From positions 1 through 64,000 of the forward strand of contig NZ_PJJJ01000024.1 of assembly GCF_002929495.1 (NCBI RefSeq): a DNA stretch of 64,000 nucleotides. Reading direction: 5' to 3'. This document shows, piece after piece, positions 1 through 64,000 of the stretch. The stretch is from Cryobacterium sp. Y82. GTDB taxonomy: Bacteria; Actinomycetota; Actinomycetes; Actinomycetales; Microbacteriaceae. The notes under the pieces are model-generated. The model was not told the origin of the DNA. It ran no database searches and saw only the letters and a program-made list of their open reading frames with translations. The stretch's first letter is position 1. Each line of letters starts with the position of its first letter. Made by a program: the position numbers and the translations under genes.

Positions 1-17
1 CTGTTGAGTTCTCAAGG
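1..17 (-). promoter_or_regulatory. boxA-like antitermination element of an rRNA leader
   Basis: Read on the minus strand this is CCTTGAGAACTCAACAG. The core TTGAGAACTCAA is typical of the leader and spacer RNA of actinobacterial rRNA operons, where boxA loads the Nus antitermination complex. Two sigma70-type promoters on the same strand lie upstream. The 16S gene should therefore begin just left of the window; it is not itself visible. Confidence 0.7.
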
Positions 18-72
18 ATCGGACACCCCGACTTCAGGCCCTACTGGGCTGTCGCTCCGGGGCAACTTGTCT

Positions 73-101
73 AACTTACCCCTCCGACCAGACCCTGTCA
101 A
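73..101 (-). promoter_or_regulatory. Proximal rRNA operon promoter
   Basis: On the minus strand there is a consensus -35 TTGACA (96-101), a 17-base spacer, and a -10 TAAGTT (73-78). Transcription would start near 66 and run left into the boxA element. A perfect -35 with ideal spacing fits a strong growth-rate-controlled rRNA promoter. Confidence 0.7.
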
Positions 102-278
102 ATCGAAGAAACACCCAGTTTCAAGCGCCAAAAAGCGATCAAAACCATGCGACTCGACCAACTCAGGAACAGCAGGAGGGAGGCTTACAATCCTAGCCCA
201 ACACACACGCTCTACGCACCTATAAGATACGTCAAGAACTGCGAGTTGTTTTGACTAGAAGACGGTCCCACGTGAGGC

Positions 279-300
279 CGAAAAGCACTGCGGCTTTTCG
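279..300 (-). other. Perfect 8-bp hairpin between two rRNA promoters
   Basis: CGAAAAGC (279-286) and GCTTTTCG (293-300) pair perfectly around a 6-base loop. The hairpin begins about 15 bases into the RNA made from the distal promoter. No T-run follows on either strand, so a simple terminator is unlikely. It could be a processing or pausing element of the rRNA leader. Confidence 0.35.
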
Positions 301-322
301 CACCTTTGGGGTACGTATAGAT

Positions 323-351
323 ACATTACGGTCCCTGCACCCACCCGTCAA
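323..351 (-). promoter_or_regulatory. Distal rRNA operon promoter
   Basis: On the minus strand: -35 TTGACG (346-351), 17-base spacer, -10 TAATGT (323-328). Same orientation as the proximal promoter, giving a tandem arrangement about 250 bases apart, as is common before rRNA operons. A lone TTGACG at 230-235 has no acceptable -10 partner. Confidence 0.6.
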
Positions 352-534
352 AACGCCCCCCACCCGGGCGTGTCGCGTGTTCGCATCCGCTCCCCCACCA
401 GCAAAAGCCGGCCCGTTCAGGCTCGGCGCAGGTACGGCAACCCGGCACACAATTGATCACGCGCCCATCCTGCACCGGGGACCTTCGGGGCAAGGCAAAC
501 CCTGATAGAACATCGCCCCTTCCCGAAATATGAG
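352..534. other. Non-coding gap between rRNA promoters and LtrA gene
   Basis: No credible coding region, RNA gene or clear promoter was found here. The stretch is C-rich on the plus strand and one CGGATGC-family oligomer lies near 394. It separates the leftward rRNA promoters from the rightward LtrA gene. Confidence 0.4.
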
Positions 535-556
535 TCCAACCCACAAATGGGTTGGA
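535..556. promoter_or_regulatory. Palindrome upstream of the LtrA gene
   Basis: TCCAACCCA (535-543) and TGGGTTGGA (548-556) are perfect 9-base inverted arms around CAAA. The element lies just upstream of the preferred GTG start at 600 and covers an alternative TTG start at 552. It may be an operator or a leader hairpin. Confidence 0.4.
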
Positions 557-599
557 AAATGAATGGGCGAACGCGGGGGGTGCCGGGCAGAATAAGGGC

Positions 600-1850
600 G
601 TGAGCCGATCAGAGAACAAGACGCAGCAGCATCCGCTTGAGCATCGCGCGTGGATCCTGCGCCTCGGTTTTCGACGCAGCCTCTTGCGGCCGGAGGATTC
701 CGAACGCAGTGATCGGGTCACCTACATCGAGTTGTTCTTCGACCTGATCTTCGTCTTCGCGCTCACCCAACTGTCGCGATACCTGTATGCCAACCAGTCC
801 TGGGTCGGGGCGCTGGAGTCGATCATTCTCGTGCTCGCTCTGTGGTGGCTGTGGGTGTACACGACCTGGGTGACGAACTGGCTCGACCCGGCCAAGCTTC
901 CAGTGCGCGGCGTCGTTATCGGACTCTCCCTTATCGGCCTTGTGATCAGCACGTCGATCTACGATTCATTCGGCGATCAAGGGCTGGTTTTCGCCATCGC
1001 CTATGTTGTCCTTCAGCTGGGCCGCACCGTCTTCATGGTGCTCGCCCTGGCCCGGCATGATCCTGCTCTGCACGCGACCTTCCTGCGTATTCTGCTATGG
1101 CTCTCGGTCGCGAGCGTGTTCTGGATTGTCGGGGCCCTTATGCCCCTGTCTATCCGGCTGCCGGCCTGGCTGATCGCACTGGCTATCGAATACGGCTCGG
1201 CGAGCCTCGGGTTTCGCATTCCAGGATTGAAAGCGCCGGGCGTTGATGACTGGGATGTCTCCGGGCCCCACATCGCGGAGCGCAGCGCCCTGTTCGTGAT
1301 TATCGCCGTCGGTGAGTCCTTCCTGGTGACCGGGTTTGCATTTGTCGACCAGGAGGCCTCCGCTTTAGGGATCTTCGGGCTGTTCCTCGCCTTTGTGAAC
1401 GGGGTGGCGATGTGGTGGCTCTATTTCGATCACGGGGAGCAGGCCGGGAGCAAGTCGATTTCAGCATCGAGTGAGCCCGGCCGCATTGCTCGGCTGGCAT
1501 ATACGTATGTGCACGCGATCATCATCGCGGGAATCGTACTGACCTCGGTCGCCGACAAGTCGGTGCTCGAGCACCCCGAGGACGCTATGACGCTTCCTGT
1601 TGCCGTCACCCTCGTTGGCGGCCCGCTGTTCTATCTGGTGGGGCTGCTGCTCTTTCGCTGGATTGTCACACGCACCGTGCTCGTATCGCACCTGATCGGG
1701 GTCGCGCTGCTCGCTCTGGCCGGTACGGCGTCAGCGGTCATGACTCCACTCGGGCTGGGCGCGGTGACCTCGGTCATTCTGGTCACCGTCGCAGCGTGGG
1801 AGACCATCACGCGGGTTCACGCCGGTACGACCGACGACGACGCCGGCTGA
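600..1850 (+). CDS. Low temperature requirement protein A (LtrA) family membrane protein
   Basis: Polytopic membrane protein of about 416 residues. It carries the LtrA hallmarks: a first helix reading ELFFDLIFVFALTQLSRYL and a second conserved block HIAERSALFVIIAVGES, followed by several more hydrophobic segments. LtrA was named for a Listeria growth defect in the cold; its biochemical role is unknown. The GTG at 600 is preferred because it is preceded by AAGG. The in-frame TTG at 552 has no ribosome site and lies inside a palindrome. The gene stands alone, facing away from the rRNA promoters. Confidence 0.85.
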   Translation: MSRSENKTQQHPLEHRAWILRLGFRRSLLRPEDSERSDRVTYIELFFDLIFVFALTQLSRYLYANQSWVGALESIILVLALWWLWVYTTWVTNWLDPAKLPVRGVVIGLSLIGLVISTSIYDSFGDQGLVFAIAYVVLQLGRTVFMVLALARHDPALHATFLRILLWLSVASVFWIVGALMPLSIRLPAWLIALAIEYGSASLGFRIPGLKAPGVDDWDVSGPHIAERSALFVIIAVGESFLVTGFAFVDQEASALGIFGLFLAFVNGVAMWWLYFDHGEQAGSKSISASSEPGRIARLAYTYVHAIIIAGIVLTSVADKSVLEHPEDAMTLPVAVTLVGGPLFYLVGLLLFRWIVTRTVLVSHLIGVALLALAGTASAVMTPLGLGAVTSVILVTVAAWETITRVHAGTTDDDAG

Positions 1851-1875
1851 GCGAATGCCGGGCCCACCTTAAGAA

Positions 1876-1905
1876 CCCGGGCCCAGTTTAGAACCTGGGC
1901 CCGGG
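1876..1905 (+). terminator. GC-rich inverted repeat after the LtrA gene
   Basis: CCCGGGCCCAG (1876-1886) and CTGGGCCCGGG (1895-1905) form a perfect 11-bp stem with an 8-base loop, 26 bases after the LtrA stop. No U-tract follows, which is common for actinobacterial terminators. More GGGCCC-type sequence continues to about 1925. Confidence 0.55.
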
Positions 1906-2028
1906 GACGGGGCCCAGGCCCCGAACGCAGCGAGTGCGGGGCCAATGGGGTCGTTCGACTCTACTGTTGCGCCCGCCCAACCGAGATACTGAAATAAGCA
2001 AGGTCGCTGAAACACAAGGAAGGCAATC

Positions 2029-2406
2029 ATGGGTTCTCTTACGTATGACCGCGTCGTCGTGGAGGTCGATGATCGCATCCTTGCGCACCTGCAACTCGTG
2101 ATTGTGCAGAAGCTGCGCCGGGGCGAAAGTTTTCTCCTGTCCTGGCAGGATTCCCCATCGGTGGGGTCTGGTCGCAGCTCTGTCTGGCTAAACCAGGCCA
2201 TCCCGCTGTATTTCAAATACGTGGGCGGACACGCAGCCACGCTGAATCGACAGTGGATCGAGGACCTCAGCCGCTCGGCCAACAGTGCCCAGGGGCTCGT
2301 GATCGTCAGTGAGGCGGGTTCGCTGCCAGTCGCCACTTTGGCAGCGCGTCCGAAGACGACAATTGACGCGCGAACGACCGCTCACACCGACACAGTCTTG
2401 ACCTAG
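2029..2406 (+). CDS. DUF7882 family small protein
   Basis: 125-residue soluble protein opening with GSLTYDRVVVEVDDRILAHL and containing FLLSWQDSP and a late NRQWIEDL segment. This pattern belongs to a small family (DUF7882) common in Microbacteriaceae and of unknown function. Some members carry a misleading DNA-ligase label. The start is fixed by a strong AAGGAAGG ribosome site six bases before the ATG. The last 30 residues are Thr/Ala-rich and probably disordered. It has no co-directional partner. Confidence 0.7.
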   Translation: MGSLTYDRVVVEVDDRILAHLQLVIVQKLRRGESFLLSWQDSPSVGSGRSSVWLNQAIPLYFKYVGGHAATLNRQWIEDLSRSANSAQGLVIVSEAGSLPVATLAARPKTTIDARTTAHTDTVLT

Positions 2407-2437
2407 TCCAGTGATTTAAAGGTGCGGGCCTAAGCGC

Positions 2438-4354
2438 TCACTCATTCAGCAGCATCTCCTCGAGCTGCAGGGCCATATCGTTCGTCGGGTCGAGTGCGAG
2501 GGCGCGCTCGACCTCACGGCGTGCACCGTCCGTGTCGCCACTCGTGTAGAGCACGATCGCGTTCTGGACCGCGATGGTGGGGTCCATCGGGGCGAGTTCG
2601 ACGAGGTCGACGAGGGTTTTCACGGCACCAGGTGCATTACCGTCGGCAAACTGTCCGACCGCGAGCGCACGTTCGGTCGTCGCTGTGTGGGGAAGAGCTG
2701 CTCGCGAACGCTCAGCCCAGTGAACGGCCAAGGCCGCGGCTCCAGGCACACGGGCATCCGCTGCAGCGGCAAACGACTGGGCGGCGATGCCCGCGAGGTC
2801 GGCGTCCCACGGGCGGATGGCATACGCCGCGTCAAAAGCACTCTCGGCGGTCTGAATGTCACCGCGGGCCGCATTCGAGACGCCCGAGGCCAGAGGGATC
2901 TCCGCGCTGACCAGAATGACTAGCCAGATTGACCAGGCGCCAAGAAGAACAGTGCGTGCGACCGTCGCGGCCAACCGCGGCGAACCGCGCCGCATTCGAA
3001 CCCGGAGCCCAGCATCCGGCGGGCTGGTTACGAGGACTCCCAGCAGAAGAGCGGCCACGATGGTGGTTGATGGGGCCGTGAAGTGCGTCAGCAGAGCGAC
3101 GCCGAATCCGCCGAGCGCTGCGAGCGCACCGGCGAGAACGTCGCTGCGGGCAGCATCCGCTGGGACCAGACCGCTGATCGAGCGCCGTGCCGCGGCCGAT
3201 AATGGTGCGGGGACGCACAATCGTCGCCAGGAGCGCAGGCCGACCACCGCGGCAGTGACGAGAAGGCCGCCGACCACGGCGAAGAGCGGTATTCCGCCTG
3301 CCAGAAGTACTTGGATGACCCAGTTGTGCGGGGAGTCCAGCACTGAATCACTCGTGGAGTTGCGGGAATTGGCGTTGAGGAACCCGCTCACGCCAACCCC
3401 GAGCGGACGCTCAGCGAGCACATCGGCGGCGTCGCTCCAGAAAACGAATCGGCCCTCAAGGGATTGGGTCGAGAGCGGGCTCGCACCGAGCAGGCGACTA
3501 CGCGTGAAGGGTACAGCCAGCGCACCGCCGATGAGGACCACCCCCGCGAGGGCGGTGAGCCCGACGAGGCGCAGTCGCCGCCGGGCCGTTGACCGCACGA
3601 TTTCGAGAACCATCAGGATGCCGAGCACCGCTACGGCAGCGAGCAGTCCCGCCCGAGATGCGCTCACGATGACGGTCACTGCCGCGAGCAGCAAAGCCGT
3701 GCTCAGCCAGGCTCGCTCTGCGAGCGCTTTTCTCGGTTCGGCCCATACCCGCAGTACGGGGAGAATGAGCATCGCGCAGAAAATGGCTCCGAGCACGCCC
3801 TGGTCGGTGGCATTCCCGGTGAGGGACCCCGGTCGTGCCAGGTCCGTTGCGATGGGTCGGGCTCCGGCTGCTTCGAGCAGCGAGACCAGGCCGAGGGCGA
3901 TGGCCGCCGTCGCGATGGCCCGAACCAGCGTGCGTAGGGTATTTGTTGGAGCGGCCGGGCCCAGTAATCGTGCGCCGGTCCACACCGCACCGAAGTAGAC
4001 CGGAAGCGTGACGAGGCCCTCATACCGCGGCCAGCGACCCCAGAGCTGCACACCGGGAGCCGCCGAGATCAGCACGCTCAGCAGGGCAACGGCGAGAGCA
4101 GCGGATGCCGCAGCCACAAACCAGCGCGGCAACCGTCCCCGGGCAACCGCCACGGAGGCGAGGACGACGGCAATGGCTGCGAGTGCGTCTTTCGGTAGAA
4201 ACCAGCGCACGAAAGCGTCGGGCAGAAAGAAGATCGAGGAGGCCACGAGCAGCCACAGCCCTACCGTTGCCGCACGGCGCCGACCCGGCGGAACCGGGAC
4301 GGATCTCGGCGCTCCGCGCTGCGGCATCCGCTTGGCGGGGACCGTTCTGGACAT
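2438..4354 (-). CDS. O-antigen ligase family membrane protein with C-terminal TPR-like repeats
   Basis: About 638 residues with roughly a dozen hydrophobic helices, then a soluble C-terminal domain of about 170 residues built of Ala-rich helical pairs that look like TPRs. The Wzy/WaaL-type block appears around VSASRAGLLAAV and the later large loop with EGRFVFWSDAADVLAERPLGVGVSGF and SPHNWVIQVLLAGG. Members polymerise or ligate surface glycans at the outer face of the membrane. The actual glycan cannot be told, because no glycosyltransferases lie nearby. ATG at 4354 is chosen over the adjoining GTG at 4357. Confidence 0.8.
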   Translation of the reverse strand: MSRTVPAKRMPQRGAPRSVPVPPGRRRAATVGLWLLVASSIFFLPDAFVRWFLPKDALAAIAVVLASVAVARGRLPRWFVAAASAALAVALLSVLISAAPGVQLWGRWPRYEGLVTLPVYFGAVWTGARLLGPAAPTNTLRTLVRAIATAAIALGLVSLLEAAGARPIATDLARPGSLTGNATDQGVLGAIFCAMLILPVLRVWAEPRKALAERAWLSTALLLAAVTVIVSASRAGLLAAVAVLGILMVLEIVRSTARRRLRLVGLTALAGVVLIGGALAVPFTRSRLLGASPLSTQSLEGRFVFWSDAADVLAERPLGVGVSGFLNANSRNSTSDSVLDSPHNWVIQVLLAGGIPLFAVVGGLLVTAAVVGLRSWRRLCVPAPLSAAARRSISGLVPADAARSDVLAGALAALGGFGVALLTHFTAPSTTIVAALLLGVLVTSPPDAGLRVRMRRGSPRLAATVARTVLLGAWSIWLVILVSAEIPLASGVSNAARGDIQTAESAFDAAYAIRPWDADLAGIAAQSFAAAADARVPGAAALAVHWAERSRAALPHTATTERALAVGQFADGNAPGAVKTLVDLVELAPMDPTIAVQNAIVLYTSGDTDGARREVERALALDPTNDMALQLEEMLLNE

Positions 4355-4415
4355 CACAAAGCGGCCCTCGGCGGAAATATCGTCGAAGGCCGCTGGTTAG
4401 TGCAGGTGCGTGAGG

Positions 4416-5951
4416 CTATTTCAGCGCCGAGGCGGTGCGGCGACGCGCGGCGACGGTCAACGCCAGGCCACCGAGCACCATGAGGGCCAGTGCGAGCCAG
4501 CCCGAGGAGATGTCAGCACCGGTCGAGGCTAGTGCTGCGGTCGTCGTGACAACCAGTGCGGCGGAGGTGTACGAGACACCGGCTTCGTCAACCAAGACGA
4601 CGTGGTGGGTGCCGGTTGGGAGCCCCGTCGGCATAGCAAAGCTGCCGCTGATGCTGCCCCGGGCATTGGCCGTGAGGGTACCGAGAAGCACCGGGGTTGA
4701 GTGCAGCCAGATGTCGACGACCTCAAAGGGCTTGAAGCCCTCGCCGGTGATGGGAATGCTGGCGCCGACCACAAGGATCGCGGCCGGCGTAGTCACGCGA
4801 TCGCTTTTTGCTCCAACGACGGAGGCGGGGGTCGGGCTTCCGGTCACAGCAAGCTCGGAGGCTGGCACTGTCGTCGGGGACGCAGTCGGGGTCGGGGTCG
4901 CAGTCGGGGACGCAGTCGGCTCAGGCGTGGAAGTGGACGCCGGTCGCACATACGTGGTTTCAGCACTTGTGAACGACCGGGATTCGTATGCTGCTGCGGT
5001 ACCGGTCACGGTGACCTTCAGCCTGTTTGCCGAGTCCCCTTCGGTGATCGCGTACGTGCTGTCGGTGCCAATAACGGTGCCATCGAGGCGGGTCCACGCG
5101 TAGGTCAGGGCGGTGTCAGACGGCACCCACGCTCCGCTCGCGGCAGTCACGGTTTGTCCGACTTGCGCCTCACCGGTGATAGTCGGGACAATACCGGTGA
5201 CGGGAGGGAGTGATCCGTCCGAGACCAGCGTGGCGTCTATTCCCGCCCTTCGCGCCGCCGTTGGCAGGGCAATAACGGTGGCGGATGCCAAATCCGACGC
5301 GTTTTCGTAGTAGGTGGGAACGAGTCCTACTCCCGAGCCGTGCGTGCCAAAACTGACTTTGTAACTGCCAGCGGCCATTGAGCCCAGCGAGTAGTTGCCA
5401 TTGGTATCCGTGTAGGCAAACGAGTCACCGGTCTCGCTCATAGGGTGCCCCGTGACGACGAGATTAACGGCGGGTGAGACAACCCCGTTTATGTTCTTGC
5501 TCACGGTACCGCTGATCGCGCTGCCCGGAGTGAGAGTCATGTCCCGAACGACGTTTTCGGACCCAATGGTGAAGGTCCCCGAGTCGGCCGAGATGAAACC
5601 AAGCTCGTCAAGGCTCGGCGGGTAGTAGACGTTGAAGGATTCTGGTCCGGCACTCATATTTGGCAGCGTGAAATGCCCGCTGGAATCAGTCTCGGTAAAG
5701 CGATCAGATAGACGACCGGTCAGGATGTACGCCCCCTCGAGCGGGATCGGCCCGTTGACTGTTTCGCCGTAGATCGTTCCCGAAAGAGTGGGCGCAACCG
5801 GAGTTTCGACGACTACAGCTGGCTCACTGGTCGGGTCCGCTTCTACCGCGGTGGCCGGCGCCGCCGCGAGGGCCCCGAAGGTTAAGACGGCCGCTACTGT
5901 GAGAGCGACCGCGAAGCTGCGCTCTCGGATGCGGGTGAAGAAGTTCCCCAT
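4416..5951 (-). CDS. LAXTG-anchored surface protein with carboxypeptidase-regulatory-like domains
   Basis: About 511 residues. A signal peptide (TM from FAVALTVAAVL, cleavage after APATA) is followed by two CarboxypepD_reg-like beta domains (SGTIYGE... and SGTVSKN...). Then comes an Ig-like repeat (PTITGEAQVGQTV), a Thr/Pro-rich stalk, an IPT-like domain (ITGEGFKPFEVVDIWL) and a C-terminal sorting signal. That signal is LASTG, a hydrophobic helix and a basic tail (RRRTASALK). LAXTG is the motif used by class E sortases of actinobacteria, so the protein is probably cell-wall linked. The ATG at 5951 is chosen for its AAAGG site; upstream in-frame starts would put a charged leader before the signal peptide. 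Confidence 0.8.
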   Translation of the reverse strand: MGNFFTRIRERSFAVALTVAAVLTFGALAAAPATAVEADPTSEPAVVVETPVAPTLSGTIYGETVNGPIPLEGAYILTGRLSDRFTETDSSGHFTLPNMSAGPESFNVYYPPSLDELGFISADSGTFTIGSENVVRDMTLTPGSAISGTVSKNINGVVSPAVNLVVTGHPMSETGDSFAYTDTNGNYSLGSMAAGSYKVSFGTHGSGVGLVPTYYENASDLASATVIALPTAARRAGIDATLVSDGSLPPVTGIVPTITGEAQVGQTVTAASGAWVPSDTALTYAWTRLDGTVIGTDSTYAITEGDSANRLKVTVTGTAAAYESRSFTSAETTYVRPASTSTPEPTASPTATPTPTASPTTVPASELAVTGSPTPASVVGAKSDRVTTPAAILVVGASIPITGEGFKPFEVVDIWLHSTPVLLGTLTANARGSISGSFAMPTGLPTGTHHVVLVDEAGVSYTSAALVVTTTAALASTGADISSGWLALALMVLGGLALTVAARRRTASALK

Positions 5952-6149
5952 GATGACCTTTGATCTGGTGCGAACGTCGGTCATGGCTGCATGCCCAAAC
6001 GTGCGAAGCAATGCTCCCCTACGTTGACCCTATGTCATGCAACAATTATCCAAGTCAGTTTTCGACGAACCCCGCTACCCCCTTACGGGGCTCTGAGTTA
6101 GTCGTGCACCAGCGCAGTTCGCGGTCCCGCAGGTCGAGCAAAGTGCTGC

Positions 6150-8207
6150 CTAGTGCTTGGCGACCAGGGTGAGCACGTCGTAGGACGCGACGAGTTCGTC
6201 GTTCTGGTTGGTCAGCACGGCATCCCAGCGCACCTCGCCGTACTCGTCAGTTTCGCGCGGTGTGATCTGCTTCGCAGTCAGCGCGACACGGATGCTGTCG
6301 CCGGGCGAGACCGGCGTGACAAACCGCAGGTTCTCGAGGCCGGAGTTCGCGAGAACCGGCCCGGGCGCCGGATCGACGAACAGGCCGGCTGCCCACGAGA
6401 CCAGCAAGTAGCCGTGTGCCACCCGGCCCGGGAAGAACGGGTTGGCCGCCGCCGCCGCTTCGTCCATGTGGGCGTAGAAGGTATCCCCGGTGAACTGGGC
6501 GAAGGTCTCGATGTCCGCCAGCGTCACCGTGCGTGAGCCCGAGACGATCTGGTCACCGATCACGAGTTCAGCGAGGCTCTTCCGGAACGGATGCGTGGCG
6601 CCGGCTCGCGCAGATGCACCCTGGTGCCAGATTCCAGTGATGGCCGTGAGCATCTCGGGCGAACCCTGAATGGCGGTGCGCTGCATGTGGTGCAGCACCG
6701 CACGGATGCCGCCGAGCTCTTCGCCGCCGCCGGCCCGGCCGGGGCCGCCGTGCACGAGCTGCGGCACCGGTGATCCGTGCCCGGTGGAGGTGCGTGCATC
6801 GTCGCGGTCGAGCACGAGGACGCGACCGTTGAAGGCGGAAATTCCGGTCATTAGGGCGACGGCAACCTCGGGATCGTGGGTGGCGATGCTGGTCACGAGC
6901 GACCCGCCGCCCCGCCGCACGAGGGCGATGGCCTCGTCAAGGGTGTCATAGCCGAGCACGCTCGACACCGGGCCGAAAGCCTCGACCTCGTGTACGGCGG
7001 CGGCCGAGGCGTCGTCGAAGCGCAGCAGTAGCGGCTCGACGAAAGCGCCATCGGGAGCGAGCGCGGTCGTGCCGTCTGCGTGCAACACGGCGGGGGCATC
7101 CGTTCCGCCGACAACCAGCAGGCCGCCGGCGGCCTGCAGGCGGGCTACCTGCTTGAGCACCTCGAGGCGCTGCGCGGTCGAGGCGAGCGGGCCCATGGTG
7201 ACGCCCTCGGCGCGGGGGTCGCCGAGCACAATGCGTTGCTTCACGCGTGCTTGCACTGCCGTGACCACGTCGTCCATGGCCGCGCGCGGCACGATAACGC
7301 GGCGGATGGCGGTGCACTTCTGTCCGGCTTTGACGGTCATCTCGGTGACGACCTGCTTGACGAAAGCGTCGAATTCGGGGGTTCCGGCAACGGCATCCGT
7401 TCCGAGAACGGAGGCATTGATCGAGTCGGTCTCATTGGTAAAGCGCACTCCCCCGGTCTGCACCGAGTCACTCGCCCGCAGCTTTTCGGCGGTCGACGCA
7501 GATCCGGTGAAGGCGACGAGGTCGCCGAGGCGCACGTCATCGAACAGGGTCGGCACGCTGCCGGAGACGAGCTGCAGCGAACCCTCCGGCAGCAGACCGG
7601 AGTCTGCCAGGATGCGAACGAAAGCCTCGGCGAGGTAGCCGGAGGGGGTCGCGGGCTTCACCACGGTGGGCACACCGGCCAGGAAGGCCGGCGCGAACTT
7701 CTCGAGGGCGCCCCAGACCGGAAAGTTGAACGCGTTGATCTGCACGGCCACACCGGGCAGGCGCGAGTAGATGTGGCGGGCAATGAAGGAACCGTCCTTG
7801 GAAAGCGGCTCGACCGGCCCGTCAACGTACACGCGGGCATTCGGCAGCTCCCGGCGGCCCTTCGATGAATAGCTGAACAGCACGCCGATGCCGCCGTCGA
7901 TGTCGACCCAGGAGTCCACCTTGGTGGCGCCGGTGCGGCTCGACAGCGCGTAGAGCTCCGGTTTGCGCCCGGTCAGCAGCAGTGCCATCTGCTTGAGCAG
8001 CACGGCACGCTGGTGAAAGGTGAGCTCGCCGAGCGATTTCTGGCCGACGCTGCGGGCGTACTCGAGCGCGGCGGCGAGGTCGAGGCCCTGGGTGCTGACA
8101 CGAGTGACGACCTCACCGGTCGAGGCGTCACAGACGTCGACGGCAGCGGATGCGTCGGTGGGGGTCCACCAGGCGCCCTGGACGTAGCTGGGCAGAATGG
8201 TCGTCAT
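6150..8207 (-). CDS. paaZ: Bifunctional PaaZ: oxepin-CoA hydrolase / 3-oxo-5,6-dehydrosuberyl-CoA semialdehyde dehydrogenase
   Basis: About 685 residues. The N-terminal aldehyde dehydrogenase domain shows the nucleophile context KAGQKCTAIRR, the fold segment VQINAFNFPVWGALEKF and FTGSAS. The C-terminal MaoC-type (R)-hydratase domain includes FAQFTGDTFYAHMD and RVAHGYLLVS. This architecture is diagnostic of PaaZ, which opens the oxepin-CoA ring and oxidises the aldehyde in aerobic phenylacetate degradation. An AAGGAG site sets the start at 8207. It is the last gene of paaJ-paaH-paaZ; the ring epoxidase genes paaABCDE and the ligase paaK are not in the window. Confidence 0.93.
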   Translation of the reverse strand: MTTILPSYVQGAWWTPTDASAAVDVCDASTGEVVTRVSTQGLDLAAALEYARSVGQKSLGELTFHQRAVLLKQMALLLTGRKPELYALSSRTGATKVDSWVDIDGGIGVLFSYSSKGRRELPNARVYVDGPVEPLSKDGSFIARHIYSRLPGVAVQINAFNFPVWGALEKFAPAFLAGVPTVVKPATPSGYLAEAFVRILADSGLLPEGSLQLVSGSVPTLFDDVRLGDLVAFTGSASTAEKLRASDSVQTGGVRFTNETDSINASVLGTDAVAGTPEFDAFVKQVVTEMTVKAGQKCTAIRRVIVPRAAMDDVVTAVQARVKQRIVLGDPRAEGVTMGPLASTAQRLEVLKQVARLQAAGGLLVVGGTDAPAVLHADGTTALAPDGAFVEPLLLRFDDASAAAVHEVEAFGPVSSVLGYDTLDEAIALVRRGGGSLVTSIATHDPEVAVALMTGISAFNGRVLVLDRDDARTSTGHGSPVPQLVHGGPGRAGGGEELGGIRAVLHHMQRTAIQGSPEMLTAITGIWHQGASARAGATHPFRKSLAELVIGDQIVSGSRTVTLADIETFAQFTGDTFYAHMDEAAAAANPFFPGRVAHGYLLVSWAAGLFVDPAPGPVLANSGLENLRFVTPVSPGDSIRVALTAKQITPRETDEYGEVRWDAVLTNQNDELVASYDVLTLVAKH

Positions 8208-8257
8208 GAGTTCTCCTTCATGCTGCGTGCGGGGTGCAGCCTCGGTTTGGGCGGCCA

Positions 8258-9151
8258 TCAGGCTTCGTCCCAGTGGTAGAAGCCCTGGCCAGACTTGCGG
8301 CCGAGCTTGCCCTCGGCCACGAGCCGGCGCAGCAGCGCCGGCGGTTCGAAACGGGCGCCGAGCTGCTTACGCAGGTACTCGGCGATGCCGAGACGCACGT
8401 CGAGGCCAACCAAGTCGGTCAGTTTCAACGGCCCGACCGGATGCTTGTAGCCCAGCATCATCGCGGCATCAATATCCGCAGCGCTAGCGACGCCCTCCTC
8501 CAGCATGCGGATGGCCTCAAGCCCGAGGGTCACTCCGAGCCGGGACGAGGCGAAGCCGGGCGCGTCACTGACGGTGATGGGAGTTTTGCCGAGGGCGAAA
8601 ACCCAGCTCTGGGCATCCGCTACCAATTCGGGTGAGGTAGCGCTGCCGGTGACGAGTTCGACCAGGTTCGAGGCGGGCACCGGGTTGAAGAAGTGCAGGC
8701 CGAGAAAACGCGCCGGGCGCGCAAGCTCGTCGGCGAGGTCGTTGATCGAGATCGAGGAGGTATTGCTCGCGAGGGCGGCCTCGGCCGAAAGTTGGGCCTC
8801 GACCTTTTGCAGGGCCTCTATCTTCTGCGCGCGCACCTCTGGAACGGCTTCGACAACGAGTTCCCGGTCGCTGAACAAACCGAAATCGGCGCCAACGACG
8901 AGACGAGCCGTAAGTTCCGGGCGGGTTTCACCGGTTGCACCGCGGGTGATACTCGCGTCGACGGCGCGCAGCACCCGCTCGCGGGCGGCCGTCGCCTCGG
9001 TGTCATTGCGTTCGACGAGGGCGACGTGGGCTCCGGCGAGCAAAAAGGCGTGCGCGATGCCGGCGCCCATGCGACCGCCGCCGAGTATGCCGACGCGATC
9101 GGGAACGCCGCTTTCACCGCGATCACCGAGCTCAAGTTCAGATACAGACAT
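8258..9151 (-). CDS. paaH: 3-hydroxyacyl-CoA dehydrogenase (PaaH-like)
   Basis: About 297 residues. The NAD-binding Rossmann motif is GILGGGRMGAGIAHAF; NTSSISI, the catalytic-His context LGLHFFNPVPA and the C-terminal 3HCDH domain (KHPVGPLKLTDLVGLDVRL) follow. In this operon it would oxidise 3-hydroxyadipyl-CoA to 3-oxoadipyl-CoA. A GGAG site precedes the ATG at 9151, whose first base is shared with the TGA of paaJ (TGATG). This suggests translational coupling. A general fatty-acid role cannot be excluded from sequence alone, but the neighbours favour the phenylacetate pathway. Confidence 0.87.
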   Translation of the reverse strand: MSVSELELGDRGESGVPDRVGILGGGRMGAGIAHAFLLAGAHVALVERNDTEATAARERVLRAVDASITRGATGETRPELTARLVVGADFGLFSDRELVVEAVPEVRAQKIEALQKVEAQLSAEAALASNTSSISINDLADELARPARFLGLHFFNPVPASNLVELVTGSATSPELVADAQSWVFALGKTPITVSDAPGFASSRLGVTLGLEAIRMLEEGVASAADIDAAMMLGYKHPVGPLKLTDLVGLDVRLGIAEYLRKQLGARFEPPALLRRLVAEGKLGRKSGQGFYHWDEA

Positions 9152-10335
9152 CAGACACGCTCCAAAATAAGGGCCGAGCCCTGGCCCACACCCACACACA
9201 TGGTGGCCAGGCCGTGCTGGGCGTTTTCCCGCTCCATGCGGGCGAGCAGGGTGACGACGAGGCGAGCTCCGCTTGATCCGAGTGGATGCCCGAGCGCTAT
9301 CGCGCCGCCGTCGCGGTTGACGATTTCTTCATCGAGGCCCAGGCGGCGGATGCACGCGATCGACTGGGTAGCGAAGGCTTCGTTGAGCTCGATCGCCCCG
9401 AGGTCAGCGATGCTCAGGCCGCTGCGATCGAGGGCACGCTGGGTGGCGGCGACCGGGCCGAGGCCCATGATCTCCGGGGCCAGGCCCACGCTGGCGCCGA
9501 CCACGATTCTGGCGCGCGGCGTGAGGCCGTACTTTTTCACGGCCTCACCGCTTGCCACGAGAACCGCGGACGCGCCATCGTTGAGCGAGCTCGCGTTGCC
9601 GGCCGTGACGACCGAACCGCCGGCAACAATGGGCCGCAGAGCGGCGAGGCCCTCGAGGGTGGTGTCGCGACGCAGGCCCTCATCAACGAGCACCTCACCT
9701 TTTTTGGTGGGTACACCGACGATTTCATCGACGAAGTGGCCGGCGTCGATCGCGGCGGCGGCGCGCTGGTGGCTGCGGAGGGCGAAGGCATCCGCTTCTT
9801 CGCGGGTGATACCGTCGAGCTGGGCGACCTCCTCGGCGGTCTCCGACATGGAGAAGGTGGCCTTATCGCGGGCGGCGAGTTTGGGGTTCACGAAGCGCCA
9901 GCCGATAGAGGTGTCGAACTGGGCGCCGGGCTTGGCCCAGGCACGGTCGGGCTTGGCCTGCACCCAGGGGGCGCGGGTCATCGACTCGACGCCGCCGGCA
10001 ATCATGAGGTCGGCGTCGCCGGCGCGAATAGCCTGGGCGGCCATGGTGATCGCCGACATGCCGGAGGCACAGAGCCGATTGACGGTGATTCCCGGTACGT
10101 GGTCTGGCAGTCCGGCGAGCAACCCGGCCATGCGCGCGACGTTGCGATTGTCTTCGCCAGCCTGGGTGGCGGCACCGAAGATGATCTCTTCGATGAGTCC
10201 CGAATCGATGCCGGCGCGGCGCACGGCCTCGCCGACGACGAGCGCGGCGAGGTCATCGGGTCGAACCGCGGCCAACGCACCACCGTAGCGGCCTACGGGG
10301 GTGCGTACTCCTCCAACGAGGTAGGCCTCAGCCAT
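9151..10335 (-). CDS. paaJ: 3-oxoadipyl-CoA / 3-oxo-5,6-dehydrosuberyl-CoA thiolase
   Basis: About 394 residues of the acetyl-CoA acyltransferase family. The nucleophilic Cys lies in VNRLCASGMSAI; the His and second Cys regions are ELNEAFATQ, GGAIALGHPLGSSGAR and MCVGVGQGSA. Placement ahead of paaH and paaZ points to PaaJ (PcaF-type) function, cleaving both ring-opened intermediates of phenylacetate breakdown. CAGGAG upstream supports the ATG at 10335; the longer reading to 10437 would run through the promoter and operator. It is the first gene of the operon. Confidence 0.88.
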   Translation of the reverse strand: MAEAYLVGGVRTPVGRYGGALAAVRPDDLAALVVGEAVRRAGIDSGLIEEIIFGAATQAGEDNRNVARMAGLLAGLPDHVPGITVNRLCASGMSAITMAAQAIRAGDADLMIAGGVESMTRAPWVQAKPDRAWAKPGAQFDTSIGWRFVNPKLAARDKATFSMSETAEEVAQLDGITREEADAFALRSHQRAAAAIDAGHFVDEIVGVPTKKGEVLVDEGLRRDTTLEGLAALRPIVAGGSVVTAGNASSLNDGASAVLVASGEAVKKYGLTPRARIVVGASVGLAPEIMGLGPVAATQRALDRSGLSIADLGAIELNEAFATQSIACIRRLGLDEEIVNRDGGAIALGHPLGSSGARLVVTLLARMERENAQHGLATMCVGVGQGSALILERV

Positions 10336-10385
10336 GTTTATCTCCTGACGACGGTGTCTGCGGGTACCTGCGGGAACGTGGAATA

Positions 10386-10437
10386 AATTACCGACCGTTC
10401 GGAAAGTAATTCTGGCAGACGGATGCTCGCGCGGCAA
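10386..10437 (-). promoter_or_regulatory. paaJHZ promoter with PaaR-type operator
   Basis: On the minus strand -35 TTGCCG (10432-10437) and -10 CAGAAT (10409-10414) are 17 bases apart. Immediately downstream, 10386-10407 holds an imperfect palindrome whose core reads ACCGACCGTTCGGA on the plus strand. It agrees with the corynebacterial PaaR consensus (ACCG-NN-CG-NN-CGGT with AGT flank) at all but two fixed positions. The operator would cover the transcription start, so the TetR-type repressor PaaR, relieved by phenylacetyl-CoA, should block initiation. The consensus is recalled from the C. glutamicum work. Confidence 0.65.
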
Positions 10438-10478
10438 CTCCCGAATTCTGGTCGTTGCGACGCGAACGTCCGCGCCGA

Positions 10479-11726
10479 CTAGATGGTCTGCACCAGAATC
10501 GACGCCACCACGATCGACGCCGTCGTGACCGTGGTGAAACCGCCTACGAGCATCGGCGTAATCAGCTCGTCAAAAATTGCCTTTTGCTCTTCTACGTCGC
10601 GCCCTACGGAGCGGCTGATTTCCTGGCAGAGAATGTAATCCCCCGGAAAACCAAACAGTGCCGTCAGAGCTACGGGGATGCCCTTCAACGGGTCCCATTT
10701 GAAAAGTTTTGAGGCGATCCACCCTCCGGCGATAATGCCAATTCCACCAACACCGAGAATTAACAGCACGGGCCAGAACGCCTGCATCATGTCGTTCCAG
10801 GTGACCGCGCTCATGCTCGCAAGGACGACGACGATAACCGTGGCCATGGCGAGTCCGAAAGCATTTGCCTGCTGCATTGCTTTGGGCGGGAAAACTCCGA
10901 GCACGTGGCCAATAATCCCGATTGCCAGCGCCCAAATTCCATAGTTGACACCGGTGAGCGATCCCAGCCACGTGGCCAAGCTTCCGGAAGCTAGTAACAG
11001 CATCAGAATGATGGTCGGTTCCTGAAAGCGTTCCGGCAGCAGCTGAAATTTTTTCGCTGTCACGATGGTCGTGCGCACCTTCAGGTTCGTGGCAAGCGCG
11101 GTGCGCGCACCCACGGCGCTCGCGCGATCGCTGCCATCACGGGCACTCAATGTGTTCGAATCTGATGCGGCGGCCGGTTGCAGTTGGCCGCCGTCACGAA
11201 GTTTCACCGCGTACTTACGGAGAAGAATATTCGCGAGCGGCATGCCGATGAGGCTTTGCATGCCTAAGACGAGGGCGGGGATGACGACGAGATGGTTCAG
11301 GCCCAACTCCGTCAGGCGATCAGCGGTGATGATGTACGCGAGGATGCCCCCCGTCACCGGCCCGGCGCCCGCCACGGCTGTGGCATAGCCGAGAATCGGC
11401 GACACGACCAGGAGGATCAGCCCCGCACCGAGAACGATTCCAAGCAGCGCGATCAAGATTGCTTTGTATTGCGAACGGAGTTGATTGATCGGTATCAGCG
11501 TGCCCATATGTGTGATGACGGCCGCCACCAGAAGCGACCCCACGGCCGCGAACGCCGAGTTCGGGATCAGGTCGGCCGGAAGTACGCCGGTCCAGATAAG
11601 CACGAGATATCCGACGAAGATAATCAGCAGGGAAGGTATCCATGCTTTCGAGAGAATGGAAATCACCTCGCCGACGGCGAGGAGCAGGATAATCACCGTA
11701 GCGACATAAATGGGTTGATCTAACAT
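10479..11726 (-). CDS. Polytopic membrane transporter of uncertain family
   Basis: About 415 residues with ten or so transmembrane helices and a hydrophilic central loop (about residues 185-235). A repeated pseudo-symmetric layout, re-entrant Gly-rich segments (GAGPVTGGILAY, GVGGIGIIAGGW) and the conserved ALTALFGFPGDYILCQE segment recall glutamate/2-keto-acid symporter-like carriers, but I cannot name the family. It lies 64 bases after an amidohydrolase on the same strand. The two probably form an operon that imports and cleaves one substrate, perhaps a dipeptide or N-acyl compound (inference). No good ribosome site is visible, only a purine-rich stretch before the ATG. Confidence 0.6.
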   Translation of the reverse strand: MLDQPIYVATVIILLLAVGEVISILSKAWIPSLLIIFVGYLVLIWTGVLPADLIPNSAFAAVGSLLVAAVITHMGTLIPINQLRSQYKAILIALLGIVLGAGLILLVVSPILGYATAVAGAGPVTGGILAYIITADRLTELGLNHLVVIPALVLGMQSLIGMPLANILLRKYAVKLRDGGQLQPAAASDSNTLSARDGSDRASAVGARTALATNLKVRTTIVTAKKFQLLPERFQEPTIILMLLLASGSLATWLGSLTGVNYGIWALAIGIIGHVLGVFPPKAMQQANAFGLAMATVIVVVLASMSAVTWNDMMQAFWPVLLILGVGGIGIIAGGWIASKLFKWDPLKGIPVALTALFGFPGDYILCQEISRSVGRDVEEQKAIFDELITPMLVGGFTTVTTASIVVASILVQTI

Positions 11727-11790
11727 GAATCCAGGTCTTTTCTTCTCAGCACTGAGCGAAACGGTCCGACATGCAGCGATGCGAAATCGC

Positions 11791-13035
11791 CTAGACGGGG
11801 AACTGGTTTCGGCCGTCCTTCCACACCTGGTCGATCATGGTGGGGAGAGTTGCGAGTTGCTCGACGGAGTCGAGGCGAGCGTTCAGGATCACGGCGTCTG
11901 CCACATACGACGGAGCTAATCGCCCGACGGATCCGAGGGGCGTGATGAGTTCTCCGGCCACCGACGTCGTGGCGGCGAGTACCTGCTCGAGCGTCATGCC
12001 CACCCCGGCGAGCAGGGCTAACTCCTGTAGGTTTTCGCCGTGCACGCCCACCCCGGAATCGGTGCCCATGGCGATACGCACACCGGCGGTGACTGCTCGT
12101 CTGATGGATTCCCGGTGAATGTCAATGACCTGATGAGCTTTCGCGATAACCAGCGGCGAGAGTCCGCTCTGTCCCGTTGCGGCCTTGCGAATCACAGCCT
12201 CCGGTGCGGCGAGGGTGGGAACGAGGTACGCGTTCTTCTCCAGGAAGAGGGCGATGGCTTCGTCGTCGAGATAGATTCCGTGCTCAATCGTGCGCACCCC
12301 CATCCGGAGGGCGTTTTTGATTCCGGCGGCTCCCTGCGCGTGCGCCATGACATATTTACCCTGCGCTTCGGCCTCCTCCACGATGACCCGAATCTCGGTC
12401 TCGGTGAATTGCGAGTGCCGCGGATCATCCGTCGGCGAGAGCACGCCGCCGGTCGAGCAGATCTTGATTTGGTCGGCGCCGGCCCGAAGCATGCGCCGAG
12501 TGACCTTGCGCACTTCTTCGACTCCGTCCGCGATTCCGCTTGGACGGCCGGGGTGTGAACCCATGGTTGGGGACTCCGCTCCGGAAGGCTGCCAGAAGTC
12601 CGCGTGTCCGCCGGTTTGGGACATGATGCTGATTGCCAACCGCAGGCGCGGACCCTTGATCAGTCCACTGTCAACGGCAAGCTTGGTGCCCAGATCGGCG
12701 CCGCCAGCGTCGCGAGCCGAGGTGATTCCGGCGCGCAGGGTGGCTTCGAGATTGCGAACTGATTCGTAAAACTGCAGGGAGAACGGTTCGGTGAAAGCCT
12801 GAAGTGATCCCGGGTTCGAGGTTGTGGAGTGGATGTGCAGGTCGATCAGCCCGGGCAACACCGTCTTGCCGGTGCAATCGATCACGCTGGCGTTCGCAAA
12901 AGCCGGGTCAGATCCGGCCTGCGGGCCGACCGCCGCGACAGTGGGTCCAGTGAAGACAATGTCCGTCGGCTCGGGAAGGAACCGTTCGCCGTCAAAAACA
13001 TGGGCATTCTGGAAAACAGTTGAAGAGACAGTCAT
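11791..13035 (-). CDS. Amidohydrolase superfamily protein (prolidase/imidazolonepropionase-like)
   Basis: About 414 residues with a complete binuclear metal set: DLHIH (His67, His69), a Lys in DQIKICSTGG likely carbamylated, His in VMAHAQG, His in RTIEHG, and Asp in MGTDSG. The closest general type is the Xaa-Pro dipeptidase/aryldialkylphosphatase-related amidohydrolases, which hydrolyse N-acyl or dipeptide amides. No signal peptide, so cytosolic. AAAGG lies before the ATG. It leads an operon with the transporter downstream and has a 9-bp hairpin in its leader. Substrate unknown. Confidence 0.75.
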   Translation of the reverse strand: MTVSSTVFQNAHVFDGERFLPEPTDIVFTGPTVAAVGPQAGSDPAFANASVIDCTGKTVLPGLIDLHIHSTTSNPGSLQAFTEPFSLQFYESVRNLEATLRAGITSARDAGGADLGTKLAVDSGLIKGPRLRLAISIMSQTGGHADFWQPSGAESPTMGSHPGRPSGIADGVEEVRKVTRRMLRAGADQIKICSTGGVLSPTDDPRHSQFTETEIRVIVEEAEAQGKYVMAHAQGAAGIKNALRMGVRTIEHGIYLDDEAIALFLEKNAYLVPTLAAPEAVIRKAATGQSGLSPLVIAKAHQVIDIHRESIRRAVTAGVRIAMGTDSGVGVHGENLQELALLAGVGMTLEQVLAATTSVAGELITPLGSVGRLAPSYVADAVILNARLDSVEQLATLPTMIDQVWKDGRNQFPV

Positions 13036-13077
13036 GAGGACCTTTCAGTGGGTGCCGGCGGGGCGACCGGGGAGCCC

Positions 13078-13101
13078 ATCGGCTGCTTCAGTGCAGCCGA
13101 T
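13078..13101 (-). promoter_or_regulatory. Leader hairpin or operator before the amidohydrolase
   Basis: ATCGGCTGC (13078-13086) and GCAGCCGAT (13093-13101) are perfect inverted arms with a 6-base loop, 43 bases upstream of the amidohydrolase start. It may bind a regulator or fold in the mRNA leader. No T-run follows on the minus strand. Confidence 0.4.
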
Positions 13102-13149
13102 CCTCGGGCATTTCCCCCTGGTGCCTACAACTGATCGTGCCCCTAATGG

Positions 13150-13195
13150 GAAAGAAAACAAAATGGGCACCCACCGAACGGTGGATGCCCATTTT
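13150..13195 (-). terminator. Rho-independent terminator of the DEAD-box helicase gene
   Basis: Arms 13160-13176 and 13179-13195 form a 17-bp stem with a 2-base gap (the real loop being slightly larger). The single mismatch becomes a G-U pair in the minus-strand RNA. A T-rich run (TTTTGTTTTCTTT) follows in the minus direction. This is the clearest intrinsic terminator in the window and ends the helicase transcript, 28 bases after its stop. Confidence 0.85.
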
Positions 13196-13222
13196 GGCTA
13201 CAAGCGAATGTGCGAATTGATA

Positions 13223-15316
13223 TTAGATGTTGGCGAGTTCGCGTACAGCCGCGTCACCGGGGGTAGCGGAGGTGTAGCTCGCGTCGATCTCGGCCCGGTC
13301 GAGCAGCTCGTCCATGCGGCGCTTGCGCTGCTTGGGGATAAGCGTCACGACGGTTCCGGTCTTGCCGGCGCGGCCGGTGCGTCCCGCACGGTGCAGGTAC
13401 GTCTTGTACTCGTCGGGGGCGTCGGCCTGGATGACCAGGTCGATGTCGTCGACGTGGATTCCGCGAGCAGCGACATCCGTTGCGACGAGCACATTGACCC
13501 GGCCGCTCGTGAGCATCTGCAGGTTACGGGTACGACGAGCCTGGTTGAGGTCACCGTGCAGGCTCGTGGCCTTGACTCCGGCGTCCTCCAGCTGGTCAGC
13601 GAGCTGCTCAGCGTAGGCGCGGGTGCGGCTGAAGATGAGCGTCTTGCCCTCACGGTTGACGAGCTCTTCGATGATGCGGCCCTTGTCGCGGTGCTCGATG
13701 ACGAGCACGCGGTGGTCGATGGTGGAGGAGGCCTGGTCTTCGCCGGCAACCTCGTGCACGGCCGGGTTGGTCAAAAATTCTTTGACCAGCGAGGCAACGC
13801 CCTTGTCGAGGGTCGCGGAGAAGAGCAGCTTCTGGCCGCCGGCTTTGGTCTGGCGCAGGATGCGCTGCACCGGTTCAAGGAACCCGAGGTCGCACATATA
13901 GTCGGCCTCGTCGAGAACGGTCACAACGACTTCACTCAGGTCGAGGCGACCCTGGTCGATGAGGTCTTCGATGCGGCCGGCGGTACCGATAATGATGTCC
14001 ACGCCGCGCTGGAGTGCGCTGACCTGGCGGTACTGCGGAACGCCGCCGTAGATCTGGGTGGTGAAGAGGCCGACGCTGCGGGCAATGGGCTGCACGGTGC
14101 GGTCGATCTGCAGGGCGAGCTCACGGGTCGGGGCCAGGATGAGCGCGCGAGGCTTGCGGGCCATCTTGCGGTCCTTGGCACCGTTGTTCTCCATCAGCTT
14201 CTCCACCAGGGGAGCGCCGAAGGCGATGGTTTTGCCGGATCCGGTCTTGCCACGGCCGAGCACGTCGCGCCCGGCGAGCACGTCGGGGATGGTCGCAGCC
14301 TGGATCGGGAACGGTGACGGAGCGCCGAGGGCGGCGAGCTCGCGCACGATGTTCTCGCCGAGACCCAGGTCGCCGAACGTCACACCGACGACATCGGAGG
14401 CCGTCGTCGCGATGGCTTCGAGACGCTCGAGTACAACGTCGTCGCCACCGGCGAAGGTCGGCTTGGCGCCGTTTTCGCTGCGCTTCGGGTAGAACTTGCT
14501 GTCGCCATCGTCGGAACGGGTCGGACGGTCGTTTCCAAAGTCACGACGGGGCGGGCGGTCGTCGTTCGAGCGGCGCGGGGCGCGATCGTCGAAGCTGCGC
14601 GGGGCGCGGTCGCCATAGGACGGACGTTCCGTACGTGCCGGACGCTCATTGTTGTAGGCCGGACGATCCGTGCGCGGGGCACGGTCGCCGTACGACGGAC
14701 GCTCCGTACGGGCCGGACGATCATTGTTGTACGCCGGACGATCCGTGCGCGGCGCACGGTCGCCATACGACGGACGCTCCGTACGGGCCGGACGATCATT
14801 GTTGTACGCCGGACGATCCGTGCGCGGCGCACGGTCGCCATAGGACGGACGCTCATTGTTGTAGGCCGGACGGTCAGTGCGCGGCGCCCGGTCGCCATAG
14901 GACGGACGCTCGGTACGGGGAGCGCTGTTGCGGTCACCATAGGAGGGACGCTCGGTACGCGCCGGACGGTCGTTGTTGTAGGCCGGACGATCCGTGCGGG
15001 GACGATCGTTATTGTAGGCGGGACGTTCGTTGCGCTCGCTGTTGGTACGGCCGCCGTTTTCGGGGCGAACGGAACGCGAGCCGTAGGCTGGGCGCTCGCT
15101 CGAGGGCCGCTCGTTCGAACGCGCGGCGCGCTCGTCGGCGTTCCAGCGCTGCTTCTTGGGCGCGCCCTCGTCAGCGCGATAACCGCGGTGTCCGGGGCTC
15201 TTGCTGCCGGCGTTGTTGGAGCCGCCGTGGCCCGGTCCACCCTTGGAGGCGTACTTGGGATCAAAGTTCTTACCGCCGCGACCGACGGAGGAGTTGTGCG
15301 AATTGCCTTGAGGCAT
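13223..15316 (-). CDS. DEAD-box ATP-dependent RNA helicase with repetitive N-terminal extension
   Basis: 697 residues. Residues 1-290 are low-complexity, rich in Arg, Asn, Tyr, Asp and Gly, with tandem PSYGDRAPRTDRPAYNN repeats at about 97-240. Residues 310-690 form a standard two-RecA helicase core: Q-motif region, Walker A GRGKTGSGKT (354-363), VLDEADYM, LFSATLD, and HRAGRTGR. Such enzymes unwind structured RNA during cold growth and ribosome assembly (CsdA/RhlE-like). The disordered cationic extension probably binds RNA or drives condensate formation; most family members carry their tail at the C-terminus instead. A strong terminator follows the gene. Confidence 0.9.
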   Translation of the reverse strand: MPQGNSHNSSVGRGGKNFDPKYASKGGPGHGGSNNAGSKSPGHRGYRADEGAPKKQRWNADERAARSNERPSSERPAYGSRSVRPENGGRTNSERNERPAYNNDRPRTDRPAYNNDRPARTERPSYGDRNSAPRTERPSYGDRAPRTDRPAYNNERPSYGDRAPRTDRPAYNNDRPARTERPSYGDRAPRTDRPAYNNDRPARTERPSYGDRAPRTDRPAYNNERPARTERPSYGDRAPRSFDDRAPRRSNDDRPPRRDFGNDRPTRSDDGDSKFYPKRSENGAKPTFAGGDDVVLERLEAIATTASDVVGVTFGDLGLGENIVRELAALGAPSPFPIQAATIPDVLAGRDVLGRGKTGSGKTIAFGAPLVEKLMENNGAKDRKMARKPRALILAPTRELALQIDRTVQPIARSVGLFTTQIYGGVPQYRQVSALQRGVDIIIGTAGRIEDLIDQGRLDLSEVVVTVLDEADYMCDLGFLEPVQRILRQTKAGGQKLLFSATLDKGVASLVKEFLTNPAVHEVAGEDQASSTIDHRVLVIEHRDKGRIIEELVNREGKTLIFSRTRAYAEQLADQLEDAGVKATSLHGDLNQARRTRNLQMLTSGRVNVLVATDVAARGIHVDDIDLVIQADAPDEYKTYLHRAGRTGRAGKTGTVVTLIPKQRKRRMDELLDRAEIDASYTSATPGDAAVRELANI
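14597..15028 (-). repeat. In-frame tandem repeats in the helicase N-terminus
   Basis: The segment encoding residues 97-240 is made of near-identical units. The longest is 75 bases (25 codons, APRTDRPAYNNDRPARTERPSYGDR split as two sub-units) and some copies lack a sub-unit. Nucleotide identity between copies is very high, pointing to recent duplication or active recombination. All units keep frame. Confidence 0.85.
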
Positions 15317-15575
15317 AAAAATATCTCTGGGTTGTGTTCAGTACATGGCAGAACAACATCGCACGTGCGACGTAACTGAGAACCCGAGCAATCTTGGTCG
15401 GGGCCGTTCACATACAGTGATTTTTCACCAGCGGATTACTGGGAAACCGGCCCAACTTGACTTACAAACCCATCCGCGCACAGCGCGGTGTCAAGAGCCG
15501 ACTTATCTACATTACCCGATGCATCCTGAAAAGTCACGCAGCGGGGCACACATTGCCTCGCTCTATTCTGGTGAC
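15317..15575. other. Divergent intergenic region, helicase/GNAT
   Basis: A 259-base non-coding region between the leftward helicase and the rightward acetyltransferase. It must hold both promoters. Possible -35-like TTGACT and TTGACA hexamers occur near 15457 and on the minus strand near 15492, but neither has a convincing -10 at proper spacing. Confidence 0.35.
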
Positions 15576-16037
15576 ATGACCATTTCGATCAGTATTGAGC
15601 CACCCCGGCAGGCCGACGTCGAGGCACTTCTCGCCGCCGGCACCGTTTTCGCGTACTCCTTGTACCCGGTGGAGAACACGTTTCTGCTCAGCACCGACGA
15701 ACTCGAGCGTCCCGGCGTCGACGTGTACGTGGCTCGCGACGCGCTCGGCAACGCCTGCGGCATGGCCGCCCTCGTTCCGCTCGGTCCCGATACCTGCGCT
15801 GAATTGAAGCGACTGTTCGTGCACGCAGAGGCTCGGGGCCGCGGTGTGGCCGGCCGCCTGCTCGACCGCATCGAAGCGGATGCCGCTGGCCGCGGCATCC
15901 GTTCTCTCGCGTTGGAAACGGGCACGCTGCAACACGCGGCGATGGCGTTGTACCGCGGGCGCGGCTACGAGCAAATCGACCTGTTCGGCCCGTATGTCGG
16001 CGAAGAACTCAGCGTCTGCTTCGCGAAAAGCCTGTAA
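15576..16037 (+). CDS. GNAT family N-acetyltransferase
   Basis: 153 residues. The acetyl-CoA-binding motif A is visible as ELKRLFVHAEARGRGVAGRL, then LALETGTLQHAAMALYRGRGYEQI, the usual motif B region. It transfers an acetyl group from acetyl-CoA to an unknown amine. The ATG at 15576 starts right before the first beta strand (MTISISIEPP); upstream in-frame codons would add 77 residues lacking family similarity. No ribosome site is evident, so it may be leaderless. Confidence 0.82.
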   Translation: MTISISIEPPRQADVEALLAAGTVFAYSLYPVENTFLLSTDELERPGVDVYVARDALGNACGMAALVPLGPDTCAELKRLFVHAEARGRGVAGRLLDRIEADAAGRGIRSLALETGTLQHAAMALYRGRGYEQIDLFGPYVGEELSVCFAKSL

Positions 16038-16040
16038 CCG

Positions 16041-16110
16041 CTCGCGGCACTCGTTGAAGAAGCTGGCACCCTGAGGAACGAGTGCCCGTTTCTTTAGGGA
16101 GTGCCGCGAG
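16041..16110. terminator. Two overlapping, mutually exclusive inverted repeats
   Basis: CTCGCGGCACTC (16041-16052) can pair perfectly with GAGTGCCGCGAG (16099-16110). GGCACTCGTT (16046-16055) can instead pair perfectly with AACGAGTGCC (16077-16086). Both use the same left arm, so only one stem can form at a time. The site lies between the convergent GNAT and IclR genes and may be a bidirectional terminator. Confidence 0.5.
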
Positions 16111-16133
16111 GCGCGGCGGTGCCCGGCCACGCC

Positions 16134-16904
16134 TCAGCGCGGGCGGCCGCCGATGCGACTGGACAGTTCTGCGGCCGTCGCCGCCACAATCTGGGCGATC
16201 TCCGGCCAGTAGGCCTCGGCGAACCGGTCGTGCGCGAACGTCACCGCGATCGCGGCGGCCGGCCAGCCGGCATGGTCGCGCACGGCGAGCGCGACCGAGG
16301 CAATGCCGGGCGTGATCTCACCGTCTTCGGTGGCGTAGGTATCCGTTCTGACACGATCAAGCACGGCCCTCAGCTCGAGCTTCGTGCGCGGACCCCGGCC
16401 GTCGCGTTGTTCGAGGCCCGAGGTCGGGAAGAGCGCACGCAATTGGGCTGCGGGCAGGGCTGCGAGCAGGGCGCGTCCGCTCGCGGTGAGGTGGGCGGGC
16501 AGACGCACCCCGATATCGGAGACGAGGGAGGGGCGATGTGCGGCACGTTCCTCGACGAGGTAGATGACGTCGCGTCCGTGCAGCACGACGAGGTGTGCGC
16601 TCTCCCCCAACCGGTCGACGAGCTTGGCAATCAGCGGGCGGCCGAGCCTGGAAAGCGGTTCCTGCCGACTGAACCCGGAGCTCAGCTCGAACGCGGCGAC
16701 GCCGAGCCCGTAGCGGTGTTCCTCGGGCAGGTGCACGACGAACCCCTGGGCCACGAGCACGTCGAGCAATTGGTAGACGGTCGAGCGCGGCAAGTCGAGG
16801 GCGCTTGCTACCACGGCCGCCGGCGTCGGCCCACGCTGCGCGGCGAGGTGTGCCAGCACGCGCAGAACGCTTTGGGCGGCCGGAACCTTGGACGGTGCTT
16901 TCAT
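16134..16904 (-). CDS. IclR family transcriptional regulator
   Basis: 256 residues: N-terminal winged helix-turn-helix (about 8-70, with LPRSTVYQLLDVLVAQGFV as the recognition region) and C-terminal IclR ligand domain (about 80-250, with GVRLPAHLTASGRALLA). A GAGGA site precedes the ATG at 16904. It is divergently paired with hutH across a 143-base region holding a 20-base palindrome, so it probably controls hutH and itself. The ligand could be histidine, urocanate or an aromatic analogue (inference). Confidence 0.9.
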   Translation of the reverse strand: MKAPSKVPAAQSVLRVLAHLAAQRGPTPAAVVASALDLPRSTVYQLLDVLVAQGFVVHLPEEHRYGLGVAAFELSSGFSRQEPLSRLGRPLIAKLVDRLGESAHLVVLHGRDVIYLVEERAAHRPSLVSDIGVRLPAHLTASGRALLAALPAAQLRALFPTSGLEQRDGRGPRTKLELRAVLDRVRTDTYATEDGEITPGIASVALAVRDHAGWPAAAIAVTFAHDRFAEAYWPEIAQIVAATAAELSSRIGGRPR

Positions 16905-16975
16905 GGCAGGTCCTCGTCTGCGCTGGCGCTGGGCCGCCTATCTGCACATGTTCCGTATGCGTTCAAAGCGGATGC

Positions 16976-16995
16976 CTGTCCGGTATCCCGGACAG
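16976..16995. promoter_or_regulatory. Palindromic operator between iclR-type gene and hutH
   Basis: CTGTCCGG (16976-16983) and CCGGACAG (16988-16995) are perfect 8-base arms separated by TATC. The site lies midway between the two divergent start codons (72 bases from the IclR gene, 53 from hutH), the classic place for an autoregulatory IclR operator. Assignment to this regulator rests on position. Confidence 0.6.
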
Positions 16996-17047
16996 TTTCC
17001 ATGATATCGGCGTATCGCCCACCTCGGCGCGGGTGTGCAATCAAAGA

Positions 17048-18634
17048 ATGACCATCGCGACTTCCCCCGGCACATCCGCGCACGGCCCGAGCGGGGCATC
17101 CGCTGGCATGGGTGTCGTCATCGGCACCGCCGCGCTCACTTTTTCAGATGTCATTGCCGTCGCGCGCCACAACGCGCGCGTGACGCTCGACCCGGCAAGC
17201 CTCACGCAGGTCGCTGCGACGCGCACGATCATCGACGCCCTCGCCGCCGATACCGAGCCGCACTACGGCATCTCCACCGGATTCGGCGCCCTCGCGACAA
17301 CGTTCATCACGCCCGACCGGCGCGCCCAGCTTCAGGCGAGCCTCGTGCGCTCGCACGCCGCCGGCAGCGGCCCCGAGGTGGAACGCGAGGTCGTGCGCGC
17401 TCTGATGCTGCTGCGCCTGAGCACCCTGATGACGGGTCGTACCGGCGTGCGGCCCGCCACCGCCGAGACCTATGCCGCCGTGCTGAACGCAGAGATCACT
17501 CCCGTCGTGCACGAATACGGCTCGCTCGGCTGTTCCGGCGACCTCGCCCCCCTCGCCCACTGTGCCCTCGTTGTGATGGGCGAAGGCCAGGCGCGCGACG
17601 CAACCGGTGTTCTGGTCGGTGGCAAAGAAGCCCTGGCCGCCGCCGGAATCGCACCGGTCGTGCTCGCCGAAAAGGAGGGCCTCGCCCTGATTAACGGCAC
17701 TGACGGCATGCTCGGCATGCTCGTGCTCGCCCTCGACGATCTCACGCGTCTGCTCGTAACGGCGGACATCGCCGCGGCGATGAGCGTGGAGGCTCTGCTT
17801 GGAACGGACGCCGTCTTCGCGGCTGATCTGCAGCAGCTGCGGCCCCAGCTCGGTCAGGCCGACAGCGCCGCGAATCTGCGCCACCTGCTCCATGGCTCGG
17901 GCCTGCTGGCGAGCCATGCCGGCCCGGAAGACGCGTCGGTGCAGGACGCCTACTCCCTGCGCTGCGCCCCGCAGGTGCACGGCGCCGCGCGCGACACGGC
18001 CGCCCATGCCGCCCTGGTAGCCGGCCGCGAACTGGCCAGCGCCATCGACAACCCGGTCGTCACCATCGACGGGCGAGTATTGTCGAACGGCAACTTTCAC
18101 GGCGCCCCACTCGGCTACGTGCTGGACTTTCTCGCCATCGCCTCAGCGGATGTCGCCAGCATGAGTGAACGACGCACCGACCGTCACCTCGATGCGAGCC
18201 GCAGCAAGGGCCTGCCACCGTTTCTGGCACACGAGGTTGGCGTGGACTCCGGACTCATGATCGCGCAGTACACCGCAGCCGGAATCGTGTCGGAGCTTAA
18301 GCGCCTCGCCGCGCCGGCATCAGTTGACTCGATTCCCTCCTCGGCGATGCAGGAGGACCACGTCTCGATGGGCTGGCATGCCGCGCGCAAGCTGCGCCGG
18401 TCGCTCGACGGACTCGGCCGGGTGCTCGCGATCGAGATCATGACCGCCGCCCGATCGCTCGACCTGAGGGCGCCGCTCGCCCCGGCTGCGGCGACCGGAG
18501 CGGTGCGCGACCTCGTGCGCACCGTCGCTGGCGGCCCCGGCCACGACCGCTTTCTCTCCCTCGAAATAGAAGGCGTTGCGGGTCTCGTGGCGTCGGGTGC
18601 GGTGCGCTTGGCTGCCGGAACCGGATTGGCCTAA
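17048..18634 (+). CDS. hutH: Histidine ammonia-lyase family protein
   Basis: About 528 residues of the aromatic amino acid lyase family. Conserved segments are YGISTGFGALAT (catalytic Tyr loop), GSLGCSGDLAPLAH, YSLRCAPQVHGA, and SNGNFHGAPLGYVLDF. The MIO cofactor triad is Cys162-Ser163-Gly164 instead of the usual Ala-Ser-Gly. The enzyme deaminates histidine to urocanate, or a related aromatic amino acid. hutU, hutI and hutG are absent from the window, so substrate is not proven. The ATG at 17048 follows a short leader; control by the divergent IclR gene is likely. Confidence 0.85.
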   Translation: MTIATSPGTSAHGPSGASAGMGVVIGTAALTFSDVIAVARHNARVTLDPASLTQVAATRTIIDALAADTEPHYGISTGFGALATTFITPDRRAQLQASLVRSHAAGSGPEVEREVVRALMLLRLSTLMTGRTGVRPATAETYAAVLNAEITPVVHEYGSLGCSGDLAPLAHCALVVMGEGQARDATGVLVGGKEALAAAGIAPVVLAEKEGLALINGTDGMLGMLVLALDDLTRLLVTADIAAAMSVEALLGTDAVFAADLQQLRPQLGQADSAANLRHLLHGSGLLASHAGPEDASVQDAYSLRCAPQVHGAARDTAAHAALVAGRELASAIDNPVVTIDGRVLSNGNFHGAPLGYVLDFLAIASADVASMSERRTDRHLDASRSKGLPPFLAHEVGVDSGLMIAQYTAAGIVSELKRLAAPASVDSIPSSAMQEDHVSMGWHAARKLRRSLDGLGRVLAIEIMTAARSLDLRAPLAPAAATGAVRDLVRTVAGGPGHDRFLSLEIEGVAGLVASGAVRLAAGTGLA

Positions 18635-18649
18635 GGTTCGGCCAACCTT
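18633..18649 (+). terminator. Small hairpin at the hutH stop
   Basis: AAGGTT (18633-18638) and AACCTT (18644-18649) pair around CGGCC, directly at the hutH stop. No U-tract follows; weak support as a terminator. Confidence 0.3.
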
Positions 18650-18769
18650 GTAGCGACCTTGCACAACGCCTCCAACCCGTTGTAAGCATTGCAGTACCGT
18701 GCCATACTTGCGCCACGCTGGCCCGCCCGAGCCGCGGAAATCCATTACCCGAATGGATCAGGTACTTCA

Positions 18770-20422
<1,653 letters not shown>

Positions 20423-20469
20423 CTGGTCCCTGAATAGCCAGGGCGGGACAGGGTGTGATTCGGCCGAGT

Positions 20470-23400
20470 TCAGTCGATTCGACGCAGCGCCCGCCGCTCC
20501 CGAGCGCCCTCGACCAGCAGGTACAGCACCGGCAGCACAATCAGCGTCAGCACGGTCGACGATACGAGCCCGCCGATGACGACGAGGGCGAGCGGCTGCG
20601 AAATGAATCCGCCATGGCCGGTGAGGCCGGTTGCCATCGGCAGTAGGGCGAAGATGGTAGCGAGCGCCGTCATCAGAATGGGCCGCAGCCTGCGGCTTGC
20701 GCCGGCAACCAGGGCGTCAGGCACCGACAGGCCGCGCCGCCGGTACTGGTTGACCAGGTCGACCAGCACGATGGCGTTGGTCACCACGATCCCGATCAGC
20801 ATGAGCACCCCGATCAGGGACGGCACGCCCAGCGGAATGCCGGTCGCAACCTGGAGCGCAATCGCCCCGGTCGCCGCGAACGGCACCGATACGAGCAGCA
20901 GCAGCGGTTGCAGCAATGACCGGAACGTTGCCACCATCACGATGTACACGATGAGAATGGCCACGAGCATGGCGACGCCGAGCTGCTGAAACGCCTCGGC
21001 CTGGTCGGCGCTGACCCCGCCGAGCGTAGCGGCAGCCCCGGTCGGTAGCTTCGTGTTATCGAGCATCTGGCTCAGCTGCGCGTTCGCCGCGCCCAGGTCG
21101 TCGCTCGCAGGGGTTGCTGAGACGGTCGCCGTGCGCAGCCCTTTCGTCGTAGTGAGGGTGCTCGGCCCCTCGACCTGTTCGACGGTCGCGAGGGTATCCA
21201 GGGCCACCGATCCGGTGCGGGTCGGAATCTGCACGGCTGCGAGATCAGCGGATGTCGTCGGCGGCGACTCCGATGACAGGTACACGGTCAGGTTGGTCTC
21301 GTCGATCACAATCGATCCAATGGCGCTTTGCTGCATGGCCTGCGACACGAGCGTGCCGAGAGCAAATTCGCTCAACCCGGCAGCAGCTGCGGCCTTACGG
21401 TCAACCGTGACGGCCAGGTATGGCAGCGAGGAGGCGAGAGTGCTCGCGCTCTCCCTGATGGCGGGGAGTTTCTGCACCGCGCTGAGAATGGACGTCGTCG
21501 CGGCCTGAAGGTCGGCATCCGTGGCCGCTGTGATATCGACGGCGATGCCGGAGGAGGCCCCGAAACCGCTCGCGGCAGCCACCGAGATCTCGCCCACGTC
21601 GCCCAGTTTGGCGAGGGCAATGCGCGCGTGGTTTTGCACCGCATCGGCGTTGGCACCGTCGGCGGTGGTGATCAAATAGGTCACAGCGCTGGAGGTGGGA
21701 GCTCCGCCGCGGAAGGCGCTCGCTGCGCTTCCACCGCCGATCGACAGCTGCACGGTGTCGATGCCGTCGAGGCCCTGCAGCGCGGTCTCGACCGAAGCGG
21801 ATGCCACATCCTGCGCCGCGAGACTGCTGCCTACCGGCAGCGTTTGCGTCACCCGAAAGGTGTTCTGCCCGGTTGACCCGAGAAAGTTGATCTTCATGAA
21901 CGGCACGAGCGCGGCCGTTCCGCCGAGCACGAAAACGGCCAGCAGCAAGGTCGCGACGGCGTGAGTTAGGGTGAACCGGATGACCGGCAGGTAGCCCTTC
22001 TGCAGTCGTCCCGGGTTCTCGTCGGCCTCGGCCGCTTCCGACAGCCCGGTCGAAGCGGATACGGCGGCCACGACGGCTTTCGGCGCCCGCAGAAACCAGT
22101 ACGCGAGCACGGGCACGATGGTCAGTGACACGAGCAGCGAGGCGAGTAGAGCGATCGTCACGGTGAGCGCGAAGGGACGAAACAATTCCCCGGTCGATCC
22201 GCCCACAAAGGAGATCGGCAGGAACACCGTGACCGTCGTGACGGTCGAAGCCGTAATCGCTCCGGCCACTTCGCGCACCGCGAAGACGATTGTGGCAGCG
22301 CGGTTGGCGCCGGCAACAAGGTGCCGTTTAATGTTTTCAATGACCACGATGGAGTCGTCGACAACCCGGCCGATGGCGATCGTGAGTGCTCCGAGGGTGA
22401 GGATATTGAGCGAATAGCCCACGCTCTGCAGGCCGATGAAGGTGATCAGCACCGAGGTCGGAATCGAGATGGCCGTGACCAGGGTCGCGCGCACCGAGAG
22501 CAGAAACAGCAAAATCACGATGACCGCGAAGCCGAGGCCGAGCAGGCCTTCCTGGGTGAGCGCATCGATCGACTGCTGAATAAACGGCGCCTGGTCGAAC
22601 ACGACCGTGAACGTGGCCGGCGCGACGGCCGCCTCGAGCTGCGGAAGCATGGCGCGCACCGCCTCGGACACGTCCACGGTGTTCGCCGCAGGAATCTTGG
22701 TGACAGCAATGGTCAGAGCGGGTTCGCCGTTTACCCGGGAAATACTCGTGACCGGGTTCTCGACGAGGTCGACAGTGGCGACGTCACCGATGGTCGTGGC
22801 TGCGGCATCCACTGTGCCAGTGGCACCGGTCAAACCGGCCGAGCTGGCAATGAGCGGCAGCGCCGCGATATCGTCGACCGACCCAAGCCGCGAGCCCGCC
22901 TGCACTGACAGGGTCGTATCCCCCTCGGTGATCGCGCCGGCCGGAATCAGCGACCCGTTCTGTTGCAGCGCCGACGTGATGTTTTGCGCGCTGAGCCCGC
23001 GCGCGGCGAGCTCAGCGGCGTTGGGTGTGATCGTGACCCGGCGTCCGACGTCGCCGACCAGGGCGGCGGCGCGCACGCCAGCTACGTCGCGAATGTCGCC
23101 GAGCACGCTGCGTTTCAGTTCGTCGGCGAGCGCCGCGGTATCGCTCGACGCGACCGCGAGCGAGATCACCGGAAAATCATCGATGCTTCCGCTGATCACC
23201 TGCGGGTCGACATCGGCCGGCAGCACGTTTTTTATGCGGTTGATGGCTTGGCCGATGCGGGATTCCGCCTTGACCAAGTCGGTGCCGTACGTGAAGGTGG
23301 CGCTCACCAGCGATGAGTTCGTGTCGCTCGTCGTCGACGTCGTCTCGAGGCCGACGAGGCCCTGAATGGCGGTCTCGATCGGGGTCGACACGTCGTCGTT

Positions 23401-23580
23401 GACGACCTGCGGCGACGCCCCCGGGTAGCTCGTCGACACGAGCAGCTGAGGAAGCTGCAAAGACGGAATGAGCTCCTGCTTGAGCCCGGTCAGGGCCAGG
23501 CTGCCGAACACGGCCGCCACAATGGTGATGAGGGCGATCAGCGCCCGGTTCTTCATGCTCACTACCGCGAGAAAATGCAC
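20470..23580 (-). CDS. RND superfamily efflux permease (HAE1-like)
   Basis: About 1036 residues, two homologous halves each with one N-terminal helix, a large extracytoplasmic loop and five further helices. Typical blocks are QLPQLLVSTSYPGASPQVV, the central proton-relay helix with GRVVDDSIVVIENIKRH, and in the second half IGIVVTNAIVLVDLVNQYRRRG. It resembles Gram-positive RND pumps such as SwrC. No periplasmic adaptor or outer channel is present, as expected. The GTG at 23580 gives the normal start HFLAVVSMKNRALIAL. It diverges from the YczE-like gene across about 50 bases; no ribosome site, possibly leaderless with -10 CATACT. Substrate unknown. Confidence 0.88.
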   Translation of the reverse strand: MHFLAVVSMKNRALIALITIVAAVFGSLALTGLKQELIPSLQLPQLLVSTSYPGASPQVVNDDVSTPIETAIQGLVGLETTSTTSDTNSSLVSATFTYGTDLVKAESRIGQAINRIKNVLPADVDPQVISGSIDDFPVISLAVASSDTAALADELKRSVLGDIRDVAGVRAAALVGDVGRRVTITPNAAELAARGLSAQNITSALQQNGSLIPAGAITEGDTTLSVQAGSRLGSVDDIAALPLIASSAGLTGATGTVDAAATTIGDVATVDLVENPVTSISRVNGEPALTIAVTKIPAANTVDVSEAVRAMLPQLEAAVAPATFTVVFDQAPFIQQSIDALTQEGLLGLGFAVIVILLFLLSVRATLVTAISIPTSVLITFIGLQSVGYSLNILTLGALTIAIGRVVDDSIVVIENIKRHLVAGANRAATIVFAVREVAGAITASTVTTVTVFLPISFVGGSTGELFRPFALTVTIALLASLLVSLTIVPVLAYWFLRAPKAVVAAVSASTGLSEAAEADENPGRLQKGYLPVIRFTLTHAVATLLLAVFVLGGTAALVPFMKINFLGSTGQNTFRVTQTLPVGSSLAAQDVASASVETALQGLDGIDTVQLSIGGGSAASAFRGGAPTSSAVTYLITTADGANADAVQNHARIALAKLGDVGEISVAAASGFGASSGIAVDITAATDADLQAATTSILSAVQKLPAIRESASTLASSLPYLAVTVDRKAAAAAGLSEFALGTLVSQAMQQSAIGSIVIDETNLTVYLSSESPPTTSADLAAVQIPTRTGSVALDTLATVEQVEGPSTLTTTKGLRTATVSATPASDDLGAANAQLSQMLDNTKLPTGAAATLGGVSADQAEAFQQLGVAMLVAILIVYIVMVATFRSLLQPLLLLVSVPFAATGAIALQVATGIPLGVPSLIGVLMLIGIVVTNAIVLVDLVNQYRRRGLSVPDALVAGASRRLRPILMTALATIFALLPMATGLTGHGGFISQPLALVVIGGLVSSTVLTLIVLPVLYLLVEGARERRALRRID

Positions 23581-23632
23581 CAACTTAGTATGTCAGTGCA
23601 CACAGACGGTCCGACCTTTAGACTAAATCTTC

Positions 23633-24256
23633 GTGACTCGTCGACTGATCCAATTGCTGATTGGCCTCTTCCTCTACGGAATCGGCATTGCGCTGATTGT
23701 GCGTGCTGGAATTGGCGTGGCCCCCTGGGATGTGCTGACCCAGGGCATCGACAACCACACCCACCTGGGCTTCGGACTGATCACGATTCTCTTGAGCGGG
23801 GTGGTGCTGTTGTTGTGGATCCCGATTCGGCAGAAGCCCGGTGCTGGAACGCTGCTGAACGCCGTACTTGTTGGCCCGGCAGCGGATGTTGGCCTGTGGC
23901 TGATTCCCGCCGACCTCGATCTGTGGGCGCGCATTCTGCTCTTCGCCGCGGGGCTGCTGCTGATTGCGGTCGCCACCGGCCTCTACATCGGGTCGCACTT
24001 TGGCCCCGGCCCGCGCGACGGCCTGATGACCGGTTTGCACGAGCGCACCGGATGGAAGATCTGGATCGTGCGTACCGGCATCGAGGTAATCGTGCTCGGC
24101 ATCGGCTGGGCGCTCGGAGGCAACGTGGGAATCGGCACCGCACTCTTCGCCGTGCTGATCGGTCCCCTCTGCCAGCGCACGATCCCTCTCTTCGCGATCA
24201 AACGCCCCGTGGGCACCGTTCGTGCGGCCGATCCCGCCCTCACTACGACCCTCTAG
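23633..24256 (+). CDS. YczE/YitT-like membrane protein
   Basis: 207 residues with five hydrophobic segments and the family pattern RAGIGVAPWDVLTQGI, IGSHFGPGPRDGLMTGLHERTG. Homologues (YczE, YyaS) are integral membrane proteins of poorly known role; YczE affects polyketide production in Bacillus. A TAGACT -10 box (23619-23624) sits eight bases before the GTG, so the message is probably leaderless. It converges on the M20 deacylase, and the two stop codons overlap within CTAG. Confidence 0.75.
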   Translation: MTRRLIQLLIGLFLYGIGIALIVRAGIGVAPWDVLTQGIDNHTHLGFGLITILLSGVVLLLWIPIRQKPGAGTLLNAVLVGPAADVGLWLIPADLDLWARILLFAAGLLLIAVATGLYIGSHFGPGPRDGLMTGLHERTGWKIWIVRTGIEVIVLGIGWALGGNVGIGTALFAVLIGPLCQRTIPLFAIKRPVGTVRAADPALTTTL

Positions 24257-25413
24257 CTGGGCCTACAGAATTCGGTGATCGTGCCCGTCAGAATGTCGGC
24301 GAGCGCGAGCACCGACTGGGCGTCGGCCCACTCGGTGTCGGCGTGCAGGCCCTCGCCGTCGGCACCGAACACGACGCAGGGTATGCCGGCTTCGAGAATA
24401 AGTCCGGCGTCGGTCCAGAACGGTTCGCCGCGGGTGGCCGCCGGGCGGCCGAGCACTCGTTCGGCATTGCCGGACAGCGCACGCAGGATCGGCCAGTGCG
24501 GCTCGGCCTCGAAGGCAGCGCGGGCCACCAGTCTGGTCAGCGTGAACTGGAACTGGGGTTCTTCAATGGCCAGCTCGGTGAACAGGGCACGCAATTCGGC
24601 CTCGACGCTGTCGGGTGACTGGCCAGGCAGCATCCGTCGTTCCAGCGTGAGTATGCAGCGGGCCGCGACGGTGGCGGCATCGTCACCACCGGCAATTTTC
24701 GACACCCGCACCGCGCCGTGGCCGAGAGTCGCGTGCGCCGGGGCAGCGTTTAACCGTTGACGCAGGCCGTCGAGGGCGCGCAGGGCCAGGCCGGCGTGCC
24801 AGATGGCATCGACGCCGAGCTCTGGCTGTGAGCCGTGCGCGGCGAGGCCGGTCAGCTCAAGTTCGAACCAGGCGAAGCCGCGGTGCGCTGTGGTGAGTTC
24901 GAGGCTGCTCGGCTCGACCACCAGGGCGGCGTCGGCGCGAAAACTGCGCAGCACTTCCTCGGTGCCGATGCTCCCGAATTCTTCATCGGCGACCAGCGTG
25001 ACGATCACGTCCCCGGCCAGTCCGTGCGCGGATGCCCGCGCCGCCGCCACGAGAATGGCCGCGAGCCCGCTCTTGGTATCGACGGCCCCGCGCCCGTACA
25101 CCCGGCCGTCACGGAGATCACCGCTGAACGGGTCGCCGGCGTAGGTTGCGACGCCGACCGTGTCGAGGTGGGCGTTGAGCATGATCGAGCGGCCGGTGCC
25201 GGTTCCACGCTTCACGCCGACGACCGACGGGCGCCCGGGAGTCTGCTCCAGCACCGAGACGTCGAAACCCTGCCGGCGCAGCCAGTCAGCGCACCAGGCC
25301 GCAATCTCGGCCTCCCCGGCGGCCCCCGGCACGAGGTCGGGGTTCACCGAATCGATGCGCACGAGCTGCTGCAAGATCGCGACGGGATGAATCTCAGGGG
25401 GTAGACGGGTCAT
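24253..25413 (-). CDS. M20 family metallopeptidase (ArgE/DapE-type deacylase)
   Basis: 386 residues. Metal and catalytic motifs: NAHLDTV, GRGAVDTKSGLAAI (bridging Asp), and VADEEFGSIGTEE (catalytic Glu pair), with a dimerisation domain in the middle starting near AHRGFAWFELELTG. Enzymes of this group remove acyl groups from amino acids or cut small peptides using two zinc ions. No arg or dap genes are nearby, so its substrate is open. Its stop codon overlaps that of the convergent YczE-like gene. Confidence 0.87.
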   Translation of the reverse strand: MTRLPPEIHPVAILQQLVRIDSVNPDLVPGAAGEAEIAAWCADWLRRQGFDVSVLEQTPGRPSVVGVKRGTGTGRSIMLNAHLDTVGVATYAGDPFSGDLRDGRVYGRGAVDTKSGLAAILVAAARASAHGLAGDVIVTLVADEEFGSIGTEEVLRSFRADAALVVEPSSLELTTAHRGFAWFELELTGLAAHGSQPELGVDAIWHAGLALRALDGLRQRLNAAPAHATLGHGAVRVSKIAGGDDAATVAARCILTLERRMLPGQSPDSVEAELRALFTELAIEEPQFQFTLTRLVARAAFEAEPHWPILRALSGNAERVLGRPAATRGEPFWTDAGLILEAGIPCVVFGADGEGLHADTEWADAQSVLALADILTGTITEFCRPS

Positions 25414-25525
25414 TCCTTGAATCTAGGCCCTCTCGCGAAAGCGGGTACGTCGCTGCTTCGCAGGTGCTCCAGCAACCATTTGCCCGCTCTCCCGAAATTG
25501 GGCGCTGCCCTGGGTAGGGTGCAGC

Positions 25526-26320
25526 ATGGGCAAGACAACGCAGTGGGGGCTGATTCCGGCGGGGCTGGTGAGCGCATCTTCTGTGCTGCTCTTCGCATTG
25601 CGGATGCCGCTTCCCGGCTACGCGACGCTGGCCGCGGCGCTCGTGCTCGCGTTTCTGATCAACCGCGCCCTGTTTCGCGACCTGTTGCTCCTTGCCGTCG
25701 GCCTCGTGATCATCAGCACGATCTCGGTCGAGGCGAACATCAGCTACCCCAACATCGCCCTCATGGGAACGGTGTTGAGCCTCTCCGTGCTCACGCCGTA
25801 CCTCCTCTCGCGGTATTACTTCAAGGACCACGCGATTCGGTTTCCGATTCGCACCGGGCAGCGCTGGACCACTCTTGAACGCGCCTATCTGCCCATCGTG
25901 GTCCTGCTCGGGTATTTCATTTTGCCGAGCTATTTCATCGGAAGCGGCGCGTACCAGAACTGGCCGGCGGTGACCGCGCCCGATGAGATCGCCCGCCTGT
26001 TCGTGGGCGTGGGCTTTGTGGGCATCTGGGACGAATTGTTCTTCATCTGCATTGCCTTCGCCCTGTTGCGCCGGCATTTTGCCGACTGGCAGGCCAACAT
26101 TTTGCAGGCCGTGATCTTTTCGTCGTTTCTCTGGGAGCTCGGCTACCAGTCGTGGGGTCCGCTGCTGACGGTTCCGTTCGCTCTGTTGCAGGGCTACACC
26201 TTCGCCCGCACCCGCTCACTGACCTATGTGGTCTGTGTGCACCTTCTGTTCGATGTCGTGGTGTTTCTCGTACTCGTGCACGCGCACAATCGCGACTGGC
26301 TGGCCATTTTTCTGTACTAA
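25526..26320 (+). CDS. CPBP-like intramembrane protein, catalytic motif partly degenerate
   Basis: 264 residues, seven to eight hydrophobic helices. The segment GIWDELFFICIAFALLRRHF resembles motif 1 of CPBP (Abi/CAAX) proteases but shows Asp-Glu rather than Glu-Glu. The second-motif His is not seen in FSSFLWELGY; CVHLLFDVVVF fits the final His motif. It may be a non-proteolytic member. A TAGGGT box five bases before the ATG suggests leaderless expression. The DUF4097-padR operon follows after its own promoter region. Confidence 0.6.
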   Translation: MGKTTQWGLIPAGLVSASSVLLFALRMPLPGYATLAAALVLAFLINRALFRDLLLLAVGLVIISTISVEANISYPNIALMGTVLSLSVLTPYLLSRYYFKDHAIRFPIRTGQRWTTLERAYLPIVVLLGYFILPSYFIGSGAYQNWPAVTAPDEIARLFVGVGFVGIWDELFFICIAFALLRRHFADWQANILQAVIFSSFLWELGYQSWGPLLTVPFALLQGYTFARTRSLTYVVCVHLLFDVVVFLVLVHAHNRDWLAIFLY

Positions 26321-26341
26321 CCCTCTTGCACCTCTCAGAAA

Positions 26342-26381
26342 CGCGATATATCGTGTCCTGTAGAACACGCGATATATCGCG
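26342..26381. promoter_or_regulatory. Duplicated palindromic operator of the DUF4097-padR operon
   Basis: Two copies of CGCGATATATCG occur at 26342-26353 and 26368-26379. The second extends to a perfect 14-base palindrome CGCGATATATCGCG (26368-26381). Palindrome centres are 26 bases apart. The block lies 27 bases before the GTG of the DUF4097 gene, whose partner is a PadR regulator, so it is most likely the autoregulatory PadR site. Confidence 0.7.
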
Positions 26382-26407
26382 AGTTCACACCTCTGAAAGG
26401 ACACACG

Positions 26408-27331
26408 GTGTCATTGGAAAAATGGCTGGTCGCCCCCGGGCAGACCAAGATCATCGATATCGAACTGGTGCGCAAGCTCAAGGTCGGCCTCATCGGCGGC
26501 ACGGTCGACATCATCGGCCATGACGAGCCAGGTGTACGCATCGAAGTGCACGGCGTGACCGGCAAAGACCTGAAGATCTCGATGGACGGCGACCGCCTCG
26601 AGATCGATCACCCGCAGCTACGCTGGGATAATTTCATCGAGGTGTTCGCGTCCTTTCGCGGCACCGCACGCGCCGAGGTGAGCATCTCCGTTCCCCGCGA
26701 CGTCGCGCTGCGCTTCGGGGTCGTCTCGGCCGATGCTCTCGTCTCTGGCCTCCGCAATGACGCGAAACTCAGCACCGTTTCCGGCGATCTCGTCATCGAC
26801 GACGTACAGGGCGACCTCGACCTCAACGCGGTGAACGGCGAAATCTCGGTGCGCAATCACGTCGGAGCGATTTCCGTGCACACCGTATCGGGCGATATCA
26901 CGGCGAGCGGCAGCATCCGTCAGTTCACGCTCGACGGGGTTTCCAGCAACGTGTTCCTCGACCTGGCAGGCGCGCCGGACCAGATCGTGACGAACTCGGT
27001 TAGCGGCGACCTCACCGTGCGGCTTGAGCCCCGCGTTGCCGCGCGCTATCACCTCAACACCCTCTCCGGCACACTCCAACTGGATGACCACACCGTGCGC
27101 ACCGCGTTCGGGAAGGGCTATGAGGGTTCCACCGGCGCCCTCGACGGCAGCTGGCTCGACCTGCGCTCCAACTCCGTGTCTGGCGACATCTCGATCGTGC
27201 GCAGCGAGACCGCGGGCGCGGCACAAACCGGCGCCGAATCGACCGGAACAGCCTCGACCGGTACAGCCTCGGCCAGCGCCGCGGATGCCGTGCCGCCAGC
27301 CTCCGTTGATACCGTGCAGGACCCGGCATGA
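26408..27331 (+). CDS. DUF4097 family beta-strand repeat protein
   Basis: 307 residues. The protein is a run of short beta repeats with recurring VSGD/VNGE turns (STVSGDLVIDDVQGDLDLNAVNGE, VHTVSGDITASG, TNSVSGDLTV, RSNSVSGDISI), typical of DUF4097/adhesin-like beta-solenoids. There is no signal peptide or membrane helix, so it should be cytosolic or membrane-peripheral. The last 45 residues are Ala/Thr-rich and disordered. GTG start with AAAGGA site. It overlaps the padR start by ATGA. Such genes often accompany PadR regulators in envelope-stress modules; the exact role is unknown. Confidence 0.82.
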   Translation: MSLEKWLVAPGQTKIIDIELVRKLKVGLIGGTVDIIGHDEPGVRIEVHGVTGKDLKISMDGDRLEIDHPQLRWDNFIEVFASFRGTARAEVSISVPRDVALRFGVVSADALVSGLRNDAKLSTVSGDLVIDDVQGDLDLNAVNGEISVRNHVGAISVHTVSGDITASGSIRQFTLDGVSSNVFLDLAGAPDQIVTNSVSGDLTVRLEPRVAARYHLNTLSGTLQLDDHTVRTAFGKGYEGSTGALDGSWLDLRSNSVSGDISIVRSETAGAAQTGAESTGTASTGTASASAADAVPPASVDTVQDPA

Positions 27332-28080
27332 GCGCCATGTTCGCCCACGGCAGCCTGCGCCTCTACCTGCTGAGCTTGCTCGCCGAACGGCCCCGACACG
27401 GCTACGAACTGATCCAGGCGCTGAGTAACCGGTTCGGTGGCACCTATAGCCCGAGCGCCGGCACGATCTACCCGCGGCTCGCGAAGCTTGAAGAGGAGGG
27501 CCTCGTCACCAAGCAGGCCGACGGCCGCAAGACCGTTTACCAGATTACCGATGCCGGCCGCGCCGAGGTGCTCGCCCGCGACGGCGAACTCGGAGCAATT
27601 GAAGACGAGGTAACCGACTCCGTGCGGCGCCTCGCCGACCAGGTGCGCAGCGGCGTCAATTCCGCTATGAAAACCCTGCGCGCCGACCTCGCCTCGGCCG
27701 CGCGGCAGGCGCGCGGTTCCACCGCTTCTGAACCGCGCGGCTACGACGGCACGCCCGGTTCCTGGGATCCATCGGGCTCGTCGACCGGGGAGCGCGCGAT
27801 GCCCCCCGAGCACCCGCCCGCCGAACCCTCGGCCGCCACTGCCCCGGCCGACGCTTCACCGAGTGACGCTGCCCCGAGTGACGCTGCCCCGACCGCGCGC
27901 CACGATTCCACGCGTGCTCTGCGCGAGGCCGACATGGTGCTCAACGAGTTTCGGCAGCAGCTGCGCGCCGACCTGCGCACAAAGGCCTACCGGTCGGTCC
28001 TGCCGCCCGACACTGTTTCGTCACTCCGCCGAAAGCTCGCCGACGTGCGCGCAAGCGTCCTCGCCACCCTGGAACCGTAG
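27328..28080 (+). CDS. PadR family transcriptional regulator
   Basis: 250 residues. N-terminal winged helix (about 5-80: LRLYLLSLLAERPRHGYEL, SAGTIYPRLAKLEEEGLV) is followed by a helical region, an Ala/Pro/Ser-rich linker (about 130-190) and a second helical tail. The tail is longer than in PadR-s1 regulators. Start codon overlaps the stop of DUF4097 (ATGA), so the two are translationally coupled. It probably represses its own operon through the duplicated CGATATATCG palindromes upstream. Confidence 0.88.
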   Translation: MSAMFAHGSLRLYLLSLLAERPRHGYELIQALSNRFGGTYSPSAGTIYPRLAKLEEEGLVTKQADGRKTVYQITDAGRAEVLARDGELGAIEDEVTDSVRRLADQVRSGVNSAMKTLRADLASAARQARGSTASEPRGYDGTPGSWDPSGSSTGERAMPPEHPPAEPSAATAPADASPSDAAPSDAAPTARHDSTRALREADMVLNEFRQQLRADLRTKAYRSVLPPDTVSSLRRKLADVRASVLATLEP

Positions 28081-28084
28081 CCCT

Positions 28085-28174
28085 GCAAAACTGGTAGGCA
28101 AGGCCGGTGATTTTCGCGACACGCCGCTTTTTTCGGCCGAAACGTACGGCGTGTCGGAATTTTACCGGTTTTGC
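28085..28174 (+). ncRNA. Strongly folded leader RNA ahead of the KimA-like transporter
   Basis: GCAAAACTGGTA (28085-28096) pairs with TACCGGTTTTGC (28163-28174): 12 pairs, one of them G-U, so the helix is better as RNA than as DNA. Inside it, GACACGCCG (28118-28126) pairs perfectly with CGGCGTGTC (28147-28155), capped by the self-complementary TTTCGGCCGAAA (28131-28142). The element lies between the padR stop and the transporter start. It could be a cis-regulatory RNA or a terminator of the padR operon. It does not match the ydaO c-di-AMP riboswitch consensus as I know it. Confidence 0.5.
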
Positions 28175-28212
28175 ATCGGCTATTCGATTTGATAGGGAAC
28201 CGGGTAGGTGTA

Positions 28213-30354
28213 GTGTCATCCCTCGTGACACCCGAGGCGAATGCCCCCGTACCAGAGAACCGTTCACCCAAGCGGTGGATCATCGGCGATCCGCTCCCCA
28301 CCGAGCACTTGGACGGCCAACTGCTGCCCAAACACCTCGCCCTGCCCATTTTTGCGAGCGACCCGCTGTCGAGCGTGGCCTACGCGCCGCAGGAACTGCT
28401 CATGATTCTCACCCTCGGCGGGCTCGCTTTTCTGAGCTTCGCGCCGGGGGTGGCCGCGGTAGTCGTGGTGCTGCTCGTCGTCGTGGTCGCGTCGTACCGC
28501 CAGCTGATCAAGGCGTACCCCTCTGGCGGCGGCGACTACGAGGTCGCCCACAAGAACCTGGGCGAGAAGGCCGGTCTGGTCGTCGCATCCGCTCTGCTGG
28601 TCGACTACGTGATGACCGTGGTCGTGTCGGTCGCAAGCGGCGTGGACAACATCATCTCAGCAATACCCGCGCTGGCTCCCCTGCGCGTCGAGCTCGCCGT
28701 CGCGTTCATCATTTTGCTGGCGGCGGCGAACCTGCGCGGCGTCCGGGAGTCGAGCAAGGCCTTCGCCGTTCCGACCTACCTGTTCATCGGCAGCGTGCTG
28801 CTCATGATCATCGTCGGACTCGTGCGGGCTCTCCTCGGCGATGCCCCGGTGGCGGAGTCGGCCGGGTACACCGTTCAAGGCGAGAACCTGGCCCAGGCCG
28901 CGTTCATCCTGCTCTTGCTGCGCTCCTTTGCGAGCGGATGCTCCGCCCTGACCGGCGTGGAAGCGATCGCCAACGGAGTGCCCGCCTTCAAACATCCCAA
29001 GGTCAAGAACGCCCAGCGCACGCTCACCCTGATGGGCGGCATCGCCATCGTATTGTTCGTCGGATTGACGGCGCTCGCCCTCATCTCCCAAGTGCATTAC
29101 GCGGAGCGCGCCTGCGACCTGATCGGCTGGGCCGAGTGCGCCACGGCTCCGCAGCGCAGCCTGATCGCCCAGGTCGCCGCCGCGACCTTCGGCGATTTCT
29201 CCCTCATGTTCTTCGTGCTGCAGGCAGCTACAGCGGCCGTGCTGCTGCTGGCCGCGAACACGGCCTTCAACGGTTTCCCGCTCCTCGGCTCCGTTCTCGC
29301 CCGGGACTCCTACGCACCCAAGTCGCTGAGCACCCGCGGCGACCGGCTCATCTATTCCAACGGTGTCGTTCTGCTGGCCCTGGCCGCAGTGGCGATCATG
29401 GTCGTCTATCAGGCCAACCTCACCGTGCTGATCCAGCTCTACATCATCGGTGTGTTCGTGTCGTTCACCCTCGGCCAGACCGGCATGGTGCGGCACTGGC
29501 TGAAACTGCTGAAAAAGAACCCTCCGAACCGGGGTTCGATCATTCTGAGTCTGTCGATCAACGGTTTTGGAGCCGCACTGACCGGCGTCGTGCTCATCGT
29601 CGTCACGGTGACGAAATTCACCCACGGCGCGTGGCTCGTCTTCGTGATGATGCCGATTCTTTTCTTTCTCATGATGGGCGTCAACCGGTATTACCGGGAC
29701 GTCGCCAAAGAGATCGAGGTCGACCCGATCACGACCTTCGGCTCGCAGGGCGACCATGCAATCGTGCTCGTCGGCAAAATGCAGAAGCCCGTGCTGAAGG
29801 CCCTCGACTACGCCATCGCGGCGCGGCATGTCAGCCTTGAAGCGGTGCACGTCTCCATTGACACCGCCGAGACCAAGGAACTCAAACGCGCCTGGGTCAA
29901 ACAGAACATTCAGGTGCCCCTGCGCATCGTCGCCTCGCCCTACCGCGACATCAGCTGGCCGCTGATCAGCTACATTAAGGAGCGTCGCCAGGATCACGGT
30001 TCCGAGGTCATCACCGTGTACACGCCGATCTACATCGTCGGGCACTGGTGGGAAGGCCTGCTGCACAACCACAAGGCACGTCGGCTGCGCCAGAAGCTCA
30101 TGCTCGTGCACGGTGTCACGATTGCCCTCGTGCCATGGCTGCTCGACTCCTCTGAGCTCATCTACGGCCGCCGCTCCCGCCCGATCCCGGGTCAGGACCG
30201 TCGTGGAGAGCCGGTGCGCTCCCGGCCGGTATCGCGCCGACCGCTCGCCCCGTCGGCAGGTATCGTAGACGGGGCGACAAAGTCGGCCCCGATCGTCGGA
30301 ACCGTTCCGTCGCAGTCGCGACCGTCGGCATCCCGTCGCCGCAAGCGCAAGTAA
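28213..30354 (+). CDS. KimA-like APC superfamily permease (probable potassium importer)
   Basis: About 713 residues. Twelve hydrophobic helices are preceded by the hallmark PIFASDPLSSVAYAPQELL and KAYPSGGGDYEVAHKNLG segments of the YdaO/KimA group. A cytosolic domain (about 520-640, starting near DHAIVLVGKMQKPVL) and a basic, disordered tail ending in RRRKRK follow. B. subtilis KimA is a K+/H+ symporter inhibited by c-di-AMP. The start is uncertain among GTG 28213, GTG 28225 and an upstream TTG; GTG 28213 has AGG at suitable distance. It sits behind a folded leader RNA. Confidence 0.82.
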   Translation: MSSLVTPEANAPVPENRSPKRWIIGDPLPTEHLDGQLLPKHLALPIFASDPLSSVAYAPQELLMILTLGGLAFLSFAPGVAAVVVVLLVVVVASYRQLIKAYPSGGGDYEVAHKNLGEKAGLVVASALLVDYVMTVVVSVASGVDNIISAIPALAPLRVELAVAFIILLAAANLRGVRESSKAFAVPTYLFIGSVLLMIIVGLVRALLGDAPVAESAGYTVQGENLAQAAFILLLLRSFASGCSALTGVEAIANGVPAFKHPKVKNAQRTLTLMGGIAIVLFVGLTALALISQVHYAERACDLIGWAECATAPQRSLIAQVAAATFGDFSLMFFVLQAATAAVLLLAANTAFNGFPLLGSVLARDSYAPKSLSTRGDRLIYSNGVVLLALAAVAIMVVYQANLTVLIQLYIIGVFVSFTLGQTGMVRHWLKLLKKNPPNRGSIILSLSINGFGAALTGVVLIVVTVTKFTHGAWLVFVMMPILFFLMMGVNRYYRDVAKEIEVDPITTFGSQGDHAIVLVGKMQKPVLKALDYAIAARHVSLEAVHVSIDTAETKELKRAWVKQNIQVPLRIVASPYRDISWPLISYIKERRQDHGSEVITVYTPIYIVGHWWEGLLHNHKARRLRQKLMLVHGVTIALVPWLLDSSELIYGRRSRPIPGQDRRGEPVRSRPVSRRPLAPSAGIVDGATKSAPIVGTVPSQSRPSASRRRKRK

Positions 30355-30372
30355 AACGAACTCGGCGCCCGG

Positions 30373-31458
30373 CTACAGCCTGGCCATGATTTGCCTTGCG
30401 ATGATGCGACCGGCCCGGTTGGCACCGACAGTGCTCGCCTGCGGGCCGTATCCGGCGAAGAAGATGCGCGGGTCGGTCCCGGACACACCGGAACCCACCG
30501 AAACGCCGCCGGCTTTTTCCCGCAGCTTGAGCGGGGCCAGGTGCCGCAGCTCTGGCCGAAAACCGGATGCCCAGACGATCGCGTCCGCCTCGGTGAAGGT
30601 TCCGTCACTCCACCGCACACCGGTCGGCTCAATGCTCGAAAACATGGGACGAGCCACGAGCACTCCCCGGTCGATGCCGGCCGCGATGCGGCGCGTGACC
30701 GGTACCCCGGCGCCGCTGACAATGCTCGGGAGGGCTTTGCCTGCCCGAGCCGCACGATCCTGCGACATCACGGCCGCCACGGCGGTCACTTCTGCGAGCT
30801 CGTCGGTGTGACTGAAATCGATCGGACGACGTGCCACCCAGGTCAGGTCGCTCGCCACCCCCTCAAGCTCGAGCAGGAACCCGATCGCTGACGTTCCGCC
30901 GCCGACCACGACGACACGCTGACCGGCGAACGCTTCACTTGAGACGTAGTTCGCCGTATGCACCTGCGCTCCCTCGAAGGTGCGCGCGCCGGGGTAGTGC
31001 GGCACGAACGGCGCCCCCCAGGTCCCGGTCGCGTTCACGATCATGCGCGCGTTGGTTTTTTGGTCACCGAAAACGGGCGAACTCGTGGCCACGACGAGGT
31101 CGGACTGCATCGGAGCCACGCTGGTCACGGTCACCGGACGCACGACAGTGAGTTCATAGTGCTGCTCGTAGTCGCGGTAGTAGTCGCTGACGACGTCGCG
31201 GGCCGGAACGGTATGGTCGGCCGTATTAAAGCTCAGGCCAAGTTCTTTCATACCGGGAAGGTCGTTGACGCGGTGCGCCGACCCGAGATGCAGGGCCTGC
31301 CAGCGGTGCTGCCACGCGCCGCCCGTGCCCGGGCCCCGGTCGAAGATAATAAAGTCGCGACCGGCCACGAGCTCAAATCGACGTAGGTAGAAACCAACGG
31401 AGAGCCCGGCCTGGCCGGCGCCGATGATGACGATGGGCACGCTAACGTTACCCGTCAT
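30373..31458 (-). CDS. NAD(P)/FAD-dependent oxidoreductase (flavin monooxygenase-like)
   Basis: 361 residues. FAD-binding IIGAGQAGLSVGFYL at the N-terminus, a second nucleotide motif VVVGGGTSAIGFLLEL at mid-protein, and a late ATGTWG/WASGFRPEL segment closing the FAD site. This is the layout of YpdA/CzcO-like single-component oxidoreductases that use NADPH. Substrate unknown. It converges on the KimA-like gene 19 bases away and diverges from DUF3073. The ATG at 31458 is preceded by a G-rich stretch. Confidence 0.82.
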   Translation of the reverse strand: MTGNVSVPIVIIGAGQAGLSVGFYLRRFELVAGRDFIIFDRGPGTGGAWQHRWQALHLGSAHRVNDLPGMKELGLSFNTADHTVPARDVVSDYYRDYEQHYELTVVRPVTVTSVAPMQSDLVVATSSPVFGDQKTNARMIVNATGTWGAPFVPHYPGARTFEGAQVHTANYVSSEAFAGQRVVVVGGGTSAIGFLLELEGVASDLTWVARRPIDFSHTDELAEVTAVAAVMSQDRAARAGKALPSIVSGAGVPVTRRIAAGIDRGVLVARPMFSSIEPTGVRWSDGTFTEADAIVWASGFRPELRHLAPLKLREKAGGVSVGSGVSGTDPRIFFAGYGPQASTVGANRAGRIIARQIMARL

Positions 31459-31610
31459 GTCACCCCATTCCTACGGATTAGCCGTGCGAACGGCGTCCGC
31501 GGGGCACAAGGCCCATCATGCTAAACTAAACTCTAGTTTTTACACATTCCGTTCGGCAAATCCCGAGGGTCTCGCGACTCGCTCGGCCTGGCATCGTAAG
31601 GGGGTCACGC

Positions 31611-31907
31611 ATGGGGCGCGGCCGTCAAAAAGCAAAGCACACCAAGGTAGCTCGGGAGCTGAAGTATTTCAGCCCGGATACCAACTACAACGCGCTCGAA
31701 CGCGAGTTGACCGGGCATCCGTCCGACCCGCGCCTCGACGAAGACCTCGCCAAGTGGCCCGAGTACGAAGCGGACAAGGCCAAAAGTGCCGCCACCGATG
31801 GCGCAGCGAATTCCTCTGACGATGACGATGACGATGATGATCCCGACGGCGACGATGACCGTTACGTCGACCACTACGCCACCGAAGACGAGCAGAAGCG
31901 CGCCTAA
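31611..31907 (+). CDS. DUF3073 family protein
   Basis: 98 residues opening MGRGRQKAKHTKVARELKYF, the signature of DUF3073, followed by a highly acidic Asp-rich tail (about residues 68-85). The basic head and acidic tail suggest a nucleic-acid or protein-binding role; function unknown. AAGGGGG six bases before the ATG. In actinobacteria this gene commonly sits convergent to purM, as here. An AT-rich AAACT-CT-AGTTT inverted repeat near 31528-31539 may belong to its promoter. Confidence 0.88.
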   Translation: MGRGRQKAKHTKVARELKYFSPDTNYNALERELTGHPSDPRLDEDLAKWPEYEADKAKSAATDGAANSSDDDDDDDDPDGDDDRYVDHYATEDEQKRA

Positions 31908-31995
31908 GCTCCCCCTGCGTCCGCTGTCCGGGCGTTCCTGATGTAGGCGCGGCGGTGCGGCGCCCATCCAGCAGCGACCGCAGAAAACAGCGTTA

Positions 31996-32026
31996 GTCGC
32001 GGGCGTCTGCGCCCGGAGCCCGCGAC
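31996..32026. terminator. Hairpin between convergent DUF3073 and purM
   Basis: GTCGCGGGC (31996-32004) and GCCCGCGAC (32018-32026) form a perfect 9-bp stem with a 13-base loop. It lies between two convergent genes, so it may end transcription from either side. No U-tract. Confidence 0.5.
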
Positions 32027-32051
32027 GCGTGCGCCGCAGTCTTCGGGCGCG

Positions 32052-33155
32052 CTAGTTCGCGTAGGCCCCGACGAGGCGCACAGCGCCGCCGTTGACGCCC
32101 TTGGCACCCTGCTCGAAGCCGGTCAGGTCGTGCGCGGCGCGCGAGACGCGCCCGGTGACCCAGGCGGGGATACCGCTCGTGGCCAGACGGGCGATGACCG
32201 ATGAAGCGGATGCCGCATCCACGACCGCGAACATGCCCACTCCGAGGTTCCAGGTTCCCTCCGCGCTTTCCAACGTGGACCCGGCCATGTCGCCGAGCAC
32301 CCGGAACACGGGGGCGGGCGACCAGGTGGACCGGTCAACCTCGACCCAGGACCCGAAGGGCAGTACGCGGGCCAGGTTTGCCGCGATCCCGCCGCCGGTG
32401 ACGTGGCTGAGCGAGTGGATGGCGCCGGCCAGTTCTGGATCGTTGATCACGTCGAGCAGCGGGCCGGTGTACAGGCGGGTCGGTTCGAGGAGCACCTCAC
32501 CGACCATGCCGCCGAGTTCAGCCGACGTATCGGTGTAGCCGATGCCACGCTGCGCCAGAATGTGGCGCACGAGCGAGTAGCCGTTGGAGTGCAGACCGCT
32601 GGAGGCCAGCGCGATGACGACGTCACCCGAAACGACCTTCTCGGCGCCGAGCACCTGGTCGGCCTCGACCACGCCGGTGGCCGCGCCAGCCACGTCGTAG
32701 TCGTCCTGCCCGAGGAGGCCCGGGTGCTCGGCGGTTTCTCCGCCGACGAGAGCGGTTCCCGTCTCGGAACAGGCACGGGCGATGCCGGCCACGATCGAAG
32801 CGATGCGCTCCGGCACGACCTTGCCGCAGGCGATGTAGTCGGTCATGAACAGCGGGCGCGCACCGACCACGATGATGTCGTCGACGACCATGCCGACCAG
32901 GTCTTGCCCGATGGTGTCGTGCTTGTCGATCGCCTGGGCGATGGCGACCTTGGTGCCAACACCATCCGTCGACGTGGCCAGCAGGGGCTGCCGAAATTTG
33001 GTGAGGAACGACACGTCGAACAATCCAGCGAAGCCGCCGACCCCGCCCCAGACCTCTGGGCCGTGTGTCTTGGAGACGGCCGACTTCATGAGCTCGACCG
33101 CGAGGTCCCCGGCCCGGGTGTCGACTCCGGCTGCTGCATAGGACGAATTGCTCAT
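32052..33155 (-). CDS. purM: Phosphoribosylformylglycinamidine cyclo-ligase
   Basis: 367 residues, full length for PurM (AIR synthetase), the ATP-dependent fifth step of purine synthesis. Conserved segments: YAAAGVDTRAGD at the N-terminus, TDGVGTKVAIAQ, DDIIVVGARPLFMTDY, LVGGETAEHPG, and HVTGGGIAANL. Its ATG overlaps the stop of purF (ATGA), so the two are cotranscribed and coupled. Operon order is the two-TM gene, purF, purM. Confidence 0.97.
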   Translation of the reverse strand: MSNSSYAAAGVDTRAGDLAVELMKSAVSKTHGPEVWGGVGGFAGLFDVSFLTKFRQPLLATSTDGVGTKVAIAQAIDKHDTIGQDLVGMVVDDIIVVGARPLFMTDYIACGKVVPERIASIVAGIARACSETGTALVGGETAEHPGLLGQDDYDVAGAATGVVEADQVLGAEKVVSGDVVIALASSGLHSNGYSLVRHILAQRGIGYTDTSAELGGMVGEVLLEPTRLYTGPLLDVINDPELAGAIHSLSHVTGGGIAANLARVLPFGSWVEVDRSTWSPAPVFRVLGDMAGSTLESAEGTWNLGVGMFAVVDAASASSVIARLATSGIPAWVTGRVSRAAHDLTGFEQGAKGVNGGAVRLVGAYAN

Positions 33156-34741
33156 TCTGGTCTTCCCGGGTCACCGAACGGTACTTGGCCCAACCGGGCG
33201 AGGGCTTCTTCTCGGCGCACGGCGGGCGCCAGAACGGCTTCCAGTTCGGAATCCGGACCGGGGTCGCATCCGTTGGAGGCGGCGGGTCGCTCGAGCAGAT
33301 TCTTGCCGAGGTGCTGCGATTCCGGCAACGCGATCGGGTACACGCCCGTGAAGCAGGCCGTGCAGAGGCGCGCACGCGGCTGCTCGGTGGCTTCGATCAT
33401 GCCGTCTTCGGAAAGGTAGCCGAGGCTGTCGGCGCCGATCGACTGGCGCACTTCGTCGATCTCGAGGCCGGTAGCGACGAGTTCGGCGCGGCTGGCAAAG
33501 TCGATGCCGTAGAAACACGGCCAGGTGATCGGCGGGCTCGAGATGCGCACGTGCACCTCGGCGGCGCCGGCCTCCCGCAGCATGCTCACGAGGGCACGCT
33601 GCGTGTTGCCACGCACGATCGAATCATCGACCACGATGAGGCGTTTGCCCTTGATGACGTTCTTGAGCGGGTTCAACTTCAAGCGGATGCCGCGCTGGCG
33701 GATGGTCTGCGACGGCGCGATGAAGGTGCGCCCGACGTAGGAGTTCTTGACCAGGCCCTGGCCGAACGGGATGCCCGATGCCTGCGCGTAGCCGATGGCC
33801 GCCGGGGTGCCGGATTCCGGGGTGGGAATGACGAGGTCGGCTTCGACCGGGTGCTCGGCGGCGAGGCGGCGCCCCATCTCGACCCGGGCCTCGTGCACGC
33901 CGCGACCCGCGATGGTGGTGTCTGGTCGCGCGAGGTAGACGTATTCGAAGACGCAGCCCTTGGGCTCGGCCTTCGCGAATCGTTGGGTGCGCAGCCCGTT
34001 CTCGTCGATGGTGATGAGCTCACCCGGCTCGACCTCGCGCACGAAGCTCGCACCGACAATGTCGAGGGCTGCGGTCTCGGAGGCGACGACCCAGCCGCGT
34101 TCGAGGCGGCCGAGCACCAGTGGCCGCACCCCCTGCGGGTCGCGGGCCGCATACAGGGTGGTTTCGTCCATGAAGACGAGGCAGTAGGCGCCGCGAAGGC
34201 GCGGCAGCACCTCGAGCGCTGTGGCTTCGAGGGTGTGATCGAGGTCGCCGGTGAGCAGGGCGGTGACTACGGCGGTATCGGTCGTATTGCCGCGCGCAAG
34301 TTCACCGTCGACCTGCGGATAGCGTTCGCGCACGAGCTGAAGCAACTCGGCGGTGTTGGTGAGGTTGCCATTGTGGCCGAGGGCCACCGTTCCGCTCGAG
34401 GTACGGCCGAGGGTCGGCTGGGCGTTCTGCCAACTCGACGAACCCGTCGTGGAATACCGAGTGTGCCCGACAGCGATATGCCCGAGCAGGGTGCTCAGCG
34501 AGGCCTCGTTGAAGACCTGGGAGACAAGTCCCATGTCTTTGTAGATGAGGATCTTGGTGCCGTCGCTCGTAGCGATTCCGGCCGATTCCTGACCCCGATG
34601 TTGCAGGGCATACAGCCCGAAGTAGCTGAGTTTGGCCACCTCTTCACCGGGAGCCCACACACCGAAGACGCCACAGGCATCTTGCGGGCCTTTTTCATTG
34701 GGAAGAAGATCGTGATTTAACAGTCCGTCGCCACCGGGCAA
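33152..34741 (-). CDS. purF: Amidophosphoribosyltransferase
   Basis: 529 residues, first committed enzyme of purine synthesis. The nucleophile Cys23 (QDACGVFGVW) follows a short propeptide that would be removed, as in Bacillus PurF. The N-terminal glutaminase domain (YALQHRGQESAGIA, GHTRYSTTGS, GHNGNLTN) is followed by the phosphoribosyltransferase domain with LIVVDDSIVRGNT. Cys residues in ARLCTACFTGVYP and SNGC may bind a 4Fe-4S cluster. A TTG start at 34741 is supported by a GAGG site seven bases upstream; no ATG or GTG lies in a better place. Confidence 0.96.
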   Translation of the reverse strand: MPGGDGLLNHDLLPNEKGPQDACGVFGVWAPGEEVAKLSYFGLYALQHRGQESAGIATSDGTKILIYKDMGLVSQVFNEASLSTLLGHIAVGHTRYSTTGSSSWQNAQPTLGRTSSGTVALGHNGNLTNTAELLQLVRERYPQVDGELARGNTTDTAVVTALLTGDLDHTLEATALEVLPRLRGAYCLVFMDETTLYAARDPQGVRPLVLGRLERGWVVASETAALDIVGASFVREVEPGELITIDENGLRTQRFAKAEPKGCVFEYVYLARPDTTIAGRGVHEARVEMGRRLAAEHPVEADLVIPTPESGTPAAIGYAQASGIPFGQGLVKNSYVGRTFIAPSQTIRQRGIRLKLNPLKNVIKGKRLIVVDDSIVRGNTQRALVSMLREAGAAEVHVRISSPPITWPCFYGIDFASRAELVATGLEIDEVRQSIGADSLGYLSEDGMIEATEQPRARLCTACFTGVYPIALPESQHLGKNLLERPAASNGCDPGPDSELEAVLAPAVRREEALARLGQVPFGDPGRPE

Positions 34742-34753
34742 GCCGTAGCCTCT

Positions 34754-35179
34754 TTACTTCTCGTTGAACGCTTGAAAATCATCGTTGGGAGCGCCGGAGC
34801 CAGGCTCAGCGGTACGCAGTTCGTTGGTACTTACTTCGTTCGCCCCCAGTCTATCGGCGACGACCGACACGTTTGAGCGACCAATGATCCGGTCGATCAC
34901 GAGGGCCACGATCGCACCGAGCGTCGTGCCGACGGCAAGACCGCCGAGCAGCAGGAATCCGAAGATCTGCACCCGGTCGTACTCGTCGTTCTCGGGGAAG
35001 GAAATGGTGAGTATCAGGGCGAGCAGCACCCCGACAATGGCGCCGAGCAGCATAAAATTGCGGTACCGCGGCGCCCGATGCACGGTCACGGTCGTCTCCG
35101 CCAGTACGGTCTCATTGGCGGTCGGGTTGTCGGCGACGATGTCGGCCGACGGGTCCTGGGGCTGCTCGGGGGAACTCAC
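34754..35179 (-). CDS. Small membrane protein with two transmembrane helices
   Basis: About 141 residues. A Pro/Asp/Glu-rich head (1-55) is followed by helix 1 (NFMLLGAIVGVLLALILTI), a short charged hairpin (SFPENDEYDR), helix 2 (FGFLLLGGLAVGTTLGAIVALVI) and a polar tail. Not recognised beyond being a conserved-looking actinobacterial membrane protein. It lies 12 bases upstream of purF and is probably in the same transcript. The GTG at 35179 is preferred because the longer reading would overlap the divergent rbsK start region. A GACAAT box six bases before it hints at a leaderless message. Confidence 0.65.
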   Translation of the reverse strand: MSSPEQPQDPSADIVADNPTANETVLAETTVTVHRAPRYRNFMLLGAIVGVLLALILTISFPENDEYDRVQIFGFLLLGGLAVGTTLGAIVALVIDRIIGRSNVSVVADRLGANEVSTNELRTAEPGSGAPNDDFQAFNEK

Positions 35180-35217
35180 CAGTCTATTGTCCCATGGGCA
35201 GATGGGAGACTGGCTAT

Positions 35218-36135
35218 ATGAACACGATTGCGGTACTTGGAAGCGCCAATATGGACCTCGTCGTGCGCCAGGCGCGCCTCCCCCTGCCCGGTGAGACAAT
35301 CTTCGGGGCCGGTTTCAGCACGGTCCCGGGCGGCAAGGGGCTCAACCAGGCGGTTGCCGCCGCTCGCCTTGGCGCGGACGTGACCTTTCTGGGAGCGGTG
35401 GGAGCGGATGCCTATGGAACCGAGCTGCGCGCGCTGCTGGTGCGCGAGGGCATCCGTTCCTCCGAACTTGCCACAGCGGATGCCCCCACCGGCACCGCCC
35501 ACATCTCCGTCGTGGACAGCGGCGAGAATTCGATCGTCGTGGTGTCGGGGGCGAACGCTTCCGTCACCACCCTGAGCGTGGAGCAGCGCGCGGTTGTTGC
35601 CGATTCGTGCTTTCTCGTGATGCAGTGCGAGCTGCCGACCCGGGTGGTGGAGGAGGGGATCACCCTCGCTCGCTCGGCCGGTGTGTTCACCGTGCTAACG
35701 CCGGCGCCGGTGGTGCCGCTGCCGCCCGGCCTTCTCGCTTCCGTCGACCTCGTCGTTCCCAACCAGGGTGAAGCCGCCGAACTCACCGGGGAGAGCGACC
35801 CGGTGCGCGCGGCCGAGGTGCTCAGCGCCGGCGGCACCTGGGCGATCGTGACGCTGGGTTCGGAGGGTTCGGTCGTGGCGTTCGACGGCGAAGCCCTGGG
35901 CCTCGCCCCGGCTCGCCCGGTGACGGCGGTCGATACGACTGCGGCTGGCGACACCTTCGTCGGGGCGCTCGTGGCACGCCTCGCGGTCGTTTACGTGCGC
36001 GGCACCGATGTCACGCCCGATCAGATGATCGACGCCGTGCGCTACGCCACGGTCGCGTCCTCGATCGCGGTGACCCGCGTCGGGGCGACCACCTCGATGC
36101 CCGCCCAGGCCGAGGTCGACGCAATCCTCCATTAA
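35218..36135 (+). CDS. rbsK: Ribokinase (PfkB family)
   Basis: About 305 residues. PfkB signatures: VPGGKGLNQAVAAARLGADV near the N-terminus and the anion-hole/catalytic motif DTTAAGDTFVGAL near the C-terminus. VLGSANMDLVV is typical of ribokinases. It phosphorylates ribose to ribose-5-phosphate, a feeder of the PRPP used by the nearby purF. The ATG at 35218 is preceded by GGGAG at nine bases. No ribose transporter is adjacent. Confidence 0.88.
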   Translation: MNTIAVLGSANMDLVVRQARLPLPGETIFGAGFSTVPGGKGLNQAVAAARLGADVTFLGAVGADAYGTELRALLVREGIRSSELATADAPTGTAHISVVDSGENSIVVVSGANASVTTLSVEQRAVVADSCFLVMQCELPTRVVEEGITLARSAGVFTVLTPAPVVPLPPGLLASVDLVVPNQGEAAELTGESDPVRAAEVLSAGGTWAIVTLGSEGSVVAFDGEALGLAPARPVTAVDTTAAGDTFVGALVARLAVVYVRGTDVTPDQMIDAVRYATVASSIAVTRVGATTSMPAQAEVDAILH

Positions 36136-36200
36136 CGAGCGCGTAGTAAACGACCCGATTGGGTGGCTCAACGGGCACTTTTTGCTCTCTCCTGTCCGAC

Positions 36201-39200
36201 TCAGGAGCGGGTGCGCACCACCCGAATAGTGACCACCGCGGTCGCCGCGGCGGCCACGGTACCGAGCAGGATCAGGGCGATCGTCCAGATGGTGAACGGC
36301 ACCACGTCGTCGACGGGAGTGACCTCACCCACGACGCCGACGTCGTCGGCTGCGGTGTGAGGGGCTGCGGCAGCGGCATCCGTTGGTGCAGCGGCAATCT
36401 CTGCAGCGAGCGCCGCGCGCGCTGTGTCGGCCAGGGCCTGCGAGGCGGGCGTCAACGCGGCCGAAACCACCCTCCGCGACGAATCGGACGCGGTGGGCAC
36501 CGAAACGCTGGGAATCACCGGCTCGGAACTCGTCACCTCGGGCACCACGACCGGCGCCGCGACGGTCAGGGTGCGCACCTCGGAGTACGCGACGGCTCCG
36601 TAGGGGTCTTTCGAGTAGGCGAACCAGCCGTGCGTACCAACGCCGGGGTTCCAGCTGGCAGTCACGGTGGTGCCGCTCGCCACCGCCTCGAACACTGCGA
36701 TCGCGGTTTCGCTGAGGATATCGACGGTGAAGGCATCCGTTGCGAGCTCTTTCTGCATCGACGTCATGCCAAAGGCCGCGTAGGGCACCGTGAATTCCTG
36801 GTGCTCCAGGTCGAGGGTGGGGTCGTCGGAGTTGTACGCGTCGAGGTACGGCGAGTAGGTGCGCACGCTAATCTGCTCGGCGGCGTTGTCGAAGTGCAGC
36901 AGCCGCAGAAACGACTGACCGCCCTCTGGCAGGCCCTGGTAGTCGAACAGCATCTGGTAGACCGAGCGATCGGGGGTGCCGTCGTCGTTGTCGTCGAACT
37001 GGTCGATGCGCGTGAACGCGTCGTGGTAGTGGCCGGAGAAGACCATGGCCACGTTGGCATTCGGCGCGACGACCTCGTCGTAGATCTGCTGGGGTACTGC
37101 CCCGAGACCGCCGGTGGTGAGCATATATTCGTGCAGGTTGAGGATGGCGGTGCGCTCGGGATACTGCGCCAGCACCTCGTTCAGCCAGGCGATGCCCTCC
37201 GCGCTCGGCGCCCAGCCAAGGTAGAGCATGATGAAGTCGATCCCGCCGGCCGTGATCAGGTCGTAGTGGCCGCGGTTGTCTTCAAAGCTGTCGCCGTACC
37301 AGGGGTTGGCCTCGTAGCGTTCGGCCCCGAAATTGGCCTTGTACGCGGCATAGTCGGCATCTTTCTGGCCGACGTCGTGGTTGCCGGCGAGCACGCCGTA
37401 GGGCAGCTGGGCGTCGTCGAGCATGCTGTAGGCCGCATTGGCATTGGTCCACTGGTGTTCGGCTTCGAAGTTGTCCACGATGTCGCCGGTGTGAAACAGA
37501 TACTGCAGGTTGATGGCAGTGCGCTGCTCGAGCAGGTAGTCGTGAATGTCGAGCTGGCGCTGGTAAAACGTGTCGTTGTAGTACTGCGTGTCGGATTCCA
37601 CGGCGAGCGTGAAGTCGTAGTTCGCCCGCGCGGTGTCGTTCACGTTGTTGACCGGCAGGGCGCTCGACCGGTCCGAGAGGTCAGCACCGGCAAAGCCCTC
37701 GGAGTGCTGAATCAGTACGGTCAGGACCTGGTTTTGCACGTGGCCCAGTGCCGGCACCATGGCCTCGAGGGTGAAGGCGGTTGCGCCATCGCCAATCGTC
37801 ACGTGGCGGTCGAACTCCTCCCACACGCCCGTGCTGAGGTTCTGAACGTAGAGCAACACCTTGGCGTCGGCATTCGCGGTGCCGTCCCAGCGCACCCGCG
37901 CGGTGAAATCAGCGCCGGCATCGGTTGGAACGTCCACCTCGAACAGTTGGTAGGGAAACTGAGAGTCTGAGGTGATCGGTTCGACGGCGCCGTCCAGCCG
38001 CGCCATCGCGGTGACCTGGTCGCCGGTGAGCAGGGTCTTGGTCGCCCGCTCCGTGCCGTTCGCAATGGCGGTGGTGCCCGAAAAGCCCCGCACGGTGTTG
38101 TCGGCAGCGGATGCTGTGAACCCGCGCCGCAGGGTGACGTTCAGTTGGTCACCGGTCGGGTCGGTCGCCCGCGCGCTGAGGTCGAGCGGTCCTTCCTCCA
38201 CGATGGCACCGTCGAGGGGCGTGATCAGTTCGTTGCCGGGTTCCTCGACCGGGGTGGAGAAGACGGTACTGAGCTCGCCGACGTTGCCGACGTTGTCCCG
38301 GGCGGTAAGCAGTAGGGTGTGCTCCCCGTCGGCCAGCTTGATCGACGAGGTTGCGTAGGGCAGCTCGATGGGCAGGCCGTCGAGAGTCGCGACGAGCGTG
38401 GCGAAGCCGGCGCCGGCATCCGTCGCGGCACCTTCGAGCATGAATTCACCCTGGTAGAGCTGGCCGGCAACAGCGGTTGTCGTCACGACGGGAGCCGTGT
38501 TGTCGACCGTCACAGAGCGCCGCACCATGTCGATGCCGTTGCTCGCGTTTACGCTGTGTGCACCGTCGGCAACCGCGGTGGTGTCCCAGTCGTAGGCGAC
38601 GGCCTGGTATGCGTCTTGGGGAAGGGTGAAGCTCGCGTTGTAGAAGTCGAGCTTGCCGGCGCTGTCGCCCATGTTGAGTGCGAGGCTGGGGTCGCTATAT
38701 CCGGTGGGTTGCAGGCTGCGACCGTCGGGCAGAACCAGGCGCATGTTTCGAATCTGAAAGTCGTCGTTGTTCTCGTTCGGGTTGATCTCGGGGGCGACCT
38801 TGGAGCCGGCCCAGACGCTGACAACGAGGTTCTCGCCCTGCTTCACGTAGGTGAGCGGCACCGGCGTCGCGATGGTCTCCCAGCCCTCGGGGATGCCGTC
38901 GTCGAAGATGCGCAGCACGTCGGTGCCGATGCGCACGCCGTTCTGAAAGAAGGTATTGACGGCGGTGACCTCGAACACGAATTGGGGAGCGAACTCCAGC
39001 TCAGGGTTGGTCGGCACGATCTGGTTGTCGATGCTCAAGCTCATGGTGCTGCTGTCTCCAGCGGCCGAGAGCACGGTGTTGCCGGCGACGAATTGGCCGT
39101 CGGTGACATTCAGTCGCACCGGTGAGTTGTCGACGCCGGTGAGTTCGACCCGCACGACCGCGGTGCTGGTTTCGGAACTGCCATCACCTGCCGTGAAGTA

Positions 39201-40760
39201 GTACTCGTACCAGCGCTTGCCGGTGAGGTCGACCCGTTGCAGGTCGTACCGGTAGCCGTCGGCGCCGTCGGTGGACAGGTTTGTGGTCGCGAAGTCGATG
39301 TCGATGTTGCTCTTGAGGTGCAACTCGACGGTGCGGGCACGCACGTCGTCGGTGACGGTGGCCGCGAGAGCGAAGTTGACGGCCGGATCGATCTCGGCGA
39401 GGGTACGGTCGTCGATCACCGGCGCGGTCGTGTCGGAGGCGACCGTTTTGAGGTCGCTCGGCACCTGCGCCGCGAAAACCTTGCCCGGATTGGCTGCGGC
39501 CTTGCCGAGGTTGAGCTGGCGACCCGGGTTACTCCCGTCGTTGCCATACTGAATTCCCTGGTTGGCCTCGACGTCGTCGGCGCCGGCAAGGTTGTAGTAG
39601 GCCGTGTTGACGCTGAAACCGGTATTGGTCAAAATCTCGATGCCGCGTGGCGAGCCGTTGGCCATTCCACCGCTGAAGACCTCGACCAAATCCAGCCCCA
39701 TCCTGAGGTCGGAGCCGAATGCAGCGTTGAAATCCGTGTCGGTAAGGGCGTCGTTCTGGCCGTTCTTGATCCAGAACACGAGGTTTCCGCCGGGGGCGAT
39801 GACGATGTCGTTCGGGGTGCTCGGCCAGCGCACGGTTGAGCTGTTGGTGAGGTCGGCCAGCGGATACAGGTAGTTGAGCGTGTAGTCCCCGAAGTTGATG
39901 GGAGCCGCGGTGGCGTTGTAGACCTCGATGAACTCGCCGCCGTCGGCCGATCCGACGTTGGTGCTGTCCGGCGTGATCTCCGTGATCTGCAGCGGTGCGG
40001 TGTCGGCATTGGATGGGGCCGCCGGGGTCGCGCTCGGGGTCGGGGTCGCGCTCGGGGTCGGGGTCGGGGTCGCGCTTGGGGTCGGGGTCGGAGTTGTGTC
40101 CGGGGCCGGGTTGCCAGGGGTCGGTGTGCCGAGCGATTGCACCAGCTCCTGCGATGGTGATGTGCTCGTTGCCGGGGCGCCGAAGTGGGCGCTCTTGTCG
40201 ACGGAGACGGAGCCGGCCGGGTAGACAGCCCAACTGATCGAAGCGTCGGTGCCGTCGACGATGCGGATTCCGCGCCCACCGCCGTTTGCCATACCCGGCT
40301 GTCCGGTGATCCGCACCACCGGATACACGTCGGCAGAGCTGGTCTCGGTGGCGAAATGCGCACGGAAATCGGCTTCGGTGAACGCCTGGGTGTTGACGGT
40401 CGTGGTGGTGTAGTCGACCCAGAACACCGTGGTTGCCCCGGCAGCGATGGCGGTGCCGCCCGGGATAACGAAGGGTACGTCTTTGGTGCGGTCATCCGAG
40501 TCCGTGAAGATGTAGGCCAGGCCGATGCCGGCGGCCGCGAAGTCGATGTCCACGGTCGTCGTGTTCGTGACCTCGAAGAACTCGAAATTGTCGTACCCGA
40601 CGTTGTCCGGGGTGACTTCGGTGACCAGGAGCGGGGGCAGTGCGGCTTCGGCCGCCGTCGCTGACACCCCTGGTGCAAGGGCTCCGGCGCCCCCACCGAT
40701 TAACAGCACCAGGCCGAGGGCAAACATCGACGGACGAAATGGACGAGTCGATTTGCGCAC
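36201..40760 (-). CDS. Giant surface metallophosphoesterase with two lamin-tail domains
   Basis: 1519 residues. Signal peptide (MFALGLVLLIGGGAGAL) at 12-40; lamin-tail domain 1 (PLLVTEVTPDNVGYDNFEFFEV, about 42-215); Pro/Thr/Ser/Ala stalk (about 220-250); lamin-tail domain 2 (PLQITEITPDSTNVG, about 252-420). Several Ig-like modules follow to about 1020. A calcineurin-like phosphoesterase domain (about 1030-1290) contains HTGDIVDN, VLAGNHDVG and FSGHYHDA. A C-terminal linker and one membrane helix end in RVVRTRS. There is no LPXTG, so the anchor is the helix. The first Asp-x-His motif is replaced by ESDTQYY. Likely an extracellular nucleotide or phosphodiester hydrolase. GTG start with GAGG eight bases before. 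Confidence 0.85.
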   Translation of the reverse strand: MRKSTRPFRPSMFALGLVLLIGGGAGALAPGVSATAAEAALPPLLVTEVTPDNVGYDNFEFFEVTNTTTVDIDFAAAGIGLAYIFTDSDDRTKDVPFVIPGGTAIAAGATTVFWVDYTTTTVNTQAFTEADFRAHFATETSSADVYPVVRITGQPGMANGGGRGIRIVDGTDASISWAVYPAGSVSVDKSAHFGAPATSTSPSQELVQSLGTPTPGNPAPDTTPTPTPSATPTPTPSATPTPSATPAAPSNADTAPLQITEITPDSTNVGSADGGEFIEVYNATAAPINFGDYTLNYLYPLADLTNSSTVRWPSTPNDIVIAPGGNLVFWIKNGQNDALTDTDFNAAFGSDLRMGLDLVEVFSGGMANGSPRGIEILTNTGFSVNTAYYNLAGADDVEANQGIQYGNDGSNPGRQLNLGKAAANPGKVFAAQVPSDLKTVASDTTAPVIDDRTLAEIDPAVNFALAATVTDDVRARTVELHLKSNIDIDFATTNLSTDGADGYRYDLQRVDLTGKRWYEYYFTAGDGSSETSTAVVRVELTGVDNSPVRLNVTDGQFVAGNTVLSAAGDSSTMSLSIDNQIVPTNPELEFAPQFVFEVTAVNTFFQNGVRIGTDVLRIFDDGIPEGWETIATPVPLTYVKQGENLVVSVWAGSKVAPEINPNENNDDFQIRNMRLVLPDGRSLQPTGYSDPSLALNMGDSAGKLDFYNASFTLPQDAYQAVAYDWDTTAVADGAHSVNASNGIDMVRRSVTVDNTAPVVTTTAVAGQLYQGEFMLEGAATDAGAGFATLVATLDGLPIELPYATSSIKLADGEHTLLLTARDNVGNVGELSTVFSTPVEEPGNELITPLDGAIVEEGPLDLSARATDPTGDQLNVTLRRGFTASAADNTVRGFSGTTAIANGTERATKTLLTGDQVTAMARLDGAVEPITSDSQFPYQLFEVDVPTDAGADFTARVRWDGTANADAKVLLYVQNLSTGVWEEFDRHVTIGDGATAFTLEAMVPALGHVQNQVLTVLIQHSEGFAGADLSDRSSALPVNNVNDTARANYDFTLAVESDTQYYNDTFYQRQLDIHDYLLEQRTAINLQYLFHTGDIVDNFEAEHQWTNANAAYSMLDDAQLPYGVLAGNHDVGQKDADYAAYKANFGAERYEANPWYGDSFEDNRGHYDLITAGGIDFIMLYLGWAPSAEGIAWLNEVLAQYPERTAILNLHEYMLTTGGLGAVPQQIYDEVVAPNANVAMVFSGHYHDAFTRIDQFDDNDDGTPDRSVYQMLFDYQGLPEGGQSFLRLLHFDNAAEQISVRTYSPYLDAYNSDDPTLDLEHQEFTVPYAAFGMTSMQKELATDAFTVDILSETAIAVFEAVASGTTVTASWNPGVGTHGWFAYSKDPYGAVAYSEVRTLTVAAPVVVPEVTSSEPVIPSVSVPTASDSSRRVVSAALTPASQALADTARAALAAEIAAAPTDAAAAAPHTAADDVGVVGEVTPVDDVVPFTIWTIALILLGTVAAAATAVVTIRVVRTRS

Positions 40761-41193
40761 GGAGCAGGCCTCTGTTTCATTGGAGCGGTCTCGCTCAAGC
40801 TACGGTCGGCACCCATCGCGGACGTGTCTTCCACATGAACAAACGGGGTTTCTACCCCTGCCACGCGTGTCTCGAGGTCAAAGCCTCAGGATGTGGCCCG
40901 TCACGGCAGCGCGAGCTTGATTTGCCTGCAGTAGCGAGGCGAGGGTGTTACCTGTGCCAGGTAGATTATTCGACGGGCGTGGCGGCACGGTTTTGGCCGG
41001 CGGGGCGCCAAGTTTGGGTGGGGTCAAACGCGAGCGGGCCGCGGATCCAGGGCCGGCCGTCTCGCATGCCGAGTGGTTCAGTGTCGCAGCGAACTGTGCA
41101 TTATCGAAGAAACAAACGACTTTTCGTCACAAATAAGACTCGCCAGCACTATTGACTCAACGCGAACTTACGTCGGACATGCAAGCTCAACCA
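40761..41193. other. 433-base region without a confident gene
   Basis: This should contain the promoter of the metallophosphoesterase gene (minus) and the 3' end of the sterol-carrier gene transcript. A small 6-bp hairpin TACCTG-TGC-CAGGTA lies at 40949-40963. A plus-strand reading frame from ATG 40834 to 41155 shows two CxxC pairs (PCHAC and GCYLC) but no ribosome site and a tail that looks random; I do not call it a gene. Confidence 0.4.
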
Positions 41194-41571
41194 CTAAGGC
41201 AGAGGCAGCACCGGCACATGCCCGATCAGGGTGGCCCTGGACCCGGAGGCGTGGATGGCGCCGCTCGCCAGGCCGTCCGCCCAGGGCAGGGTGCCGGTCG
41301 CGAGCGCGAGCCAGGTGGCGGCATCCGTTTCGATCACGTTGGGCGGGGTACCGCGGGTGTGGCGAGGACCGGCGACGCACTGCACAGCGCCGAACGGCGG
41401 CACTCGCACCTCGAGGGTGTTGCCCTCGGCCTGTTCGGCCAGCAATTGCAGGGTGTAGCGCACCGCCTGCGCCCGAATGTCCCGGCTCGCGCTGGTTCCA
41501 GCGGTTAGCGCGGCGAGGGCCGCCCGCACGGCCGCCCGGCCGGCTCCGTCGTCGATGCGTGCTCGTGCCAT
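41194..41571 (-). CDS. Sterol carrier family protein
   Basis: 125 residues. The pattern ARIDDGAGRAAVRAALAAL at the N-terminus, EVRVPPFGAVQCVAGPRHTRGTPPNVIETDA in the middle and LASGAIHASGSRATLIGHVPVLPL at the end matches the actinobacterial SCP2-like 'sterol carrier family protein'. This family is nearly always next to purD. Role unknown; it may bind a lipid or nucleotide precursor. The ATG at 41571 is 52 bases from, and divergent to, purD. Longer upstream readings overlap purD and are rejected. Confidence 0.82.
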   Translation of the reverse strand: MARARIDDGAGRAAVRAALAALTAGTSASRDIRAQAVRYTLQLLAEQAEGNTLEVRVPPFGAVQCVAGPRHTRGTPPNVIETDAATWLALATGTLPWADGLASGAIHASGSRATLIGHVPVLPLP

Positions 41572-41623
41572 GGTTCTAGTCTGCCCGATCCGCCGGGCGC
41601 GGGGCATCGGGTAGCCTGAAACG

Positions 41624-42898
41624 GTGAAAATTTTGGTCCTTGGTTCCGGTGCCCGCGAGCACGCCATCATTACCGCACTGCTTCGAGAGCAGCCGCGACC
41701 GAGCGTCGAATGCGCCCCCGGCAACGCCGGTATCGCCGCCGAAGTTGCGGTTGTAGCGCTCGATGCCAACGACCCGGTCGCCGTCACCGACTATGCCGTG
41801 CTGAACAGCATCGAACTCGTCGTCATCGGCCCGGAGGCTCCGCTCGTGGCCGGCGTCGCCGACGCCCTGCGCGCCCGCGGTATCGCCGTGTTTGGTCCCG
41901 ATCGGGCCGCCGCTGCCCTCGAGGGCAGCAAGACTTTCGCCAAGCGCATCATGGATGAGGCCGGGGTTCCCACCGGCCGCGCCGTGCGCGCCGCCTCACT
42001 CACCGAGGCCGAGGCCGCGCTCGACGAGTTCGGAGCACCCTACGTGGTCAAGGCCGACGGCCTCGCCGCCGGAAAGGGCGTGCTGGTCACGTCGGATCGC
42101 GCCGCAGCCCTCGACCACACCACCTTCTGGCTCGAACACGGCAGCGTGCTCATCGAAGAGTTTCTCGACGGCCAGGAGATCTCGCTGTTTCTGCTCAGCG
42201 ACGGCCACACCGTGTTACCGCTGTCGCCCGCCCAGGACTACAAACGCGCCCTCGACGACGACGCCGGCCCCAACACCGGCGGCATGGGTGCCTACTCGCC
42301 GCTGCCCTGGCTTGACGCCCAGTTCGGCAGCGAGAACGAGTTCGTCGATGAGATCATCGAGACGGTTGCGCTGCCGACCATCCGCCAGCTCGCCACCGAG
42401 GGTACCCCGTTCGTCGGGCTGCTCTACTGCGGACTGATCTTGACGGATGTCGGCATCCGCGTCATCGAATTCAACGCCCGCTTCGGAGACCCCGAGACGC
42501 AGGTCGTGCTGCCGCGACTGCTCACGCCGCTGTCGGGTCTGCTGTTTGCGGCGGCGACCGGCACACTCGGCACGCTGCCCCGGCCGGAGTTCAGTGCCGA
42601 TGTGGCCGTAACCGTGGTGCTCGCGAGCGAAAATTACCCCCAGGACCCGCTCGTCGGGCGCGAGATCACCGGATTGGACGCCGCGCTGCGGGTGCCCGGC
42701 GTCACGATCGCACACGCCGCGACCGCGACCGCGGGCGACGAAGGCGGTACGCTCGTGTCCACCGGCGGCCGAGTGCTCAGCGTCGTCGCCGTGGGCGCCT
42801 CATTCTCCGAAGCCCGCTCCCGCGCTTACGAGGCGCTCGGGCAGGTGTCACTGGAGGGTTCGCACTATCGAACGGACATCGCCGCGCGCGTTGCCTGA
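41624..42898 (+). CDS. purD: Phosphoribosylamine--glycine ligase
   Basis: 424 residues, full-length ATP-grasp enzyme for the second step of purine synthesis. KILVLGSGAREHAI at the N-terminus; ATP-grasp core with VKADGLAAGKGVLV, DYKRALDDDAGPNTGGMGAYSP, and the magnesium site VIEFNARFGDPETQ. GTG start; a TAGCCT -10 box (41612-41617) ends six bases before it, so the transcript is probably leaderless. No downstream partner on the same strand until purC at 48 kb. Confidence 0.97.
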   Translation: MKILVLGSGAREHAIITALLREQPRPSVECAPGNAGIAAEVAVVALDANDPVAVTDYAVLNSIELVVIGPEAPLVAGVADALRARGIAVFGPDRAAAALEGSKTFAKRIMDEAGVPTGRAVRAASLTEAEAALDEFGAPYVVKADGLAAGKGVLVTSDRAAALDHTTFWLEHGSVLIEEFLDGQEISLFLLSDGHTVLPLSPAQDYKRALDDDAGPNTGGMGAYSPLPWLDAQFGSENEFVDEIIETVALPTIRQLATEGTPFVGLLYCGLILTDVGIRVIEFNARFGDPETQVVLPRLLTPLSGLLFAAATGTLGTLPRPEFSADVAVTVVLASENYPQDPLVGREITGLDAALRVPGVTIAHAATATAGDEGGTLVSTGGRVLSVVAVGASFSEARSRAYEALGQVSLEGSHYRTDIAARVA

Positions 42899-42940
42899 GC
42901 GAGTCCCCGCCACCGCGCGAAGGGCGATGCCGGGGCCATT

Positions 42941-42967
42941 GGCGACGAGCGCGCTAGGAGCGTCGCC
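42941..42967. terminator. Hairpin between convergent purD and carboxyltransferase genes
   Basis: GGCGACG (42941-42947) and CGTCGCC (42961-42967) form a perfect 7-bp stem with a 13-base loop, in the 79-base convergent gap. No U-tract. Probable bidirectional termination site. Confidence 0.45.
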
Positions 42968-42977
42968 GACCAGTGGG

Positions 42978-44504
42978 CTAGGTGCGTCGGCCCATTGCGC
43001 GAAACTTCGACACCCGGCGCGTGAGCAGCTCGTCTATGGGCACGCTTGAGAGCGTGGACAGCTCGTACTCGATGGCCGCCGCCATCCGCTGGCAGAATGC
43101 CCGTCCTTCCTCGGCTGCATCGGGGCGCTCGTCGACGATATGGTCGACGATCCCATTGGCAAAGAGCGACGCAACGTTCACTCCCTGCGCCTCCGACATG
43201 GCCGGGGCGAATTCCGTCGTGCGGTGCACGATGGCGCTCGCGCCCTCTGGCGGCAGCGGTGACAGCCAGGAATGCTGCGCGGCAATGGTGCGGTCGGCCG
43301 GTAGCAGCGCGAGCGCCCCACCGCCGGCCCCCTGGCCGAGCAAGACCGACACGCTGGCCGACCGCAGTCCGATGAGCTCGTTCAGGGAACGGGCGATTTC
43401 ACCGGCCATCCCGCCCTCCTCTGACTCCTTCGACAGGGCGGCCCCGGCCGTATCGATCACGGTGAGCAGCGGCAGGCCGAGTTCTTCGGCGAGGCGCATA
43501 CCCCGACGGGCCTCGCGCAGCGACCCCGGGCCCATCGTGGTGTCTCGCGACGGCCGCGGGCGGATGTGGCCGAGAACGATGCAGCTCTGCTGCCCGAATC
43601 GCGCCATGGCGAGCATGAGCCCCGGGTCGTTTTCGCCCTCGCCCGTGCCGTTGAGCGGGAGCACGTCGTGCGCGCCATAGGCGAGCAGCTGGCGCAGGTC
43701 GGGCCGGCGCGGGTTTCGCGAGATTTGAATGGATGCCCATGCGCCGGCAGAGGCGGGGAACACCTGCAACGTCTCCGGGGCCGCCACCGGGGTGGTCGCC
43801 TTGCCGGTGAGGATGGTGAGCGCCCGGTCGACGATTTCCGGCAGCTGCTCGGGCGTAACGACAGCGTCGATCAGGCCGTGGTGGAACAGGTTTTCGGCGA
43901 CCTGCACGTTCTCCGGAAACTTCTTTCCGTAGAGCGCTTCATAGACCCGCGGGCCTAAAAACCCGAGCAGCGCGCCCGGCTCCGCCACCGTGACGTGCCC
44001 GAGCGATCCCCACGACGCCATGACCCCGCCCGTGGTGGGGTGCCGTAGGTAGACAAGATACGGATGCCCCGCCTGCCGGTGCGCCCGCACGGCGGCGGTG
44101 ATCTTCACCATGGAGAGAAAAGCGAGCGTACCCTCCTGCATACGGGTGCCGCCAGAGGCCGGTCCGGCCAGGACCGGCAGCCCGTCACGGGTGGCGCGTT
44201 CGATCGCGTCGACGATACGGTCCGCGGCAGAGAGCCCGATCGATCCGCCCAGGAACGCGAACTCGCTCACCACGATCGCTACCCGATGCCCGCGGATCAG
44301 GCCCTCACCCGTCAGCACGGATTCGTCACTGCCGCTCTTCTGCCGAGCCTTCACCAAATCAAGCCGGTACGCCTCGTCCGGGTCGGGATCGACAACGGGC
44401 TGGTCCCAGCTCGAGAACGATCCCTCATCGAGTACCACCCCAATGAGTTCGGCGGCGCTGAGGTGGCGCGTTTTCGGTTCGGTCACGACGCTTTTGTTCG
44501 GCAC
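42978..44504 (-). CDS. Fused acetyl-CoA carboxylase-type carboxyltransferase (beta+alpha)
   Basis: About 508 residues. The N-terminal half resembles AccD (GEGLIRGHRVAIVVSEFAF, SGGTRMQEGTLAF, TGGVMASWGSLGHV, GPRVYEALYG) but lacks the C4 zinc ribbon. The C-terminal half resembles AccA (GSLREARRGMRLAEELGLP, IDTAGAALSKESEEGG, GQGAGGGALALL). Such enzymes move a carboxyl group between biotin and an acyl-CoA. No biotin carboxylase or biotin carrier is nearby. It follows a CoA-transferase and a MatC-like transporter, so it may act on malonyl-CoA or another dicarboxylic acyl-CoA. GTG start with AAGGG site, within two bases of the preceding stop. Confidence 0.82.
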   Translation of the reverse strand: MPNKSVVTEPKTRHLSAAELIGVVLDEGSFSSWDQPVVDPDPDEAYRLDLVKARQKSGSDESVLTGEGLIRGHRVAIVVSEFAFLGGSIGLSAADRIVDAIERATRDGLPVLAGPASGGTRMQEGTLAFLSMVKITAAVRAHRQAGHPYLVYLRHPTTGGVMASWGSLGHVTVAEPGALLGFLGPRVYEALYGKKFPENVQVAENLFHHGLIDAVVTPEQLPEIVDRALTILTGKATTPVAAPETLQVFPASAGAWASIQISRNPRRPDLRQLLAYGAHDVLPLNGTGEGENDPGLMLAMARFGQQSCIVLGHIRPRPSRDTTMGPGSLREARRGMRLAEELGLPLLTVIDTAGAALSKESEEGGMAGEIARSLNELIGLRSASVSVLLGQGAGGGALALLPADRTIAAQHSWLSPLPPEGASAIVHRTTEFAPAMSEAQGVNVASLFANGIVDHIVDERPDAAEEGRAFCQRMAAAIEYELSTLSSVPIDELLTRRVSKFRAMGRRT

Positions 44505-44505
44505 G

Positions 44506-45714
44506 TTAGATCCCTTCGACAGCGCGATTGAGCCAGTCACGTATTTCGGTGCCGTGCTGGTTGAGCACCGGCGGGGCGGAGTGCGTGGTGTTGGTCGTCT
44601 CGGCCGTGTCGGCGCGTCCGAAGAACCGCAGCGGCGGGCCCGGGAGGCTGATCTTGCCGAGCACGTCATGCTCGACGTCGATCAACAGCCCCTGCGACAA
44701 GACCTGGTCCCACTGGTAGACCTCATCCAATGAGCGCACCTTCCCGGCCGGAAGTCCGGCTTTCGCAAGTTTCTGCAGCAGCGGCACGGCATCGAAGTGA
44801 GCGAAGGCATCCGCTATCGCCGCTTTGAGGCTCTCCCGGTTGCGCACACGGTGCGCGTTGGTGGCCCACTCGGCTCGAGCGGGATCGAGACCGAACTCGG
44901 CCGCGAAGGTGGCCCAGAGCTTCTCACTGCCGATGCTGATCTGCACGCTGCCGTCGCGGCACGCGAACAGTCCATAGGGTGCGATCGACGGATGATGGTT
45001 GCCCTGGGCCTCTGGCACCTCGCCCGCCACCGTGGCGCGGGTGCCCTGAAAAGCGTGCACTCCCACGAGCGCGGCCAGGAGCGAGGTACGAACGATCTGG
45101 CCCTCCCCCGTGCGCTCGCGCTGCAGTAAGGCCGCGAGGAGCCCGAAGGCGCCGTACATGCCCGAGAGCAGGTCGGCGATCGGAACCCCCACCCGCTGCG
45201 GGTCGTCGGGGCCTGACCCGGTGAGTGACATGAGGCCGGCTTCGCCCTGCAGAATCTGGTCGTAGCCGCTGCGGCTCGACTCGGGGCCGTCGTGGCCAAA
45301 ACCGGTGATCGAAAGGATAACGAGCGACGGGTTCAGCTCGTGCATCGCCTCGGGCGAGAACCCGAGGCGGTCCAGAACACCGGGGCGGAAGTTCTCCACC
45401 ACCACGTCGGCGCGCAGCAGCAGGTCGCGCAGCACGGCGCGGCCGTCGTCGCTCTTCAGGTCGAGGGCGATCGACTCCTTGTTGCGGTTGCAGGAGAGGA
45501 AATACGTGGATTGCAGGTTGTCGTCGGGACCGACGAACGGCGGACCCCAGCCCCGGGTATCGTCTCCCACTCCGGGATTTTCCACCTTGATGACGCGTGC
45601 CCCGAGGTCGGCGAGCATCATGCTCGCGTGCGGCCCGGCAAGGGCACGGCTCAGGTCAACGACCAGATAGCCCTCGAGTGGACCACGCGCTCGGGTCTGG
45701 GTGTCCGTGCTCAT
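44506..45714 (-). CDS. Class III (CaiB/BaiF family) CoA-transferase
   Basis: About 402 residues. LVVDLSRALAGPHASMMLADLGARVIKVENPG at the N-terminus, SCNRNKESIALDLKSDDGR, and the catalytic Asp in the SGYDQILQGEAGLMSLTG block mark the formyl-CoA-transferase fold. It swaps CoA between two carboxylic acids. The order is transporter, CoA-transferase, carboxyltransferase, suggesting activation of an imported dicarboxylate. GAGGA seven bases before the ATG at 45714. The upstream reading to 45891 is rejected. Confidence 0.88.
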   Translation of the reverse strand: MSTDTQTRARGPLEGYLVVDLSRALAGPHASMMLADLGARVIKVENPGVGDDTRGWGPPFVGPDDNLQSTYFLSCNRNKESIALDLKSDDGRAVLRDLLLRADVVVENFRPGVLDRLGFSPEAMHELNPSLVILSITGFGHDGPESSRSGYDQILQGEAGLMSLTGSGPDDPQRVGVPIADLLSGMYGAFGLLAALLQRERTGEGQIVRTSLLAALVGVHAFQGTRATVAGEVPEAQGNHHPSIAPYGLFACRDGSVQISIGSEKLWATFAAEFGLDPARAEWATNAHRVRNRESLKAAIADAFAHFDAVPLLQKLAKAGLPAGKVRSLDEVYQWDQVLSQGLLIDVEHDVLGKISLPGPPLRFFGRADTAETTNTTHSAPPVLNQHGTEIRDWLNRAVEGI

Positions 45715-45751
45715 AGTCAGTCCTCTTTCGATGTGCGGTATGCGGGTGCGT

Positions 45752-47119
45752 CTACAGCCAGCCGGGCAGAACCAGCACCGCCCAGGCAATGGCGGGGCCG
45801 GCCACCACGACGATGCCGCTGTAGGCCAGGATCTGCTTGTAGAAGCGGTCCTTGTCGACCTCATCGGGAGCATTGGCCAGCACGAGAGCACCGTTCGTGG
45901 AGAACGGCGACACGTCCACGATGGTCGAGGCCACGGCGAGGGCGCAGATCACGCCGATCGCCCCGATTTCGCCGCTGGCCAGGAACGGCACGGCGAGGGG
46001 AATCAGGGCGGCCAGGATGGCGGTCGAAGAGGCGAAGGCCGAGACGATGGCACCGATGTAGCAAATGAGCAGCGCTGCCAGCAGGGGCATGCCCAGGTTG
46101 GCTACGGCATCCGACACGTATTCGATGGTGCCGGCCTCCTCGAGTACGCCCACGAAGGTGAGCATGCCGCAGATGAGCAGCACGGTCGACCAGCTGATCT
46201 TGTTGACGGCACCCTTCTGCGCCGCGGGTGAGACCAGGGCGAGGATGACAGCGATGGTGATGGCTACGAAGCCCACATCAACCTTGAAGCCGAGCGCGAT
46301 GACGGCCAGGGCGATGAGGCCGGCCACGGTGATCAGCTGAGGAATGCGTTCGGCACGGCTCGGCGCCTCCTGTGCTCCGTCACCGGCAGGGTCGCGAGGG
46401 CCGTAGATGCCGGAGCCGAAGCCCTTGAACGCCACGTCGCCACCGGCTCTGGCTCCCACGCTGACCGCCATCCGAGCCTCGGCTGCCTGCTCCACAAAAT
46501 GGCCGACCCGGCTGGAGAGAAGCCCCCGGCCACCAAGCACGATGAATAGTACGACGGCGATTAGGAAGTTGAAGATGAGGCTCGACAGGAACACCGCCGT
46601 GGGGCTCGCGTCGAGTCCCGTAGTCGAGATGAGGCTGTTGACGATCACGCCGTAGACGGCGATGGGCGAGAATCCGCCGCCCTGCGCTCCGTGAATCACC
46701 ATCATGCCCATGAGCAGCGGGCTGATCTTGTACTTGCGGGCGAAGCCGAGCGCAATCGGCGCCACGATCGCCACCGCGGCCGGAGACAGCGCACCAACGG
46801 CGGTGATCACGGCCGTGATGATGAACATGATCCAGGGAATGAGAGCTACCCGTCCACCGACAAGTCGAACCGACCCGCGCACGAGCAGGTCGATCGTGCC
46901 GTTGCCCTGCGCGATCGCGAAGAGGTACGTGACCCCCACGAGCGTCAGGAAGAGCCCGCCGGGAAAATTGGCAAGAATGTCGGCGGTCTCCATGCCGAGG
47001 AAGACGGCGCCAAGCAGGAAGGCACCAACAAAAGCCAGCGCACCCATGTTGACGGGAAGTAGCGTGGCGGTCAGAAACATCACCGCCAGGACGATGATCG
47101 AGATGATGGGAGCGGACAT
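45752..47119 (-). CDS. MatC-like dicarboxylate transporter (SLC13/ion transporter superfamily)
   Basis: 455 residues, about eleven membrane helices in two repeats with a polar central loop (residues 205-245). The N-terminal part (SIIVLAVMFLTATLLPVNMGALAFV ... FPGGLFLTLVGVTYLFAIAQGNGTI) matches the MatC N-terminal domain of malonate/dicarboxylate carriers. ASSTAILAALIPLAVPF and DVSPFSTNGALV are the matching half-site loops. GGAGGAA lies before the ATG. First gene of a three-gene operon, divergent from a GntR regulator. Probable substrate: malonate or a related C3-C4 diacid (inference). Confidence 0.8.
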   Translation of the reverse strand: MSAPIISIIVLAVMFLTATLLPVNMGALAFVGAFLLGAVFLGMETADILANFPGGLFLTLVGVTYLFAIAQGNGTIDLLVRGSVRLVGGRVALIPWIMFIITAVITAVGALSPAAVAIVAPIALGFARKYKISPLLMGMMVIHGAQGGGFSPIAVYGVIVNSLISTTGLDASPTAVFLSSLIFNFLIAVVLFIVLGGRGLLSSRVGHFVEQAAEARMAVSVGARAGGDVAFKGFGSGIYGPRDPAGDGAQEAPSRAERIPQLITVAGLIALAVIALGFKVDVGFVAITIAVILALVSPAAQKGAVNKISWSTVLLICGMLTFVGVLEEAGTIEYVSDAVANLGMPLLAALLICYIGAIVSAFASSTAILAALIPLAVPFLASGEIGAIGVICALAVASTIVDVSPFSTNGALVLANAPDEVDKDRFYKQILAYSGIVVVAGPAIAWAVLVLPGWL

Positions 47120-47156
47120 CCTTGTTCCTCCATGATTTTTAAGCGAAAGTGGGCTA

Positions 47157-47189
47157 TTGGCTCACTGGACTAGCCTCCTAGATAGTAGG
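47157..47189 (+). promoter_or_regulatory. Promoter of the GntR gene with overlapping palindrome
   Basis: TTGGCT (47157-47162) and TAGATA (47179-47184) are 16 bases apart and point to the GntR gene. The -10 is embedded in CCTAGATAGTAGG (47177-47189), an inverted repeat CCTA-5-TAGG. This is a natural place for an autoregulatory GntR site serving both divergent transcripts. Minus-strand promoter for the transporter was not clearly found. Confidence 0.4.
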
Positions 47190-47246
47190 TGAGTTTGTCA
47201 ATGCCCGTGTACCCTGAGGGTCACACTTCGATGAGGAGGCACCCGC

Positions 47247-47948
47247 GTGGCCCAGGACCTTGAACCCCAGCCCCTGTCGCGCGTGTCGAAACCACGGCTG
47301 TACGAACAGCTCGTGGCGCAGCTTCTGTCCTATATAGAGTCGGCCCATCTGGGCCCCGGCGACCTACTGCCCGCCGAGCGCGATCTCGCGGAACGTCTCG
47401 GTGTCTCTCGCGCCACGCTGGCGCAGGCACTCGTCGCCCTCGAGGTGCTCGGAGTCATCGACGTTCAGCACGGCACCGGCGCCGTACTCGTCTATCGGCC
47501 CAGCATCGCAACGGTGATCAAGGGACTCCGTGACCACCGCAACCGGCTGCCGGAAATCGTTGAGGCTCGCAGCACCCTGGAGGTGAAACTAGCCGAGCTC
47601 GCCGCGCTGCGGAGAACCGATGCCGACCTGGCGGCAATCGAGAACGCCGTGCAGGTTATGGCCGAGGAAATCGCGCTCGGCGACCGCGGCGCGCAGGGAG
47701 ACGAGCTCTTTCACCAGTCCGTCACGGCCGCCGCTCACTCCCCCGTCCTCGCCCAGCTCATGGCGTTCATCGCCGAGATGATCCTCGAAACGAGATTGGA
47801 GTCCCTGGCCCAGCCGGGCCGGCCCGAGCAGTCCCTGGCCTCGCACCAAACCATCACCGCGGCGATCCGGGCACGAGACGTCGCGGCCGCGAGCGCGGCG
47901 ATGCTCTCGCACATCAAGCTCGTCTCCGACGTTGCCCTGCTGAAGTAG
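47247..47948 (+). CDS. GntR (FadR subfamily) transcriptional regulator
   Basis: 233 residues. Winged helix-turn-helix at 15-80 (LYEQLVAQLLSYIESAHLGPGDLLPAERDLAERLGVSRATLAQAL), then an all-helical FCD ligand domain (about 95-230; VEARSTLEVKLAELAA, DELFHQSVTAAAHSP). FCD domains usually bind small carboxylates through metal-bound histidines. Divergent from the MatC-like transporter operon, so it probably controls it. GTG start with GAGGAGG seven bases upstream. Confidence 0.9.
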   Translation: MAQDLEPQPLSRVSKPRLYEQLVAQLLSYIESAHLGPGDLLPAERDLAERLGVSRATLAQALVALEVLGVIDVQHGTGAVLVYRPSIATVIKGLRDHRNRLPEIVEARSTLEVKLAELAALRRTDADLAAIENAVQVMAEEIALGDRGAQGDELFHQSVTAAAHSPVLAQLMAFIAEMILETRLESLAQPGRPEQSLASHQTITAAIRARDVAAASAAMLSHIKLVSDVALLK

Positions 47949-47962
47949 GAGAGAATACAAGC

Positions 47963-48913
47963 GTGACCGAATTCGCGCAGCCCACAGCATCCGCCGCCCG
48001 CGAACTGCCGGGATGGGCTCATGCCTACTCTGGCAAGGTGCGAGACCTGTATATTCCGACCGGCGGCACGACGGATGTCCCGGCCGACCTGGCGAGCGCC
48101 TCCCGCGTGCTCGTGGTCGCCAGCGACCGAGTGAGCGCGTTCGACCATGTGCTGGAGCCGGGCATCCCGGGCAAGGGTGAGCTACTCACGACCCTCAGCC
48201 TGTGGTGGTTCGACCGGTTGACCGGCATCCCCAATCACCTCGTCGCCGACCACGAACAGCTCGGAAGCACCGTGTGCGAGCTCATCCCGGCGCCCGTCGC
48301 TGGCCGGGCAATGCTCTGCCGCACCCTCGACATGTATCCAATCGAATGCGTTGTGCGCGGGTACCTGACGGGCAGCGGCTGGAAGGAATACGTCGAGTCC
48401 CAGTCGGTGTGCGGCATCAAGCTGCCGGCCGGCCTGCAGAACGGCGACCGCCTGCCGGAACCCATCTACACCCCCGCGTGGAAGGCTCCGATGGGCCAGC
48501 ATGACGAGAACATCACGTTCGAGCGCACGATCGAACTCGTCGGGGCGGGCGTTGCCGCCGAACTCCGCGACCTCTCGCTCACCCTCTTTGCCACGGCCGG
48601 AGCGATCGCCGAGAAGACCGGCGTCATTCTCGCCGATACCAAGTTTGAATTCGGCGCCGATCGGCAGACCGGCACGACAGTGCTCGCCGACGAGGTGCTC
48701 ACGAGCGACTCCAGTCGGTACTGGGACGCAGAAGCCTGGCACACCGGCACGACGCCCGACGAGCGCATGGCGAGCTTTGACAAACAGATCGTGCGCGACT
48801 GGCTCGCCGCCCACTGGGACGGTACCGGCGCCCCGCCCGAGCTGCCGTCCGAGATCGTGGAGCAGACGGCTGCCCGCTATCGCGAACTGCTCGAGCGCCT
48901 CACCGGCGCCTGA
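47963..48913 (+). CDS. purC: Phosphoribosylaminoimidazole-succinocarboxamide synthase
   Basis: 316 residues, the long SAICAR synthetase form. Conserved segments: YSGKVRDLYIP, VVASDRVSAFDHVLEPGIPGKGELLT, ECVVRGYLTGSGWKEY, ADTKFEFGAD, and EVLTSDSSRYWDAE. It couples CAIR with aspartate. An AGGAGAG site precedes the GTG start. It lies 14 bases after the GntR gene, on the same strand, though a functional link is unlikely. Confidence 0.97.
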   Translation: MTEFAQPTASAARELPGWAHAYSGKVRDLYIPTGGTTDVPADLASASRVLVVASDRVSAFDHVLEPGIPGKGELLTTLSLWWFDRLTGIPNHLVADHEQLGSTVCELIPAPVAGRAMLCRTLDMYPIECVVRGYLTGSGWKEYVESQSVCGIKLPAGLQNGDRLPEPIYTPAWKAPMGQHDENITFERTIELVGAGVAAELRDLSLTLFATAGAIAEKTGVILADTKFEFGADRQTGTTVLADEVLTSDSSRYWDAEAWHTGTTPDERMASFDKQIVRDWLAAHWDGTGAPPELPSEIVEQTAARYRELLERLTGA

Positions 48914-48973
48914 GACGCAAACTGCCGTCCGGATGCCTGGGGATAGCGGAATAGCCCGGGCAACGCCTGAGTT

Positions 48974-49876
48974 GTGCCTGCTGTGACTCTAAGCGCGAAG
49001 GACCTGCTGGCCGCCGACACCGGAATGGGCGCGGTGACCCTGCGCGTGGGCAACCTCGACGCCATGATCGCCTATTACCGAGACGTCGTAACGCTCGAGT
49101 TACAGAGCCATGACGGGCCGGTCGCGGTGCTCGGGCGCGGCCAGACACCGCTCGTTATTCTGCAGCACGCGCCCGAGCTCGCCGCGGCTGAACCGCGCTC
49201 GGCTGGGCTCTACCACTCAGCCATTTTGTTCGACACGCAGGCCGACCTCGCTGCCGCCGTGTACTCGATCGGCACGAAGTCCCCGGGAACCTTCACCGGC
49301 AGCGCCGATCACCTGGTCAGCCAGGCTTTCTACTTCACCGACCCGGAGGGAAACGGCATCGAGTTGTACTGGGACCGCGACCGCACCCTGTGGAGTTGGA
49401 CCCACGGCCAGGTAGAAATGGCCTCGCTCCACCTCGACCCGAACGCCTTCATTTCTGAGCATCTGTCGGCGGCGCCGAGTGAGGGCCGCGCCGTCGTCGG
49501 TCACGTGCACCTCTCGGTCGGAGATGTCGCGAGCGCTCGCGAGTTCTACGTGAACCGTCTCGGCTTCGAGGCGACCGCAAACTTTGGTCCTTCCGCCCTG
49601 TTCGTCTCGGCCGGGGGCTACCACCACCACATGGCCATGAATACCTGGGAGAGCTCGGGCAGCGGCAAGCGCCGCCTGGCGCTGGGTCTTGGGGAGATCA
49701 GCATCATCGTGCCCGGCGCCGACGACATTGGCGCTCTCAACGAGCGGATGACCCACTACAAAGTCCCCACCAGTCACGACGGGCAGACCCTCGCGTTTGA
49801 CGACCCGTGGGCCAACCGCATCCGGGTGCGCGCCAGCGGTGCGGCATCCGCTTCGGACCCGGTCGCGACGCTCTAG
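48974..49876 (+). CDS. VOC family protein (two glyoxalase-fold modules, CatE-like)
   Basis: 300 residues, two vicinal-oxygen-chelate modules (about 15-130 and 165-290). Metal ligand candidates: AGLYHSAILF, GNGIELYWDRD in module 1 and VGHVHLSVGDV, YHHHMAMNTW in module 2. The arrangement resembles B. subtilis CatE-type ring-cleavage dioxygenases, but many such proteins are unassigned. GTG start chosen; no ribosome site seen. It ends just before two AGCACCGCGGGC tandem units and converges on the TetR gene. Confidence 0.8.
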   Translation: MPAVTLSAKDLLAADTGMGAVTLRVGNLDAMIAYYRDVVTLELQSHDGPVAVLGRGQTPLVILQHAPELAAAEPRSAGLYHSAILFDTQADLAAAVYSIGTKSPGTFTGSADHLVSQAFYFTDPEGNGIELYWDRDRTLWSWTHGQVEMASLHLDPNAFISEHLSAAPSEGRAVVGHVHLSVGDVASAREFYVNRLGFEATANFGPSALFVSAGGYHHHMAMNTWESSGSGKRRLALGLGEISIIVPGADDIGALNERMTHYKVPTSHDGQTLAFDDPWANRIRVRASGAASASDPVATL

Positions 49877-49930
49877 CACCGCGGGCAGCACCGCGGGCAG
49901 CACCGGGGACGCCGACGTGCCTGCGACGAA

Positions 49931-50650
49931 TCAGCGTGCGGCGCGAGCGGCGCGACGGGTGAGCCCGTGCACGGTGGCCTGGTAGTCCTTGATGTTGAGC
50001 GGGCGGCCGGGCAGCTTGGGCCGGGTCGCGTCGGCCACACGCAGGCCGTCGAGCACGATGGAGAGCTGCCGACGCCACTGGCCGGCATAGCCGGCGCCGA
50101 GGCCGCCCAGCGATCCGACCATAGTGACGAGCACAGCGAGGTCGACCGCGTCCACGTCCCGGCGCAGGGTTCCGTCCTTTTTCGCGCGGGCCACGAGACT
50201 TGCGATGAAGCCGTCGAACTCGGCGGCGGGTCGCGCCGACGGGTCCAGTTGGGCCATGCGGCGCAAAATCGGCGGCAGCGCCGGTTCAGCGACGAGCCAT
50301 TCCGCAACCCGTTCGGTGTAGATGACGAGCGCCTCCCACGGGTTGGGCGCCGCCTCGATCTCTCCGCGCACCGCGTGCAGTTCGGCGAGGGCGAGGTCGT
50401 AAAGCGCTCGCACAAGGTCGTCTCTGGTCGGAAAGTTGCGGTACAGGGTCGCCACGCCAACCTCGGACTGACGCGCGATCTCCTCGAGTGAAGCATCGAT
50501 ACCGTGCTGCGCGAACTGGGCGCGAGCCGACACAATGAGGCGGTCACGGTTCAGCCGGGCGTCGCGACGACGAGGCGGCACGGGTGCAGACTTCTCGGGT
50601 GCAGACGGGGTTGGCACGCCATCCTGAGGCTTTCGGGTCGGCGGGGTCAT
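49931..50650 (-). CDS. TetR family transcriptional regulator
   Basis: 239 residues. After a basic Pro-rich head, the TetR helix-turn-helix lies at about 36-80 (RLIVSARAQFAQHGIDASLEEIARQSEVGVATLYRNFPTRDDL), then a helical ligand domain. It is divergent from the kynA-amidohydrolase-kynU operon, 96 bases away, and is the likely regulator of tryptophan breakdown. The ligand might be kynurenine or tryptophan (inference). The ATG at 50650 is chosen; a longer reading would run back through kynA. Confidence 0.85.
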   Translation of the reverse strand: MTPPTRKPQDGVPTPSAPEKSAPVPPRRRDARLNRDRLIVSARAQFAQHGIDASLEEIARQSEVGVATLYRNFPTRDDLVRALYDLALAELHAVRGEIEAAPNPWEALVIYTERVAEWLVAEPALPPILRRMAQLDPSARPAAEFDGFIASLVARAKKDGTLRRDVDAVDLAVLVTMVGSLGGLGAGYAGQWRRQLSIVLDGLRVADATRPKLPGRPLNIKDYQATVHGLTRRAARAAR

Positions 50651-50746
50651 GAGCTCCAGTCTAGAACTTCGGCCGGCACGGTTCGCTTTAGTGTTGCGCC
50701 CATCGCTGCAACCTGCGCACAATTTGAACAAGCCGAACGGAACCCG

Positions 50747-51601
50747 ATGACTCTCAAGAACAACACTCGCGAATTCGACCCCAAGATTGTCACCGATTTT
50801 CGAGAAAAGATGAGCTACGGGGCCTACCTCGACCTGCCCACGCTGCTCGATGCGCAGAAGCCGGTCAGCGTTCCGGAACACCACGATGAATTGCTCTTCA
50901 TCATCCAGCATCAAACCACAGAGCTCTGGCTCAAGCTTGTGCTCCACGAACTGCACGCGGCCATCGAGGCACTGCGTCAGGACCAGCTCGCGCCAGCCCT
51001 GAAGGGTATCGCCCGGGTCAAGCATATTCAGCGCACCCTCACCGAGCAGTGGTCGGTGCTCGCCACCCTGACGCCCACTGAATATGCCCAGTTTCGGCAC
51101 TATCTCGGCAACTCCAGCGGGTTCCAGTCGTATCAATACCGCGCGGTCGAGTTCGTGCTCGGCAACAAGAACCGCCGCATGCTCACGGTTTTCGAAGCGG
51201 ATGCCCCGGCCCACGCCCTGCTGACCGCAACACTCGAAGCGCCCAGCCTCTACGACGAGTTTCTGCGCTATTTGCACCGGGACGGCTTCCATATTCCGGC
51301 CGATGTACTCGAACGCGACGTGACCGAGGCTTGGACATTTCGCCCAGAGCTCGTGCAAACTTTTCGCGGAATCTACGAGAATGCCAGCGAACACTGGGCC
51401 GCCTATGAGGCCTGCGAGGAACTCGTCGACCTCGAAGACAATTTTCAACTCTGGCGGTTTCGCCACCTCAAGACGGTGCAGCGCATCATCGGCACGAAGC
51501 AGGGCACCGGGGGGTCGAGCGGCGCGGCCTTTCTGCAAAAAGCTCTCGAACTCACCTTTTTCCCAGAGCTGTTCGCCGTACGCACGGAGATCGGCGCGTG
51601 A
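50747..51601 (+). CDS. kynA: Tryptophan 2,3-dioxygenase
   Basis: 284 residues, normal bacterial length. Signatures: SYGAYLDLPTLLDAQKP, HHDELLFIIQHQTTELWLKL (substrate and heme pocket), LGNSSGFQSYQYRAVEF, and FRHLKTVQRIIGTKQGTGGSSG, whose His is the heme ligand. It opens the indole ring of tryptophan to N-formylkynurenine. First gene of a tightly overlapping three-gene operon. The ATG at 50747 lacks a clear ribosome site. Confidence 0.96.
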   Translation: MTLKNNTREFDPKIVTDFREKMSYGAYLDLPTLLDAQKPVSVPEHHDELLFIIQHQTTELWLKLVLHELHAAIEALRQDQLAPALKGIARVKHIQRTLTEQWSVLATLTPTEYAQFRHYLGNSSGFQSYQYRAVEFVLGNKNRRMLTVFEADAPAHALLTATLEAPSLYDEFLRYLHRDGFHIPADVLERDVTEAWTFRPELVQTFRGIYENASEHWAAYEACEELVDLEDNFQLWRFRHLKTVQRIIGTKQGTGGSSGAAFLQKALELTFFPELFAVRTEIGA

Positions 51602-52497
51602 CCACTCATTTTCTGGTCGGTCGAGGCTCGGTGTTGCCGGGCTTTCTCGACGCGCACGTGCACCTCGCCCTGATCGACGCAACTCTCTTGCCCGGTGGCG
51701 GAATCGCTCGGGCGTTCGACCTCGGCGGCTGGCTGCCGGACGGTCTCAACACTGCTATGCCCGATTTGGCATGCGCACACCAGTTCATCACTGCTTTCGG
51801 CGGCTACCCTCTGCGTGCCGGGTGGGCCGAGCCCGGCTGGAGCTGTGCGGTCGCCTCAGCAGCGGACGCCGCCATCGCGGTCGATCTGCAGGCGGCAGCC
51901 GGGGCATCCGTTCTAAAAATCACCCTGAACTCACTGGCCGGGCCGGTGCTCGGCACCGAGGCTCTGGCCGCGGTCGTCGGCCGGGCACACGAGTTGAAGC
52001 TGCCGGTCGTCGCACACGCCGAGGGTGCGGGACAGGCCGATCGCGCGTTTGTGGCCGGAGCGGATGCCTTCGCCCACACCCCTTTTTCGGAGTGCCTCCC
52101 CGACGATCTCGTGACCGCGATGGCCGCACGCATGACCTGGATCAGCACGCTGGACATTCACGGTTGGGGTCGCCCCACCCCCGCATTTGAGATTGCGAGC
52201 GACAATCTGCGTCGGTTCCATGCGGCCGGCGGCCGGGTGCTCTACGGTACCGATCTCGGCAACGGGCCACTCCCACTCGGTTTGAACTCCCGTGAGATCA
52301 CGGCGCTGCTTGGCGCCGGACTGTCCCCCGACGACGTCCTGACCGCGCTCTGCTCGCCGGCACCGCTCGGCCTGACCCTGGCCGACACTCGGGTCACATT
52401 TATTCCGGGCGAACGACCACGTAACCCCGAAGACTTCGCCGACTGGCTCGTCACCGCTCGCGCCCTCACCCGTTTTGAACTGGAGGTTCTCGCATGA
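51598..52497 (+). CDS. Amidohydrolase in the N-formylkynurenine formamidase position
   Basis: 299 residues of the metal-dependent amidohydrolase superfamily. All ligands are present: His20 and His22 (GFLDAHVHLAL), Lys107 (VLKITLNS), His140 (VVAHAEGAG), His160 (DAFAHTPFS) and Asp219 (YGTDLGNG). It is shorter than usual for imidazolonepropionase-like enzymes and lacks most of the extra beta sandwich. Its GTG overlaps the kynA stop (GTGA) and its stop overlaps the kynU start (ATGA), so it is made in step with both. The pathway step missing between those two enzymes is removal of the formyl group from N-formylkynurenine. No KynB-type or alpha/beta-hydrolase formamidase is present here. Function inferred from context. 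Confidence 0.8.
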   Translation: MTTHFLVGRGSVLPGFLDAHVHLALIDATLLPGGGIARAFDLGGWLPDGLNTAMPDLACAHQFITAFGGYPLRAGWAEPGWSCAVASAADAAIAVDLQAAAGASVLKITLNSLAGPVLGTEALAAVVGRAHELKLPVVAHAEGAGQADRAFVAGADAFAHTPFSECLPDDLVTAMAARMTWISTLDIHGWGRPTPAFEIASDNLRRFHAAGGRVLYGTDLGNGPLPLGLNSREITALLGAGLSPDDVLTALCSPAPLGLTLADTRVTFIPGERPRNPEDFADWLVTARALTRFELEVLA

Positions 52498-53822
52498 CAC
52501 CCACTATGAACGGTGCGAATAGCCTCGATGTCCCCCTCGCTTTTGCCCGGCGGATGGACCGCATTGACGGTCTGGCGCACTTTCGCGCCAGGTTTCTGGG
52601 AACCGACGCCGACGCCGCCAACCCACGCGCCTACCTCGACGGCAACTCGCTCGGACGCCCGCTGCGGGCCAGCGCCGAACGCATCGCCGACTTTCTGCAA
52701 CACGACTGGGGCACCCGGCTCATTCGCGGCTGGGACGAGCAGTGGATGGAACTGCCCTTGCAGATCGGTGACGACCTCGGCCTGGCCTGCCTCGGCGCCG
52801 AGCCCGGGCAGGTTTTCGTCGGTGACTCGACCACCGTGTTGCTCTACAAACTGGCCAGGGCCGCCGTGGATTCACGGCCGCGACGCACCGAGATCGTGCT
52901 CGACAGTGACAACTTTCCCACCGACCGCTACGTTTTGGAAGGCATCGCGCGCGAGCGCGGCCTGACACTCCGGTGGATCGATTCCGATACCGAGGGCGGG
53001 GTCACCGCCGAACAGGTACGCAGCGTCGTCGGCCCGCAGACCTCGCTCGTGCTGCTCAGCCACGTGGCCTACCGCTCCGGCTACCTCGCCGACATGCAGG
53101 CCATCACGGCCGTCGCGCACGAGCATGATGCCCTCGTGCTCTGGGATCTGAGCCACTCGGTCGGGTCTGTTCCAATCGAACTCGACCGCTGCGACGTGGA
53201 TCTCGCGGTCGGCTGCTCCTACAAATACCTGAGCGGGGGCCCGGGGGCTCCGGCCTTCGGGTATGTGAAAAGCGACCTGCAGTCCGTGCTGACCCAGCCG
53301 ATTCAGGGGTGGATGGGTTCTCAAGCCATCTTCGAGATGGGGCCGGGGTACCGGCCGGCCACCGGCATCCGTCGATTCATGAGCGGCACGCCTGCCGTGC
53401 TGGGTATGCTCGCCATGCAGGACACCATCGCCATGCTGGGCGAAGCCACGATCGGGGCGGTACGAGCCAAGTCGGTCGCGCTGACCGAGTTCGCGATCAC
53501 GCTTGTTGATGACTGGCTTGCGCCGATGGGGGTCACCGTTGCCTCGCCGCGCGAGCAGACCCACCGCGGCGGGCACGTGACCATCAACCATCCGCTTATG
53601 CGCGAGGTCACGAAGATTCTGTGGGACAACGATGTGATCCCGGATTTTCGGGCACCCAACGGGCTGCGGCTCGGCCTCGCCCCGTTCAGCACGAGTTTCG
53701 TGGAGACCTACGACGGGGTGGCCGCCGTGCGCGACGTATTGCGCGGCATTTTGCTCGGCCAGAGCGGCGTAGCAGAGTCGGCCCACACCGAGGCGGGCCA
53801 GCGCGGTCGACCCGGCCTATAG
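52494..53822 (+). CDS. kynU: Kynureninase
   Basis: 442 residues, PLP enzyme of fold type I. Conserved segments: AYLDGNSLGRPLRAS, DSDNFPTDRYVLEGI, LLSHVAYRSGYLADM, WDLSHSVGSVPIEL, the PLP-lysine motif GCSYKYLSGGPGAPAF, and a late GGHVTINHP. It splits kynurenine to anthranilate and alanine. The start overlaps the preceding stop (ATGA); a second in-frame ATG lies four codons later. No anthranilate-degrading genes follow in the window. Confidence 0.96.
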   Translation: MTPTMNGANSLDVPLAFARRMDRIDGLAHFRARFLGTDADAANPRAYLDGNSLGRPLRASAERIADFLQHDWGTRLIRGWDEQWMELPLQIGDDLGLACLGAEPGQVFVGDSTTVLLYKLARAAVDSRPRRTEIVLDSDNFPTDRYVLEGIARERGLTLRWIDSDTEGGVTAEQVRSVVGPQTSLVLLSHVAYRSGYLADMQAITAVAHEHDALVLWDLSHSVGSVPIELDRCDVDLAVGCSYKYLSGGPGAPAFGYVKSDLQSVLTQPIQGWMGSQAIFEMGPGYRPATGIRRFMSGTPAVLGMLAMQDTIAMLGEATIGAVRAKSVALTEFAITLVDDWLAPMGVTVASPREQTHRGGHVTINHPLMREVTKILWDNDVIPDFRAPNGLRLGLAPFSTSFVETYDGVAAVRDVLRGILLGQSGVAESAHTEAGQRGRPGL

Positions 53823-53831
53823 AATTATAGG
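53816..53831. promoter_or_regulatory. AT-rich palindrome at the kynU stop, upstream of purS
   Basis: CCTATA (53816-53821) and TATAGG (53826-53831) flank GAAT, forming a perfect 6-base inverted repeat over the kynU stop codon. It is 45 bases before purS. It may be a weak terminator or a regulator site for purS; a TATAAG hexamer at 53845-53850 could be the purS -10. Confidence 0.3.
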
Positions 53832-53875
53832 GATTTGCCACGACTATAAGCCCCAGACTGTATGCGGAGTGCCCT

Positions 53876-54159
53876 GTGCCAACGATCGTCGTCGAAGTAA
53901 TGCCCAAGGCCGAGTTGCTTGACCCCCAGGGCAAGGCCGTCGCCGGCGCCCTCGGTCGCCTCGGTCAGACCCAGTCAGCGCTGGCAAACGTCACCGGCGT
54001 GCGCGTCGGCAAGCGCTTCGAGATTTCCATCGAAGGTGAAGCGGATGCCGACGCTTTAGCCGCCGTGCGCGAGCTCGCCGACACGGTGCTGTCCAACTCC
54101 GTGATCGAAGATGTCGTCGGCATCCACGTGCAGGACGCCCCCTCGTCAGCGGTCGCCTG

Positions 54160-54160
<1 letters not shown>
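53876..54160 (+). CDS. purS: Phosphoribosylformylglycinamidine synthase subunit PurS
   Basis: 94 residues. Typical Pur[21 protein letters not shown], then [15 protein letters not shown] and a C-terminal [10 protein letters not shown]. It is the small scaffold subunit that joins PurQ and PurL in the multi-part FGAM synthase. GTG start with GGAG seven bases before. Its stop overlaps the purQ start (TGATG). Confidence 0.95.
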
Positions 54161-54858
<698 letters not shown>

Positions 54859-54861
54859 CCC

Positions 54862-56151
54862 ATGCCGGGCCCCTCCGCGCAACCCCCCACCCGTGTGCGT
54901 CGAGCTCGCACCGGCGTGGGGGTGCTGTTCTTCACCAATGGGGCTCTCTTCTCCAACCTCTTGCCGCGATACCCCGAGATCAAAGCCGACCTCGAACTCA
55001 CCAACGCGGCGTTTGGCTTCGCTGTCGCCGCGTTCCCCCTCGGGGCGCTCATCGCTGGGTTGACGGCCGGAGTACTGGTTCGCCGCTTCCGCTCGTCTCG
55101 AGTGGCGATCGTGGCCACCGCACTGACGGCCACCGGAATACTTCTGGCCGGAGTTGCCCCCGTCTGGGTTGCTCTCGCCGCCGGCCTCTTTCTCGCCGGA
55201 GCGATGGATTCGATCACCGACGTCGCGCAGAACTCGCACGGCTTACGAGTGCAGCGGCTCTACCAACGATCGATCCTGAACTCCTTCCACGCGGTGTGGA
55301 GTGTTGGAGCGGTGTGCGGTGGCATCCTCGGCGCGGTGGCGGCGCAACTGGCAATCCCGCTGTCCGCTCACCTCACCGCCTCAGCCGTTCTGTTCAGTCT
55401 CATGGCGCTCGTTGCCTACCGATTGCTCCTGGATGGTCCGGAACCTTCCGAGGTCACCCCGTTTCTGGCTCCGGAAAACAGCCGACCGAAAGCAGCCGGG
55501 CTCACGCTGGGATCGTTGGTTAAATACGCGGTCCTCGCCGCGCTGGTCATGATCGCGGCATCGGGCGCTGTCGTGGAAGATGCGGGAAGCTCCTGGTCTG
55601 CGATCTACCTGTCGAATTCCCTCGGCGCATCGGCATTCGTCGCGGGTCTCGGCTTCATCGCCCTGCAGGGGATGCAGTTTGTCGGGCGGATTTTCGGGGA
55701 CCGACTGGTGGATCGCTTCGGCCAGCGCGCCGTGGCTCGCACCGGCGGCGTGATCGTCTTTGTCGGAATGGGCGTTGCCCTGATCTTCCCGACAATCGTC
55801 GGAACGGTGATCGGATTAGGCCTGGCCGGGCTTGGCGTAGCAACGCTCATCCCGGCAGCGATGCATGCCGCCAATGAACTCCCAGGGTTCAAGCCCGGCA
55901 CGGGCCTCACGATCGTGAGTTGGCTCCTGCGGGTGGGGTTTCTCCTGTCGCCGCCGCTCGTCGGTGCGATAGCAGATGCCTCGTCCCTCCGATTCGGCCT
56001 GCTCATTGTTCCGGCGGCGGGGCTGCTCGTGGTGCTGTTCTCTCCAGTGCTGGCCAAGGTCGTCCAACAGCCCCGCTCGACTCGTGCGCCTGACCCTGAC
56101 CAACACCCGGCCGCGGATGACCTAAAAGATCAGGCTCATCCTCGGGCGTAG
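54862..56151 (+). CDS. Major facilitator superfamily transporter
   Basis: 429 residues, twelve predicted helices. MFS features: the A-like loop after helix 2 (GVLVRRFRSSRVA) and its second-half counterpart (GDRLVDRFGQRAVARTGG), with FVAGLGFIALQGMQFVGRIFG. It resembles FucP/YbjJ-like carriers. Only three bases separate it from purQ, so it is probably cotranscribed, though no ribosome site is seen. The tail is polar and disordered. Substrate unknown. Confidence 0.85.
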   Translation: MPGPSAQPPTRVRRARTGVGVLFFTNGALFSNLLPRYPEIKADLELTNAAFGFAVAAFPLGALIAGLTAGVLVRRFRSSRVAIVATALTATGILLAGVAPVWVALAAGLFLAGAMDSITDVAQNSHGLRVQRLYQRSILNSFHAVWSVGAVCGGILGAVAAQLAIPLSAHLTASAVLFSLMALVAYRLLLDGPEPSEVTPFLAPENSRPKAAGLTLGSLVKYAVLAALVMIAASGAVVEDAGSSWSAIYLSNSLGASAFVAGLGFIALQGMQFVGRIFGDRLVDRFGQRAVARTGGVIVFVGMGVALIFPTIVGTVIGLGLAGLGVATLIPAAMHAANELPGFKPGTGLTIVSWLLRVGFLLSPPLVGAIADASSLRFGLLIVPAAGLLVVLFSPVLAKVVQQPRSTRAPDPDQHPAADDLKDQAHPRA

Positions 56152-56188
56152 CTTTCGCCTACCGTCTACCAACTTCTGGAGTATTTTC

Positions 56189-56650
56189 GTGTCTCCCCGC
56201 TCGTTGTACCGCTTCGTGTCCATTGCCGAGGCGATCACCTGGTCGCTGCTGATCATCGGCATGCTACTGAAATACGTCGTACGGGCCGGCGAGTGGGGAG
56301 TGCAGATCGGCGGGTTCCTGCACGGTCTCGTCTTCATCGCCTACGCCATGACGGCCGTCTTCATTGGTGTCAACCAGCATTGGAAAGCCCGGCTGATCGC
56401 CCTGGCCTGCCTCACGGCGATCATTCCGTTCGCGACGATTGCCTTCGACCGGGCCCTCGAACGCCGCGGGGCCCTCGACGGCGGCTGGCGTTCCACGCGC
56501 ACAAGCGATCTACGCGACCACACCCGGCTCAGCGCCCTGCTGCGCTGGATGCTGGCCCGACCGGTCCTGCTCGCCAGCATCATGGGTATCGCGCTGGTGT
56601 CGATTATGGCGACTCTGCTCACGATCGGTCCACCCGGCGCCGGCAGCTAG
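56189..56650 (+). CDS. DUF3817 family membrane protein
   Basis: 153 residues. LYRFVSIAEAITWSLLIIGMLLKYVV and GGFLHGLVFIAYAMTAVF, with His in the second helix, mark DUF3817, a small integral membrane family related to YdzA/HWE-like proteins of unknown role. Four hydrophobic segments. The final third (ERRGALDGGW...) is a charged loop plus one more helix. GTG start with GGAG nine bases before. Confidence 0.85.
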   Translation: MSPRSLYRFVSIAEAITWSLLIIGMLLKYVVRAGEWGVQIGGFLHGLVFIAYAMTAVFIGVNQHWKARLIALACLTAIIPFATIAFDRALERRGALDGGWRSTRTSDLRDHTRLSALLRWMLARPVLLASIMGIALVSIMATLLTIGPPGAGS

Positions 56651-56747
56651 CGCCATTATTGGTCACCGCACCGGTAACCGGTCGGTGCCCCCACGATGAC
56701 TGGCGCGTCCACCAGTAGCTGGCGCGGTGAAGAACGACCGGGGTGAC

Positions 56748-57950
56748 TCAGCCGAGCGTCGCGGGTGGCTGCGGGGTGATGCCGACACGGGGGTGCCGCG
56801 CGATGGCGGCCAACGCGAGCGCAGCATCCGCTTTCTCGAGGGGGAACGTCGTTCCGACGAGGGCCGAGAACGGATGCCGGTGCCACGCTCCGCTGAGATA
56901 GGTCACGGCTTGCTGCAGGTCGCCCGGTGTGTAGTTGTGCACGCCGCGCACGGTGATCAGGCGGCGCACGATCGACTCCGGGTCGAGCAGCACCGGCGCC
57001 CCGGGTGAGACGCTGCCGACCAGCACGACCACGCCGCCGGTACCGATCAGGTCTATCACCGTTTGCACGGCTGACCGCGCGCCGCTCAGTTCGAGTGCGA
57101 TCGTCGGCTCGGCAGCACCCGCATCCTGTAGTGCGGCGAGAACGCTCGCAACCCCGGTCGGCGATTCGCGCGGCGCCTCAGGGTCCGCGACCGCTGCGGC
57201 CCCGAACGCGAGCGCGAGCTGCCGGCGGGCGGCGTCCGGGTCGCTGACGACCACGACGGCGCCGGCGTCCGTGGCCATCGCGCAGGCCGTAACGCCGAGC
57301 ATTCCCGCGCCGGTCACCAACACGGTGGCTCCGGCCAGCGGCACGAGAGCGGATGCCGCCAGAAGCGCCGCGACAACCGTGGCGGTCGCGCAGGAAGCCG
57401 GGGCCAGGACCGTGGCGGGAACCTGCTCGTCGACGACGACGACCGCGGTCCCGGCGCGCACCTGCACGTGGGTGGCGAAACCTCCACTGAGTTCCCAGCC
57501 GCGCTGCATCTGTTCGTGGCCGTATTTGACCACCTCGAGGCACTCCTGGGGCAGGCCACGACGGCAGCGCGGGCAGGTTCCGCAACTTACGGCGACAGAC
57601 CAGACCACTCGTTGCCCGACCCGCAGGGGCATTCCATTTGCTGCATATGATCGTTCGGTGACGGCGACGATGCGGCCGATCTGCTCGTGCCCGAGCACGA
57701 GCGGTTTGGCAGACGAACGGTGACCGAGCACTGTGTGTACGTCGGAGCCGCAAACCGTGGCCAATTCAACTTCGACCAGCACGTCACCGGGTCGCAGCAG
57801 CACGCCGGGTACCGCCACGCATGCGAGCGGCTGGCCAACCCCCGACCAGACCATGGCCTCTGCGGCGCGCGGCAACACCACCTCACGTCCGACTCCGCGG
57901 GTGAGGGCTGGCAGCGTCAGGTGTTCAGCAACTGAATCGTGTTCGGGCAT
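56748..57950 (-). CDS. Zinc-dependent alcohol dehydrogenase of a phosphonate cluster (HpnZ-like)
   Basis: 400 residues, medium-chain dehydrogenase. Catalytic zinc: Cys in ATVCGSDVHTVLGHR, His-Glu in LVLGHEQIGRIV; structural zinc: CGTCPRCRRGLPQEC. NAD fold: VLVTGAGMLGVTACAMA. The combination with a PhnX-like hydrolase and a FAD oxidoreductase matches TIGR03366 (proposed phosphonate-catabolism dehydrogenase). It may process the aldehyde left after C-P cleavage. Starts two bases after the PhnX-like stop. Confidence 0.85.
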   Translation of the reverse strand: MPEHDSVAEHLTLPALTRGVGREVVLPRAAEAMVWSGVGQPLACVAVPGVLLRPGDVLVEVELATVCGSDVHTVLGHRSSAKPLVLGHEQIGRIVAVTERSYAANGMPLRVGQRVVWSVAVSCGTCPRCRRGLPQECLEVVKYGHEQMQRGWELSGGFATHVQVRAGTAVVVVDEQVPATVLAPASCATATVVAALLAASALVPLAGATVLVTGAGMLGVTACAMATDAGAVVVVSDPDAARRQLALAFGAAAVADPEAPRESPTGVASVLAALQDAGAAEPTIALELSGARSAVQTVIDLIGTGGVVVLVGSVSPGAPVLLDPESIVRRLITVRGVHNYTPGDLQQAVTYLSGAWHRHPFSALVGTTFPLEKADAALALAAIARHPRVGITPQPPATLG

Positions 57951-57952
57951 GG

Positions 57953-58693
57953 CTACTCGATCGTCTCCTCACGCAGGCCGAGCAGTTCGGCGAGGTCGGC
58001 GACGCTCGCGATGACGACGTCGGCCCCGGCTTCTTCGAGGGTGTCGCTGTCGTGTGTGCCGGTCAGCACTCCCACGATCAGGCCGGCGCCAGCGTTCAGG
58101 CCTGAGCGCATGTCGCTCGCGGTGTCGCCGACGACAACCATGGCTGCAACACTCGACGCCCCGGTACGCAGTAGCGCGGTGAGCGGCAGGTCGGGGTAGG
58201 GGCGGCCACGGCCGGCTTCGGCCGGGCAGAGGCTGACGTCGATGAGGTCGTTCCATCCGAGTGAGTCGATGAGCGTGTCCTGCGTCGCTCGGGAGAATCC
58301 GGTCACCAGCGCCACTTTCACACCGGAGTCCCGCAGTTCCTGGAACAGGTCGGCCGCGCCCGCGATCGCCGTCACCCCGACCTGTTCGACGAGTTCACCG
58401 TAGGCGGCTTCGAACTCGGCCGTCGCGGCGACGGCCGCTTCTTCGGAGTCGGTCAGTTCGCGAAAGACGTCAAGTTTGGACTGCCCCATGGTCTCGCGCA
58501 CGAAATCGATGGCTTCGGCGACCTCATCGGCGGTGTCCGCCAATTCGCAACGCTCGGCGGCGAGCACGAACGCCCGCTCGACCAGTCCGTCGTCGGTCAC
58601 GGTGGTGCCGGCCATGTCGAAGACTACGAGCTCAACGTCAACGTCTTCGGTGTCAAAATCGTCGAGATCGAGGGAAAGTGGTGCAGTGCTCAT
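57953..58693 (-). CDS. PhnX-like phosphonatase-family HAD hydrolase
   Basis: 246 residues, HAD superfamily. Motif I VVFDMAGTTVTDDG (nucleophile Asp), motif II VALVTGFSRATQD, motif IV VVVGDTASDMRSGLNAG; cap domain in between. It fits TIGR03351 (PhnX-like). Classical PhnX cuts phosphonoacetaldehyde via a cap-domain Lys; the equivalent region here (GQSKLDVFREL) has a Lys that could serve. Starts with an ATGA overlap with the upstream oxidoreductase. An acidic 15-residue head (DDFDTEDVDVE) is unusual. Confidence 0.85.
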   Translation of the reverse strand: MSTAPLSLDLDDFDTEDVDVELVVFDMAGTTVTDDGLVERAFVLAAERCELADTADEVAEAIDFVRETMGQSKLDVFRELTDSEEAAVAATAEFEAAYGELVEQVGVTAIAGAADLFQELRDSGVKVALVTGFSRATQDTLIDSLGWNDLIDVSLCPAEAGRGRPYPDLPLTALLRTGASSVAAMVVVGDTASDMRSGLNAGAGLIVGVLTGTHDSDTLEEAGADVVIASVADLAELLGLREETIE

Positions 58694-59856
58694 GGGGTGC
58701 CTTTCAGGGTAAGGGAGATGGATGAATCGCACACGGTTGCGATGACGTGCTCCGCGAGACCGAGCCCGGTCGTCATACCGATTCCGGTGGTTGCCGCAAC
58801 GAGATAGACGCCGGGTTCGGGCTGGTCGATGAGAAAGTCGGCACGGCCTGAGGCGTAGACGCCCTGCCACCGTTCCAGCACCCGCGGGCGCGTCACGCCA
58901 AACAGCTCACCTGTGAGGTGCAGCAGCTGCTCGAAGGCATGCTCATTCTGGAATGGAGAAACGGAAGCCCCGCGATAGTGCGTGTCCCCCACAATCAGCG
59001 ATCCGTCGGGCAACTGGGTATACATCTGGTTGAGGTCGAGTTCGCCGAGCGCCGGGTACTCCCGCCGTAGCCGTTCGCCCAAAACCGCGGCGGCCGGCAG
59101 ACCGGAGAATGCCCCGTAGCGCAGAAGCGACCAGCCGGTCAGCACCGGCGCAGGCAGGGGCGCACGAAGGCCTGCGTCGACGCGCAGCATGTCCAGGCCA
59201 CAGCGCACAATGCCGTCGCGCTCCGCGACTTCCGGGTACAACTGGTCGATGTCATGGTTCACCGCCACGATGACCGTTCCGGCATCGATCGACCCCCGAG
59301 TCGTTGTGACCCGACCGGGGCGCACGGCCGTCACCGCGGTTCGGTATCGAAATTCGACGCCCCGACTGGCCAGGTACGCGGCGAGACCGGCTCCGGCCTG
59401 GCGCGGATTGACCTGAAGGTCCCACGCAAGCATCGCTCCGCCGCGTGCCGTATCGGGGGCCAGCGGCAAACGAGCGTTGACCTCGGCAGCGCTCAGCACC
59501 ACCACGTCGGGTTGACCACTACCAAAGAGCGATTCGGTTCCCCGCTGGGCCGCCAGTTCGGATAAAACGGCCAGTTCGTCGTCTGCCCTGGCAACGACGA
59601 CGGTGCCCGACTCGCGCAGCCAGACTCCGGCATCCGCTGCCAGTCGCAGCCACAGCGGGCGCGATCGCAGCGCAAATTCACGGGCCAGGCCGCTTTGCGG
59701 CGTGAAGCACAGGTGACCGAAATTTCGAACGGATGCCCCGCCGACGGCTCCCGCCCGGTCGACAACGACCACGGACAAGCCCCGGTCGACGGCGGCGAGC
59801 GCGTGCCCGAGTCCGACGATTCCGCTGCCGACGACGACCACGTCGAAGCGCGTCAT
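58690..59856 (-). CDS. FAD-dependent oxidoreductase, TIGR03364 type
   Basis: 388 residues, DAO/glycine-oxidase fold. FAD motif VVVGSGIVGLGHALAAVDRGLSVVVVD; GGASVRNFGHLCFTPQSG; C-terminal TTGIGMTTGLGLAEHVI closes the FAD site. In this context (TIGR03364) it is proposed to oxidise an aminoalkylphosphonate such as 2-aminoethylphosphonate or its N-methyl form to phosphonoacetaldehyde. Its ATG overlaps the stop of the phnE remnant (ATGA), showing that it once followed an intact transporter operon. A longer reading to 60510 fuses it with the phnD remnant and is not the native protein. Confidence 0.85.
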   Translation of the reverse strand: MTRFDVVVVGSGIVGLGHALAAVDRGLSVVVVDRAGAVGGASVRNFGHLCFTPQSGLAREFALRSRPLWLRLAADAGVWLRESGTVVVARADDELAVLSELAAQRGTESLFGSGQPDVVVLSAAEVNARLPLAPDTARGGAMLAWDLQVNPRQAGAGLAAYLASRGVEFRYRTAVTAVRPGRVTTTRGSIDAGTVIVAVNHDIDQLYPEVAERDGIVRCGLDMLRVDAGLRAPLPAPVLTGWSLLRYGAFSGLPAAAVLGERLRREYPALGELDLNQMYTQLPDGSLIVGDTHYRGASVSPFQNEHAFEQLLHLTGELFGVTRPRVLERWQGVYASGRADFLIDQPEPGVYLVAATTGIGMTTGLGLAEHVIATVCDSSISLTLKGTP

Positions 59857-59939
59857 CGGAACACCCGCCGCATCCACACTGCCAGCCCTTCGACCAGGAC
59901 CACCGTCACGAGAATCATCAGCACGATCGGGTGCACCGG
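59853..59939 (-). pseudogene. phnE remnant: last 28 codons of a phosphonate permease
   Basis: Minus-strand frame reading PVHPIVLMILVTVVLVEGL then AVWMRRVFR and stop. This is the normal C-terminal helix and basic end of PhnE, the phosphonate ABC permease. Nothing of the gene upstream remains: at about 59936-59945 it abuts phnD sequence in another frame. The preserved ATGA overlap with the oxidoreductase shows the original operon order. Confidence 0.75.
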
Positions 59940-60282
59940 GAACCATGGTCTCAGCGACGACCTTCACCTTGTTACTCTTGGCGACCTCGCTGTCTTCGGC
60001 GAAGTCGACCTCGCATTCCTTGCCTTCGCCCACCTTCTGCACGCTCACATCGTGCTTGCCGGCAAAGACCGGGGTCACGTCGGAGACGGGATCGACGCCA
60101 GCTTCGAGCAGGTTATAGGAGGGAAACAGGTAACCGCTGGTCGAGGACGGGTCGACGAAACAGACCGTCTTGCCAGCGAATTCCTCGAGTGAAGAAATGC
60201 TGCTGTCCGCCGGCACGATCGCCTGGAAGTAATGCCCGGGCGCCTCACCCTTGGTCGTCACGATCGAGGAGATCGGGGCGAG
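59929..60282 (-). pseudogene. phnD remnant: phosphonate ABC substrate-binding protein
   Basis: Frame with clear PhnD sequence: PGHYFQAIVPADSSISSLEE, FAGKTVCFVDPSSTSGYLFP, LLEAGVDPVSDVTPVFAGKH, then KVKVVAETMVPGAP. The signal peptide and first third are missing, and after VPGAP the frame runs out into phnE sequence. The ATP-binding phnC and most of phnE are gone. The likely cause is a deletion between phnD and phnE in an ancestral phnD-phnC-phnE-oxidoreductase operon. The 249 bases between here and the 4CL-like gene hold no recognisable gene. Confidence 0.8.
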
Positions 60283-60531
60283 CACCGTCGTGGCGGTACG
60301 AGAAGAGGTGCGTGAAAAAGGGCTGGGGATTGCCACGTGAAACCTTCCTGAGTCAAGGCCAGTACGTTTAGCCACGTTAAGCAGGCCACGCCAACAACGA
60401 TGGTGCGCCGGGTAACCAGCAGGTGAACGGGCAGCGGCAATTGGACGAGCGTGTCTGTGGTCACATGCACAGTTTCGTCCCGGCGCTGGGCGGTACCGTG
60501 TAGAGTTCACGCCCGATCAAAGGAGATCTTC

Positions 60532-62124
60532 GTGTTCACGAGCCCCTACGCTCCCGTTGAGATTCCCGACGTCACCATTTTCGACTACCTGTTCGACGCT
60601 TTGAGCGAGGCTGAACTCGATCGCATTGCCGTCATCGACGGGGTGAGCGGCGCTGAACTCAGCTACCGCACTCTGGTCGATCAGATCACCCGGGTAGCTG
60701 GTGCTCTTGCCGCAGAAGGTGTCGGTCCCGGCACGGTCGTGGGCTTGCTCTGCCCGAACACGCCTGCATTCACGGCCATCTTCCACGGCATCCTGCGCGC
60801 GGGCGCAACCGTCACCACCATCAACTCGCTTTACACCCCCGACGATATCCACCGCCAGCTCCACGACTCCGGCGCCACCTGGCTCATCACCGTCTCGCCG
60901 CTGCTACCGGGCGCCAAGGCGGCAGCGCACGCGTCGGGCATTCCCGACGAGCGCATCGTGGTCATCGAGGGCGAGACGGGGCATCCGTCGCTCGCTGATT
61001 TGCTGGCAGCGGATGCCGCAGCGCCGACCGTGACCATCGACCCGGCCACGCACGTGGCCGTTCTGCCCTACTCCTCCGGCACGACCGCAGCGCCCAAGGG
61101 CGTCATGCTCAGCCACCGCAACCTCATCGCGAACGTGCAGCAGGCGCGCGACCTGATCGGCGTCGTCCCAGAGGACAAGGTGCTCGCGCTGCTGCCGTTC
61201 TACCACATCTACGGAATGACGGTTCTGCTGAACCTCGCCTTCAAACAGCGGGCTGCCCTCGTCACCATGGCCAGGTTCGACTTCGTCGAATTTCTGCGCA
61301 TGATCCAGGACCACCGCTGCAGCTACGTCTTCATCGCACCACCGATCGCGGTGGCCGTCGCGAAGCATCCGCTGGTCGAAAAATATGACCTGTCAAGCGT
61401 TCACACCATTCTCTCCGGGGCAGCACCGCTCGACGGCGCCCTCGCCGCGGCCGTCGCCGCCCGGCTGGACTGTCGCATTCTGCAGGGCTACGGCATGACG
61501 GAGGTGAGCCCGGTGAGTCACCTGATTCCAATCGATGCTCCGCACCTGTCGCGCGCCTCGGTGGGTGTGACAATTCCGAACATGGACTGCAAGCTCATCT
61601 CGACCGAAACCGGGGACGAGATCGAGGCTCCAGAAAACGGGGTGAGCGAACGGGGCGAACTGCTGGTGCGTGGCCCGAACGTGATGCTCGGCTACCTCAA
61701 CAACGAGAAGGCGACCCGCGAGACCATCGACGCCGACGGGTTTCTGCACACCGGAGACATTGCCACAGTCAGCGCGCTCGGCGAGGTGACCATCGTCGAC
61801 CGCAGCAAAGAACTGATCAAGTACAAGGGCTACCAAATAGCGCCGGCCGAACTCGAGGCGCTGCTGCTCACCCACCCAGAGATCGCGGATGCGGCCGTGA
61901 TCGGCGCAGCGGATGCCGACGGCCAGGAGATACCGAAGGCCTTCGTCGTCACCGTGGCTGAGTCTGGTGTCACGGCCGAGGAGGTCATGGCCTTCGTCAG
62001 CGAGCGGGTCGCCCCGCACAAGAAGGTGCGCGCGGTCGAGTTCATCGAGGTGATTCCGAAGTCGGCCTCCGGCAAGATTCTGCGCAAAGACCTTCGAGCG
62101 CAGGAGCGTGCAGCGACGGTTTAG
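60532..62124 (+). CDS. 4-coumarate--CoA ligase-like acyl-CoA synthetase
   Basis: About 530 residues of the adenylate-forming family. Core motifs: LPYSSGTTAAPKGVMLSHRN (P-loop), QGYGMTEVSPVSH, HTGDIATVSALGEVTIVDRSKELIKYKGYQIAP, and the C-terminal Lys in PKSASGKILRKDL. It activates a carboxylic acid with ATP and CoA; similarity is to plant-type 4CL, but bacterial members use many aromatic or fatty acids. GTG start at 60532 with a strong AGGAGA site. Stands alone. Confidence 0.87.
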   Translation: MFTSPYAPVEIPDVTIFDYLFDALSEAELDRIAVIDGVSGAELSYRTLVDQITRVAGALAAEGVGPGTVVGLLCPNTPAFTAIFHGILRAGATVTTINSLYTPDDIHRQLHDSGATWLITVSPLLPGAKAAAHASGIPDERIVVIEGETGHPSLADLLAADAAAPTVTIDPATHVAVLPYSSGTTAAPKGVMLSHRNLIANVQQARDLIGVVPEDKVLALLPFYHIYGMTVLLNLAFKQRAALVTMARFDFVEFLRMIQDHRCSYVFIAPPIAVAVAKHPLVEKYDLSSVHTILSGAAPLDGALAAAVAARLDCRILQGYGMTEVSPVSHLIPIDAPHLSRASVGVTIPNMDCKLISTETGDEIEAPENGVSERGELLVRGPNVMLGYLNNEKATRETIDADGFLHTGDIATVSALGEVTIVDRSKELIKYKGYQIAPAELEALLLTHPEIADAAVIGAADADGQEIPKAFVVTVAESGVTAEEVMAFVSERVAPHKKVRAVEFIEVIPKSASGKILRKDLRAQERAATV

Positions 62125-62144
62125 CCGCCACGGTCGGCATGGGG

Positions 62145-63512
62145 TCAGCCGATGCGGATGAGCTTCTTGTTCACGAACTCGCTGGCACCGAAGCGTCCGA
62201 GTTCGCGCCCGAAGCCGCTTCTTTTCACCCCGCCGAACGGTAGCTCTGCGCTGCCGGCGTCGACGAGGTTGACGAACACCATGCCGGTTTCGATGCGGTC
62301 AGCAACGCGCAGAGCCTGCTCGGGATCGGTCGTGAACAGGTAGGAGCCCAGGCCGAAGGGAGTGTCGTTTGCGAGGGTGACGGCGTGATCTTCTGAGGCT
62401 GCCCGGTAGACGAATGCTACGGGGCCGAAGAACTCCTCATGGTACGTGTCGTTGTCTGGCGTGACATCGGTGAGCACGGCCGATGGGTAGAAAGTGCCAG
62501 ACCGTTTGCCCGTGGTCGCTAGGGTCGCTCCCTGCGCGACTGCGCGCTCGACCTGCTCCTCGAGATGCTCGGCCGCGGCGAGGGACGAAATGGGTCCGTA
62601 GTCTGCCCCGGGGACGGTCGGATCGCTGGGAGAGCACGCCAGGATAGCGGCGGTGAACTTCTGTGTGAACTCATCGTAAAGTCCATCGATCACGATGAAT
62701 CGTTTGGCGGCGTCGCAGGCCTGTCCGCCATTGCGGAGGCGACCGGCGACGGCGGCATCCACTGCTGCGGCCATGTCGTCGGTGCTCAGCAAAATGAACG
62801 GGTCCGACCCGCCCAGCTCCAGCACGACCTTCTTGAGGTGGCGACCGGCGACCTCGGCAACGGCCGCGCCGGCGCCCTCCGAACCGGTGAGGGAGACGCC
62901 CTGTACCCGCGGGTCGGCGATGATCGTGGCGACCTGCTCGCTGTCCGCGTAGACATTGGTATAGGCGCCGGCCGGGAAGCCTGCGTCGTGAAAGATTTGC
63001 TCAATCGCCGCGGCCGACTCCGGGCACTGCGACGCATGCTTGAGGATGATCGTGTTGCCCGTCATGAGGTTCGGTGCAGCGAAGCGCGCAACCTGGTAAT
63101 ACGGGAAATTCCACGGCATGACACCGATCAGCACACCGAGCGATTTGGAGCGCATGAAGGCAGAACCCCCGCCGCTGCGCAGGGTGATGGGTTCGTCCTT
63201 CAGAAATTCCTGCGCGTTCTCGGCGTAGTACCGGTAGATGTCGGCGGCATAGTCGACCTCGCCGAGCGCTTGATCGACGGGCTTGCCCATCTCGCGCACG
63301 ATCATGGCCGCGAGCTCGTCGCGGCGTTCCTCATGCAAATCACCGACCCGGCGCAGGAGGGCGGCCCGCTCGTCGGTCGAGGAAGACCGTGACCAGCCAA
63401 CGTGGGCCGCATCTGCCGATGCGATGACCTGCTCGAGTTCATCACTCGAAATCTGGGGGTACGTCTTGACGGTCTCGCCGGTGGCGGGGTTGATAACGGC
63501 GTGGTGGCTCAC
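62145..63512 (-). CDS. NAD(P)-dependent succinate-semialdehyde dehydrogenase
   Basis: 455 residues, short SSADH type that starts directly at the NAD domain (HHAVINPATGETVKTYPQIS). GVMPWNFPYYQVARFAAPNL, VSLTGSEGAGAAVAEVAG, VVLELGGSDPFIL with the general-base Glu, and the nucleophile in RNGGQACDAAKRF. The Cys context ACDAAKR and ending AELPFGGVKRSGFGRELG are typical of GabD-like SSADH. It oxidises succinate semialdehyde to succinate. GTG start with a near-perfect AAAGGAGGTG ribosome site, the strongest in the window. Confidence 0.88.
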   Translation of the reverse strand: MSHHAVINPATGETVKTYPQISSDELEQVIASADAAHVGWSRSSSTDERAALLRRVGDLHEERRDELAAMIVREMGKPVDQALGEVDYAADIYRYYAENAQEFLKDEPITLRSGGGSAFMRSKSLGVLIGVMPWNFPYYQVARFAAPNLMTGNTIILKHASQCPESAAAIEQIFHDAGFPAGAYTNVYADSEQVATIIADPRVQGVSLTGSEGAGAAVAEVAGRHLKKVVLELGGSDPFILLSTDDMAAAVDAAVAGRLRNGGQACDAAKRFIVIDGLYDEFTQKFTAAILACSPSDPTVPGADYGPISSLAAAEHLEEQVERAVAQGATLATTGKRSGTFYPSAVLTDVTPDNDTYHEEFFGPVAFVYRAASEDHAVTLANDTPFGLGSYLFTTDPEQALRVADRIETGMVFVNLVDAGSAELPFGGVKRSGFGRELGRFGASEFVNKKLIRIG

Positions 63513-63684
63513 GAGCCACCTCCTTTCACGGGGCTACTGTTCCGGAGGAAATCACGTAATACGAGCCAATCATGTTCGCGGCAATTGTCAAGGCTCAGGA
63601 GGCCAGTGGAGTTGAGGCGCTAGTTTCAGCGCGCGCTGGTCCTCGAATCACGGGCAGCTGCAGACCCAGCGTTGGCTCTGGGCC

Positions 63685-64000
63685 TTATTCCGAGCTGCGC
63701 CAGGGACTTCTCGATAGCTGTATGCGATGCAGCCACTCGGAGAGAGCGGATTCCCACAGGTGGGGGCTCCTGTTCCATTCCAGCGTGTGCGGAGCCGGGG
63801 GTAGCGTGACGAGCTCGACCAGGCCGGTGTGGGCATCCGCGAACGCCCGCGACAGGGCGATCGGAACGGAGAGGTCGCCAAAACTGTGCAGTACCAGCGT
63901 TGGGACCTCGAGGTCAAAGCCGTTGTCGATCCAGTTCAGATCACCGAGGCGTATTGGCTCTTGCAGGCCGGTTACCCGTCGCCACGAGGGACTTTCGAGG
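63685..64000 (-). CDS. Alpha/beta hydrolase, C-terminal part (runs off the window)
   Basis: The minus-strand frame is open from the right edge to TAA at 63685-63687. It reads ESPSWRRVTGLQEPIRLG, then DLEVPTLVLHSFGDLSVPIA, LSRAFADAHTGLVELVTLPP, then APHTLEWNRSPHLWESALSE. The Asp in HSFGDLSVP and the His in APHTLEW fit the acid and base of an alpha/beta-hydrolase triad; the nucleophile Ser would lie beyond the edge. The start is outside the window. A reading of the other minus frame here (63648-63917) is a shadow. Confidence 0.75.
   Translation of the reverse strand, partial: LESPSWRRVTGLQEPIRLGDLNWIDNGFDLEVPTLVLHSFGDLSVPIALSRAFADAHTGLVELVTLPPAPHTLEWNRSPHLWESALSEWLHRIQLSRSPWRSSE

Follow-up and report, generated by a model that had tools for sequence, protein, structure and literature searches.

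The kynA-AH-kynU operon of Cryobacterium sp. Y82

The window, that is, the whole stretch of 64,000 nucleotides from Cryobacterium sp. Y82 that we analysed, carries three forward-strand genes joined by four-base overlaps, GTGA at the kynA/AH junction and ATGA at the AH/kynU junction, an arrangement which the sequence-only reading had described and which the coordinates confirmed. The middle gene is called AH here. The features of the locus are as follows:

49931..50651, minus strand: divergent TetR-type regulator gene directly upstream of kynA (open frame; family and start judged by eye from the translation)
50747..51601, plus strand: kynA, tryptophan 2,3-dioxygenase (TDO); ATG at 50747, TGA at 51599-51601
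51598..52497, plus strand: AH, compact metal-dependent amidohydrolase of 299 aa, predicted N-formylkynurenine formamidase; GTG at 51598, TGA at 52495-52497
51655..51663, plus strand: codons of His20 and His22, two of the metal ligands, in the DAHVH motif on the first barrel strand; 141 of 142 alignment rows
51916..51918, plus strand: codon of Lys107, the presumed carboxylated bridging lysine; 142 of 142 rows, aligned with the Lys of seven outgroup amidohydrolases
52015..52077, plus strand: codons of His140 (52015-52017) and His160 (52075-52077); each in 142 of 142 rows
52252..52254, plus strand: codon of Asp219, within the family signature YGTDLGNG and presumed to be the catalytic base; 142 of 142 rows
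52494..53822, plus strand: kynU, kynureninase; ATG at 52494, stop at 53820-53822

The kynA product scored 402.8 bits with TIGR03036 (cut-off 390.7) and 208 bits with PF03301, and it was the sole TDO match in the Cryobacterium sp. Y82 genome. The kynU product clearly matched Pfam PF22580 (KYNU_C, 87.8 bits) and reached 229 bits with TIGR01814, slightly below the cut-off of 246.4. The TetR-type gene is, from the sequence, a possible candidate for the regulator of the operon.

Metal ligands, fold and relatives of AH

The six ligands proposed for AH (His20, His22, Lys107, His140, His160 and Asp219) were found at those positions and were kept in 141 of the 142 aligned members; the single exceptional row is a contig-end cut, and L073 and L094, both with defective copies, were excluded before counting. 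They align with the HHKHHD of the seven outgroup amidohydrolases, in the order seen in the binuclear lysine-bridged type. The AH family formed one clade in the tree, and the predicted fold was a TIM-barrel amidohydrolase, like that of metal-dependent amide hydrolases. By its ligands and predicted fold, AH appears to fit the binuclear lysine-bridged type of the amidohydrolase superfamily.

Pfam and NCBIfam gave no function for AH, because only weak matches were obtained, with PF01979 (24.2 bits, gathering score 25) and with a prolidase-like model (38.7 bits, cut-off 500). Among the best 120 of 1714 homologues, most close ones carried a precomputed PF01979 match, those that were named came mainly from Cryobacterium, Glaciibacter and Leifsonia, and the annotation read amidohydrolase, imidazolonepropionase-like or hypothetical. 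Neither TIGR03035 nor PF04199 matched AH at E <= 1, and inspection by eye found in it no HxGTHxDxPxH motif, no GxSxG nucleophile and no HGGxW oxyanion motif.

AH is about 100 residues shorter than, and 16-24% identical to, the Arg/Lys carboxypeptidase Cc2672 (3mtw), the Zn-dependent Arg carboxypeptidase (3be7), the Xaa-Pro dipeptidase (2qs8) and the ochratoxin hydrolases (8ihs, 4c65), all of which we take to be amide hydrolases of the COG1228 type. These enzymes act on other substrates, and in AH of the window the segment that usually precedes the HxH strand is mostly missing. None of the seven outgroup amidohydrolase rows contains the family motifs GGYP, STLDIHGWG or GTDLGNGP. Identity to phenylurea hydrolase B (4whb) and molinate hydrolase (4wgx), which act on xenobiotic substrates, was 15-16%. 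A second, distant amidohydrolase of about 417 aa lies in the window itself (11794-13044, minus strand), with the same six ligands and a more extended region ahead of the HxH motif; in the tree it fell outside AH, as an outgroup.

Co-occurrence and gene order of AH in actinobacteria

Among 199 Microbacteriaceae genomes, TDO was present in 69 and AH, at a score of at least 142 bits, in 57 (kynA and AH in 49, kynA only in 20, AH only in 8, neither in 122; Fisher p 5e-22, uncorrected for kinship). In the order-level set of 347 genomes, AH was counted by hand in 30 (at least 138 bits; the next match scored 117), and TDO was present in 27 of these 30 vs 115 of the 347 overall. The 68 other Microbacteriaceae TDO loci, one for each kynA genome besides that of the window, comprised 42 TDO-AH-KYU (the defective L073 and L094 included), 5 TDO-AH, 5 TDO-KYU, 12 KYU-TDO and 4 TDO alone; one of the last, G170, is at a contig end, and its AH lies next to a TDO fragment on a different contig.

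AH relatives (E <= 1e-3) were encoded in 460 stretches of species genomes. The best 80 of the 460, at named loci, comprised 69 with kynA, AH and kynU, 8 with AH and kynU, 1 with kynA and AH, and 2 with AH only, so that kynA and/or kynU were found at 78 of the 80 loci, and one of the two AH-only loci was at a contig end. Beyond Microbacteriaceae, these 80 included Cellulosimicrobium, Oerskovia, Isoptericola, Rhodococcus, Nocardia, Actinoplanes, Couchioplanes and Saccharopolyspora. Four Actinoplanes/Couchioplanes loci had the order kynA-kynU-AH, indicating that the association of AH outlasts rearrangement. At 65 named kynA-AH-kynU loci, four-base overlaps were present at the AH/kynU junction in 57 and at the kynA/AH junction in 40.

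AH and the alpha/beta hydrolase in kynA genomes

The sequence-only reading had predicted that kynA-kynU pairs carry either AH or a known formamidase but not both, and this was what we observed wherever a formamidase could be identified. An arylformamidase-type alpha/beta hydrolase (ABH) of 60 bits or more, a line which for ABH and the cyclases alike was set once the score lists had been seen, occurred in 0/49 genomes with kynA and AH vs 6/20 with kynA and without AH (p 3e-4). ABH, the animal/yeast type of arylformamidase, occupies the same place as AH in kynA/kynU operons, and the two never occurred together in the 69 kynA genomes; unlike AH with its metal ligands, ABH is a serine hydrolase, with the motifs HGG(F/Y)WR and GHSAGG (HGGxW and GxSxG invariant in seven aligned ABH), both lacking in AH. 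Five of the six ABH-positive genomes without AH had the gene at the TDO locus: after kynU in L078, L081 and L087 (separated from it by one gene in L087), after kynA in L092, and as a longer ABH-like protein preceding kynA in L080; in the sixth, G138, it lay elsewhere in the genome. Downstream of kynU, the ABH family (119-186 bits) was found in 11/11 kynA loci fetched from one genus with genomes of 6-10 Mb, probably Streptomyces. This actinobacterial family presumably includes S. coelicolor SCO3644, a tested formamidase; SCO3644-3646 were reportedly the subject of a 2012 study by Zummo et al.

Partial arrangements are common to both genes, kynA-AH at 5 loci corresponding to kynA-ABH (L092), and AH-kynU to kynU-ABH (L272), which supports equal roles of AH and ABH. 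The L272 pair lies in a genome without TDO (G045), a kynA-less layout like that of AH-kynU. The AH gene is linked to kynA and/or kynU and is an alternative to other formamidases, with exceptions, and it occurs where ABH is missing in Microbacteriaceae and in several other actinobacterial families.

Of the 20 AH-less kynA genomes, 14 had no ABH reaching 60 bits, namely 12 with a divergent TDO in KYU-TDO order, G084 with TDO alone, and G009, an assembly of poorer quality in which ABH is split in two; 3 of these 14 had a cyclase scoring at least 60 bits. At the kynU-kynA loci of small-genome Microbacteriaceae with divergent TDO (L105-L107, L109-L117), no formamidase was recognisable in a motif scan of all and in the gene lists of four. 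AH was absent from 20 TDO loci in other families of the order (L275-L294), 7 of which had an ABH of 85-102 bits in the fetched stretch, several kb off in L275 and L278 and on the opposite strand in L283 and L294. The f2 genomes examined, such as L131, L276 and L280, had no formamidase found at the locus; the gene caller used misses some genes, more in low-GC genomes.

A hidden alpha/beta formamidase in Cryobacterium sp. Y82 was considered and rejected, the best ABH match there being 26 bits, in an esterase-like frame. Near the kynA and AH locus L108 (G106), an HGGAW esterase-like frame scored below 30 bits with the ABH queries.

Predicted function of AH and alternative explanations

We consider it very probable that AH is a dedicated N-formylkynurenine formamidase and a third, non-orthologous structural class of this enzyme, from the amidohydrolase superfamily. 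The replacement that the sequence-only reading had proposed is supported by gene order, co-occurrence, exclusion of ABH, conserved ligands and fold prediction. We infer the substrate, the chemistry and the residue roles, the mechanism being drawn from the amidohydrolase superfamily. TDO would open the indole ring of tryptophan to give N-formylkynurenine, AH would hydrolyse this to L-kynurenine and formate by removing the formyl group, and kynureninase would convert kynurenine to anthranilate and alanine. By analogy, a pair of divalent metals, with His20, His22, carboxylated Lys107, His140, His160 and Asp219 as ligands, would activate a bridging hydroxide for attack on the formyl carbonyl of the formanilide, and Asp219 would shuttle a proton to the leaving aniline nitrogen. 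The family-specific residues Tyr70-Pro71, Trp76, His188, Asn222 and Glu233 may, as a guess, hold the amino-acid end of the substrate.

Another explanation places AH one step later: kynureninase would cleave N-formylkynurenine and AH would deformylate N-formylanthranilate, so that AH would still be an aryl-formamidase of the pathway with the order of steps swapped. This would suit the position of AH after kynU in Actinoplanes-type loci and its company with kynureninase, whose model matched in 22/22 genomes tested (15 with AH; 4/22 over the cut-off) and also in 10/14 control genomes (2/14 over the cut-off). Kynureninase normally needs a free aniline, which counts against N-formylanthranilate as the substrate, and the five kynA-AH loci have no adjacent kynU, though kynU is present elsewhere in those genomes. 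AH moreover occurs where ABH is missing, alpha/beta hydrolases being a known enzyme class for N-formylkynurenine in the available parts of PMC4217691 and PMC5171882, and we regard the swapped order as very improbable.

The sequence-only reading had also stated that neither KynB nor an alpha/beta formamidase is present. This held at the locus; elsewhere the genome encodes weak generic alpha/beta hydrolases and two distant cyclase-family proteins, C20 and C36, which scored 69 and 45.1 bits with TIGR03035 (KynB cut-off 223). C20 keeps the HxGTHxDxPxH motif and matched the KynB structure 4co9 at 2.6e-12, and by its sequence it is a distant KynB relative. As judged by eye, C20 neighbours an agmatinase-like gene and an NCS1-type transporter, and C36 neighbours CoA-transferase, PrpD-like and hydantoinase-like genes. 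In the accessible part of PMC6930238, kynA and kynB of P. fluorescens are not necessarily neighbours, and the distant cyclases are for this reason the main caveat for the role of AH.

Accordingly, one of these cyclases could be the real formamidase and AH could act on another amide or peptide in the manner of carboxypeptidases or prolidases, for example in the release of tryptophan from dipeptides. C20, with its KynB metal motif and 69 bits, would be the candidate, and in a genome of the same genus, G141, where AH is broken, an 89.5-bit cyclase could stand in. Nevertheless, cyclase matches did not track TDO (38/69 genomes with TDO vs 70/130 without; p 0.88), and those examined by eye lie in other clusters. 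In G078 and G193, of the same genus, kynA-AH-kynU occurs in a genome with no match to TIGR03035, and the exclusion between AH and ABH would be left unexplained. A cyclase of 60 bits or more occurred in 18/49 genomes with kynA and AH, and 17/49, including G078 and G193, had no TIGR03035 match at E <= 1e-3; in these 17, AH was the only formamidase candidate seen. KynB above the TIGR03035 cut-off was found in 1/199 Microbacteriaceae genomes, and there without kynA. A canonical KynB elsewhere was therefore rejected as the main explanation, with C20 and C36 far under the cut-off, in other clusters and of a family that does not track TDO, and we judge a different substrate for AH to be very improbable.

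Least probable of all is a spontaneous step, or one left to housekeeping deformylases, with AH as a passenger or serving a side product: no formamidase was recognisable at L070, L083, L131, several of L275-L294 and the small-genome L105-L117, but the ligands are kept over wide divergence and four-base overlaps are frequent, which speaks for selection on AH together with kynA and kynU.

As a dedicated formamidase, AH would share with KynB (PF04199 cyclase fold, TIGR03035; PMC4243253) the predicted reaction, the predicted binuclear metal chemistry and the operon with kynA/kynU, and differ from it in motif and in its predicted TIM-barrel amidohydrolase fold. The part of PMC4243253 available to us distinguishes the fold of KynB from that of the amidohydrolase superfamily and compares the metal chemistry, and the superfamily name is applied loosely to a cyclase-fold esterase in the corresponding part of PMC5341072. 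A 2014 evolutionary study gives, in its accessible portion, two non-orthologous enzyme types for the arylformamidase step (PMC4217691). Among literature titles and abstract openings, with subscription journals mostly outside the coverage, we found no amidohydrolase-superfamily protein assigned to the N-formylkynurenine step; 'amidohydrolase' denotes other enzymes or the cyclase type in the portions available of PMC5341072, PMC4243253, PMC13151070, PMC5171882, PMC4217691, PMC4349456, PMC9481534, PMC10608976 and PMC6930238. The enzyme function is known, and the protein class appears to be new for it. If true, this third formamidase type would fill a gap of the kynurenine pathway in many actinobacteria, replace the names 'amidohydrolase' and 'imidazolonepropionase-like', and provide a natural example of one reaction served by three folds.

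AH without kynA, decayed copies and a longer gene cluster

Eight of the 57 Microbacteriaceae AH genomes had no TDO. AH-KYU pairs without TDO were found in Frigoribacterium (L212, L225), in groups g5 and g36 (L118-L122) and in the order-level set (L265, L267). Lone AH genes without TDO were found in group g35 (L123-L125, three of these eight), with a kynureninase match elsewhere in the genome, and in Frondihabitans L247, where that match was in two pieces; G891 also has AH and no TDO, and Nocardia L228 and Actinoplanes L235 have TDO elsewhere in the genome. Indoleamine 2,3-dioxygenase (IDO) as a source of N-formylkynurenine was matched in 0/13 TDO-less AH genomes and likewise in none of the control genomes. 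The kynA-less Microbacteriaceae AH are nested within the TDO-linked family in the tree, which fits a later loss of kynA. For the AH-kynU pairs (L118-L122, L212, L225, L265, L267), scavenging of ready-made N-formylkynurenine is possible. Further, we tentatively suggest, as a scenario with the odds against it, that the third class evolved independently, through a single recruitment from carboxypeptidase-like amide hydrolases within actinobacteria, and displaced ABH, and that lineages lacking kynA, such as Frigoribacterium, have kept AH-kynU as a module for scavenging ready-made N-formylkynurenine, for example from photo-oxidised tryptophan on leaves. In L118, an arabinofuranosidase-like gene adjoins the AH-kynU pair.

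Two AH copies are decayed, with kynA and kynU on either side looking intact: that of L073 (G141, same genus as the window; 7564-7995) is shortened with His20 replaced, and that of L094 (G139) has an internal stop. The 89.5-bit cyclase of G141 lies elsewhere, beside agmatinase-like and NCS1-type transporter genes in a cluster resembling that of C20, and could have taken over from the broken AH.

In L264 and L266, genes for a PaaX-like regulator and a flavin reductase-like protein come after kynA-AH-kynU, and upstream on the same strand lies a 791-aa monooxygenase of apparent anthraniloyl-CoA type (all by eye). Judged by eye, these two loci form a longer tryptophan breakdown cluster, and the adjoining monooxygenase fits anthranilate as the product of the operon.
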